Source of the DNA: Abyssibacter sp.
Lineage (GTDB): Bacteria; Pseudomonadota; Gammaproteobacteria; Nevskiales; OUC007
Assembly (NCBI GenBank): GCA_023146115.1
Contig: JAGLCS010000006.1
Span: 1 to 37,643 of the forward strand
DNA length: 37,643 nt
Direction: 5' to 3'
Program-made: the position numbers and the translations under genes
Notes under the pieces: generated by a model
What the model saw: the letters and a program-made list of their open reading frames with translations, nothing else
Told to the model about the DNA's origin: nothing
Databases searched by the model: none
Shown: positions 1 through 37,643 of the stretch, one piece after another
Layout of the letters: every line of letters starts with the position of its first letter
Position numbering within the stretch: the first letter of the stretch is position 1

Positions 1-23
1 CTTCTCCCCGACGGGGAGAAGGG
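1..23. repeat. REP-like palindrome (copy 1, cut by window edge)
   Basis: Arms CTTCTCCCCG (1-10) and CGGGGAGAAG (12-21). Same consensus as the copies at 179-203 and 8412-8436. Its left flank lies outside the window. Confidence 0.6.
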
Positions 24-84
24 AGCAACCACGGATCGCGCGGCTTTGGCGTGTGCGGACCGAGGCAGAGACATGATGGGAGTG

Positions 85-126
85 CCCTCTCCCCCGCCCC
101 CGGGGGAGAGGGTTGGGTGAGGGGGT
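85..126. repeat. REP-like palindrome (copy 2)
   Basis: Perfect 12-base arms CCCTCTCCCCCG (85-96) and CGGGGGAGAGGG (101-112) with a four-base loop, followed by a GGGTGAGGG-type tail at 115-125. The tail after the stem is shared with the copies near 3708 and 4378. Confidence 0.7.
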
Positions 127-164
127 GCCGGCGCGAGCCGGCCTGTTGCGCCGTGCGCACGCAG

Positions 165-203
165 CCCCTCATCCCCGACCCTTCTCCCCACCGGGGAGAA
201 GGG
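165..203. repeat. REP-like palindrome (copy 3)
   Basis: A CCCCTCATCCCCGA head (165-178) precedes 11-base arms CCCTTCTCCCC (179-189) and GGGGAGAAGGG (193-203). This is the reverse orientation of copy 2: the conserved tail appears as a head on this strand. Confidence 0.7.
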
Positions 204-280
204 AACAGCGATTGCTTTCGTGGAATGCCGTGCGAAGGCTTCGGCAACTTCATCAACACCCTCCAAGGAGACGGCCACCA

Positions 281-1102
281 ATGACCGCAGACCTGCAAGC
301 CGCGATCGACAGCGCCTGGGAAGCGCGCGACCGCATCACCCCCGCCGACAGCGACACCGCCGCGACGGTCGAGCAGTGCATCAAGCTGCTGGACAGCGGC
401 GAGGCACGCGTCGCCGAGCCCGACGGCGACGGGGGCTGGAAGGTCAACGAGTGGCTCAAGAAGGCCGTGCTGCTGTCCTTCCGCCTGGCCGACAACGGCC
501 CGGTGGAGATGGGCGCGCTGCGCGGCTGGGACAAAGTGCCGCTGAAGTACGCCGACTGGAGCGAGGATGACTTCCGCGCCCAGGGCGCGCGCGTGGTTCC
601 GCCGGCGGCGGTGCGCCGCGGCAGCTACATCGCGCCCGGCGCGGTGCTGATGCCGTCCTACGTCAACATCGGGGCCTGGGTCGGCAAGGGCACGATGGTC
701 GACACCTGGGCCACAGTCGGCTCCTGCGCGCAGATCGGCGAGAACGTGCACCTCTCCGGCGGTGCGGGCATCGGCGGCGTGCTCGAGCCGCTGCAGGCCA
801 ATCCCACCATCATCGAGGACAACGTCTTCGTCGGCGCGCGCTCGGAGATCGTCGAGGGCGTCATCGTCGAGCGCGACTCGGTGATCTCGATGGGCGTGTT
901 CATCGGCCAGTCCACCCCGATCTACGACCGCGAGACCGGCGGCACCCTGCGCGGCCGCGTCCCGGCCGGCTCGGTGGTCGTCGCGGGCTCGATGCCGCGC
1001 GACGGCGGCGCCTACAGCATCAACTGCGCCGTCATCGTCAAGAAGGTCGACGCCGGCACGCGCGCCAAGGTCGGCCTCAACGCGCTGCTGCGCGACGTCT
1101 GA
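281..1102 (+). CDS. dapD: 2,3,4,5-tetrahydropyridine-2,6-dicarboxylate N-succinyltransferase (DapD)
   Basis: Transfers succinyl from succinyl-CoA to tetrahydrodipicolinate in the succinylase branch of lysine and meso-diaminopimelate synthesis; cytosolic, trimeric in known members. The 273-residue product matches the usual length of about 274. It has the helical N-terminal domain and a left-handed beta-helix core of hexapeptide repeats (about residues 105-235: [20 protein letters not shown], then [20 protein letters not shown]). Start chosen at ATG 281 because AAGGAG lies at 265-270 and the protein then begins like its family ([17 protein letters not shown]); a longer in-frame frame from 113 runs through a REP-like palindrome and is unlikely. 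dapE starts five bases downstream, so the two are probably co-transcribed and catalyse neighbouring steps of the pathway. Confidence 0.97.
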
Positions 1103-1107
1103 GCACC

Positions 1108-2250
1108 GTGGCCGACGACCCCACACGCGCGCTGCTCGAGCGGCTCATCGCCTGCCGTTCGGTGACGCCGGACGATGCCGGCTGCTGCGACATCCTGGCC
1201 GCCGAGCTGGCGCCGCTGGGCTTCCAGGCCACGGTCTTCGACGCCGGCGGGGTGCGCAACCGCTGGTTCCGGATCGGCGACCGCGCGCCGCTGTTCGTGT
1301 TCGCCGGCCACACCGACGTCGTGCCGCCCGGGCCCGAAGAGCGCTGGACCAGCCCGCCCTTCACGCCCACCGAGCGCGATGGCGTGCTCTACGGCCGCGG
1401 CGCGGCGGACATGAAGTCCGGCATCAGCGCCATGGTCACGGCCGTCAGGCGCTATCTCGCCGACCATCCGGACCCGCCCGGCAGCATCGCCTTCCTCATC
1501 ACCAGCGACGAGGAAGGCGTGGCCACGCACGGCACACGCCACGTCATGCGGGAGCTGTTCGCGCTCGACGTGCATCCGGACTTCGCCATCGTCGGCGAGG
1601 CCTCCAGTGTCGAGCAGCTGGGCGACCGCGTCATGATCGGCCGCCGCGGCTCGCTCAACCTGCGTCTGCGCGTCGACGGGCGCCAAGGGCACGTCGCCTA
1701 CCCGCACCGGGTGGACAACCCCATCCACCGCATCAGCCGCACGCTGGCCGCGCTGGCCGACGAGGAATGGGACGGCGGCGATGCCGACTTCCCGCCGACC
1801 TCGTTCCAGGTATCGAACGTCAACGCCGGCACCGGCGCCAACAATGTCGTGCCGGGCAGCGCCGAGGCGCTGTGCAACTTCCGCTACAACCCGCTGAGCA
1901 GCGCCGACAGCCTGCGCACCCGCGCCGAGGCCATCATCGCGCGCCACTGCCCGCACTACGAGGCCGAGTGGCAGCTCTCCGGCGAGCCCTTCGCCACCGC
2001 GCGCGGCGTGCTGAGCAAGGCGGCCGACGCCGCCATCTGCGACGTCACCGGCCTGACGCCCGAGTTCTCCACCGCCGGCGGCACCTCGGACGCCCGCTTC
2101 ATCGCGCCGGCCGGGGCACAGGTGGTGGAGATCGGCCCCATCAACGCCAGCATCCACCAGATCGACGAGCATGTCCGCATCGCCGATCTCGACCCGCTGG
2201 CGCGCATCTACGAGGGCGTCCTGCGCCGCGTGATGGCGGCGCCGGCCTGA
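1108..2250 (+). CDS. dapE: Succinyl-diaminopimelate desuccinylase (DapE)
   Basis: Hydrolyses N-succinyl-LL-diaminopimelate to LL-diaminopimelate and succinate; an M20-family di-zinc enzyme of the cytosol. 380 residues, against about 375 in E. coli. Metal and catalytic motifs are visible: FAGHTDVVPPG (His68, Asp70), RGAADMKSG (Asp101) and ITSDEEG (Glu135/Glu136), with the late GGTSDARF segment and a C-terminal GPINASIHQIDE segment carrying the last metal-binding histidine region. Start is GTG 1108, five bases after the dapD stop; no earlier start is plausible. The stop lies 15 bases from the stop of the convergent gene on the other strand. Confidence 0.96.
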   Translation: MADDPTRALLERLIACRSVTPDDAGCCDILAAELAPLGFQATVFDAGGVRNRWFRIGDRAPLFVFAGHTDVVPPGPEERWTSPPFTPTERDGVLYGRGAADMKSGISAMVTAVRRYLADHPDPPGSIAFLITSDEEGVATHGTRHVMRELFALDVHPDFAIVGEASSVEQLGDRVMIGRRGSLNLRLRVDGRQGHVAYPHRVDNPIHRISRTLAALADEEWDGGDADFPPTSFQVSNVNAGTGANNVVPGSAEALCNFRYNPLSSADSLRTRAEAIIARHCPHYEAEWQLSGEPFATARGVLSKAADAAICDVTGLTPEFSTAGGTSDARFIAPAGAQVVEIGPINASIHQIDEHVRIADLDPLARIYEGVLRRVMAAPA

Positions 2251-2265
2251 GCGACCGGCGGACCG

Positions 2266-3480
2266 CTACTCGCGGTCCTCCAGCAGCCATGCCCGCGGGA
2301 AGTGCCCGCGCATCCTGATGCGGGCCGCGTCGGCCTCGCGCACGCTCGCGAAGGGCCCCACCGCCGCGCGGAAGGACCGACCGCTGTCGCTCTCCGACGT
2401 CGTCATGTGCGACGCGATGGCAAACGGCAGCTTGTTGATGAACTCGGCGCTGCGCTCGCGCTGCGAGAACGCCGCGAGCACGACGTACCAGCTGCCCTCG
2501 TCCGCGATGGCGAGGTCCCCGGCGATATCGGCGAGCCCCACCGGCGGCTTCGGCGCGCGCACCGTGTCGCTGTTGCCGGTGCGCGGCTGCAGCGGCTGGG
2601 CCCTGGGCGTCTCGTCGGCCCAGACCACCGGCGGCGCCTTGCGCTCCGGCTTCCAGTCGCCCGAGCTGGCGGTGTCGCCGGCTTCGGGCTGCGCGGGCTC
2701 GGCCGGTGCCGGCTTCGGGGCGGGCGCCGGGGTTACGCGAGGCCTCCCCCGGACCTCGGACCGCGGCTTCGGCTCGGCTTCGGGCTCCGGTGCCGGCTCT
2801 GGCTCGGGTTCGGGTTCGGGTTCCGGCTCCGGCTCGGCACCGCCGTAGGCCCGATCCGCCAGCGCCGCCATCTCCGGCAGGGTGTCGACCGCCGGGTGCA
2901 CGATGCGTTCGGCGAGCTCGTCGTCGGACAGCGAGAAATGCGCCATGCCGGTATCGCGCAGCACCTCGACACAAGCACCGGGCTTGCGCAGGAACATGTT
3001 GAACCCGCCGAAGAATTCCACCTCGACCGGACCGCCGGCGGAGCACACCCGCTCGCCCTCCCCGGTCTTCGACACCCAGGCCGCGCTGTCCTCGATGCCG
3101 ATCCAGATCTGATCGAGATCGATGCGCACGCGCGTGCCCGGCGGCGTCTGCAGGCTGGCGTGCCCCTCGTCGATCTCCAGACGCGTCTGCCCGGCGTAGG
3201 ACTCGCTCAGCCAGCGGAACTTGGACGGCCCGCGGAAGCTCAGCACTGCATCGTCGCTGCGGAGCGTGAGCACCTCGTCGGTGCGCACCGAGAAGCGGCG
3301 CCCCTTCTCGACGAGATCGCCGATCGGGAACGCGCCCGCTGTCCCCGGCAGGCCCTCCTGCGCAGCCTTGTCGCTGACCGCGGCCACGCGCCACTCGGCC
3401 GCGCCCACCGGCGCCATCATGCCGCACAGAACCAGAGCCGCCGCCGCACGCGCCGCGCGCCGCCATTCGCGGTTTCGCAT
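2266..3480 (-). CDS. Exported FecR-like domain protein with Glu-Pro linker and C-terminal SPOR domain
   Basis: 404 residues. Residues 1-28 form a signal peptide (basic start, hydrophobic core AAAALVLCG, GAA cleavage region). Residues about 55-160 resemble a FecR-type beta domain (VEKGRRFSVRTDEVLTLRSD, then QTPPGTRVRIDLDQIWIGIE). Residues 216-238 are an alternating Glu-Pro tract, followed by a Pro/Ala-rich linker to about 320. Residues 331-403 look like a SPOR peptidoglycan-binding domain (WYVVLAAFSQRERSAEFINK ... FRAAVGPFASVREADAARIR). Start at ATG 3480, with GGGAGGGA on the coding strand about 11 bases upstream; a longer frame from 3522 would bury the signal peptide. Likely periplasmic and peptidoglycan-associated, possibly at the septum. 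The partner and ligand of the FecR-like part are unknown. Confidence 0.8.
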   Translation of the reverse strand: MRNREWRRAARAAAALVLCGMMAPVGAAEWRVAAVSDKAAQEGLPGTAGAFPIGDLVEKGRRFSVRTDEVLTLRSDDAVLSFRGPSKFRWLSESYAGQTRLEIDEGHASLQTPPGTRVRIDLDQIWIGIEDSAAWVSKTGEGERVCSAGGPVEVEFFGGFNMFLRKPGACVEVLRDTGMAHFSLSDDELAERIVHPAVDTLPEMAALADRAYGGAEPEPEPEPEPEPEPAPEPEAEPKPRSEVRGRPRVTPAPAPKPAPAEPAQPEAGDTASSGDWKPERKAPPVVWADETPRAQPLQPRTGNSDTVRAPKPPVGLADIAGDLAIADEGSWYVVLAAFSQRERSAEFINKLPFAIASHMTTSESDSGRSFRAAVGPFASVREADAARIRMRGHFPRAWLLEDRE

Positions 3481-3630
3481 CAAGTCGCAATCCCTCCCGG
3501 AAATGGGTTCGTGGCGGTGCACCGCCGCTGCCAGGCGTTAGCTTACCGTCCTTTGGGCGACGAGCGGCCACGCTGTCTCGGCTCGGCGGCCCCGAAGCGG
3601 TTGCGCGAACGCGCGGTACGCGCTGCTTGC

Positions 3631-3666
3631 CCCCTCATCCTGACCTTCTCCCCGAGGGGAGAAGGG
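3631..3666. repeat. REP-like palindrome (copy 4)
   Basis: CCCCTCATCCTGA head (3631-3643), then arms CCTTCTCCCC (3644-3653) and GGGGAGAAGG (3656-3665). Same family and orientation as copy 3. Confidence 0.65.
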
Positions 3667-3700
3667 ATACCCCGGATCACCGCCGCGGCACCCCGACGAA

Positions 3701-3745
3701 CCCTGGTCCCTTCTCCCGCCTGCGAGAGAGGGCGGAGGGTGAGGG
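3701..3745. repeat. REP-like palindrome (copy 5, imperfect stem)
   Basis: CCCTGGTCCC lead, left arm TTCTCCCGC (3711-3719), right arm GCGAGAGAGGG (3722-3732), tail CGGAGGGTGAGGG (3733-3745). Stem has mismatches. The tail is identical to that of copy 6. Confidence 0.6.
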
Positions 3746-3781
3746 CCAACATGGGGCAACCCCTCCCAGTGGGCCACTCAC

Positions 3782-4003
3782 CTACGCAGCGCGTGTGACC
3801 TTCGCAGCGACTGCATCTGAAAGCGTCACCGGTGAAAAGAATTCCTCGGGGTACAGATAGTCTTCTCCCGATTCATCGATCACGCGGAGGTGCCCCATAT
3901 TCGCGGCCGCCGGATCTTCAACAACCTGGTACAGCTTGCGCGGCTCGAGCGACGCTTCATAGCCCACATTGCTGGTGCAGATTACGAACGTATGGTTTGA
4001 CAT
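3782..4003 (-). CDS. Small conserved protein of unknown function (73 aa), second of a pair
   Basis: 73 residues, acidic in the middle, no signal peptide or membrane segment. Readable blocks: HTFVICTSNVGYEASLEPRK, LYQVVEDPAAANMGHLRVID and ESGEDYLYPEEFFSPVTL. From memory this matches a small family of proteobacterial hypothetical proteins often found next to a second small protein, as here; that match needs a search. Starts at ATG 4003, four bases after the stop of the upstream partner, so the two are almost certainly co-transcribed and perhaps interact. The pair could be a toxin-antitoxin-like module, but no toxin fold was recognised. Confidence 0.75.
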   Translation of the reverse strand: MSNHTFVICTSNVGYEASLEPRKLYQVVEDPAAANMGHLRVIDESGEDYLYPEEFFSPVTLSDAVAAKVTRAA

Positions 4004-4007
4004 GGCG

Positions 4008-4241
4008 CTACTCGATGATTCGCTTGATCTTGAACTCTCGCTTCCCGATGCCTGTCGCCTCGTACCAATGCACCTCGGCCTCGCAGATGGCGCCGTTCTC
4101 CAACTTCACGGTTGCGAAACCTTTTCGCTTACGCCAACGGCCATCGCCATGAGCACGACGGAGGCGTTTCAGCTCGCGGATGCCGGAACCATGTGCAATG
4201 GTCTCAGCCGCCCGCACATTGCCGATGATCTCGAAAAGCAT
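4008..4241 (-). CDS. Small conserved basic protein of unknown function (77 aa), first of a pair
   Basis: 77 residues, strongly basic: ELKRLRRAHGDGRWRKRKGF at 23-42, then FATVKLENGAICEAEVHWYE and a KREFKIKRIIE end. The second half reads like a short beta-rich fold. No helix-turn-helix, RelE, HigB or HicA signature is obvious, though small size, basic charge and a tightly coupled acidic neighbour fit a toxin-antitoxin-like or RNA-binding pair; this is inference only. Start at ATG 4241; no strong ribosome binding site was seen. Confidence 0.72.
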   Translation of the reverse strand: MLFEIIGNVRAAETIAHGSGIRELKRLRRAHGDGRWRKRKGFATVKLENGAICEAEVHWYEATGIGKREFKIKRIIE

Positions 4242-4438
4242 CGTCCTACGCCAGCATTTCCCGTTACCCGCCCGTCATGAAATCGCGTTGTCGCACTGGG
4301 GGGACAGTCTGACCATTTCCTCCGAAGCGCCGACAATAAATAAACTGTCCCCAAACTGCTGGCCAACGACCCTGGTCCCCTCTCCCGCTTGCGGGAGAGG
4401 GCGGAGGGTGAGGGAGAAAACGCCGACGCTCGCGCCCC
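4242..4438. other. Intergenic region with a GGGGACAGT inverted repeat and a REP-like palindrome
   Basis: No gene. GGGGACAGT (4300-4308) is inverted as ACTGTCCCC (4344-4352), enclosing an AT-richer 35 bases. A REP-like element follows at 4371-4414, just past the 3' end of the patatin gene. Confidence 0.6.
4371..4414. repeat. REP-like palindrome (copy 6)
   Basis: Perfect 11-base arms CCCTCTCCCGC (4378-4388) and GCGGGAGAGGG (4391-4401), tail CGGAGGGTGAGGG (4402-4414). Lies 24 bases past the stop of the leftward patatin gene, a typical REP position. Confidence 0.72.
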
Positions 4439-6232
4439 TTACGCCGACGCCCCGCCCTCGGACTCGGCCGCGGCCTCGCGTTCCAGCCACGCGGTGAGCT
4501 CGCGCTCGGCGTGCTCGCGGGAACGGTCGACGACGTTGTCGAACACGTCCCAGTCGAACATGCCGATACCGCTCACGGGCATGCGCAGGTACAGATCGGT
4601 GCGCTCGGCGCGGGCGTTGAGCTCCTCGCGGGTCGAAAGCGTGGCGGTGCGGTAGAGCACGCGGAAGATGTTGACGCCCTCGCCCAGCGCGTTCCCGGCG
4701 CCTTCCTCGCTGGCGGCGCCGAAGCGTTCGTCGGCGGACACGTCCGACGCCACCACCGGGCCGCGATCGAGGTCGGCCAGCACATTGGAGGGCACCGGCG
4801 TCAGCACGCCACCATCCACCAGCACGTCGCCGTTGTAGATGACGGGCGGCGCGACGCCGGGTACCGACATGCTGGCCACCAGCCAGTGCGCCAGCAGGCC
4901 GCGATCGTGGATCTCGGCGCGGGCGCGGGAGAGGTTGGTGGTGGTGCAGGCGAAGTAGCCACGCATTTCCTCGATGCGGGTCTTCCCGAACACCGACTCC
5001 AGGTACTGGCGGGCGCGGCGGGCACGGATCAGGGAGATGCGCGGAAGCGTGAAGTCGTTGAGCAGGTTGCGCGCCACGAACATGTCGTTGAGCACGGTGC
5101 GGGTCTGGGCGGCATCGCGACCGGACGCTGCCAGCGCGCCGACCAGTGCGCCCATGCTGGTGCCGACCACGAGGTCGGCGTGCAGATCGAGCTTCTCCAT
5201 CGCCTGCAGAAGGCCGAGGTGCGCGAATCCGCGGGCGCCGCCCCCGCCCAGCGCGATGCCGAGCGCCCGGCCCGTGAGCAGGCGCACCATGCGGTCGAAG
5301 CCTTCCCGCTCGCCGACGCGCACGCGGTGATGCATGCGCGCCCCCAGCAGCTGACGCCAGGCGAGCGGATCGCTGGCCCCGGAGCCGACGATGACGACTT
5401 CGGGCTCGGCCTTGCCCTTGAGGTCGGTCAGCTGCCGCGTCAGCGGTGAATCGGTGACCGCGAAGCCCGACGAGGCGACCACCACGATGCGATCCGCCTG
5501 GCGCAGGCTGCGCGCGCACCAGGGGTCGTCGGTCCGGCGCGCCATGTAGACCACGAAGCGGTAGTCGCGCTCCAGCGCTTCCAGTATCTCGACGCTCTCG
5601 GGCGCGCTGAGGTCGCGTCCGTCGTCTCGCGGCGTGGCCGGGCCGTCGATGATCTTGCCGTCGACGCGCACGACGCTGCCGCGCGCGGCCAGCGACTTGA
5701 GCAGCGCATCGGCGACCACCTCCACCGGCGCCCCGTCGTGCGCCGGCACCACCGCCAGCGTCCGCGCGCTGCGGCGCTGGTCACCGGTGCGCGGGCGCGG
5801 GGCGTACAGCACGTTGCGCAGCCACTGGCGCACGGCTTCGCGCCCGAAGGTGGGGTGCCGATAGAGCAGCCGCTCGACGGCGGATTCCGGCAGGCGCACG
5901 ACCTCGGAATCGCGCACCGCGCGCAGGGTGGCCCGGTGCGACTTGCCCGCCATCAGCGACAGACCGCCCATGGTCTCGCCGGCGCGCAGCTCGCGAAGGA
6001 CGGTCATCTTGCCGTCGATGCGCTGCTCGGCGCGCATGCGGCCATGCGCGACCAGATAGAGCGCGTCCGACGGCGTGTCCTGCTCGTAGAGGACCTCGCC
6101 GCCGGCGACGCGCTCCAGCGTGCACTCGCGCGCCAGCCGCGCGATGCCGACGCGACCGAGGCTGCCGAATACCGGGGAATCGCGCAGCGCCTGGGCGACG
6201 CGCTCTCCGGTCGAGGACGCGGTGTCCGACAC
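4439..6232 (-). CDS. Patatin-like phospholipase with N-terminal cyclic-nucleotide-binding domain (NTE/RssA-like)
   Basis: 597 residues in two parts. Residues about 15-130 form a cNMP-binding/Crp-type beta barrel (LERVAGGEVLYEQDTPSDAL ... GETMGGLSLMAGKSHRATLR). Residues 325-500 form a patatin serine hydrolase with an oxyanion loop GGGGARG (329-335), nucleophile elbow GTSMG (Ser359) and catalytic DGG (Asp473); the Ser-Asp dyad is intact. The middle (about 155-300) resembles the linker of bacterial neuropathy-target-esterase homologues. Predicted lysophospholipase or phospholipase A acting at the inner membrane, perhaps gated by nucleotide; no membrane helix is evident. Start is GTG 6232, the first possible start after an in-frame stop at 6245-6247, with a weak ribosome binding site. 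It lies 32 bases downstream of fba, so read-through from fba is likely. Confidence 0.88.
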   Translation of the reverse strand: MSDTASSTGERVAQALRDSPVFGSLGRVGIARLARECTLERVAGGEVLYEQDTPSDALYLVAHGRMRAEQRIDGKMTVLRELRAGETMGGLSLMAGKSHRATLRAVRDSEVVRLPESAVERLLYRHPTFGREAVRQWLRNVLYAPRPRTGDQRRSARTLAVVPAHDGAPVEVVADALLKSLAARGSVVRVDGKIIDGPATPRDDGRDLSAPESVEILEALERDYRFVVYMARRTDDPWCARSLRQADRIVVVASSGFAVTDSPLTRQLTDLKGKAEPEVVIVGSGASDPLAWRQLLGARMHHRVRVGEREGFDRMVRLLTGRALGIALGGGGARGFAHLGLLQAMEKLDLHADLVVGTSMGALVGALAASGRDAAQTRTVLNDMFVARNLLNDFTLPRISLIRARRARQYLESVFGKTRIEEMRGYFACTTTNLSRARAEIHDRGLLAHWLVASMSVPGVAPPVIYNGDVLVDGGVLTPVPSNVLADLDRGPVVASDVSADERFGAASEEGAGNALGEGVNIFRVLYRTATLSTREELNARAERTDLYLRMPVSGIGMFDWDVFDNVVDRSREHAERELTAWLEREAAAESEGGASA

Positions 6233-6264
6233 GACCGGCGGGAATCAGGCCGCCGGCACGGACA

Positions 6265-7284
6265 TCAGGCCGCTTCCTCCATGGCCTCGCTGTAGCGGCC
6301 GGTGGCGGCCAGGCCGTTGAGCTTGGCGCGATGGAAGTAGGCCTTCTGGGCGCTCTCCACATTCGCGGTGCTGCCGCCCCAGGCCTTGAGCGCCGGCGCC
6401 TGCAGGGCGCGGCCGTAGCTGAAGGTGAGCGACCACGGCGAGGCGTCGTGCTTGTTCATGGCGTCCAGGTGCTGGGTCGCCAGCTCGTCCGACTGTCCGC
6501 CCGACAGGAAGGCGATGCCCGGCACCGCGCTCGGCACGCAGCGCTTCAGGGTGCGCAGGGTGGCAGCGGCCACAGTCTGCACATCGGCCTGCTGCGGACA
6601 CTTCTTGCCGGCGATGACCATGTTGGGCTTGAGCACCATGCCCTCCAGCAGCACGCGCTGACGGCGCAGGGCGTCGAAGGTGGCGTTGAGGACGTCGGTG
6701 GTCACGCGCTCGCACACCTCGATGGTGTTGTCGCCGTCCATCAGCACCTCGGGCTCGACGATCGGCGTGATGTTGGCTTCCTGGCACAGCGCGGCGTAGC
6801 GCGCCAGCGCGTGGGCGTTGACGTCGATGGCGTAGTCGCTGGGCAGGCCGTCGGCGATGGTGATCACCGCGCGCCACTTGGCGAAGCGAGCACCGGCCTC
6901 GCGGTACTTCTCGAGGCGCTCGCGCAGGCCGTCCAGGCCCTCGGTCACGGTCTCGCCCGGCGCGCCGGCGAGGTCCTTGGCACCCTTGTCGACCTTGATA
7001 CCGGGGATGATGTCGCGCGCGGCCAGCAGCTTGGAGAAGGGCGTGCCGTCGGCGCTGGCCTGGAACAGGGTCTCCTCGAAGAGGATGACGCCGCTGATGT
7101 AATCCTCCGCGCCCGGCGTGGTGAACAGCAGGTCGCGGTAGGCGCGGCGGTTCTCTTCGGTGCTCTCCACCGAAATCGAATCGAAGCGCTTCTTGATCGT
7201 GCCGGTGGATTCGTCGGCAGCCAGAATGCCCCGGCCCGGGGCCACCATCTTGCGCGCGGTCTCCGCTAGCGTCTTCTCGTCCAT
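6265..7284 (-). CDS. fba: Class I fructose-bisphosphate aldolase
   Basis: Cleaves fructose 1,6-bisphosphate to dihydroxyacetone phosphate and glyceraldehyde 3-phosphate through a Schiff base; glycolysis and gluconeogenesis, cytosol. 339 residues. Family blocks are intact: GRGILAADESTGTIKKRF (18-35), GIKVDKG (95-101), FAKWRAV with Lys136, the Schiff-base lysine in MVLKPNM (Lys219), and FLSGGQSDE near the C-terminus. This is the eukaryote-like class I enzyme, not the zinc class II form. Start at ATG 7284: GGGAGAAG sits about eight bases upstream, and a longer frame from 7329 adds 15 residues not typical of the family. Confidence 0.95.
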   Translation of the reverse strand: MDEKTLAETARKMVAPGRGILAADESTGTIKKRFDSISVESTEENRRAYRDLLFTTPGAEDYISGVILFEETLFQASADGTPFSKLLAARDIIPGIKVDKGAKDLAGAPGETVTEGLDGLRERLEKYREAGARFAKWRAVITIADGLPSDYAIDVNAHALARYAALCQEANITPIVEPEVLMDGDNTIEVCERVTTDVLNATFDALRRQRVLLEGMVLKPNMVIAGKKCPQQADVQTVAAATLRTLKRCVPSAVPGIAFLSGGQSDELATQHLDAMNKHDASPWSLTFSYGRALQAPALKAWGGSTANVESAQKAYFHRAKLNGLAATGRYSEAMEEAA

Positions 7285-7586
7285 CGTCGACTTCTCCCGA
7301 ATGGTTGATGACACGCGCCGGCAGAGCACCCGGCCGTCGTCGGAATGAATGCGTTGATTGAGGGTCCGCTACGACAACCCCGGATCGCGATGCTCGCGCC
7401 CTCCGGCGGACCGCCGCGGGAGTTTATCACCGCGCGGCCACGGCCCACGAGCGCGAGGCCAACCCGGCTGACGTCTCAAGTGGGGACAGATTCCAGGAGC
7501 AAGGAATCAACGAACGTGAACCTGTTCTCGATGTGCCTCACCGGCAGCCCCTGGACACCGCCCCGGAATCAGCATGCTGGCCCGCA
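7285..7586. other. Intergenic region between vapC and fba
   Basis: About 300 bases with no supported gene. It should hold the fba promoter if fba is not read from vapBC. One GGGGACAG motif (7482-7489) matches half of the inverted repeat at 4300-4352. No clear promoter or terminator was found by eye. Confidence 0.45.
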
Positions 7587-8039
7587 CTAAGTCAAGGCGG
7601 CTTGCAACGATGGGGGCCAGGGTTGCTGGAAGGGATTCACCACGCTCACCCCGTGCCAGACGAAACCGGCCTGCAAGTCCTCGCTCAGCAGATAGCGACA
7701 ACCGGCTTGCCCCGCAACCGACAGAATCAGCGCATCCCGGATCTGAAGGCCATGCGATACCGCGCAGTCCATCGCCGAGGAGAAGGCCGCAGCGTTGGAA
7801 TCGATTACCGCAAAAGCGTCCGACCACTCCATGACAGCAGCGCGAGTCTCGGTTGGCGGGCGCCCTTGCTTGCCGTTCAGGACGCGATACAGCTCGCCCA
7901 GCACCTGAGCGGGCAACATGATCTCGCAGCCGCGCAGGGCACCGACCAAGTGGCGGGCGCTCGCGCAGCGGGCATCGTCGCCGCCCCCTTCGGCGTAGAC
8001 GAGCACATTCGTGTCCAACGCCACCCGGATTTCAGTCAT
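7587..8039 (-). CDS. vapC: VapC-type PIN-domain ribonuclease toxin
   Basis: 150 residues, normal for a VapC. The PIN-domain acidic residues are visible: Asp9 (VALDTNVL), Glu49 (QVLGELYRVL), Asp102 (GLQIRDALIL) and Asp121 (LLSEDLQ), which bind Mg2+/Mn2+ in the family. Predicted to cut a specific RNA, often tRNA or rRNA, when released from its antitoxin. Start at ATG 8039 overlaps the antitoxin stop by eight bases, a standard arrangement for translational coupling; an alternative start 12 bases upstream (8051) is possible. The long C-terminal Pro-rich tail after residue 135 is slightly unusual. The real RNA target cannot be read from sequence. Confidence 0.88.
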   Translation of the reverse strand: MTEIRVALDTNVLVYAEGGGDDARCASARHLVGALRGCEIMLPAQVLGELYRVLNGKQGRPPTETRAAVMEWSDAFAVIDSNAAAFSSAMDCAVSHGLQIRDALILSVAGQAGCRYLLSEDLQAGFVWHGVSVVNPFQQPWPPSLQAALT

Positions 8040-8268
8040 AGAGCTCGTCACGCGTCCAGTCGCGCCGGCCCGTCACCGGTTGACGCTGCAATCGCCCCAG
8101 CAGCGCCTCACGGGCACCTTCACGCCCGCGCCTCGCGGTCGCGCTAACCGGCTCCACAACCGCAACCGCGCGACCACGAGAAAGAATGGTGACCGAATCT
8201 CCCTGCTGCACGGCGCGCAGCAGCGCCGAGAAACGGCGGTTGGCCTCTGAAGCGCTGATGGTGTCCAT
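8032..8268 (-). CDS. vapB: Phd/YefM-family antitoxin (VapB partner)
   Basis: 78 residues. The N-terminus MDTISASEANRRFSALLRAV followed by GDSVTILSRGRAVAVVEP is the Phd/YefM DNA-binding fold; the C-terminus (RRDWTRDELYD) is the part expected to fold on the toxin. Start chosen at ATG 8268, where the family begins; a longer frame to 8313 adds a non-conserved stretch. It precedes and overlaps vapC, so the pair is one operon. A palindrome just upstream (8277-8295) could be its own operator. Confidence 0.88.
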   Translation of the reverse strand: MDTISASEANRRFSALLRAVQQGDSVTILSRGRAVAVVEPVSATARRGREGAREALLGRLQRQPVTGRRDWTRDELYD

Positions 8269-8276
8269 CGCGGCAT

Positions 8277-8295
8277 AGTAGTGTTTATAACTACT
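8277..8295 (-). promoter_or_regulatory. Candidate vapBC operator/promoter palindrome
   Basis: AGTAGT (8277-8282) is inverted as ACTACT (8290-8295) around an AT-rich centre, nine bases before the vapB start. On the coding strand a TTGCGC-like -35 and a TACTAT -10, 18 bases apart, overlap it. Phd/YefM antitoxins usually repress their own promoter at such palindromes. The box assignments are by eye. Confidence 0.4.
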
Positions 8296-8685
8296 TAAGC
8301 GCAAGCAACGCACCAGACGATTCGGTAACAGCGTGCTGCTTCTCGAAATGCCGGCGCCGAGATGGCTGGCACTACAAAGGAACCAAATCTACTGTTCTCA
8401 TGCCCGAGCCTCCCTTCTCCCCGCCGGGGAGAAGGGCCGGGGATGAGGGGGACGCGCGCAGCGCAACCGCATGAAGCTCGTGCCCGGGCGAGCGCTGAAT
8501 CCAGCGGAACCACCTGTCACCAGCCACCGGCCACCGCTCCCGAATCCGAAGCCGATGTGCGAAAGGTCACGGAGCCCCCTGCAAGGGGATGAGCCCATCC
8601 CTGAATCACAGGTACAGTAGCCATGTCGCGCCGCAACATTCGCGCGCACGCGCTCCAGCCTTAATAAACCGGTTCCTACTGTCCG
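8296..8685. other. Divergent intergenic region between vapBC and manC
   Basis: About 390 bases without a supported gene. Holds one REP-like palindrome (8402-8452). The manC promoter should lie between this element and 8685, but no convincing -35/-10 pair and no JUMPstart/ops element (GGCGGTAG) was found. Confidence 0.45.
8402..8452. repeat. REP-like palindrome (copy 7, last one before the polysaccharide locus)
   Basis: Arms CCCTTCTCCCC (8412-8422) and GGGGAGAAGGG (8426-8436), tail CCGGGGATGAGGGGG (8437-8451). Opposite orientation to copies 3 and 4. Confidence 0.7.
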
Positions 8686-10122
8686 ATGCCAACACTCGTT
8701 CCCGTCCTGCTCGCCGGCGGCACCGGCACGCGCCTCTGGCCCCTCTCCCGCCAGGGCTACCCCAAGCAATTCCACAAGCTCCTGGGTGACGACTCCCTGC
8801 TGCAGGCCACGGCCCGGCGCGCGGCCCGCGTCCCGAAAGCGGCACCGCCCATGGTCATCTGCGGCGACCAGCACCGCTTCATCGTCGCCGAGCAGCTGCG
8901 CGAGATCGGCATCCGCGACGCCACCATCATCCTGGAGCCCGAAGGCCGCAATACTGCGCCGGCGGCAACGATAGCCGCCCTGCAGGTGGCCGAACAGCAC
9001 GCCCCGGACGCCCAGGTCTTCCTGATGAGCGCCGACCACGCCGTCGCCAACGTGGAGGCCTTCTGCGCGGCCGCCGCCACTGCGTCGGCGGTCGCGCAGG
9101 ACGGCCGCATCGTCACCTTCGGCATTGCCCCCACCCGCCCGGAAACCGGCTACGGCTACCTGAAGCGCGGCGCCGAGCTGCCCGCGGGTGGCTTCGAGGT
9201 CGCCCAATTCATCGAGAAGCCCAAACTGCCGGATGCCCAGCGCTACTACCAGGACGAGGCCTTCTCCTGGAACGGCGGCCTGTTCCTCTATCCGGCCGGC
9301 GCCTTCCTCAAGGAAGTCGAGCAGTTCGAGCCGGACATGCTCGCGCACTGCCGGCAGGCCCTGACCGCCGCCCGGAAGGACCTGGACTTCATCCGCCTGG
9401 ACGCGGATGCGTTCAAGGGCGCGCGCTCGGAATCCATCGACTACGCCATCATGGAGAAGACGAAGATCGCGGCGCTCGTTCCCATGGACGCCGGCTGGGA
9501 CGACGTCGGCGCCTGGACCTTCATGAACCTACTGCCCACCGACGAGAACGGCAACGTCACCGAGGGCGACGTGCTGCTCGAGGACAGCCGCAACAACCTG
9601 GTCTACGCCGACACCCGCCTGGTGGCAGCGGTCGGCATGGAAAACCACATCGTGGTCGAGACCAAGGACGCCGTGCTGGTCGCCCCCACCGACCGCGCGC
9701 AGGACGTCAAGCGCCTGGTCACCACGCTGGAGGCCATGCAGCGGCCGGAAACGCAGCTTCACCCGCGCGTGCTGCGCCCCTGGGGCAGCTACGAGACCAT
9801 CGCCGAAGGCCCCCGTTTCCAGGTCAAGCGCATCATCGTCAAGCCCGGCGAGAAGCTCAGCCTGCAGATGCACCACCACCGCGCAGAGCACTGGATCGTG
9901 GTCTGCGGCACCGCCCGCGTGACCCGCGACACCGAGGAAACCCTCGTCACCGAGAACCAGAGCGTCTACATCCCGCTGGGCACCCGCCACCGCCTCGACA
10001 ACCCCGGCCACGTGCCGCTGGAGCTCATCGAGGTGCAGTCGGGCAGCTATCTGGGCGAGGACGACATCGTGCGTTTCGACGATGTGTACGGGCGGACGCC
10101 TGAATCCACTCAAGCTCAATAG
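8686..10122 (+). CDS. manC: Mannose-1-phosphate guanylyltransferase / mannose-6-phosphate isomerase (ManC/AlgA type)
   Basis: Bifunctional enzyme of GDP-mannose synthesis. 478 residues, as usual for type II phosphomannose isomerases. The N-terminal nucleotidyltransferase part carries the signature LAGGTGTRLWPLSRQGYPKQ (9-28) and FIEKPKLPDA with the active-site lysine; the C-terminal cupin part has KPGEKLSLQMHHHRAEHW and a VYIPLGTRHR segment, the zinc-binding isomerase site. It supplies GDP-mannose to Gmd and Fcl, encoded further right on the other strand. The adjacent glycosyltransferase follows at once. No clear ribosome binding site precedes ATG 8686, but the protein begins exactly as the family does. 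Confidence 0.96.
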   Translation: MPTLVPVLLAGGTGTRLWPLSRQGYPKQFHKLLGDDSLLQATARRAARVPKAAPPMVICGDQHRFIVAEQLREIGIRDATIILEPEGRNTAPAATIAALQVAEQHAPDAQVFLMSADHAVANVEAFCAAAATASAVAQDGRIVTFGIAPTRPETGYGYLKRGAELPAGGFEVAQFIEKPKLPDAQRYYQDEAFSWNGGLFLYPAGAFLKEVEQFEPDMLAHCRQALTAARKDLDFIRLDADAFKGARSESIDYAIMEKTKIAALVPMDAGWDDVGAWTFMNLLPTDENGNVTEGDVLLEDSRNNLVYADTRLVAAVGMENHIVVETKDAVLVAPTDRAQDVKRLVTTLEAMQRPETQLHPRVLRPWGSYETIAEGPRFQVKRIIVKPGEKLSLQMHHHRAEHWIVVCGTARVTRDTEETLVTENQSVYIPLGTRHRLDNPGHVPLELIEVQSGSYLGEDDIVRFDDVYGRTPESTQAQ

Positions 10123-10135
10123 GAACGCTCGCAAA

Positions 10136-11419
10136 GTGCCGGAATCGCGTTCTCTCCGCATCCTTTTTGTCAGCCTCAACTTCTCGCCGGAAGAAACCGC
10201 GACTGGCAAGTACACCGGAGAGTTGGCGCAGTGGCTCGCGGCACGCGGACACGCGGTCGATGCGATTGCAGGCCTACCCCATTATCCCGAATGGCGGGTC
10301 CAGCCCGGCTACGCGGGGAAAGGCCTCTGGAAGGAATCACTCGATGGCGTGACCGTCCTCAGGACACCGCATCCCGTGCCCGCCAGTGGAAGCGTCTCCG
10401 CAAAGAAGCGCATCCTCATGGAGCTCGGATTCTCCTTTGCATCGCTGTACTGGTGGTCGCGCATCGTCTTTTCCCGCCGGCGCTACAACCTGGTTATCGC
10501 GATCTGCCCGCCGTTGCAGACAGCCGTGATGCCGGCCATTTATGGCGCGCTTCGCGGAGTGCCCTGGGTTCTGCACGTTCAGGACTTCCAGGTCGACGCA
10601 GCACTGCGCCTCGGAATGCTGAAGATGGGCAAGCTCGATCGCTTGCTCTTTGGTCTGGAGAACCTGTTTCTCAGGCGTGCGACCCGGGTTTCATCGATCA
10701 CACCTTCCATGTGCCGGCGAGCCGCGGAGAAGGGCGCCAGCGTTGACCGCACTTGGCTAACCCCCAACTGGGCCGACATCACGCAGATCACCCCCGGGGA
10801 CCACGACAACGGCTTCCGCAGGGAGCTTGGTGTGGGTAACGACGGCATCCTCGTGATGTACGCCGGCGCCATTGCCACCAAGCAAGGGCTCGATGTCCTG
10901 CTCGAAGCAGCCCATGCCATGAAAGATGACGACAGGTTCCACTTCGTGATCGTGGGCAACGGCTCCGACCGCGAACGGTTGGAATCACGGGCTGCGGAAC
11001 TGGGCCTACCGCGGCTCCGCTTTCTGGATCTGCAACCGCGCGCCCGCTTGAACGAAATGCTGGGAGCAGCCGATATCCATCTCGTCATCCAGAAACGCGA
11101 AGCGGCGGATCTGGTCATGCCCTCGAAGCTGACCAATATTCTAGCGGCCGGCCGCCCGGCCATCGCCACGGCAGATCAGGGCACAGCCCTGTGGGACGCC
11201 CTTGAAGACGGCGGCTGCGGCGTTTGCGTGCCTCCCGGAGACAGCGCCGCACTCGCCGAAGCACTAAGCAAACTGGGGAACGATGCTGACACGCGCGATG
11301 CGAAGGGCCTGAAGGCCCGACGATATGCAGAGGAAAACCTGGACCAGGACGCAATCCTGCATGCCTTCGAGCAGAAGCTCTTCACGTTGGTAGGCCCGAA
11401 ATCGAACACAAATGCCTGA
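10136..11419 (+). CDS. GT4-type glycosyltransferase, WcaI-like
   Basis: 427 residues with a GT-B fold pattern. The N-terminus (LRILFVSLNFSPEETATGKY, then LAARGHAVDAIAGLPHYPEW) is characteristic of the WcaI family of colanic-acid glycosyltransferases. The C-terminal half has a donor-site region (VMYAGAIATKQGLDVLLEAA ... VMPSKLTNILAAGRPAIATA) and ends RRYAEENLDQDAI...LVG. Expected to add a sugar, possibly from GDP-fucose or GDP-mannose, on the cytoplasmic face of the membrane. Start chosen at GTG 10136, with AGGAAC at 10121-10126; a longer frame from ATG 10082 would overlap manC by 41 bases. Donor and acceptor are not readable. Confidence 0.85.
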   Translation: MPESRSLRILFVSLNFSPEETATGKYTGELAQWLAARGHAVDAIAGLPHYPEWRVQPGYAGKGLWKESLDGVTVLRTPHPVPASGSVSAKKRILMELGFSFASLYWWSRIVFSRRRYNLVIAICPPLQTAVMPAIYGALRGVPWVLHVQDFQVDAALRLGMLKMGKLDRLLFGLENLFLRRATRVSSITPSMCRRAAEKGASVDRTWLTPNWADITQITPGDHDNGFRRELGVGNDGILVMYAGAIATKQGLDVLLEAAHAMKDDDRFHFVIVGNGSDRERLESRAAELGLPRLRFLDLQPRARLNEMLGAADIHLVIQKREAADLVMPSKLTNILAAGRPAIATADQGTALWDALEDGGCGVCVPPGDSAALAEALSKLGNDADTRDAKGLKARRYAEENLDQDAILHAFEQKLFTLVGPKSNTNA

Positions 11420-11518
11420 TCCACGTCCTTGGCCGCAAATCAAGCCGGGTCACCATCAGGCAACTCTTACGTTCGCAGACCGCTCACTAATCGGCACCCA
11501 GCGTCACATGCATGGGGA
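11420..11518. other. Convergent intergenic gap with direct-repeat copy
   Basis: Contains only the left direct repeat (11437-11455). No terminator hairpin with a T-run was seen between the two converging genes. Confidence 0.45.
11437..11455. repeat. Direct repeat, left copy, flanking the HEPN/MNT module
   Basis: AAATCAAGCCGGGTCACCA, identical over 19 bases to 12383-12401. The match extends to 27 of 30 bases (11432-11461 against 12378-12407). It copies the last codons and stop of gmm. Confidence 0.85.
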
Positions 11519-12022
11519 TCAAAGCTGATCCCCCCAATCGACGCGATTGAGGACATACTCGCGGACGCGTCCATAGTCCGCCTGCATCTGCTTACTGAAG
11601 TGACAAGCGCGCTTCAGTACCAACGCCAGATCGGCCGCGTCCTTGATGTACTCATGTACGAGGCGGTTCCGGATCCGCCGCATTGCAAGCCAATCATCAG
11701 CGGCGTCGACGAGCCCGAGGCGCTCCAACCGATCGAGATTATCGGCCGCTGCAGCCGGTAGCTCCCCCACGAGCCGAAGCACCACCGGTGCGAGCTTGTC
11801 CATTACCGTGTCCTGCATACGGCTGAATTTCGCTCCAAACGACTCCAGGCGATCAATTCCCAGATCATCGGACAACAACGACTTGGCGCGCGCCTCATCA
11901 ACCTCGCAGTGGTCGCCGAGCAACCGACTCCGCACACCCGAGAGCTGCGTTGCTTCCCGATCCACGAGATCGACGAGATACCGTATCCGGCGGGACGGCT
12001 CTTCAATCAACCCCTCGCTCAC
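11519..12022 (-). CDS. hepT: HEPN-domain toxin (HepT-like)
   Basis: 167 residues, all helical in appearance. The HEPN catalytic motif RX4H is present as RNRLVHEY (Arg118, His123), with Tyr125 fitting the RX4HXY form of HepT, whose tyrosine is modified by the partner nucleotidyltransferase in characterised pairs. Predicted metal-independent RNase or tRNA-targeting toxin of a type VII system. Start is GTG 12022, sharing GTGA with the antitoxin stop, so translation is coupled. Flanked with its partner by a direct repeat, which suggests the two genes arrived as a unit. Confidence 0.88.
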   Translation of the reverse strand: MSEGLIEEPSRRIRYLVDLVDREATQLSGVRSRLLGDHCEVDEARAKSLLSDDLGIDRLESFGAKFSRMQDTVMDKLAPVVLRLVGELPAAAADNLDRLERLGLVDAADDWLAMRRIRNRLVHEYIKDAADLALVLKRACHFSKQMQADYGRVREYVLNRVDWGDQL

Positions 12023-12318
12023 AACACCACGCCCTGTTCGTGTGCTTGCTCATCGATCGAACGCGGGTTGGCACCCTTACGGTGCACAACGACGTCAATC
12101 CGCCTGTCGCCCAATCGGCGCTGCAACCGTGCGTTCAGCTCAAGCTCCTTGTCGAATACAACCTCGGGCGTCCCGAATGCCTCGATGTGCAAATCGATAT
12201 CCCCGCCCCGCAGCGTGTCATCAACCCGTGAACCGAACAGGCGCACGGTCGCCTCGGGGCCGAAGATGCTGCGGACCTCGTCGACAATAGCGCGGTGTTG
12301 TTCAGCGGTAAGGCGCAT
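12019..12318 (-). CDS. mntA: MNT-domain nucleotidyltransferase antitoxin (MntA-like)
   Basis: 99 residues. The minimal nucleotidyltransferase signature is visible: LFGSRVDDTLRGGDIDLHIE, that is GS (29-30) followed by DID (Asp40, Asp42), nine residues between rather than the commonly cited ten; a third acidic site is in RIDVVVH. Characterised MntA antitoxins neutralise HepT by adding AMP to its HEPN tyrosine. ATG 12318 is the clear start; no strong ribosome binding site was seen. The gene precedes and overlaps hepT by four bases. Confidence 0.88.
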   Translation of the reverse strand: MRLTAEQHRAIVDEVRSIFGPEATVRLFGSRVDDTLRGGDIDLHIEAFGTPEVVFDKELELNARLQRRLGDRRIDVVVHRKGANPRSIDEQAHEQGVVL

Positions 12319-12382
12319 ATCGTGATCGTACTACGACAACTCCCTGCCAATCTTCACTCGCCGTGCCTGCCGAGTGAGCCGG

Positions 12383-12401
12383 AAATCAAGCCGGGTCACC
12401 A
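12383..12401. repeat. Direct repeat, right copy, at the 3' end of gmm
   Basis: Identical 19 bases to 11437-11455; spans the last codons and the stop of the Nudix gene (stop at 12386-12388). The two copies are 946 bases apart and bracket hepT/mntA exactly. Confidence 0.85.
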
Positions 12402-12880
12402 CCACGCAGCGCGCTGAAATAGGCGCGTGCGTTCGGATGCACCGGACAACTGCCGTGCTCCCCAGCTGACTCGTCAATCGGCGCCCACCACTGCGCGTCG
12501 TGCGAGTCCGGCTTCAGCATCACATCCGAAGCCGGCGTCACCCGGTACGCCAGCACCACGTAGTGCGTTGCAGTGGCCGAGCCGTCAAAGCAGCGCTCAT
12601 AAAAGTGCTCGTACGCCCCGACCAGCCGGGGCGCCTCGCCAGCCAACTCCCCCACGATCTCCGCCCGCCAGATGCGCTGCAGCGCATCGGCAATCCGCTC
12701 CCCACGCCGAATACGCCCGCCCGGCACGAACCAGGTGCCCTGGGCCGGCTCATCGCGTCGCAGGCCCAGTAGAAGATGGCCGTCGCGCACCACGAGCAGA
12801 TCCACCGAAACCAGCGGTACCGACGCAATCGCGTGCCGGAAGTCGGCTTCGCTCAGATACCCGTCAATGCCCTCGCTCAA
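12386..12880 (-). CDS. gmm: GDP-mannose mannosyl hydrolase (Nudix, Gmm/WcaH type)
   Basis: 164 residues. Hydrolyses GDP-mannose or GDP-glucose to GDP and the free sugar; thought to balance GDP-sugar pools beside gmd and fcl. The start resembles E. coli Gmm (LSEADFRHAIASVPLVSVDL) and the Nudix region is the Gmm variant, GGRIRRGERIADALQRIWRA, lacking one of the standard glutamates, which marks this subgroup. WFVPGG precedes it and a THYVVLAYR strand follows. Start appears to be TTG 12880, as an in-frame stop lies shortly upstream and no ATG/GTG fits; this rare start is the least certain point. Lies 31 bases downstream of fcl. Confidence 0.88.
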   Translation of the reverse strand: MSEGIDGYLSEADFRHAIASVPLVSVDLLVVRDGHLLLGLRRDEPAQGTWFVPGGRIRRGERIADALQRIWRAEIVGELAGEAPRLVGAYEHFYERCFDGSATATHYVVLAYRVTPASDVMLKPDSHDAQWWAPIDESAGEHGSCPVHPNARAYFSALRGGDPA

Positions 12881-12911
12881 AGCCTCGACCCATCACTCGA
12901 CCACCCAGGGA

Positions 12912-13853
12912 TCAGGCCCGGATCGCCTCGCGATTCTCCAGAAACCACCGGTAAGTCTGCTCCAGACCTTCCCGCAGGCCGATGCTCGGCCGCCACCCCA
13001 GCGCCGTCAGGCGGCCGGTATCCATCAGCTTGCGCGGCGTGCCGTCGGGCTTCTCCCGGTCGTACACGATCTCGCCCTCGAAACCGACGACTTCCTTCAC
13101 CATCGTCGCCAGCTCGGCGATGCTGAGGTCCTCGCCCCAGCCGACGTTGACGATATCCTCGCTTTCATAATTCCGCATGAGGAAGATGCACGCATCGGCC
13201 AAATCGTCCACGTGCAGGAACTCGCGACACGGCGTCCCGGAACCCCATACCGTGACGGTGGCATCGTCAGACGTCCGTGCCTCGTGGAACTTACGGATGA
13301 GCGCAGGCAGAACGTGCGAGTTCTGCAGATCAAAGTTGTCCCCCGGCCCGTAAAGATTGGTGGGCATGAGGCTGATGGCGTTGAACCCGTATTGCCGGCG
13401 ATAGGCCTGACACTGCTTGATGCCGGCAATCTTCGCGATCGCATACCACTCGTTGGTGGGTTCCAGCGGCCCGGTCAGGAGATGCTCCTCCTTCATCGGC
13501 TGCGGAGCGTGCTTCGGGTAGATGCAGGACGACCCCAGGAACTCCAGCTTCTGCACACCGGCGCGATATGCGGCATCGATCACGTTGAGCTGGATCTGCA
13601 GGTTGTCGTGCAGGAACTCGGCGGGCGCGGTGTCATTGGCGTGGATGCCCCCCACCTTGGCAGCCGCCAGGAATACGTATTCCGGCCGCGCATCCGCGAA
13701 GAAGCGCTGAACCTGCGCAGCATCGGTCAGATCGGTCTCGCTGCGCGACTGCGTCAGCACATTCGCGTACCCCTCTGCCTGCAGCTTGCGGCAGATAGCG
13801 GAGCCGACCAGCCCGCGGTGCCCGGCGACGAATATCCTGGAATCCTTGCGCAT
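12912..13853 (-). CDS. fcl: GDP-L-fucose synthase (Fcl/WcaG)
   Basis: Epimerises and reduces GDP-4-keto-6-deoxymannose to GDP-L-fucose with NADPH. 313 residues. Extended SDR features: GHRGLVGSAI near the N-terminus, catalytic FLGSSCIYPKHA (Ser, Cys), EWYAIAKIAG (Tyr-x3-Lys) and the family block MPTNLYGPGDNFD. Starts at ATG 13853, two bases after the gmd stop; a longer frame to 14090 is out of family and lies inside gmd. With gmd it forms the dedicated GDP-fucose pair. Confidence 0.96.
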   Translation of the reverse strand: MRKDSRIFVAGHRGLVGSAICRKLQAEGYANVLTQSRSETDLTDAAQVQRFFADARPEYVFLAAAKVGGIHANDTAPAEFLHDNLQIQLNVIDAAYRAGVQKLEFLGSSCIYPKHAPQPMKEEHLLTGPLEPTNEWYAIAKIAGIKQCQAYRRQYGFNAISLMPTNLYGPGDNFDLQNSHVLPALIRKFHEARTSDDATVTVWGSGTPCREFLHVDDLADACIFLMRNYESEDIVNVGWGEDLSIAELATMVKEVVGFEGEIVYDREKPDGTPRKLMDTGRLTALGWRPSIGLREGLEQTYRWFLENREAIRA

Positions 13854-13855
13854 GC

Positions 13856-14965
13856 TCACTCGTGGTAGTCGAAGGACTTGTAGCCCGCGCTGCGCACCAG
13901 ATCGTCCCTGCGCGCGCTGTTCAGATCCTCGCGCACCATTTCGGCAACGAGCTCTTTGAAGGTGGTCTTCGGGGTCCAGCCCAGCTTCTCGCGCGCCTTG
14001 GTCGGGTCGCCAAGCAGGGTCTCGACCTCGGCCGGCCGGAAATAGCGTGGATCCACCGCCACGACGCGGGTACCCGGCTTCACGGCGCACTCGTCGCCGG
14101 CGGAATCCAGGTAGCCAACCTCTTCCGCACCCGCGCCCTCCCAGCGCAATGTCATGCCCAGCTCACCGGCGGCTGCGTTGACGAAGTCGCGTACCGAGTA
14201 CTGGTGCCCGGTGGCAATGACGAAGTCCTCCGGCTCGTCCTGCTGCAGCATCAGCCACTGCATTTCCACGTAGTCGCGCGCATGACCCCAGTCGCGCAGC
14301 GAATCCATGTTGCCGAGGAACAGGCAATCCTGCAGCCCCAGATAGATGCGCGCCATTGCGCGCGTTATCTTGCGGGTAACGAAGGTCTCGCCGCGCAGCG
14401 GAGACTCGTGATTGAACAGGATGCCGTTGCATGCGTACATGCCGTAGGACTCGCGGTAGTTCACCGTGATCCAGTAGCCGTAGAGCTTGGCAACCGCATA
14501 GGGCGAGCGCGGATAGAACGGCGTCGTCTCCTTCTGCGGGATTTCCTGGACCTTGCCGTAAAGCTCGGACGTGGAGGCCTGGTAAACCCGCGTCTTCTTC
14601 TCCAGGCCGAGAATGCGCACCGCCTCGAGGATGCGCAGGGTGCCGAGCGCATCCGAGTTCGCGGTGTACTCCGGGCTCTCGAAGGAAACCGCCACATGGC
14701 TCTGCGCGCCGAGATTGTAGATCTCGTCGGGCTGCGCGGTCTGGATGATGCGTATCAGGTTGGTCGCATCCGTCAGGTCCCCGTAGTGCAGGATGAAGCG
14801 CAGTTCCTTCTCGTGCGGATCCTGGTAGAGATGATCGATGCGGTCGGTATTGAACAGCGAAGCCCGGCGCTTGATGCCGTGGACCTCGTAACCCTTGCCG
14901 AGCAGAAATTCGGCGAGATAGGCGCCGTCCTGTCCCGTAACGCCGGTAATCAGCGCGCGTTTCAC
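13856..14965 (-). CDS. gmd: GDP-mannose 4,6-dehydratase
   Basis: Converts GDP-mannose to GDP-4-keto-6-deoxymannose, first step to GDP-L-fucose. 369 residues, typical. Motifs: [19 protein letters not shown] (NADP Rossmann loop), [23 protein letters not shown] (Tyr-x3-Lys), [17 protein letters not shown] and [14 protein letters not shown]. Start is GTG 14965 with AGGGGA shortly upstream. Followed after two bases by fcl, so the two products act in sequence. Confidence 0.97.
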
Positions 14966-14999
14966 TTGCTTCCCCTCGTCAATTGAAGTCCTCCGGCGC

Positions 15000-15947
15000 C
15001 TACCGCTGCCAGTCAGTCAGCGATGACGCGAAATCGAACCGAAAATCGAACCCCATGTCGATGAGTGTGCGGGGCACGATATGGGTGGGACGGGCCGCCT
15101 TCTTCACCCGGACCGGATGAATCGGCCCCCGCCCGCCCGTAACGATCTGCAGCACCGCAGCCGCCGGCGCCAACAGAGAGACCGGCAGCGGCAGGACCGG
15201 CGCACGACTGCCCAAATGCGCCTTCACGTGCCGCACCAGATCGCCCAGTGGTTCGGTGGGGTGCTCGACATAGTTGTAGCGGATGACCGGCTCGTTCCGC
15301 GCCATCACGATCGCGATGCTGTCGAGAAGCCCCTCGATGTAACCGTACGACTTGCTCACCATGGGTGAACCCGGATACGCCAAATAGCCCCGCTTGATGG
15401 CGCGAATCATCCGCAGGATATTGCCCGGATCGCCGGGGCCGTAGATCACGCCGGGCCTGCAGATAACAAGCCGGCGTCCCTGCTGCGTAGCCTGCCATTG
15501 CTCATGAATGAGCTCTGCAGGATATTTGGACCCTCCGTACGGAGAGACGGGGCAGATTGGCGCAGACTCGTCGGTAGCGCTCGTCGTCGGGCCGTAGACA
15601 GCGATACTGCTCGTGAAGTAGATGTTGGAACAGCCAACCGCCTCCGCGTAACGGGTCACCGTACGCGCCCCCGCAAGGTTGGTATCGAAGTACTCCGAAG
15701 CCTCGTGCCCAGGTTCTCGGTGAACCGCCGCCAGATTGAAAATCCACCCTGGCGGCTCCGGCACAAGCTGCTCCGGGATTTCATCGCGCACATCGGTGAT
15801 CGAGGTGCTGACCCCCGCCATCCCATCGAGATGAGACGGCCGGATATCGGCGAGATGCACATGATCAAAGCAGCCACTGGAAAGCAAACGCTTCGCCAGA
15901 TGCCCGCCGATGAATCCCGCGCCTCCGAAGATCACACAAGTCGACAC
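15000..15947 (-). CDS. NAD-dependent epimerase/dehydratase (extended SDR), substrate unknown
   Basis: 315 residues. Rossmann loop [15 protein letters not shown] at the N-terminus; catalytic region [11 protein letters not shown] and [12 protein letters not shown] (Tyr-x3-Lys); [13 protein letters not shown] substrate-side block. The C-terminal part ([20 protein letters not shown], then [11 protein letters not shown]) resembles nucleotide-sugar or sterol-type SDRs rather than GalE. Probably makes or finishes a nucleotide-sugar for this locus. Start is GTG 15947, with AGGAG six bases upstream. Ends 34 bases before gmd. Confidence 0.82.
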
Positions 15948-16008
15948 GCATCACTCCTGTCCGGGTAATCGCACCCGCCCGAAGGGCGCTGCTTCCAATC
16001 CTGCCCCT

Positions 16009-16625
16009 TCAACGCGATGCGCCTCCCACCAATGCTTCGGCATCCTGCTCGAAACGCGCCATGATCGCTTCCTGCGCAAGATCCGATTCCGCGTAGGAGC
16101 GGGCAGCAGCGCCCAATGCCGCGCGCCATTCAGCATCGTCGACAAGCGCGGCTATGTCCTCCGCGGGCAGGGCATCGGCCAGGCGCTGCACGCGGATGGT
16201 GGCGGTGCCGGCTTCGGCCGTGCCGGGGAACAAGGCGCTCTGCCGCGCCGCGATCGGCAGCAGGGAGGAGGAATCATCCCGCGCCGAAACATGAATCTCC
16301 GCGTCGACGGCCTGCGGCCCCACTGCTGCCTCCTCCAGCGTGGCTAGGCCATCGCTCGCGAACACCGCTCGCCACAGCGCCGCCGGCCCCGTCAGCGGCT
16401 CGAAGGAGACGATGCGCGCATCGCGGAAACAATATCGAGCCACCAGCGCGAACTGACCGCGGTTGGCGCCAATGTCCACCACCGTGCGCACCGGCCCCGG
16501 GTTGCGCATCACGCCGGCGTGCTCCACCCCGGCCGCCACCCCCTGGCGGCGCAGCGCCGTGCGCCAAGCAGGCACGGCGAGATGCCGGAGAATTTGCGAC
16601 CCTTGGTCGTCAGCGTTGCCATCAT
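16009..16625 (-). pseudogene. Broken FkbM methyltransferase fused to a glycosyltransferase tail
   Basis: The readable frame carries the first half of an FkbM-type SAM methyltransferase (LRHLAVPAWRTALRR, then TVVDIGANRGQFALVARYCF and RIVSFEPL). After the beta-strand region around 16150 the expected FkbM block (LLKIDVQGFE-like) is missing. Instead the last 46 or so residues (LVDDAEWRAALGAAARSYAE ... EAIMARFEQDAEALVGG) look like the C-terminus of a GT4 glycosyltransferase, close to the end of the WcaI-like protein at 10136-11419. A natural start, ATG 16625, shares ATGA with the upstream glycosyltransferase stop but is in another frame; a one-base loss near 16586-16595 (AAATTCTCC) would explain this. 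Likely inactive: it lacks the second half of the methyltransferase. A sequencing error could explain the frameshift but not the chimera. Confidence 0.7.
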
Positions 16626-17824
16626 GACACCGGCTCAGTGGGCGATAAATCGGGAACGATCCTGGTGCCCAGGGCCATCTCATAGGCCCGGACATGGCGC
16701 TCCGCGCAAGCCTCCAACGAGGCGTTTTCCTCGATGAATTGCCGCCCCCGGCGGCCGAGCTCGGTACGCTGCGCCGGCTCAAGAAGATGCTCCAGCGTGC
16801 ATGTGGCGATTTCTTCGGGGCCTTGGCTGTTCACCACATACCCGGTATGCCCATGCTGGACAAGTTCGGCGATCGAGCCGACGTCGAAACTCACGACCGG
16901 CAGACCGAGGGCCATCGCCTCTTCCATTGCGGTAGGAATCCCTTCCGAATTCCGGCGCGGGGTCATCCAGAAAATATCCATGGCCTGCACTAGCTCATGA
17001 ACTCGTCCCGTTGGGTCGAGCGCGATCAGATCGCGCTCCAGCTCCAAACCAAGACCGGCTGCCAAACGCCACAGACCGTCGATGTATTCGCGGTGGTTAG
17101 AGTGCATGGCGCCGAGCAACAAGAACTTGACGCCTGGCACTTGGCCTTTCAGCAAGGCTGCTGCCCGGATGAAGTTGTGGTGTCCCTTTTGCAGGTTGAT
17201 ATTGCCTACCGTGCCGACCACCAGAGAGGCATCCGAAAGCCCGAGCTTTTCCCGCACGGAAGCCTTGAGGCCGGGGTCAGGCCGAAACAGCGCCGTGTCC
17301 ACGGGCGGGTAAAAGTTGACGAGACGTTCCGACTTCCGGGGCATTCCGGGGTGTTCTTGCGCCACACGAACACCGGTACACATCACCACGTCCGCATAGC
17401 GGCGCACCAGCGGTTTCAGCGCCTTGCGCAACGCGATGGGCGTGTAGGTATCCAGAATCTGCCAGACGACCGGAATGCCCATGCCCCCCCCGGCAATGGC
17501 CCCATGAGGGTTGGCCAAGCCGTTCAACTGCACCAAATCGATCCCCAACCGCTCGATCAACCGGCGGATGTCGCGTATCTGCCTAGGAAAGCTGCCGAAG
17601 AACTGAAGGTGAGTTCGGATACCGCGAGTCGCGCGGACACGCCGCAGCGGCAGTTGCACGACATCGACGCCGGCATCGCGCAAACGCTCCGCCGCGTTGC
17701 CTGGCTCGTCGGGCAACAGCACGGTAGTCCGCACGCCCTTTTTTGCCAGAACCGGCGCAAGCCGCAGGCTGCGATTGTGCGGTCCGCCGAAAACCGGGTA
17801 GTGGATGACGCTGAGGACGTGCAT
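16622..17824 (-). CDS. GT4-family glycosyltransferase
   Basis: 400 residues, GT-B architecture. N-terminal domain begins MHVLSVIHYPVFGGPHNRSL with the Gly-rich acceptor-side loop; the C-terminal domain has VGTVGNINLQKGHHNFIRAA, the EX7E-like donor region NSEGIPTAMEEAMALGLPVV and VSFDVGSIAELVQHGHTGYV. Predicted retaining transferase adding one residue of the repeat unit at the cytoplasmic membrane face. Start at ATG 17824 overlaps the upstream SDR stop by one base; longer frames to 18139 lie inside that gene. Ends in an ATGA overlap with the broken FkbM gene. Confidence 0.88.
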   Translation of the reverse strand: MHVLSVIHYPVFGGPHNRSLRLAPVLAKKGVRTTVLLPDEPGNAAERLRDAGVDVVQLPLRRVRATRGIRTHLQFFGSFPRQIRDIRRLIERLGIDLVQLNGLANPHGAIAGGGMGIPVVWQILDTYTPIALRKALKPLVRRYADVVMCTGVRVAQEHPGMPRKSERLVNFYPPVDTALFRPDPGLKASVREKLGLSDASLVVGTVGNINLQKGHHNFIRAAALLKGQVPGVKFLLLGAMHSNHREYIDGLWRLAAGLGLELERDLIALDPTGRVHELVQAMDIFWMTPRRNSEGIPTAMEEAMALGLPVVSFDVGSIAELVQHGHTGYVVNSQGPEEIATCTLEHLLEPAQRTELGRRGRQFIEENASLEACAERHVRAYEMALGTRIVPDLSPTEPVS

Positions 17825-18786
17825 CACGAATCCGTGGTTACAGCGGTCAGCACAGACTCGTCCTGCTGCTGGAACCACTCCCAGGCCGCCGCCAGACCGT
17901 CGGCGAGCTTCCACTTCGGCCTGAAACCGAGGCGCTCCCGCGCCTTGTCGTAGGTAGCGAAGTTGCGGGCCACCTCGCCAGCTCTGGCTGGCCGGAATTC
18001 GATGGGATGGTCCGGCTTGCCCGCAATTGTCCGCAGCGTCTCGGCCAGCTCCAGCACCGTGGTCTCCTGGCCGGAGGCCAGATGGAACACCTCGCCGCCC
18101 GCCAGCTTCGCATCGAGCGCCGCGGTGATGCCGGAGCACAAATCCTCCACATGGACGTAATCCCGCGAAGCGGAGCCGTCGCCATAGATGACGATGGGTT
18201 CGCCCGTCATCAGCGCCTTCATGAAGGTCGTCGCCGCCCCTTTCTTGTGCACGCTATGGGGACCATAGACATTTCCGAAGCGCAGACAAACCGTCTCCAG
18301 GCCGTAGGCCTTGGCGAAGGCGTGGCAATAGGCTTCGCCGCACAATTTGCTGGCACCGTAGGGAGAGATGGGCTTGGGCAAGGACCGCTCATTCACTGGG
18401 GGCACGGCGTCGCCGATCAGCGCACCGCCCGTGGAAGCGAACACCAGCCGACGCACGCCGGCATCGACCGAAGCCTGCAACACATTCAAAGTCCCTTGCA
18501 CATTGACCGCGAAATTGGCGCGCGGGTCGGCGACCGATTCGACTACCGAGCCATAAGCGGCGAGATGCACGACCTGCTCCACGTCGCGAAACGCCTCGGC
18601 CAAGCCCTCAGGATTCAGGATGTCGCCCTGGTGCAATACCGCCATTTCTTCCTGACAGCCGGTCGGCGACGCCCGTCGCAGATTGTCGAGGACGGCGACG
18701 GGCCTCGACGGGGAAAGCCGTTGGACGAGGTTCATGCCGATGAAGCCGCAGCCCCCGGTAATCAGAACTCTCTTACTGGCAGACAT
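17824..18786 (-). CDS. NAD-dependent sugar-nucleotide epimerase (UDP-hexose 4-epimerase-like SDR)
   Basis: 320 residues. LITGGCGFIGMNLVQRL (NAD loop), DILNPEGLAEAFRDVEQVVH, LAAYGSVVESVADPRANFAV, FASTGGALIGDAVPP and SPYGASKLCGEAY (Tyr-x3-Lys), then RFGNVYGPHSVHKKG and GDGSASRDYVHVEDL. The last blocks are shared by UDP-glucose, UDP-GlcNAc and UDP-glucuronate 4-epimerases, so the exact sugar is open. Start at ATG 18786 with GGAGAG just upstream. Since galE is also present in this locus, this enzyme probably acts on another sugar. Confidence 0.85.
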   Translation of the reverse strand: MSASKRVLITGGCGFIGMNLVQRLSPSRPVAVLDNLRRASPTGCQEEMAVLHQGDILNPEGLAEAFRDVEQVVHLAAYGSVVESVADPRANFAVNVQGTLNVLQASVDAGVRRLVFASTGGALIGDAVPPVNERSLPKPISPYGASKLCGEAYCHAFAKAYGLETVCLRFGNVYGPHSVHKKGAATTFMKALMTGEPIVIYGDGSASRDYVHVEDLCSGITAALDAKLAGGEVFHLASGQETTVLELAETLRTIAGKPDHPIEFRPARAGEVARNFATYDKARERLGFRPKWKLADGLAAAWEWFQQQDESVLTAVTTDS

Positions 18787-18795
18787 ATGCTCTCC

Positions 18796-18840
18796 ATTGG
18801 GAACTACTCTCCGAATATCTATCGCTCAAATGGGGAACTA
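18796..18840 (-). repeat. Imperfect direct repeat upstream of the epimerase gene
   Basis: Two 11-base copies, ten bases identical, starting 34 bases apart (about three helical turns) and 10-54 bases before the start at 18786. Could be operator half-sites or chance. Confidence 0.3.
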
Positions 18841-18914
18841 ATCATTAAGTCCTGAGGGCAGGCCTTACATCGCTCAACGAACCGCTCCTCGTGTGATCCC
18901 TTTTCCGGTGGCTA

Positions 18915-19172
18915 TCATCCATCGGACGGCAGGGCGTCGGACGCGTGGCCCCTTGGCGACCCATCCAGGGATAAGGCCACGACATGCAGCACCCCTGCCG
19001 CCGACGCTTCCCGCAGCCGCTGCTTCAGCGCCGGAGACAGACGAACGTAAAGCGCTTTGCCGGTAGCCCGGTGTCCCTCCAGCGCCACCAACCGGAGGGC
19101 GAAGGGGTCGTACCGCATCGGCCGGAAGCCGCACTCCAGCAGGCGGGTGCCGTCCACGAACGGCATCGCCAC
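18915..19172 (-). CDS. Orphan small ORF, possible C-terminal gene remnant
   Basis: 85 residues from GTG 19172; the frame is open upstream to a stop that overlaps the end of the preceding glycosyltransferase. Sequence reads like real protein (TRLLECGFRPMRYDPFALRL, then GKALYVRLSPALKQRLREAS) and has high third-position GC, but no family was recognised. It may be the tail of a gene whose front was lost by deletion, or a small novel protein. The ATG that overlaps the upstream stop (19200) opens a different, non-protein-like frame. Confidence 0.35.
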   Translation of the reverse strand: MAMPFVDGTRLLECGFRPMRYDPFALRLVALEGHRATGKALYVRLSPALKQRLREASAAGVLHVVALSLDGSPRGHASDALPSDG

Positions 19173-19196
19173 CTCTGCGCCAGGCTGTCGCGAGGC

Positions 19197-20327
19197 TCAT
19201 TGAGGCTCCCCCTCCAGCAGCCTGTGCACTATGTGTTCAAAATCCTCGGCCCAACGCTCCGGCGTGTGCCCCTGGACCTTCTGCACCGAAACCGCCCCCA
19301 TGCGTTCGCGCAATGCAGCGTCCTCCACCAAGATGCGCATTGCGCCCGCCAGCGCCGCGCTATCCTCAGGCGGCACGACGTAGCCGTTGACACCCTCCTC
19401 GACCCGGTCACGAATCTCGCCGGCCGCGACGGTGGAGATCACCGGCAGACCACAGGCCATGGCCTCGTCCACCACCAGGCCATAGGGATCACCCAGGGTA
19501 GGAAAGACAAACACGTCCGCCAGCGCGTAGTAGCGCGGCAATTCGGGTTTTTGCCGAAACCCTGCGAACACCACATTGTGGATCCCACGCTCGGCGCAGG
19601 CCTGCTTCAACTCCGCCTCTTCCGGGCCGTCGCCAACCAGCAGCAGGCTGACCGGCGCGCTGCTCTGGCGCTGCAAACGCTCGAATGCCTCCAGCAGGTG
19701 GTTGATGCCCTTGCCCCACCACAGCCGGCCGACGTAGATGAAGGTGGTGCCGGCCAGCCCGAGCTCACGGCGCAGCTCGTCGCGCTCCGGCCGCGCAGCG
19801 GCAACCGCAGCGTGGAAGTAGGGAATGTCCACGGTATGAGTCGCGAAAAAGATGCGCTCGGCCGGCGCGCCGTAGCGCATGGCGAAGGCTTTCCCTTCTT
19901 CGCCAGGCGTTTCGATGGCATCGATCTGTCGAAACAGAAACCGCTTCAATGCTTCCTTGACTGGATGGCGGATAACCCAGCGGTCATGGGTCATGAGCAC
20001 GCGAAACGCGGTTCTCGCTCCGCGCCACTTGGCGAGTGCCCAACCGGCCAGAAATACAGGTTCGGCGTACAAACTTACCAGCACATCCGGCCGCCGGCCC
20101 AGCAGCGGCAGCGGCCAGTGCAAGGTACGGCCAAATAGACGGGTCGCAGGCAGATAGCGATGGCGAAATCGCCATGCCGTTTCATCGACCGCCCAGCTTC
20201 GATCCGAGTGGATGCGGTCGTTGAACCAAGCCTCAAACTCGAACGCATTGCGATCAGCCAGGGCATTGAAGCGCTCCACCATGTAGGGCGAGGGGATGTT
20301 GTTCCAGTAGACGACGAAGGGGCTCAC
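19197..20327 (-). CDS. GT4-family glycosyltransferase
   Basis: 376 residues. N-terminal domain starts VVYWNNIPSPYMVERFNALA, the form seen in glycosyltransferases of capsule clusters; the C-terminal domain has FIYVGRLWWGKGINHLLEAF, LLLVGDGPEEAELKQA, and the donor-site block DPYGLVVDEAMACGLPVIST with AAGEIRDRVEEGVNGYVVPP. Cytoplasmic, membrane-associated; donor sugar unknown. Start is GTG 20327 with GGAGAAG six bases upstream, three bases after the methyltransferase stop. Confidence 0.9.
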   Translation of the reverse strand: MSPFVVYWNNIPSPYMVERFNALADRNAFEFEAWFNDRIHSDRSWAVDETAWRFRHRYLPATRLFGRTLHWPLPLLGRRPDVLVSLYAEPVFLAGWALAKWRGARTAFRVLMTHDRWVIRHPVKEALKRFLFRQIDAIETPGEEGKAFAMRYGAPAERIFFATHTVDIPYFHAAVAAARPERDELRRELGLAGTTFIYVGRLWWGKGINHLLEAFERLQRQSSAPVSLLLVGDGPEEAELKQACAERGIHNVVFAGFRQKPELPRYYALADVFVFPTLGDPYGLVVDEAMACGLPVISTVAAGEIRDRVEEGVNGYVVPPEDSAALAGAMRILVEDAALRERMGAVSVQKVQGHTPERWAEDFEHIVHRLLEGEPQ

Positions 20328-20330
20328 GCA

Positions 20331-20957
20331 CTACTTCTCCGCCCACAGGAGGATGTTTCCGGAAAGCAATTCCCGCACTAGCCAGCTCGCCGCCCATCGA
20401 TCCAACAGATTTCGCGCCCTTCCGCCTCGGGAAAGATCAATGAGCGCCGTGCCTTCAAGCCGCGAGAATCCCGCCTGCTCGAAGATTTCCCGCAGGTCCC
20501 GGTGCGTGAAGTAGTGGATATGTCCGTCATCCCAGACGCCGTCCAGAGTGTTCCCGCCGGCGGTTCGCGGGCCGTAGCCCGAAAACACGAGGTGAGCGAT
20601 GTTCTTCAGATAGCGGACGTTCGGCGTAGTAACGACGCAGCGTCCGCCGGGACGAAGAATGCGGTGAATTTCTCGGCTGAACTTGATGGGGTCGAGGATG
20701 TGCTCGATCACCTGGTTGGCGACAACCGCATCGGCCGACGCGTCCGCCAGCGGAAATTCGCCATTCAAGTCGGCTTCGCGGAACTCCCAGCCATCTGCTT
20801 TACCGCTCGCCAGCGTATCCAGGCGCATTCTGGAGACGTCCAAGCCGATGCGCTGCTCGAACCGTTCTGACAGCGCATTCAGCAAATGCCCGGATCCACA
20901 GCCGAGGTCGACTACACACGTACCCGAGCCAATAGCTCGCTTCATTTTGTAATCCAC
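20331..20957 (-). CDS. Class I SAM-dependent methyltransferase
   Basis: 208 residues. SAM-binding motif I VVDLGCGSGHLLNALSERF, acidic loop IGLDVSRMRLD, motif III-like ADAVVANQVIEHILDPIKF and post-motif LRPGGRCVVTTPNVRYLKNI, as in the Methyltransf_11/UbiE-like group found in glycan clusters. Predicted to methylate a sugar or lipid-linked intermediate. Start chosen at GTG 20957 because GGGGAGG lies six bases upstream; this overlaps the wzy stop by 16 bases. ATG 20945 would give an ATGA overlap but has no spaced ribosome binding site. Confidence 0.83.
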   Translation of the reverse strand: MDYKMKRAIGSGTCVVDLGCGSGHLLNALSERFEQRIGLDVSRMRLDTLASGKADGWEFREADLNGEFPLADASADAVVANQVIEHILDPIKFSREIHRILRPGGRCVVTTPNVRYLKNIAHLVFSGYGPRTAGGNTLDGVWDDGHIHYFTHRDLREIFEQAGFSRLEGTALIDLSRGGRARNLLDRWAASWLVRELLSGNILLWAEK

Positions 20958-22336
20958 GTGAAACCTCCCCAATTTTTATGGTTGGTCGCCATGGTTGGCC
21001 GACGGACCTTCGCTGCCCGCACTCTCGCCGCGTAGATTAGAGAGACCCCGACCAATATCCCGAGAATCATCCCCGTATAGCGCTCGTGAAATAGGTTCGC
21101 CGTGAAGCTTTGCCCAACATAAGCCAGGTATACAGTCAACACCAGCACCGCGTCCCGCGATCTATATTTGGTTGCACTAATGGAAGCCGCGGTAAACGCC
21201 CTAAGCAAGCCGCCCAGAACCACGAGCGGTATGAGCAATCCCAAAATAAGGCCACCAGCGAAAAATGGATAGACCCAAGTAGAATGGCCTGCAAACCATC
21301 GCGTGTCGTGCTCATACTGGAATGGAAGCTGCTGTAGAAGCTGGGCGTCCCAAGTGTAATCAGCGCCAATTCCGTTACCAAAAACAAACGTTCCCGGATT
21401 GCGTGTGAAGCCTTCGAGCTGGCCCTTGAATTCCGCAAGCCGTGTTATCAGAGAGATGTCCAAGCCACCTTCCGCTTGATGGTGAAACAGTCGAGCAAAC
21501 CAAACTTCTAGGAAAGCCGGGCGTACGGCATCCGTCAGTATCATGGCTATCGCCGTAATCACTACAAGTAATACAAACAGCCTTGCTCCGGTCTTCGCCG
21601 CACGCAGCGCCGAGCGGCGACGCGAATCCACGATCAATAGCCCGGCAAGTACGAAAGCTGCGCTGATGATGTAGGACCGCGTGACGGCCAGTAGCACGAC
21701 GGCCAATCCGATCGACAAAGCTATTGCGGAGAGGGCGCGACGTCTGCGTAAATAAAGCCCCCCAACCCCATAGCCAATCAGAAACGGGACGCCTGGACCG
21801 AGGATCTGCCAGCGGATAGCTTCTATGGAAAGGCCACCGATGGCAATGGCGTAGAGAACACGCCACACGGTAGAAAGCAGACATGCCCATAACAGGATAT
21901 CAAGCAGCGCTGCCGGATCCACGCGCTGCCGCTCTACTGCAACCATGACGCTCAACCCCGCGCCGAACAGCACATAAGGCAGCAGAACTTTCAGGTAATG
22001 TACAGGATCGACGCCCCATAGCAGTATTGGCAAGGGCGAAAGCACGATGTATGTCCACCACAGTGCTGTCATGGTTCGCAGCGCTGAGCCCGCACTGCGA
22101 ATGTCGCGCGATAACCATTCGGCCATGAAATAAACTGCACCACACAGCAGCGAAATCGCGACGAGTAGGATTTGCAGTGCGCTGCCTCCTTCGTCGCCGA
22201 CCTTTTTTACGTCAAGTGCGAGTGGCAAGAGAAATCCGACCAATAAGACCAGCCGATTGGTACTGGGCTTCCTGAAGTCGGCAGCAGACCGGGAAGGCGG
22301 CTTGTCAGCTGCTGCGTTAGGTTGCATGGGGCGCAT
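20942..22336 (-). CDS. wzy: O-antigen/capsule polymerase or ligase-type membrane protein (Wzy-like)
   Basis: 464 residues with about ten or more hydrophobic segments, first at about 29-42 (LVLLVGFLLPLALDV) and others through residue 445. A large periplasmic loop lies around residues 285-350 (EFKGQLEGFTRNPGTFVFGN, GADYTWDAQLLQQLPFQYEH), typical of the Wzy/WaaL superfamily. Only one such gene is present beside wzx, wza and wzc, so the polymerase role is the better reading. Sequence is less GC-rich than the neighbours. The start at ATG 22336 overlaps the preceding glycosyltransferase; ATG 22327 is equally possible. Confidence 0.8.
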   Translation of the reverse strand: MRPMQPNAAADKPPSRSAADFRKPSTNRLVLLVGFLLPLALDVKKVGDEGGSALQILLVAISLLCGAVYFMAEWLSRDIRSAGSALRTMTALWWTYIVLSPLPILLWGVDPVHYLKVLLPYVLFGAGLSVMVAVERQRVDPAALLDILLWACLLSTVWRVLYAIAIGGLSIEAIRWQILGPGVPFLIGYGVGGLYLRRRRALSAIALSIGLAVVLLAVTRSYIISAAFVLAGLLIVDSRRRSALRAAKTGARLFVLLVVITAIAMILTDAVRPAFLEVWFARLFHHQAEGGLDISLITRLAEFKGQLEGFTRNPGTFVFGNGIGADYTWDAQLLQQLPFQYEHDTRWFAGHSTWVYPFFAGGLILGLLIPLVVLGGLLRAFTAASISATKYRSRDAVLVLTVYLAYVGQSFTANLFHERYTGMILGILVGVSLIYAARVRAAKVRRPTMATNHKNWGGFTWITK

Positions 22337-23564
22337 CTACAATGGTATCCGCAGCATTTCCGGTGATCGCCGCAACCAAGGCGTCGCGTGCCACAGTGAA
22401 ACCCTTTCGAAATGGAGGCCCGGCCTCCGCATGGACCGACTGGGCCGGCAGGCGTGGCAGCAGATTTTCAATGGCTGTACAAACAGCGGTAGGGTCTTCA
22501 GGTTTTACCGCTTCGCCCAACCCGTGCCGCCGCGTCTGCCAGCCGATGACGCCTTCCTCGCACGCAATTACGGGACGACCAGCATTCGCTGCCTGCACCA
22601 GAACGCCACTAGCCGTGTAGTGCCCACGATAGCCCAGCCAGACGATATCTGCCGCGGAGAAAAGGACGGGTTCCTCTGCGGCTTCGATGAATCGGTCCAG
22701 CAGCCGAACCCGGCCCTGAGCGACCAAAGGCGCAACCGCCGGGGCCGCAAGCGCTTGGTGAATCTCCGGGGAGATCGTGCCGGCGAGGAGCACGTCAAGC
22801 GACGGCGGGAAACCTGGATTGGCGAGGGCACGTAGAAGCTCGCGCACACCCTTGCGCGCCGTGACCGCGCCGTAGACGAGAACGAGTTTGCGCTCTGCCG
22901 GCAGACCCAATCGGTGCTTCGCCTCGTCTCGATCAGGCAAATCCGCGAGCGCCGCTGGCTCCGGCAGAAATGCAACTTTTGCTGCCAAGGCCGGGCGAGC
23001 GGCGAGATACTGACAAAGGGGTTCGTCGATGGTCAGCAGATGGCGGAGGCTCCGGTTGCGCAGAAGGCGGAAGAAGAGCGTCCTTTTCAACTTCGCCAGT
23101 GACGTCCGGGGAGCGATTACACCCATCTGTCGATAGTGGAACGACGGGCGCATCGCGACCCCGACCCAGGGTCTATCACCGAACGGGGAGCCGAGCAGCC
23201 CGATCGCGTAGAGGCAGTAATCTAGGTAGGGCAAGAAGACGACATCGGGACGGACGGTTTCGGCATACGTCCTGTACCACCCCTTGAACAACCGCCAATA
23301 AGCCAGTTCCCGCGCGGCGAGACCCATGCCAGCGCCCTGAATGATACGGGAAGGAGGGTTGTGCGCGCCGATGAGGTGCAAGTTCGGGCGTCCATGAGCC
23401 TGCGATGCACCCTCTAGCATCTGCAAGGACGGGTGAGCGAGTGACTCCGGCAGAGTGACGACGGTGACCTTGAAACCGCGCTCGACGAGCCCCTTTGCCA
23501 TCCACTGCAGGTACGGCCCATGGTGGCCGTTGGCGTGCGGCTCGAAGACCAGCACGTTCACCAC
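22317..23564 (-). CDS. GT4-like glycosyltransferase
   Basis: 415 residues. N-terminus VNVLVFEPHANGHHGPYLQW with an HGPY-type acceptor loop; C-terminal half has KLVLVYGAVTARKGVRELLR, LLDRFIEAAEEPVLFSAADI and the donor-side block YTASGVLVQAANAGRPVIAC. Predicted GT-B transferase for the repeat unit. Start at GTG 23564 with AAGGAG five bases upstream, which overlaps the stop of the preceding micro-ORF. Its stop overlaps the wzy start region, so the two are coupled. Confidence 0.85.
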   Translation of the reverse strand: MVNVLVFEPHANGHHGPYLQWMAKGLVERGFKVTVVTLPESLAHPSLQMLEGASQAHGRPNLHLIGAHNPPSRIIQGAGMGLAARELAYWRLFKGWYRTYAETVRPDVVFLPYLDYCLYAIGLLGSPFGDRPWVGVAMRPSFHYRQMGVIAPRTSLAKLKRTLFFRLLRNRSLRHLLTIDEPLCQYLAARPALAAKVAFLPEPAALADLPDRDEAKHRLGLPAERKLVLVYGAVTARKGVRELLRALANPGFPPSLDVLLAGTISPEIHQALAAPAVAPLVAQGRVRLLDRFIEAAEEPVLFSAADIVWLGYRGHYTASGVLVQAANAGRPVIACEEGVIGWQTRRHGLGEAVKPEDPTAVCTAIENLLPRLPAQSVHAEAGPPFRKGFTVARDALVAAITGNAADTIVDAPHAT

Positions 23565-23785
23565 GAATTCTCCTTGTTCAACGGATGGTAGTGATCCCTG
23601 TTGAGGATTGTCCTCCGAGGATGAATAATGGTTCCTGCGCCCAAGGCAGCGAAACTGGCTTTCCTGCGTATATCACGAAGCGCGCGCGCGCGCCCTTCTG
23701 TCCAAGAACCACTCCGAACCATATCGACGGAGCGAAAGCACCGGGCTGCCATATCCACATGGGATCGTCGAAGTATGTGCCTCAT
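23558..23785 (-). CDS. Micro-ORF, possible truncated acyltransferase
   Basis: 75 residues. Its ATG at 23785 shares ATGA with the wzx stop and its stop overlaps the next gene's GTG start, so it fits the operon exactly. The C-terminal part (ASFAALGAGTIIHPRRTILN) resembles one turn of a left-handed beta-helix acyltransferase, but the protein is too short for that family, so it may be a deletion remnant. The first half is Arg-rich and unrecognised. No domain is certain. Confidence 0.4.
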   Translation of the reverse strand: MRHILRRSHVDMAARCFRSVDMVRSGSWTEGRARALRDIRRKASFAALGAGTIIHPRRTILNRDHYHPLNKENSW

Positions 23786-25275
23786 GCCCTCACTCTGCGC
23801 GCCGACAGGGACTCGAACAGCCGACGGCGAACCGGGTGGTACCAAACCGATACACCAAGGACAAGGAGCGGCAACAACAGGCCGATCAGGGCCCACGTCG
23901 GCTCATCTGCCACCTTTCGCAATGGCATCAGCCAGCCAAGGACGGCCACGGTCAGAGAGGCGGCTATGAGCGGCAGGTGCCCCTCCGTGGAGCTGACGTG
24001 GCAACGTACGCGATGGCGATACCCGTATACGCCGACCAACATTGCGGAGCCTGCGATCAGGGCTATGGCGTAGCCGAATGCTACACCATGCGCACCGAAG
24101 CTTCGCCCAAGCAGCCAACCCAGGCCCGCATTGAGGGCGCCCATCAGCACGTGCGCCAGGGTGTTCCACCCCACCTGACCAGTGCCCATATTGGTGAAGT
24201 AGGCGGGCCCGGCGAAGATGTTGGCGCCCCAAGCCACGCTGAGCAGCGTGATCAGCAACACCAATTCGGGCTGGTATGCACCAGTCAGCAGCCAGGAGAA
24301 CCCGCCCGCCCAGGCGATGAGAAGCGCCAGCACGGGCAGGGTGACGAAGACCAGCAGGCGCACATTCTCTCGATAGAGACGCGTCAAACGGGCAGGCTCG
24401 GTTTCCGCCAACGCAGCCGCGTGGGGGACGATCGCTTGGTTGGCCATCACGATTACGCTGCGGGCCTTCATGACTACCTGGTTTGCCATCTCGAAATAGC
24501 CTGCTGCGGCGGGACCGCCGAAGCGAGCCATCAGCGCCTTGGCGACAGGGTCCAGCAATAGCATGAATACGGTGGCCGCCTGCACGTTGGCGCCGTACCC
24601 GAGCATTTCGCGCAGCACCGGCCTGCTCCATTGTCGAGGCAGACGCGGCAAGGCCGGCAGCGCCCGGCGCAGCGCGGCCCTGCCGCCGATCACCAGCAAC
24701 AGGCCCTGCCCAATCTGTGCCCAGGCGAGACCGAGAAGCCCGAAACGCGGCACCAGCACAATTGCTGACGCCAGCATCGCGATCTGGCCCGCGACCACCA
24801 GCCCTGCCCGCAAATCCATGCGCTGACAACCGTCCAGGCCGCCCTGAAACACCGCGGCGACGATCGTCAACCACAGGGATGCCAAGGCGTAGGGAAGGAT
24901 GTCCATTGCACCAATCAAATGTTCGGCATCGAACAGATGCGGCAGCAGCCCGGCGATGAGTGGATAAAGCAAAGGTAACGCTGCGCCAACCACAACCATC
25001 AGCGTCAACAGCGCTGTGTCGACCACCTGCCCGACCCGAATCAGGTTGCCGCGCGCGCGATCGCGCGCCACGAAACGGGTTACCCCGGCGCTCAATCCCA
25101 GGTCCGCGAGTCGGGACGCCGAAGCGGTGGCCAGCACCACCGACCAGACGCCCAACTGCTCAACGCCAAGTGTGGTATTGATGTAGCGATAGAGTCCAAA
25201 CAGCAGCGCGGCGCTGGCGAGTGCCTGAACAACATTGGCGATGGTGTTGCGCGCTAGGCGCGCTTTCTCATCCAT
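23782..25275 (-). CDS. wzx: Polysaccharide repeat-unit flippase (Wzx/MATE-like)
   Basis: 497 residues with about 12-14 hydrophobic segments. N-terminus (LARNTIANVVQALASAALLF) and the LGVEQLGVWSVVLATASASR loop fit the MOP/PST flippase family; internal ARFGGPAAAGYFEMANQVV is the typical second-half repeat. Expected to flip undecaprenyl-linked units across the inner membrane. Start taken at ATG 25275, overlapping the upstream FkbM stop by eight bases; ATG 25296 is possible and would lengthen it by seven residues. Neither has a clear ribosome binding site. Confidence 0.88.
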   Translation of the reverse strand: MDEKARLARNTIANVVQALASAALLFGLYRYINTTLGVEQLGVWSVVLATASASRLADLGLSAGVTRFVARDRARGNLIRVGQVVDTALLTLMVVVGAALPLLYPLIAGLLPHLFDAEHLIGAMDILPYALASLWLTIVAAVFQGGLDGCQRMDLRAGLVVAGQIAMLASAIVLVPRFGLLGLAWAQIGQGLLLVIGGRAALRRALPALPRLPRQWSRPVLREMLGYGANVQAATVFMLLLDPVAKALMARFGGPAAAGYFEMANQVVMKARSVIVMANQAIVPHAAALAETEPARLTRLYRENVRLLVFVTLPVLALLIAWAGGFSWLLTGAYQPELVLLITLLSVAWGANIFAGPAYFTNMGTGQVGWNTLAHVLMGALNAGLGWLLGRSFGAHGVAFGYAIALIAGSAMLVGVYGYRHRVRCHVSSTEGHLPLIAASLTVAVLGWLMPLRKVADEPTWALIGLLLPLLVLGVSVWYHPVRRRLFESLSARRVRA

Positions 25276-26047
25276 TGCCGACCAGAAATTCCTCATCAAC
25301 GAAGAACAGATCGTGCTGTGTCTGGCCCTCCCACACCACGCGGTATCCGGATTCCTTCAGTAAATGCGTGATTCGCTGGTAGTCCGTTTGCCTTGCGTTG
25401 TACTCGATGCATCCGCACACAAACCGGTGATTTCGCAGATTGCACATCTGGTCCACAATTGGCAGTTCAGCTCCTTCCACATCAATTGAGATAAAGCTAA
25501 TTAGCTCCGGCGCGCTGTTTTCTTCCAGAATCCGCCCCAACGTCGTTCCCCAAACAGTTATAGAGCTGGCGTTTTTCGTCCTCTTCTCGTGAGTCTTACC
25601 GAGCAAGCTACGCAGCCCCCCATACAACCCTGCGCTGCAAAATTCATAATACCCTTCCTGTTCCACTACAGCAGCAATTACTGCTTTCGATTTGCGTTTC
25701 TTCAGGCTATCGAGGTACTGTGGGTTCGCTTCTACAAGCAAACCATTCCACCCGAATTGCTCCTCAAGATATATCGTGTTCGACAATGTAAAACCGTCAT
25801 TCCCCCCAATTTCCACAAAAAAACCAGATCTGAACCGGTTTACTAGAAGTGCGAAGATATCTTGATTCAATTGTGTTTCATGTGGAGACTCGGGAAGTAG
25901 CAAGAACTCCCTGAGCTTAGCAGCAGGCGTCCGGACAAGGAGCCCGGGCAGCAAGCCATGATCAGCGCAGTAGGCAACAGATGGCTTGCGAAGCAGCTTT
26001 GAACCAAGCACGATCTTCTTGATCAGCGTTCTAGGGCTCATGATCAT
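25268..26047 (-). CDS. FkbM-family SAM methyltransferase
   Basis: 259 residues. SAM-binding block FFVEIGGNDGFTLSNTIYLE with GLLVEANPQYLDSL, then the FkbM hallmark LISFISIDVEGAELPIVDQM. Likely an O-methyltransferase for a sugar of the polymer. Its sequence is visibly more AT-rich (for example 25560-25870) than both flanking genes, which suggests separate and recent acquisition. ATG 26047 shares ATGA with the stop of the gene before it; its own stop lies within the start region of wzx. Confidence 0.87.
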   Translation of the reverse strand: MIMSPRTLIKKIVLGSKLLRKPSVAYCADHGLLPGLLVRTPAAKLREFLLLPESPHETQLNQDIFALLVNRFRSGFFVEIGGNDGFTLSNTIYLEEQFGWNGLLVEANPQYLDSLKKRKSKAVIAAVVEQEGYYEFCSAGLYGGLRSLLGKTHEKRTKNASSITVWGTTLGRILEENSAPELISFISIDVEGAELPIVDQMCNLRNHRFVCGCIEYNARQTDYQRITHLLKESGYRVVWEGQTQHDLFFVDEEFLVGNG

Positions 26048-26760
26048 TGCCTTACGAACACCGCGTCCAGGTACACCACACGTCCATCCTCTCCGTAGGC
26101 TTGGTCCAGGTTTCCGGCATAACGAAAACCCGATTTTTGAAGCATGCCCGCCAGGCTGAAAAAATCGGCCTGCCCTTCATACAGCGGATCGATACAAACT
26201 TCCAGTACGACCGCTTTGCACTTGTCCAGAACGCGCTCTGCCCCGCGCAGAACCCGGTCTTCGAAGCCCTGCACATCGAGCTTCAACAGAACTCTGGGAG
26301 GCAGCCGTTCCACGACGTCGGCCAGCTCTCGATCGAGCGTCGAGACTCGGACGGATACCATCCGCTCCGCGCGGGTCTGAGGGTACAACTGATGGCAGGT
26401 GTCCGTGGCGGCCAAAAGCGAAGACGAGGGCGTGTGCTGCTCATGCAGGCGCATTTCAACCTGGCCCTCCTGATCCCCCAAGGCCACCTGGAAACTATGC
26501 ACGCGGCCATCTTGCGTCCCACCCCAGGCGGAGAGCTGTTCGAACTGATCGGGCAACGGCTCGAAGCAGTAGAGTTGCGCGTGCGGAAAGAATCCACTGA
26601 TCAAGCGGGCGAACTGGCCTTGATTGGCGCCCACGTCGATGACGGCACCAATATCCAGTTCAGCCAGTCCCAGCAAGGTGCGTTTGGGTGAACGGTGAAG
26701 GCGGATAACGTCGAAACCCGCCCGGTTGACACCGCTGCGAAGCATTTTCTTTAGAGTCAT
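26044..26760 (-). CDS. FkbM-family SAM methyltransferase
   Basis: 238 residues. Motif I AVIDVGANQGQFARLISGFF, acidic loop YCFEPLPDQFEQL, and the late blocks VLLKLDVQGFEDRVLRGAER and VVLEVCIDPLYEG. Different subtype from its neighbour and closer to the broken FkbM copy at 16009-16625 (shared DIGAN/DVGAN-GQFA). Start chosen at ATG 26760 (MTLKKMLRSG), the usual length; ATG 26778 is an alternative. About 140 bases separate it from the sulfoquinovose synthase gene; that gap is open in frame but reads as non-conserved. Confidence 0.87.
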   Translation of the reverse strand: MTLKKMLRSGVNRAGFDVIRLHRSPKRTLLGLAELDIGAVIDVGANQGQFARLISGFFPHAQLYCFEPLPDQFEQLSAWGGTQDGRVHSFQVALGDQEGQVEMRLHEQHTPSSSLLAATDTCHQLYPQTRAERMVSVRVSTLDRELADVVERLPPRVLLKLDVQGFEDRVLRGAERVLDKCKAVVLEVCIDPLYEGQADFFSLAGMLQKSGFRYAGNLDQAYGEDGRVVYLDAVFVRQ

Positions 26761-26898
26761 GGTGAAACTGCGTCTCATGAAGTTGCGCCAGGACGCGGCC
26801 GGTGCGAATGCAAGCCAGACTTCCCAGACACGTCGTCTTTCAGCCGATCGGCGGTGGATGCCGCGCGCAACTGGAACCCCTGGCGGCCTTACCAAGGG

Positions 26899-28122
26899 TC
26901 ATGCACTTTGATTCGCTATGGGATTGACCGACATCGGAACCACTTCCGCTGATTGGCCGGCCTGGCGCCACAGCGATACGCACGGGATCTTTCTGCGGTC
27001 GCAGCGATCCGCATACTTGCGCGCGATGTCGGTGACCTCTTCCATCAGTCCATCGTTCAGGGTAATGGGCGTCAGGCCTAGATGCAGGAAACGATCGTTT
27101 TTCACGTGCAGGTCGTTCTCGTCGGCCTCATTGCGCGGGTTCTTGAGGTAGTCCACCTGCACGCCGGTGCGATCGGAAATCATCTTCGCCAGGTCGCGCA
27201 CGCGGTGGGTCTCTGTCATCTGGTTGAAGATGTGCACGCGGTCGCCGGGCTGGGGCGGATTCTCCAGCGCGATCTGGATGCACTTGACGGTGTCCTGGAT
27301 GTGGATGAAGGCGCGGGTCTGGCCGCCGGTGCCGTGCACGGTAAGCGGATAGCCGACGGCGGCCTGCACCAGGAAGCGGTTGAGCACGGTGCCGTAGTCG
27401 CCGTCGTAGTCGAAGCGGTTGATCAGGCGCTCGTCCTGCCGGGTTTCCGCGGTCTGGGTACCCCAGACGATGCCTTGGTGCAGGTCGGTGACGCGGACGC
27501 CGTCGTTCTTGTTGTAGAAGAAGAACAGGAGCTGGTCCTGGGTCTTGGTCATGTGGTAGATGCTGCCCGGATTGGCCGGATACAGAATCTCATTTTCGAT
27601 CTGCGTCCCATCGTCGGTCTCGACCTTGACCCGCAGGTAGCCTTCGGGGATCTTCATGCCGGCGGTGCCGTAGCCGTAGACGCCCATGGTGCCGAGATGC
27701 GCGATGTGGATATCCTGCCCGCTCTCGACCACCGCGGCCAGCAGGTTGTTGGTGGCGTTGAGATTATTGTCCACGGTGTAGCGCTTGTGGTGGCTGGACT
27801 TCATGGAGTACGGCGCGGCGCGCTGCTCGGCGAAGTGGACGACGGCGTGCGGGCGCCAGTCGTTAAGCAGGTCCAGCAGGCGCTGGTAGTTGACGGCGAC
27901 GTTGAAGTTGTGGAAGGCGATGTCATGCCCGGAGACTTCCTTCCAGGCACGCAGGCGCTCGCCCATGGGGCGGATGGGGGTGAGGGATTCGCATTCCAGC
28001 TCGATGTCGATCTTCCGGCGCGAGAGGTCGTCAACGATGGCCACGTCGTGGCCGAGCTTGGACAGGTGCAGCGCGGTGGGCCAGCCACAGAAACCGTCGC
28101 CGCCCAGAACTAGAATTTTCAT
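26899..28122 (-). CDS. sqdB: UDP-sulfoquinovose synthase (SQD1/SqdB-like)
   Basis: In known members it makes UDP-sulfoquinovose from UDP-glucose and sulfite with NAD. 407 residues, the usual bacterial/plant mature length. Diagnostic blocks: VLGGDGFCGWPTALHLSKLG at the N-terminus, HFAEQRAAPYSM, TMGVYGYGTAGMKIPEGYL, YHMTKTQDQLLFFFYNKNDG (Tyr-x3-Lys), VTDLHQGIVWGTQTAET, RFDYDGDYGTVLNRFLVQAA and VHGTGGQTRAFIHIQDTVKC. The GGDGFCGW loop and the NRFDYD/GTVLNRF region separate SQD1 from ordinary epimerases. Start at ATG 28122; the frame up to 28176 is not conserved. No sulfolipid synthase was recognised nearby, so the product more likely feeds the exopolysaccharide. A related sulfo- or unsulfonated sugar cannot be excluded. 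Confidence 0.9.
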   Translation of the reverse strand: MKILVLGGDGFCGWPTALHLSKLGHDVAIVDDLSRRKIDIELECESLTPIRPMGERLRAWKEVSGHDIAFHNFNVAVNYQRLLDLLNDWRPHAVVHFAEQRAAPYSMKSSHHKRYTVDNNLNATNNLLAAVVESGQDIHIAHLGTMGVYGYGTAGMKIPEGYLRVKVETDDGTQIENEILYPANPGSIYHMTKTQDQLLFFFYNKNDGVRVTDLHQGIVWGTQTAETRQDERLINRFDYDGDYGTVLNRFLVQAAVGYPLTVHGTGGQTRAFIHIQDTVKCIQIALENPPQPGDRVHIFNQMTETHRVRDLAKMISDRTGVQVDYLKNPRNEADENDLHVKNDRFLHLGLTPITLNDGLMEEVTDIARKYADRCDRRKIPCVSLWRQAGQSAEVVPMSVNPIANQSA

Positions 28123-28209
28123 GAGATATACACTCGCCTTTATGGATTCAGTTGCGAACGAATGATTCGTGAACACGAGCGGCGGTAATTCACCCGCCTT
28201 GTTTCAAGC

Positions 28210-28893
28210 CTAATACGCGCCCTTGACGCGCAGGACGATCCAGACTGTCCGTACGACGATGCGAAGATCGAGCCAGAAACTCGCGTTTTCGGTATATGCG
28301 CGGTCCAGTGCAACGCGTCGGCTATAGTCGATGTCGCTACGACCCGAGACCTGCCAAAGCCCTGTCAGCCCCGGCCTGTTGACCAGATAGAAGCGCGCGC
28401 CCCGTCCGTATCGCAAGAGTTCCTCGCGAACCACGGGGCGCGGGCCAACCAGGCTCATCGTACCGTTGAGCACGTTCCAAAGCTGGGGGAGCTCGTCCAG
28501 GCTCGTCTTGCGCAGGAAGCGGCCCATACGGGTCACGCGCGGGTCCTTCCTCAACTTGAAGTCCCGCAGCCATTCGGCGCGCGCTTCGGAATCGTTTTCC
28601 AGCAACTCATTCAGGACGGCATCGGCGTTGGGCACCATGGTCCGGAACTTGTAGCAGCGGAACATCTCGCCCTTGCGCCCTACCCGCTCGTGCGCGAAGA
28701 AGACCGGGCCGTTCTGGGCGGCCAGAACAGCAATGGCTGTGATGATGACCGGCGAAAAGACTGCTCCGATGGAGAGCGCTCCCAGAATGTCCAGTGCTCG
28801 TTTGCTGCGGCTGTCGAGGAAGCGGCTGCGGTTACGGGCTGCGCAAGTGCGATACGTGCCCAGCAACGTGAGTTCTGAACCGCTTCCTTCCAT
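28210..28893 (-). CDS. Undecaprenyl-phosphate sugar phosphotransferase (WbaP-type, short form)
   Basis: 227 residues. Starts the repeat unit by moving a sugar-1-phosphate onto undecaprenyl phosphate. Residues about 25-60 hold SKRALDILGALSIGAVFSPV and one re-entrant hydrophobic helix; the catalytic part has GPVFFAHERVGRKGEMFRCY, KFRTM, the DPRVTRMGRFLRKTSLDELP block, and LVGPRPV with RPGLTGLWQVSGRSD. These are the standard bacterial sugar transferase signatures. It lacks the four-helix N-terminal half of full-length WbaP. Start at ATG 28893, seven bases after the galE stop. Presence of galE upstream hints at galactose-1-phosphate, but glucose-1-phosphate fits too. Confidence 0.92.
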   Translation of the reverse strand: MEGSGSELTLLGTYRTCAARNRSRFLDSRSKRALDILGALSIGAVFSPVIITAIAVLAAQNGPVFFAHERVGRKGEMFRCYKFRTMVPNADAVLNELLENDSEARAEWLRDFKLRKDPRVTRMGRFLRKTSLDELPQLWNVLNGTMSLVGPRPVVREELLRYGRGARFYLVNRPGLTGLWQVSGRSDIDYSRRVALDRAYTENASFWLDLRIVVRTVWIVLRVKGAY

Positions 28894-28900
28894 GGTGTGG

Positions 28901-29965
28901 TCAAGCCCTCGCCGGCCAGCTCTCTTCGGATTGACGAGCGGCAAACTGCCCTCGTGATGCGTGGGATACCGCTGCATGCATCCAATCCTTGAAGACTGGC
29001 CCGGAGTGCCAGTGCATGGCGGACTCGATGATGTCCCCGATCCTTGTGTAGCGAGGTGACCAGCCGAGCACGCTGCACGCGCGTTGACTACTGGCGACCA
29101 GATGAGACGGGTCGCCAGGGCGACGACTCACGATGGGTAGATCCAGTTTGGCGCCGCTGACCTCGCGCACAGCTTCCACTACCTGCCGCACGCTGTGTCC
29201 CGCGCCGTTACCCAGATTGAAGGTGTGCAGCCCTACTGCGTGGTCGAGGTGCTCGAGTGCCAGCATGTGGGCATCGGCAAGGTCGTCGACATGCACGTAG
29301 TCACGCACGCAGGTGCCATCCGCAGTGGGATAGTCAGTACCATTGATGGTGACGGCAATGTCCTCTCCCGCCGCCTTGCGCAGCAGCTTGGGGATCAGGT
29401 GCGTTTCGGGGTAGTGCGCCTCTCCGATTCGGCCAGAGGGGTCGGCGCCCGCTGCATTGAAGTAGCGCAATGAAACGGCGCGCAAACCGTAGGCTCGGGC
29501 GCTGTCACGCAGGACCTGCTCGACGATCAGCTTCGACCACCCGTACGGATTGAGCGGTTTGGTCGGGTGATCTTCATCAATCGTCGTGGCACGGGGCTCA
29601 CCGAAAATAGCCGCTGTCGACGAGAACACGAGTTTCTCGACATCGAACTCCCGCATTACCTGAAGCAGGTTCAGGGTCGCGCTCACGTTGTGCTGGTAGT
29701 AGCCTTCGGGGTCGCATACTGATTCCGCGACATTCGAGCGAGCGGCGAAATGCAGCACGCCGTTGAATCGGTGCTGGGAGAAGAGTTGGCGGAGGAATTC
29801 CGTGTCGGCAATGGAGCCTTGAACGTGCTTGCCCCACAACAGGGCACCGGCATGGCCGGTGGACAGGTCATCGCACACCACGACATCGTGGCCCGCCTCG
29901 CTGAGCCGCTTGCACATGTGGGAGCCGATGTAGCCGGCACCACCACAGACCAGCACTCTACTCAC
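28901..29965 (-). CDS. galE: UDP-glucose 4-epimerase
   Basis: 354 residues. VLVCGGAGYIGSHMCKRLSE (NAD loop), LHFAARSNVAESV, FSSTAAIFGEP, NPYGWSKLIVEQVL (Tyr-x3-Lys), RYFNAAGADPSGRIGEAH and GTCVRDYVHVDDLADAH are the GalE blocks. Interconverts UDP-glucose and UDP-galactose, supplying the initiating transferase or glycosyltransferases of the locus. Start is GTG 29965 with GGGAGAG five bases upstream. The C-terminus beyond about residue 325 (SHASRGQFAARQSE) is an unconserved extension. Confidence 0.95.
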   Translation of the reverse strand: MSRVLVCGGAGYIGSHMCKRLSEAGHDVVVCDDLSTGHAGALLWGKHVQGSIADTEFLRQLFSQHRFNGVLHFAARSNVAESVCDPEGYYQHNVSATLNLLQVMREFDVEKLVFSSTAAIFGEPRATTIDEDHPTKPLNPYGWSKLIVEQVLRDSARAYGLRAVSLRYFNAAGADPSGRIGEAHYPETHLIPKLLRKAAGEDIAVTINGTDYPTADGTCVRDYVHVDDLADAHMLALEHLDHAVGLHTFNLGNGAGHSVRQVVEAVREVSGAKLDLPIVSRRPGDPSHLVASSQRACSVLGWSPRYTRIGDIIESAMHWHSGPVFKDWMHAAVSHASRGQFAARQSEESWPARA

Positions 29966-30137
29966 TCAAGCTCTCCCTGTGCCCGAGGTCCAACAGCGTT
30001 GTTGGGCCAAGTACCTTCCTTCCGGTCATGATGCATCGCAACATGAGACTGCACAAGCCCCAAATTGGGGACATGTGCGTACTGCGTCACAATGCATCAG
30101 ATGTGCCAAACGCCCGCTGAATCAGCGCTGCAAGAAT
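29966..30137. other. Intergenic gap between wza and galE
   Basis: No gene. Holds the palindrome CCCCAAATTGGGG (30058-30070) and two ATGCATC copies. Read on the minus strand this is the longest break between the export genes and the unit-synthesis genes, so a promoter or transcript boundary is possible. No T-run terminator was seen. Confidence 0.4.
30058..30070. repeat. CCCCAAATTGGGG palindrome
   Basis: Arms CCCCAA (30058-30063) and TTGGGG (30065-30070) around one base. Too small a loop for a terminator; better as a protein-binding dyad, if functional. Confidence 0.3.
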
Positions 30138-31283
30138 TTAGTCATTCACTAGGCGATCAAGCTGGAAGAGTGTCGAGACGGTGGGGAGAATCTGGCTGAC
30201 TACGCGGTTGTAACGCGCGAAGTCGGTGGCGGAGACGTATACCACGTCGCGCGGCTGTAATTCGAAGCGCTCTGCCAGCAGGATGCTGTCGGCCCTGCTG
30301 AGGTCCAGGCCGAATACCAGCGGCTCTTCCGGGTCGCAATCGCACAGGCGGTCTGCGCCGGGGTTGGTCCCGCTGCGGAAGACGAATACGGAGGCATCAT
30401 CCGCGGCCAGCATGTCCATGCCCTGGGCGCTCGCAATGGCCTCGGTCAGGGTCATGTAGCTGCGGTCGATGGGCACGGAACCCTGCTGCCCCACCTCGCC
30501 CAGCACGAAGACCTTGTCCGCCGAGTTGTCGGGAATGTGGAGCACGTCCCCGGCTTCCACGGCCACGTTGTAGCGGGTTTCGCCGCGCGCATAGAGGGCG
30601 TGGAGGTTGATGAGGTGGGACTCGCCATCGCGTGACAGCACGGCCAGGCGCCGACTGGCGACTTCCGATAGACCGCCATGCTCATTGATCAGGTTCAGAA
30701 TGCCGCGCGGGGTGTCGTCGATGGTGGTGACGCCCGGCTGCATGACCTCGCCGGTGACGAATACGCGCTGGCTACGGAACTCCAGGACGCGGATGTCGAC
30801 CTGCGGGTCACGAATGACGCGGGTGAGGTTCCGGGCAATGTAGTCACGGATCTCGGCGAGCGTCATGCCTGACGCCTGGAAGTTCCCGACATAGGGGTAG
30901 AACATTTCTCCATCCGGCCCCACCAGACGCCCGGCGGAGGTGACGTCGCGCAGCTCATTGCCGGGGTTGGTCAGCTCGGGGTGTTCCCAGACCACGACGT
31001 TGAGCACGTCACCCGGGCCGACACGGTAGTCGTAGCCGCGGGCACGGACCTGCTGCACCGGCCGGAGCCCGCCCTGCAGGGGAAGGCTGGCGCGCTCGGA
31101 TGCCCGCTCTTCCAGCTCCGAAATCACGGATGGTGTGATGGGCAGGAAGGCGTACGGCAGGGTTGCGTCGCGCGAATCCGCATCGCGCTCCGGATTCAGG
31201 TTCAGGCCGGGCAGGATCGAGCAACCACCCAGAAAAATGCCTGCCGAGAGCAGGGCTGCGCCCCGCAGCAACGGATTGGTCAT
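30138..31283 (-). CDS. wza: Outer-membrane polysaccharide export lipoprotein (Wza/GfcE)
   Basis: 381 residues. Lipoprotein signal with lipobox LGGC (Cys21), PES domain YDYRVGPGDVLNVVVWEHPE, then SLBB repeats (RVFVTGEVMQPGVTTIDDTP; VFVLGEVGQQGSVPIDRSYM) and a C-terminal amphipathic stretch DVVYVSATDFARYNRVVSQI that forms the outer-membrane helix barrel in Wza. Exports the polymer through an octameric channel contacting Wzc. Start taken at ATG 31283 (GAGG about ten bases upstream, normal signal length); ATG 31316, which shares ATGA with the wzc stop, is the alternative and would add 11 residues. Confidence 0.93.
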   Translation of the reverse strand: MTNPLLRGAALLSAGIFLGGCSILPGLNLNPERDADSRDATLPYAFLPITPSVISELEERASERASLPLQGGLRPVQQVRARGYDYRVGPGDVLNVVVWEHPELTNPGNELRDVTSAGRLVGPDGEMFYPYVGNFQASGMTLAEIRDYIARNLTRVIRDPQVDIRVLEFRSQRVFVTGEVMQPGVTTIDDTPRGILNLINEHGGLSEVASRRLAVLSRDGESHLINLHALYARGETRYNVAVEAGDVLHIPDNSADKVFVLGEVGQQGSVPIDRSYMTLTEAIASAQGMDMLAADDASVFVFRSGTNPGADRLCDCDPEEPLVFGLDLSRADSILLAERFELQPRDVVYVSATDFARYNRVVSQILPTVSTLFQLDRLVND

Positions 31284-31312
31284 GGTTTGAAGCCCTCGGA
31301 GTGGCATGTTCA

Positions 31313-33583
31313 TCATGTTTGCGACGTGTATTGGTAGGTGTAGCCGTAGCGGTAGCCGTAACGGCCGCGCCCGTAGCGGCCGGCAGCCCGGCCCATCTGA
31401 TTGAAGATTGTCCCGCGCACGGTGACCCCGCTTTGCCGCAGCCGATTGGTGGCATCCGCGATCATGGCCATGGGGTGTTCGCCTTCCTTGAGCACCAGCA
31501 GGGTTGCGCCCACGTGGCGGCCGACGATGGCGGCGTCAGTGACCGCCAGGATCGGCGGGGTGTCGACGATCACGTAGGCATGCGATTCCTTCAAGGAATC
31601 AAGCAGGTCCCCGAACGCCTGATTCATCAGCAATTCGGCCGGATTGGGGGCAATCGTCCCGGTGGTGATGAGTGACAGGTTGGAATGCCGGTGAACCGGC
31701 CGGAGGATATCCGCTGCGGTTGCCTTGCCGGCGATGTAGTCCGTGAGGCCGGGAAAGCGTGACATGCCGACCATCTCGTGGATGTGGCCACGGCGGAGGT
31801 CTGCGTCAACCACCGCCACCTTGTTGCCCGCATCGGCCAGCACGGCAGCGAAGTTGATCGACAGGAAGGACTTGCCAAGGCCGGGGCTGGGGCCGGTGAT
31901 GGCAAGCACCCGGTTCGGCGCATCCAGCAGCGCGAAGTGCAGCGAGGTGCGCAGGCTGCGCAGCGACTCGGCTGTGATGGATTGCGGCGATTCCTCCACC
32001 AGAAGCCCCACCGACTCGCCGGAATGTTTGGCGCGCCGGCGGCGCTGGCGGTCGAGCTTGCGTTCCTCGTCACTGAAAGGCACGGCGGCATAGGTGGGCA
32101 GGCCGAGCTGTTGCTCGACCTCTGCCGGATCCTCGACTCCCTCGCGCAGTGCCCGCTTCAGGAAGACCGCCATGACCCCGAACATGCCGCCCAGGACCAG
32201 CGCAAGCGCCAGAATCAGCGAGGTCCGGGGCTTGGCCGGCTCATCGGGTTCCACGCCGAGGTCGATGATCCGCACGTTGCCGATGGTTCCGGCGCGCGTG
32301 ATCTGCAGTTCCTGGGCCGAGTTGAGGAGCGAGGTATAGAGCTCGGTATTTACCTCCACATCCCGGTTCAGACGCAGCAACTCTTGCTGGGTAGCGGGCA
32401 GCCGGTTGACTTCGCTGCGAAGCGCGTCCATGTCCTCCCGAACTTTCGCCAACTGCGCATCAATGGTCTGGATGACGGGGTGGTCATCCGTGAAGCGGCG
32501 CAGCGCTTCCTGACGCTTCTGTTCCAGCTCGTTGCGCTGCTGCTCCAATGTCACGTTGCGCTCGAGCACCAGCTCGGTTTCCTTGGTCAGGTCCGCAGAA
32601 CCCTCGCTCAAGCGATAGCGATTGAGCTCCGCCTCCGCCGCTTCCAGATCCTGCTTGACCTCGGGAAGCTGCTCATTGAGAAAATCCAGGGTCTGCTGGG
32701 CTTCCTGCGAGCGGCGCTCGACGTTCTGTCGTTGATAGGCCTGAACCAGCCTGTTGACGCGCTGGGTAGCCTGCTTGGGCGATGCGCCCGGGGAGGTGAC
32801 GTACAGGATGCCGCTGTCGCTGCCTCGCTCTGCCACGGATACCGCTTCTTGCAGGTTACTGATCACCTTGTTGCGGTCTCGACGGACTACGACGAAGTCC
32901 GTCCCTGGCTCGGCGCGCAGTTCCTGCACGAACATCACCAGCGGGCCGAAGGCGGTATTGACCTGGAGCAGTTCTCCCACTGTGCCGTCATCGGCGACCA
33001 ATGCGCCTTCGGGGCCGTGTACCACGAACCTTCCCCCTTCCTGCGCAGTGACGATGAGGTCCTTGCCGATCAATTCGCGGCCGACTTCCAGGTTGGTGAC
33101 TTCGATGTGCTCACCACCCCATGCGAACTGACGCATGCCGAGGAATGCGCCGGCGGGCTCCTCCCCGTCATACCCACGCGCCCAAGCCGAGCCGAATACC
33201 GGGAAGTGGCGCGGCTCGGCCACAATGAACTCGCGTAACTGATCGACTACGCGACCGATCACCATGCGGCTCTTTATGAGCTCAATCTCAGCCGAAACCG
33301 GGGTTTCCTGTCCACCGAGCGCACTCTCCAGTTCCCCGAGCGCACGATCCAGTGAACTGGTGCTTTCCATCTCCACCTGGACCAGCGCCCCCGACTGAAA
33401 CTCTCGTGGCGTGACCCAAGCATAGAACGCTGCAAGAACGAGTGCGCCCACGACGCAGCCGAGAATGATCAGCCGCCCTTCGGATAGCGCACGCAAGAGC
33501 TGGCGCAGATCGATCTCGTCCTCGTCGCGCGACGGGACGTACTGAGGCGGAGAAGGCGGTGCGCTGTTCTGATTACCGTTCAC
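31313..33583 (-). CDS. wzc: Polysaccharide co-polymerase and BY-kinase (Wzc/Etk)
   Basis: 756 residues. Wzz-like domain from about residue 20, first membrane helix 39-56 (LIILGCVVGALVLAAFYAWV), long coiled coil about 275-410, second helix near 455-475, then the tyrosine autokinase: Walker A GPSPGLGKSF (about 564-573), Walker A' VVDADLRR (591-598), Walker B VIVDTPP (671-677). The C-terminus has seven tyrosines in the last 20 residues, the autophosphorylation cluster. Controls chain length and export with Wza. No low-molecular-weight phosphatase gene (Wzb/Etp) lies beside it. Start is GTG 33583, 19 bases after the preceding stop; the frame up to 33667 lies inside the gene before it. Confidence 0.94.
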   Translation of the reverse strand: MNGNQNSAPPSPPQYVPSRDEDEIDLRQLLRALSEGRLIILGCVVGALVLAAFYAWVTPREFQSGALVQVEMESTSSLDRALGELESALGGQETPVSAEIELIKSRMVIGRVVDQLREFIVAEPRHFPVFGSAWARGYDGEEPAGAFLGMRQFAWGGEHIEVTNLEVGRELIGKDLIVTAQEGGRFVVHGPEGALVADDGTVGELLQVNTAFGPLVMFVQELRAEPGTDFVVVRRDRNKVISNLQEAVSVAERGSDSGILYVTSPGASPKQATQRVNRLVQAYQRQNVERRSQEAQQTLDFLNEQLPEVKQDLEAAEAELNRYRLSEGSADLTKETELVLERNVTLEQQRNELEQKRQEALRRFTDDHPVIQTIDAQLAKVREDMDALRSEVNRLPATQQELLRLNRDVEVNTELYTSLLNSAQELQITRAGTIGNVRIIDLGVEPDEPAKPRTSLILALALVLGGMFGVMAVFLKRALREGVEDPAEVEQQLGLPTYAAVPFSDEERKLDRQRRRRAKHSGESVGLLVEESPQSITAESLRSLRTSLHFALLDAPNRVLAITGPSPGLGKSFLSINFAAVLADAGNKVAVVDADLRRGHIHEMVGMSRFPGLTDYIAGKATAADILRPVHRHSNLSLITTGTIAPNPAELLMNQAFGDLLDSLKESHAYVIVDTPPILAVTDAAIVGRHVGATLLVLKEGEHPMAMIADATNRLRQSGVTVRGTIFNQMGRAAGRYGRGRYGYRYGYTYQYTSQT

Positions 33584-33602
33584 TGGCTGTTCTCTGGCTT
33601 GA

Positions 33603-34301
33603 CTACCGGTCGCCACTTGCCGCGGGCAACCATGTGACTTCGATGTGGTGTTCCGTTCCGGGGACACGTTGCTCTACGCGCCGAACCCGCCTCGATATGC
33701 GGTCGATCCAGAATGTATTCACGTATCGCTCCCCGGAGGCCCGATGGTACACGCGCTCCTCCACGCGCTGGAGCGGCCGGACCTGTTCGGCGATTGCCAT
33801 TTGCTCCGGCTCGCCCACGCGGAGGAACTGGGAAACCAGCACCCTGCCGATCTCTGCTTCCGCGCTGCGCGCGTACACAGCAAGATCCGCACCGGCGAGG
33901 CGTCCGGTCGCCACGCGCACCATGTCCGGCGGTGAGGAAAGCAGCTGGTGCTCGACCAGATCAGTGGGCAGGCCGCGCGTGGCCACTACCCGCGCGTCGC
34001 GCATCCAGATGGCAGTGCCGTCCGTGGCGGTCCATTGCTGGACGCCCGCTTCCTCACGCGCCAGCAGCATCCGCCCCGGTGGTCCACCATCAATGCGGAC
34101 GCTTACCTGACCATATGGGAATGGTAATGGCGGGACGACCAGGAACTTCCGGGCTGCCTCCGAAGGCTGCGCACGCTCTCCTTCCGCTGGCGCTTCCGAT
34201 TCAGGGGCATCGCTATGGCGCGACCCGATCAAGCTGCATGCGCCCAGAACTCCGCATAGCAGCCAGACCAGAAGCGAGAATGCCTGCTTGCTCCCGTTCA
34301 T
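33603..34301 (-). CDS. gfcB: YjbF/GfcB-family outer-membrane lipoprotein
   Basis: 232 residues. Signal with lipobox LGAC (near residue 22), then FPYGQVSVRIDGGPPGRMLL, WTATDGTAIWMRDARVVATR and a C-terminal RYVNTFWIDRISRRVRRVEQ block, the pattern of YjbF/GfcB proteins of exopolysaccharide and group 4 capsule operons. Probably works with YjbH at the outer membrane in secretion. ATG 34301 shares ATGA with the yjbH stop; GTG 34310 is less likely. Confidence 0.82.
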   Translation of the reverse strand: MNGSKQAFSLLVWLLCGVLGACSLIGSRHSDAPESEAPAEGERAQPSEAARKFLVVPPLPFPYGQVSVRIDGGPPGRMLLAREEAGVQQWTATDGTAIWMRDARVVATRGLPTDLVEHQLLSSPPDMVRVATGRLAGADLAVYARSAEAEIGRVLVSQFLRVGEPEQMAIAEQVRPLQRVEERVYHRASGERYVNTFWIDRISRRVRRVEQRVPGTEHHIEVTWLPAASGDR

Positions 34302-36442
34302 TGGCGCCACGCCCCCGGATCATTGCGCAAGGTTCGCGCGTGCGAGTACTGAATCGTGTCGTAGAGCGAACGGCCTGCGGTTACCTTCTGTCCGCCATCG
34401 CGCAACAGCGGCCGGAACACGAAGGTCGTCGCGCTCTTGGCCGTCCGCGCGGTGAACAGGTCGAAGGGAATCGACAGATAGAAGCCCTTGTCGAAGGAGC
34501 CTTCGCCGAAATCCTCGGCCGAGACATCCGTCTGCGTGGCGAACACACCGAAGCGCACGCCGCTGCCGAACTGTCGCGAGAGGTCCAGCGTCACGCCGAT
34601 ATCGCCCGCCAGATAGCGGCCGGCGCTGGCGATCAGGCGTACGTTCTCCCAAGGCAGTTCGTGATAGTAGGTCAGATGGCCCGTGGTGACTTCGTAGTCG
34701 CGGAAGCTGAAGCGCTGATCGAAGTCGCGCTGGCGTACCTGGTTGATATCCAGCCCGACCGCCCACCGCTTGTCGGTTGGGCGATAGAGGATCTCCGATG
34801 CCACGCCGCCGTACATCTCCTCGAAGATACCGGCCGAGAAGCGGCCGTAGAGGTCGGATGCAATGGGGAAAATGTAGTTGGTTTCGAGCTGTGCGAGGTA
34901 ATAGTCCTGCCCGGTACGCTGATACAGGCCGATGTCACTGCGAACTCGTGGCAGGCCGGAGGGAAACTGCGTGCCGAGCCGATCCCCCACATTGTCCACC
35001 GCGTTGACCGCTGCCGCACCGGTGAAGCTCCAGCGGTTCGTCAACTGCAGAGTCCCGAAGCCGCGAAGCAGTACCTGACCAACCGCGAACTGGTCGACAC
35101 CGCCGATATTGGAGCGCACCTGCGGCGCAAGACCATAGCTGTAGGCCGGATATGCAAGAAGCCTTCTGTATTCCGCTCGGCCGTAGCCGGCTGGTTGCGG
35201 CTGGCGAATACGCAGGTACTCCAGGAACTCCTCGATCGATCCATCACCAGCGACCGCGCGGTGATACGCCCGCCGCGGCATGACGAATCGGGCGCTTTCG
35301 TTGCCTCCGGTGACATCCACCAGCTCGAAGTCGTCGTAGGCGCTGCCGGTGTGCCGGATTAGACTCCGTGCGATACGGCTGGCGGCGGGTGCGAGGCTGT
35401 CGTCGATTGCCTGCCCGAACCACACCGTGATCCGGTCGCTGCCGTCGTGATCGTCGACCGCATGCAGATAGACACCTTGCCTGGAGAGCTCCCGCGTCAA
35501 GCGTGCGACAGTTGGGGGGGCGAGCTTTCGGCCCGGCATTCCGCGGTCTGACTGCGCGTATACCGGGATGTTGGGTTGTGCCGGCTGCTGCGTCTTCGGG
35601 ACCGGGGATTCCTCGAATGTGCCATGGGTCGTGGCACTGAACGCCACGATTTCACCGCGCTGCCAGCTTAGCCCTAGATCAACGGCGTCCCATAATCGGT
35701 AGTTCGCACCAAGATTCACGCGCGATGACGTTTCCTGATTATTGTTCAGCCCCTCCGACTGATAATCGTTGCCCTCCACCTCTGCAAACAGTGAAAGAGG
35801 ACCTCTGTCGGGATTCCACACCACGCCGCCGAAAACGGCCACATCGCCCCGAAACCATTTTCCGACCTCAAAGCGCCCGGTCTCGTTGATGTTGTCAACA
35901 CCGGGTGCCGGCCGATTCTCGAACCGGTCCGCAACGACGCCGATCGGGTTCTCGAAATCACCGCGCGAGCCCAGGCGACCCCATCCAAGCCCCAGGTGGA
36001 AGTCGAAGTCATAGTGCCTTCGGCTGGCCACCACGTATTCGGACGAGAACAACCCGGTACCGCCGAGATCGATCAAGCCGACTGCCACCTGCGGCAGGTA
36101 ATCGCTCTCCGCGATCAACCGCATCTGGAGATCGATCCCCTTGTCGGTGAATGTCTGGCCTTGCGGGTTTGCCTGACCCTGCCGATTGCGGATGTCGATA
36201 TACCGGAAATTGCCCTGAATCCAGTCCAGCGGCTGAACATGAAACAGATAGCTCCAGTACGGCTCGAACTGCGTGTAACCGACGCCTACGCCCCCCTTCC
36301 CGATCCCGCGGGCGGTCGGCACCTGCATCAGCCCGACCTGCCCGTACTGATTCAGCCATGCATCGGCGCTCGCGGCGCCGGAGACCAGCAGACCGATCAG
36401 ACACACCAGGGGTCCCAGGCGGGGTTTCGCGGGCCGGTTCAC
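34298..36442 (-). CDS. gfcD: YjbH/GfcD-family outer-membrane exopolysaccharide protein
   Basis: 714 residues. Signal peptide 1-27 (LVCLIGLLVSGAASA). Begins mature sequence WLNQYGQVGLMQVPTARGIG, which with GVGYTQFEPYWSYLFHVQPL and FTDKGIDLQMRLIAES is the YjbH entry pattern; many later beta strands (for example FGVFATQTDVSAEDFGEGSF) fit a large beta-barrel. Required for capsule or exopolysaccharide secretion in E. coli relatives. Start is GTG 36442 with a weak ribosome binding site. It lies between the SLBB gene and yjbF; in E. coli yjbEFGH the order is lipoprotein, SLBB, YjbH, so the order here is rearranged. Confidence 0.88.
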   Translation of the reverse strand: MNRPAKPRLGPLVCLIGLLVSGAASADAWLNQYGQVGLMQVPTARGIGKGGVGVGYTQFEPYWSYLFHVQPLDWIQGNFRYIDIRNRQGQANPQGQTFTDKGIDLQMRLIAESDYLPQVAVGLIDLGGTGLFSSEYVVASRRHYDFDFHLGLGWGRLGSRGDFENPIGVVADRFENRPAPGVDNINETGRFEVGKWFRGDVAVFGGVVWNPDRGPLSLFAEVEGNDYQSEGLNNNQETSSRVNLGANYRLWDAVDLGLSWQRGEIVAFSATTHGTFEESPVPKTQQPAQPNIPVYAQSDRGMPGRKLAPPTVARLTRELSRQGVYLHAVDDHDGSDRITVWFGQAIDDSLAPAASRIARSLIRHTGSAYDDFELVDVTGGNESARFVMPRRAYHRAVAGDGSIEEFLEYLRIRQPQPAGYGRAEYRRLLAYPAYSYGLAPQVRSNIGGVDQFAVGQVLLRGFGTLQLTNRWSFTGAAAVNAVDNVGDRLGTQFPSGLPRVRSDIGLYQRTGQDYYLAQLETNYIFPIASDLYGRFSAGIFEEMYGGVASEILYRPTDKRWAVGLDINQVRQRDFDQRFSFRDYEVTTGHLTYYHELPWENVRLIASAGRYLAGDIGVTLDLSRQFGSGVRFGVFATQTDVSAEDFGEGSFDKGFYLSIPFDLFTARTAKSATTFVFRPLLRDGGQKVTAGRSLYDTIQYSHARTLRNDPGAWRQ

Positions 36443-36501
36443 GCGCGCCAGCTACCCGACTTTCGGAATCAACAACATGCCCTGCAGCGTCGTGCGACGC
36501 G

Positions 36502-37419
36502 TCACGGTGCAGGGCATTGGGTGGTTGCTTCCACCAGCGGTGGAAGCAGCGAGGCAACCTGCCCGTCCTCGCCGCCACCGCCATCGGCGGTTGCCGTCAC
36601 GCGCGGCAGCGTGCGGGCGGCACGGGCGTCTCGCGCGTAACGCTGGAGGGACTCGTTGCGGTAGGGAACCACCACGATGGAGCCGGGCGGGACGTTCTGT
36701 GGCTGGTACTTCCAGGGGCTCTGATCGAGCGGCCGAAGCTCGCCGGAGGGAAGGTATACGCCGGCGACCTCAAGCCGCGCGCCGCCCAACAGACCACCGG
36801 CGCCCTCGATGTAGTCCTCCACGAGGCTGCCGGTCTCGAACGTCGTGTAGCCGGGGGCAGACACGGCCCCCAGCACGGCGATATTGCCCGTGCGCTGGGG
36901 GATGTAGAGCACGTCTCCGGGCTTGAGAATGGGATTGCGCTCCGGGAACCGACGCTGCATGGCGGCGTCGGCTGCGACGGGCATTCGGACGAAGCCACGA
37001 TCACGGCGCAGGACATCGATGAGGGCATCGCGGACCTCGTCCGCGTAGGGCCCGGCCATCGCGATCTGCAGCGCTTCCAGTGCCCCGGCAGAGAGATCGG
37101 CGTAAGCCGATGAACCGCGTGGCGCAGTGGCCAGTGACGGGATCCGGCGGAACAGGAAGGCACCGATGGCGTAGGCATCGCGCGTCAATCCACCTGCCTG
37201 CTCGATGGCATCGTTGACGCGGACGCCGCCCTCCAGGCTTCCGCGCCCGATGCGGATGGGGCGTTCCACGGCACCCGCGACGGTGACGCGGTCGAGCGGA
37301 AGCAGTTCGTCGGCCGCCGTGTTGCCGTTGATGCACACGGCTTGCGAGGCGTGGGCACCGGCCGTGCCGGCGAGAAGACCGAGAACCAGGAGAATTCGCA
37401 ACTGCTTTCGCCCGTTCAT
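36502..37419 (-). CDS. Periplasmic SLBB-domain polysaccharide export protein (GfcC/YjbG-like)
   Basis: 305 residues. Signal peptide of about 25 residues (LRILLVLGLLAGTAGAHA). Two SLBB-type modules: DRVTVAGAVERPIRIGRGSL with VNDAIEQAGGLTRDAYAIGA, and GNIAVLGAVSAPGYTTFETG with VEDYIEGAGGLLGG; LKPGDVLYIPQ lies between, and PGSIVVVPY near the end. Fits GfcC/YjbG-type or capsule-biosynthesis SLBB proteins. Start taken at ATG 37419, which gives a normal signal; ATG 37449 is possible, and neither has a good ribosome binding site. Confidence 0.8.
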   Translation of the reverse strand: MNGRKQLRILLVLGLLAGTAGAHASQAVCINGNTAADELLPLDRVTVAGAVERPIRIGRGSLEGGVRVNDAIEQAGGLTRDAYAIGAFLFRRIPSLATAPRGSSAYADLSAGALEALQIAMAGPYADEVRDALIDVLRRDRGFVRMPVAADAAMQRRFPERNPILKPGDVLYIPQRTGNIAVLGAVSAPGYTTFETGSLVEDYIEGAGGLLGGARLEVAGVYLPSGELRPLDQSPWKYQPQNVPPGSIVVVPYRNESLQRYARDARAARTLPRVTATADGGGGEDGQVASLLPPLVEATTQCPAP

Positions 37420-37448
37420 GTTCAGTGCGCGTTCACGCACGACTCCCA

Positions 37449-37478
37449 TTAAAAAGGGGGCGGGTGGACCGCCCCCTT
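37449..37478 (-). terminator. Rho-independent terminator between the right-edge gene and the SLBB gene
   Basis: On the minus strand: stem AAGGGGGCGG / CCGCCCCCTT (37469-37478 and 37454-37463 on the plus map), five-base loop, then a run of T (A-tract 37451-37455 on plus). It ends transcripts of the right-edge gene and overlaps the leader of the SLBB gene, so read-through would lower expression of the rest. Confidence 0.75.
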
Positions 37479-37512
37479 CGCGACTACAAGACTGCGACGT
37501 CAGGCGGCCGGA

Positions 37513-37643
<131 letters not shown>

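Follow-up and report, generated by a model that had tools for sequence, protein, structure and literature searches.

A toxin-antitoxin pair between gmm and wcaI

The locus lies in the window analyzed here (the whole stretch of 37,643 nucleotides of Abyssibacter sp. DNA) and is a bacterial polysaccharide gene cluster. On the reverse strand, gmm (12386 to 12880) codes for a GDP-mannose mannosyl hydrolase-like NUDIX protein and ends inside the right copy of a direct repeat. On the same strand lie an mntA-like gene (12019 to 12318) for a 99-residue minimal nucleotidyltransferase antitoxin with the motif GSX9DXD, and a hepT-like gene (11519 to 12022), whose start it overlaps by 4 nt, for a HEPN RNase toxin of 167 residues in which the RX4HXY motif reads RNRLVHEY (R118 to Y125). 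A wcaI-like glycosyltransferase gene (10082 to 11419, forward strand; NCBIfam NF007640, 417.7 bits) converges with hepT. An earlier note on this DNA had described a 946-base unit that holds only the toxin-antitoxin pair and encodes no recombinase, and both statements hold: mntA and hepT are the sole genes between the repeat copies, with the antitoxin gene upstream of the toxin gene, and Pfam scans of 34 window proteins (the main open reading frames of at least 200 residues plus the mntA-hepT locus) gave no integrase or transposase match. The genome also has a second gmm-like gene, 51% identical, on another contig (G000:C50:4229-4681; L059).

Residues R118, N119, H123, E124, and Y125 of HepT are invariant among 23 sequences, and the MntA motif (G29 S30 ... 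D40 I41 D42) is invariant among five. Both MNT Pfam models score over their cut-offs with MntA (PF01909, 22.9 bits; PF18765, 27.2 bits), and HepT lies slightly under that of PF01934 (21.6 versus 23.5 bits). The AlphaFold model of HepT has a pLDDT of 92.7, and its 12 best PDB structure matches, 8xdj, 8yuf, 7ae6, and 5yep among them, are HEPN toxins, with a probability of 1.00, TM-scores of 0.65 to 0.79 on the target, and E-values of only 0.002 to 0.02. A PDB sequence search with the toxin gave no match, and PADLOC reported a weak PDC-S09 match for the MNT protein only; a PDB sequence match of the antitoxin to a de novo protein was dismissed as spurious. With its intact RX4HXY motif and a predicted toxin fold like that of solved HEPN toxins, the pair is a predicted HEPN/MNT (HepT/MntA-like) module, and these features sustain the original assignment to this type.

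The arrangement is like that of SO_3166/SO_3165 of Shewanella oneidensis (HepT/MntA, type VII; PMC7641770) in that the antitoxin gene comes first and overlaps the toxin gene, and in the RX4HXY motif of the toxin. By contrast, HepT here has 167 residues, versus about 130 in most solved chains, to which it is about 15% identical, and the pair scores 21.9 and 23 bits with NCBIfam models that have a 60-bit cut-off. The Class I antitoxin motif is by definition GSX10DXD (PMC7641770); because GSX9DXD is one residue short of it, we do not claim strict Class I membership and call the pair HepT/MntA-like. As in other HEPN/MNT pairs, MntA would be expected to silence the HepT RNase by adenylylating the tyrosine of RX4HXY.

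A direct repeat of the gmm end brackets the pair

The repeat has a 19-nt perfect core, AAATCAAGCCGGGTCACCA, present exactly at 11437 to 11455 and 12383 to 12401 as first reported, and it widens to a direct repeat (11432 to 11462 and 12378 to 12408) that is identical at 28 of 31 positions, with starts 946 nt apart. The right copy was said to be the end and stop of gmm, and it does hold the last gmm codons and the stop (12386 to 12388); the left, distal copy falls within the 99 nt that separate wcaI from hepT at their convergent 3′ ends. Shuffles of the window put the chance expectation at 0, and the repeat score of 22 compares with a maximum of 15 among 2000 flank shuffles and 2933 random pairs of window stretches. 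There is no third copy with two or fewer mismatches in the 3.39-Mb genome, where the sole further match has three mismatches and falls within an unrelated gene, and we found no terminal inverted repeats on the unit. The repeat is probably a trace of how the pair arrived. A terminator or hairpin role was considered and rejected: a terminator-like hairpin overlaps the left copy, such matches are no commoner than in shuffled sequence, and the folding energies of the region are unremarkable.

The same arrangement in a second family

Among the 85 genomes of the order that were compared, only G044, which belongs to another family than the window genome, carries gmm and wcaI at close identity. It has gmm, mntA, hepT, and wcaI in the same order and repeat copies at the same position with the same 946-nt spacing. 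A three-segment maximum-likelihood fit delimits a block at 11293 to 12451 that is about 95% identical between the two genomes, and identity outside it is 83% in wcaI up to 11293 and 76% in the remaining gmm. The block overshoots the left repeat by 139 nt and the right repeat by 43 nt, and the three-zone fit is better by 15.8 log-likelihood units than one in which the block ends at the repeats. Over the last ~45 wcaI codons and the last ~17 gmm codons, synonymous changes become much rarer; at the protein level, MntA is identical and Gmm 75% identical. Because the borders of the block lie beyond both repeats, inside wcaI and gmm, the last transfer would have been a homologous exchange of flanks, not an excision at the repeats. 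The block borders thus make it less likely that the unit moved most recently ended at the repeats, although the first arrival of the pair is a separate matter.

Within the shared block, divergence peaks at the repeats, with 10 of 63 positions changed versus 52 of 1099 elsewhere (p = 0.001). Between the two window copies, 3 of 31 positions differ; between a window copy and its G044 counterpart, 5 differ in either case. At one position, both window copies have T and both G044 copies have C. That base, concerted between copies, hints at homogenization within one lineage rather than a single old scar, with the proviso that the numbers are small. The G044 copies have diverged to a score of 11, which is not above chance, such that the repeat would go unnoticed from G044 alone. 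As a separate observation, the stretch between gmm and fcl in G044 (L005, about 715 to 1305) holds an open reading frame similar to HicB-type antitoxins that may have a HicA-like partner; the window has no HicB-like open reading frame there, and the cluster may have gained a second toxin-antitoxin pair in G044.

None of the 85 genomes has a gmm-wcaI junction lacking the pair, so that insertion at this locus is something we infer. If the unit and one repeat copy are removed from the sequence, the gmm and wcaI stops come to lie about 20 nt apart, which would be a plausible compact convergent pair. Searches with gmm found no close relative in the class, and a protein search of a collection of genome contigs found no relative at all. 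The module DNA, compared with 369 genomes of the class, gave only weak partial matches within the pair outside the window itself.

Relatives of the pair and the repeats that flank them

Of 146 genomes around the window, 19 carry a relative of the toxin, as do 21 named contigs, among them contigs of Salinisphaera, Thioalkalivibrio, and Acidithiobacillus, and the relatives of the pair sit in differing, unrelated neighborhoods, as an accessory two-gene pair. In the Salinisphaera family, 2 of 14 genomes have the pair between two conserved neighbors that adjoin in relatives, cysC and a putative lipoprotein gene, and in the other members examined it is absent from this gap; the gap measures 125 to 216 nt in the four relatives without the pair that were read. 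This comparison of occupied and unoccupied gaps shows what appears to be insertion of the pair between the two genes. It also gives the proposal of a minimal-islet insertion at gmm a partial footing, indirectly and at the level of the toxin-antitoxin subfamily; the part of that proposal that did not stand is integration as at an attachment site (see below).

Two further loci deserve description in their own right. A Salinisphaera polysaccharide locus with wcaI, gmd, and fcl homologues (L136 in G027, about 9169 to 10080) carries a relative of the pair with direct repeats of 131 nt on either side; this is a second case, independent of the first, of such a module in an exopolysaccharide cluster. 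In Acidithiobacillus (L096 and L097, about 2860 to 5290), two to three MNT/HEPN-like pairs lie adjacent with near-identical starts, which suggests tandem duplication of the module.

We surveyed repeats in 250 nt on each side of the subfamily units at a score of at least 14, with gene units of similar size on the same contigs as controls. Direct repeats bracket 8 of 35 units versus 3 of 136 controls (Fisher p = 1.6e-4), an excess that is exploratory because the score threshold was chosen after a first look; with the window locus left out and orthologous Salinisphaera loci counted once, the count is 6 of 33 (p = 0.002). Inverted repeats show no excess (1 of 35 units, 1 of 136 controls). The bracketing repeats are locus-specific and often REP-like, a term that stands for our own reading of palindromes with a GTAG foot and not for a database assignment. 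At L080, L151, and L152, the pair has REP-like palindromes on either side, oriented alike; elsewhere the bracketing sequence is the 131-nt repeat described above (G027), a 34-mer that is dispersed and present 12 times in the genome (L085), a 21-mer inside a dispersed-looking repeat (G062), or a 20-mer with just two full copies in the genome (G077). Of eight genomes tested for Y1_Tnp proteins, four encode them; the window genome (G000), G044, G062, and G452 do not.

Discussion

We give about an even chance to the following account of the locus, which is that of a toxin-antitoxin islet with a recombination scar at short homology that later spread as a block through its flanks. In an ancestor of the locus or in its donor, a HepT/MntA-like islet would have inserted into the short space that separated the convergent genes gmm and wcaI, and the second copy of the gmm end would be the scar of that entry, with the left copy as the older gmm end. 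The scar would most likely have come from short-homology recombination that duplicated the gmm end, not from a dedicated integrase. Afterward, homologous recombination in wcaI and gmm may have carried the islet as a block from one genome to another. In favor of this account are the uniqueness of the repeat in the genome, the matching arrangement and the wide high-identity block in G044, the negative searches for a recombinase in the window and for phage, plasmid, or viral matches, the occupied and unoccupied gaps in Salinisphaera, and the excess of direct repeats around the subfamily units. What counts against it is that no empty gmm-wcaI site turned up in the 85 genomes, that divergence within the block is highest at the repeats, that the G044 copies are at chance level, and that the T/C base appears concerted.

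Site-specific integration, in which the pair is the cargo or relic of an element whose integrase was lost or acts in trans, the gmm 3′ end is the site, and the copies are attL and attR, would account for a repeat that, like those of many integrase sites, overlaps and restores a gene end with identity over 19 to 31 nt, and it has in common with integrase-type genomic islands at gene 3′ ends both the direct repeat of the gene end and the gene left intact. Unlike those islands, the locus has no recombinase among the 34 window proteins scanned, copies that have diverged in the other carrier, and a shared block wider than the repeats. Moreover, the repeat pattern is absent from 2.9 million viral contigs, in which the HEPN and MNT alignments also found no match, and neither the module DNA in phage and plasmid records nor the toxin protein in plasmids found one. 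We regard such integration as unlikely, and the attachment-site mechanism put forward in the earlier note is not borne out: the block overshoots the repeats, the G044 copies have diverged, and the viral, phage, and plasmid searches were negative. A mobile cassette is a possible reading, with neither a recombinase nor an empty site behind it. Mobilization of the REP/RAYT type, with the bracketing repeats as ends recognized in trans by a Y1 transposase, draws on the direct REP-like palindromic repeats around the pair in Salinisphaera and in one Pseudomonadales genome and on the Y1_Tnp proteins of half the genomes tested; here the repeat occurs just twice, and not both copies are palindromic, and given that both carriers of the locus, like G062 and G452, have no Y1_Tnp, we consider it very improbable.

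The repeat could also be a later or functional feature rather than an insertion scar, either homogenized by gene conversion or serving as a 3′-end or terminator element behind gmm and hepT. Each copy does lie directly behind a gene end, the concerted base and the greater closeness of the window copies to each other than to their G044 counterparts would fit gene conversion, and the hairpin over the left copy would fit a terminator. On the other side are the shuffle counts and folding energies given above, the finding that the sequence is not dispersed behind other genes, and the lower conservation of the repeats than of their surroundings, and we think this explanation unlikely, if slightly less so than site-specific integration.

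The locus fits a known class of chromosomal toxin-antitoxin islets; how these enter genomes is acknowledged to be unsolved (PMC7167474). One example from the same review is the ccd pair of E. coli O157:H7, which sits between folA and apaH and is likewise a two-gene pair inserted between neighbors, with no obvious mobile element and a patchy distribution; the review also mentions REP sequences at the folA-apaH gap. In contrast to that islet, the locus described here has a private repeat that copies the end of a neighboring gene. The gmm-wcaI locus gives one case in which transfer by flank homology is readable from sequence. We also raise, as a tentative idea that we do not favor, that the HEPN/MNT subfamily has a repeat-dependent way into genomes that does not involve a recombinase of its own, with the repeats as the locus-specific footprint of a general integration of toxin-antitoxin pairs. 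If true, the pair would travel between two direct copies of a local or dispersed sequence, and this would be a general entry mechanism of chromosomal toxin-antitoxin pairs. The excess of direct repeats (8 of 35 versus 3 of 136) is testable, could expose the route by which such pairs enter, and is the part worth following.

Follow-up and report, generated by a model that had tools for sequence, protein, structure and literature searches.

A truncated FkbM methyltransferase gene joined to a WcaI-like glycosyltransferase tail in Abyssibacter sp. is very probably a pseudogene scar

The window examined here, a stretch of 37,643 nucleotides from Abyssibacter sp., carries on its minus strand a reading frame that begins as an FkbM-family methyltransferase and ends as a glycosyltransferase (GT), which raises the question of whether it encodes a fusion enzyme or preserves the remains of two genes. 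Our analysis favours the latter: the frame is very probably a pseudogene scar, in which a deletion joined an FkbM gene to the tail of a WcaI-like gene and a separate frameshift altered the start. The elements of the locus are the following.

16596..16009, minus strand: broken frame, open and ending at the stop at 16009
16582..16625, minus strand: natural FkbM start region, where the ATG and the upstream stop overlap as ATGA and the ATG is out of frame with the remainder
16150..16596, minus strand: N-terminal part of an FkbM-family methyltransferase, about 149 residues (family models, alignment)
16144..16155, minus strand: join between the FkbM part and the WcaI-like tail (alignment, family models)
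16009..16150, minus strand: end of a WcaI-like GT4 glycosyltransferase, its last ~46 residues with the stop codon (NCBIfam, alignment)

Matched separately, the two halves each fit their own NCBIfam family model, in agreement with the earlier note, which had described an FkbM start that switches to a GT4 C-terminus at about 16150. The FkbM half matches TIGR01444 (fkbM_fam) over residues 38-146, corresponding to profile positions 1-104 of 143 (E 4.6e-11). Its match to the Pfam FkbM domain PF05050 is confined to positions 1-108 of 173 and, at 20.2 bits, falls below the cut-off of 22.7; an intact homologue matches positions 1-173, and intact homologues cover all or nearly all of the domain. The alignment retains the SAM-binding start motif (D-I-G-A-N-x-G-x-F), present as VVDIGANRGQF in the VVDIGANRGQFAL region, while the conserved LLKLDVQGFE segment (the LLK-D-V-Q-G-E segment of the full PF05050 domain) and the C-terminus are lost. 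The N-terminal 149 residues are 78% identical to the closest full-length family member, that of locus L045, but the window copy differs from the family in lacking the last third and in having its start out of frame. In the other half, residues 142-188 match the WcaI-family profile NF007640 at positions 361-406 of 411 (E 8.7e-5). This is all that remains of the glycosyltransferase: the last ~46 residues and the stop codon are kept as in the family, whereas ~370 N-terminal residues, with both GT4 Rossmann domains, are absent. FkbM similarity ends at about residue 149 (RLADALPAEDIA) and GT similarity starts at about residue 151 (LVDDAEWRAALG), which places the join near 16144-16155. The frame is continuous across this join and open through 195 codons; by chance, one join of three would be in frame.

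The start of the gene carries a second defect. The ATG at 16625 is coupled to the preceding gene through the ATGA overlap, and yet, as had been proposed, it is shifted by one base against the remainder of the gene, its own frame closing after 38 codons. Relative to homologues, one net base is absent at the downstream end of the start region. The frameshift suggested by the earlier note at 16586-16595 is thus borne out as a base loss, slightly downstream of that position: when five homologues (G029, L045, L063, L047 and L048) are aligned with it at the DNA level, the gap falls at ~16580-16583, some 5-15 nt further on. Starts in frame, either TTG or ATG, are found in L045, L063 and L048. The intact FkbM gene of G029, however, has no in-frame ATG, GTG or TTG ahead of a GTG whose equivalent is also present in the window, where internal GTG starts lie in frame in the broken gene; judged from this comparison, the N-terminal frameshift by itself may be tolerated. 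Given that the C-terminal third is gone as well, it matters little.

Could the join and the missing base be absent from the living genome and have arisen by misassembly or the mixing of strains? The genome is a fragmented assembly of 192 contigs, and two defects in a single gene are what such an error might produce. The join nevertheless lies inside a 37.6 kb contig, the locus maps once, and the missing base is outside any homopolymer run. A misjoin would also usually leave the missing pieces on other contigs, but neither the end of FkbM nor the front of the GT gene turned up in the rest of this genome, which is 94.5% complete; the only matches to these pieces were the scar, the WcaI gene at 10136, a single distant FkbM and some distant glycosyltransferases. 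We consider an artefact improbable.

Comparison with relatives reveals a widespread FkbM-wcaI gene pair and supports the deletion. The genomes whose neighbourhoods are most similar have an unbroken FkbM gene. G029 has it ahead of a complete WcaI-like GT gene, gmd and fcl; Sinimarinibacterium flocculans (G048) has, intact and in this order, an epimerase gene, the counterpart of the upstream GT, FkbM, the WcaI-like GT, gmd and fcl. Among 80 database loci with an FkbM homologue, 78 are full-length and two are truncated where a contig ends; a complete WcaI-like GT gene stands directly 3′ of FkbM on the same strand in 21 of the 80, with a spacer that is usually within ~100 nt (median 34 nt). The intact pair that the earlier note proposed to look for in related strains is therefore present. 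A two-part structure shared by many species, the result that the earlier note had named as contrary to a scar, was looked for and is absent: none of the 80 public-genome FkbM loci encodes a fused FkbM-GT protein, and a match covering both halves occurs in no other genome, either among the 146 relatives or among the 85 genomes of the order. Across these loci and genomes, a stable two-part protein family is accordingly rejected.

These comparisons also bear on the proposal that the frame encodes a short functional fusion with a role of its own, for example as a SAM-binding regulator translated from an internal GTG. Such a protein would likewise show an open frame across the join, and past purifying selection is visible in the retained FkbM part: 3 of 49 conserved sites deviate, about the median of intact homologues, and pN/pS is 0.31 against L045 and 0.28 against L073, compared with 0.22-0.33 for close intact pairs. 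However, the product would lack the DVQGFE segment, the C-terminal third of the FkbM domain and all but the tail of the GT, the two-part structure has no homologue in the 80 loci or the 146 relatives, and the signal of constraint is accounted for by a recent break. We regard a functional fusion as very improbable. Since the retained part is as constrained as intact genes, inactivation appears, from these substitution patterns, to be young compared with the divergence among these FkbM genes; long decay of the scar is rejected, as the retained FkbM part is not eroded.

That the tail is drifted FkbM sequence or a chance match is barely credible, for although it is short (46 aa), it matches the WcaI family at the right end of the profile and is 55% identical over 56 aa to the end of the G029 WcaI-like GT (E 1.9e-8). 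Its likeness to the intact WcaI-like protein at 10136-11419 of the window, to which it had originally been compared, holds in general (22/44 identities) but is not specific, because the FkbM-adjacent GT of G029, from another lineage, and the GT of G027 are closer (26/44 and 25/44, respectively). A tail duplicated from the window's own WcaI gene is accordingly disfavoured, by a margin that is weak on so short a stretch.

The deletion scar proposed at the outset, removing the end of one gene and the front of a WcaI-type gene, is thus upheld by the intact relatives and the lack of fused homologues. The ancestor would have had an operon of a GT4 gene, an FkbM-type O-methyltransferase, a WcaI-like glycosyltransferase, gmd and fcl, in that order. 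A deletion would then have taken away the final third of FkbM together with ~370 codons from the start of the GT gene and joined the remains in frame, and a separate loss of one base near the FkbM start would have put the coupled ATG out of frame. If the genes adjoined as they do in G029 and most relatives with both, the deletion would span ~1.4-1.6 kb (~84 FkbM codons, the spacer and ~370 GT codons); it would be larger if other genes lay between FkbM and the GT, as in L045. Both this mechanism and the size are reconstructed from relatives. Any product would lack the latter half of the methyltransferase domain and almost the entire glycosyltransferase, so that neither activity is expected to persist here. 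The scar is an ordinary pseudogene, resembling the deletion-fusion pseudogenes generally known from polysaccharide clusters, in which two neighbouring operon genes are truncated and joined by one deletion, with no notable difference from them. A literature search returned nothing directly relevant to the scar.

The surrounding genes give the context in which the loss would act.

17824..18786, minus strand: NAD-dependent sugar epimerase/dehydratase, in the same order in S. flocculans
16622..18139, minus strand: intact GT4 glycosyltransferase upstream of the scar, whose orthologue precedes the intact FkbM in S. flocculans
15000..15947, minus strand: NAD-dependent epimerase/dehydratase-like gene between the scar and gmd, not at this position in G029 or G048
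13856..14965, minus strand: gmd, GDP-mannose 4,6-dehydratase, which follows wcaI in G029 and G048
10136..11419, plus strand: intact WcaI-like glycosyltransferase, 58% to the FkbM-adjacent GT of S. flocculans
25268-26047: intact FkbM-type gene of the same cluster
26044..26895, minus strand: intact FkbM-family methyltransferase, 35-37% to homologues of the broken FkbM

With gmd, fcl, a GDP-mannose hydrolase-like NUDIX gene, Wzx/Wzy-like genes (read by eye) and YjbH, the cluster looks, from sequence similarity and family models, like an exopolysaccharide locus making GDP-fucose. A change in the polymer as a result of the scar is plausible, with one methylation likely lost and one sugar linkage possibly lost; it stays an inference because the intact WcaI-like gene and both intact FkbM-type genes remain. 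Annotation should treat the frame as a pseudogene rather than as a fusion enzyme, and a polymer prediction from the cluster should leave out the broken methyltransferase; beyond annotation, the scar matters little.

Several other features of the cluster were observed. The epimerase/dehydratase-like gene at 15000-15947 has its best relative in G084 (51%), and a 40% relative in L048 lies downstream of FkbM. A UDP-sulfoquinovose synthase-like gene at 26899-28176 on the minus strand (NF041015, 345.7 bits, below the cut-off of 575) hints at a sulfonated or unusual sugar in the polymer. A HepT/MntA-like toxin-antitoxin pair with weak family matches lies between wcaI and the NUDIX gene (11519-12318, minus strand), and a PIN/Phd pair is present at 7587-8313.

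Other genomes also carry irregularities at this boundary. In G027 (L031:7300-7760), FkbM is split over two frames and cut after about residue 140, near the cut point of the window copy; next come an acyltransferase-like gene (8001-8588) and a WcaI-like GT. L045 (1011-8435) has an intact FkbM with two additional FkbM 3′ fragments behind it, at 3563-3882 (85% identical DNA) and 6756-6898 (86%); a RES-domain gene (4727-5557) separates the fragments, and a WcaI-like GT and gmd come after them. It is conceivable, though rather doubtful, that rearrangement has recurred at the FkbM-wcaI boundary within this group of polysaccharide clusters and that the window, G027 and L045 reflect repeated switching of polymer methylation. 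There are hints that the FkbM gene has been broken repeatedly in this group. An FkbM homologue of UBA5338 (L047:7962-8660) carries an in-frame stop near its N-terminus.
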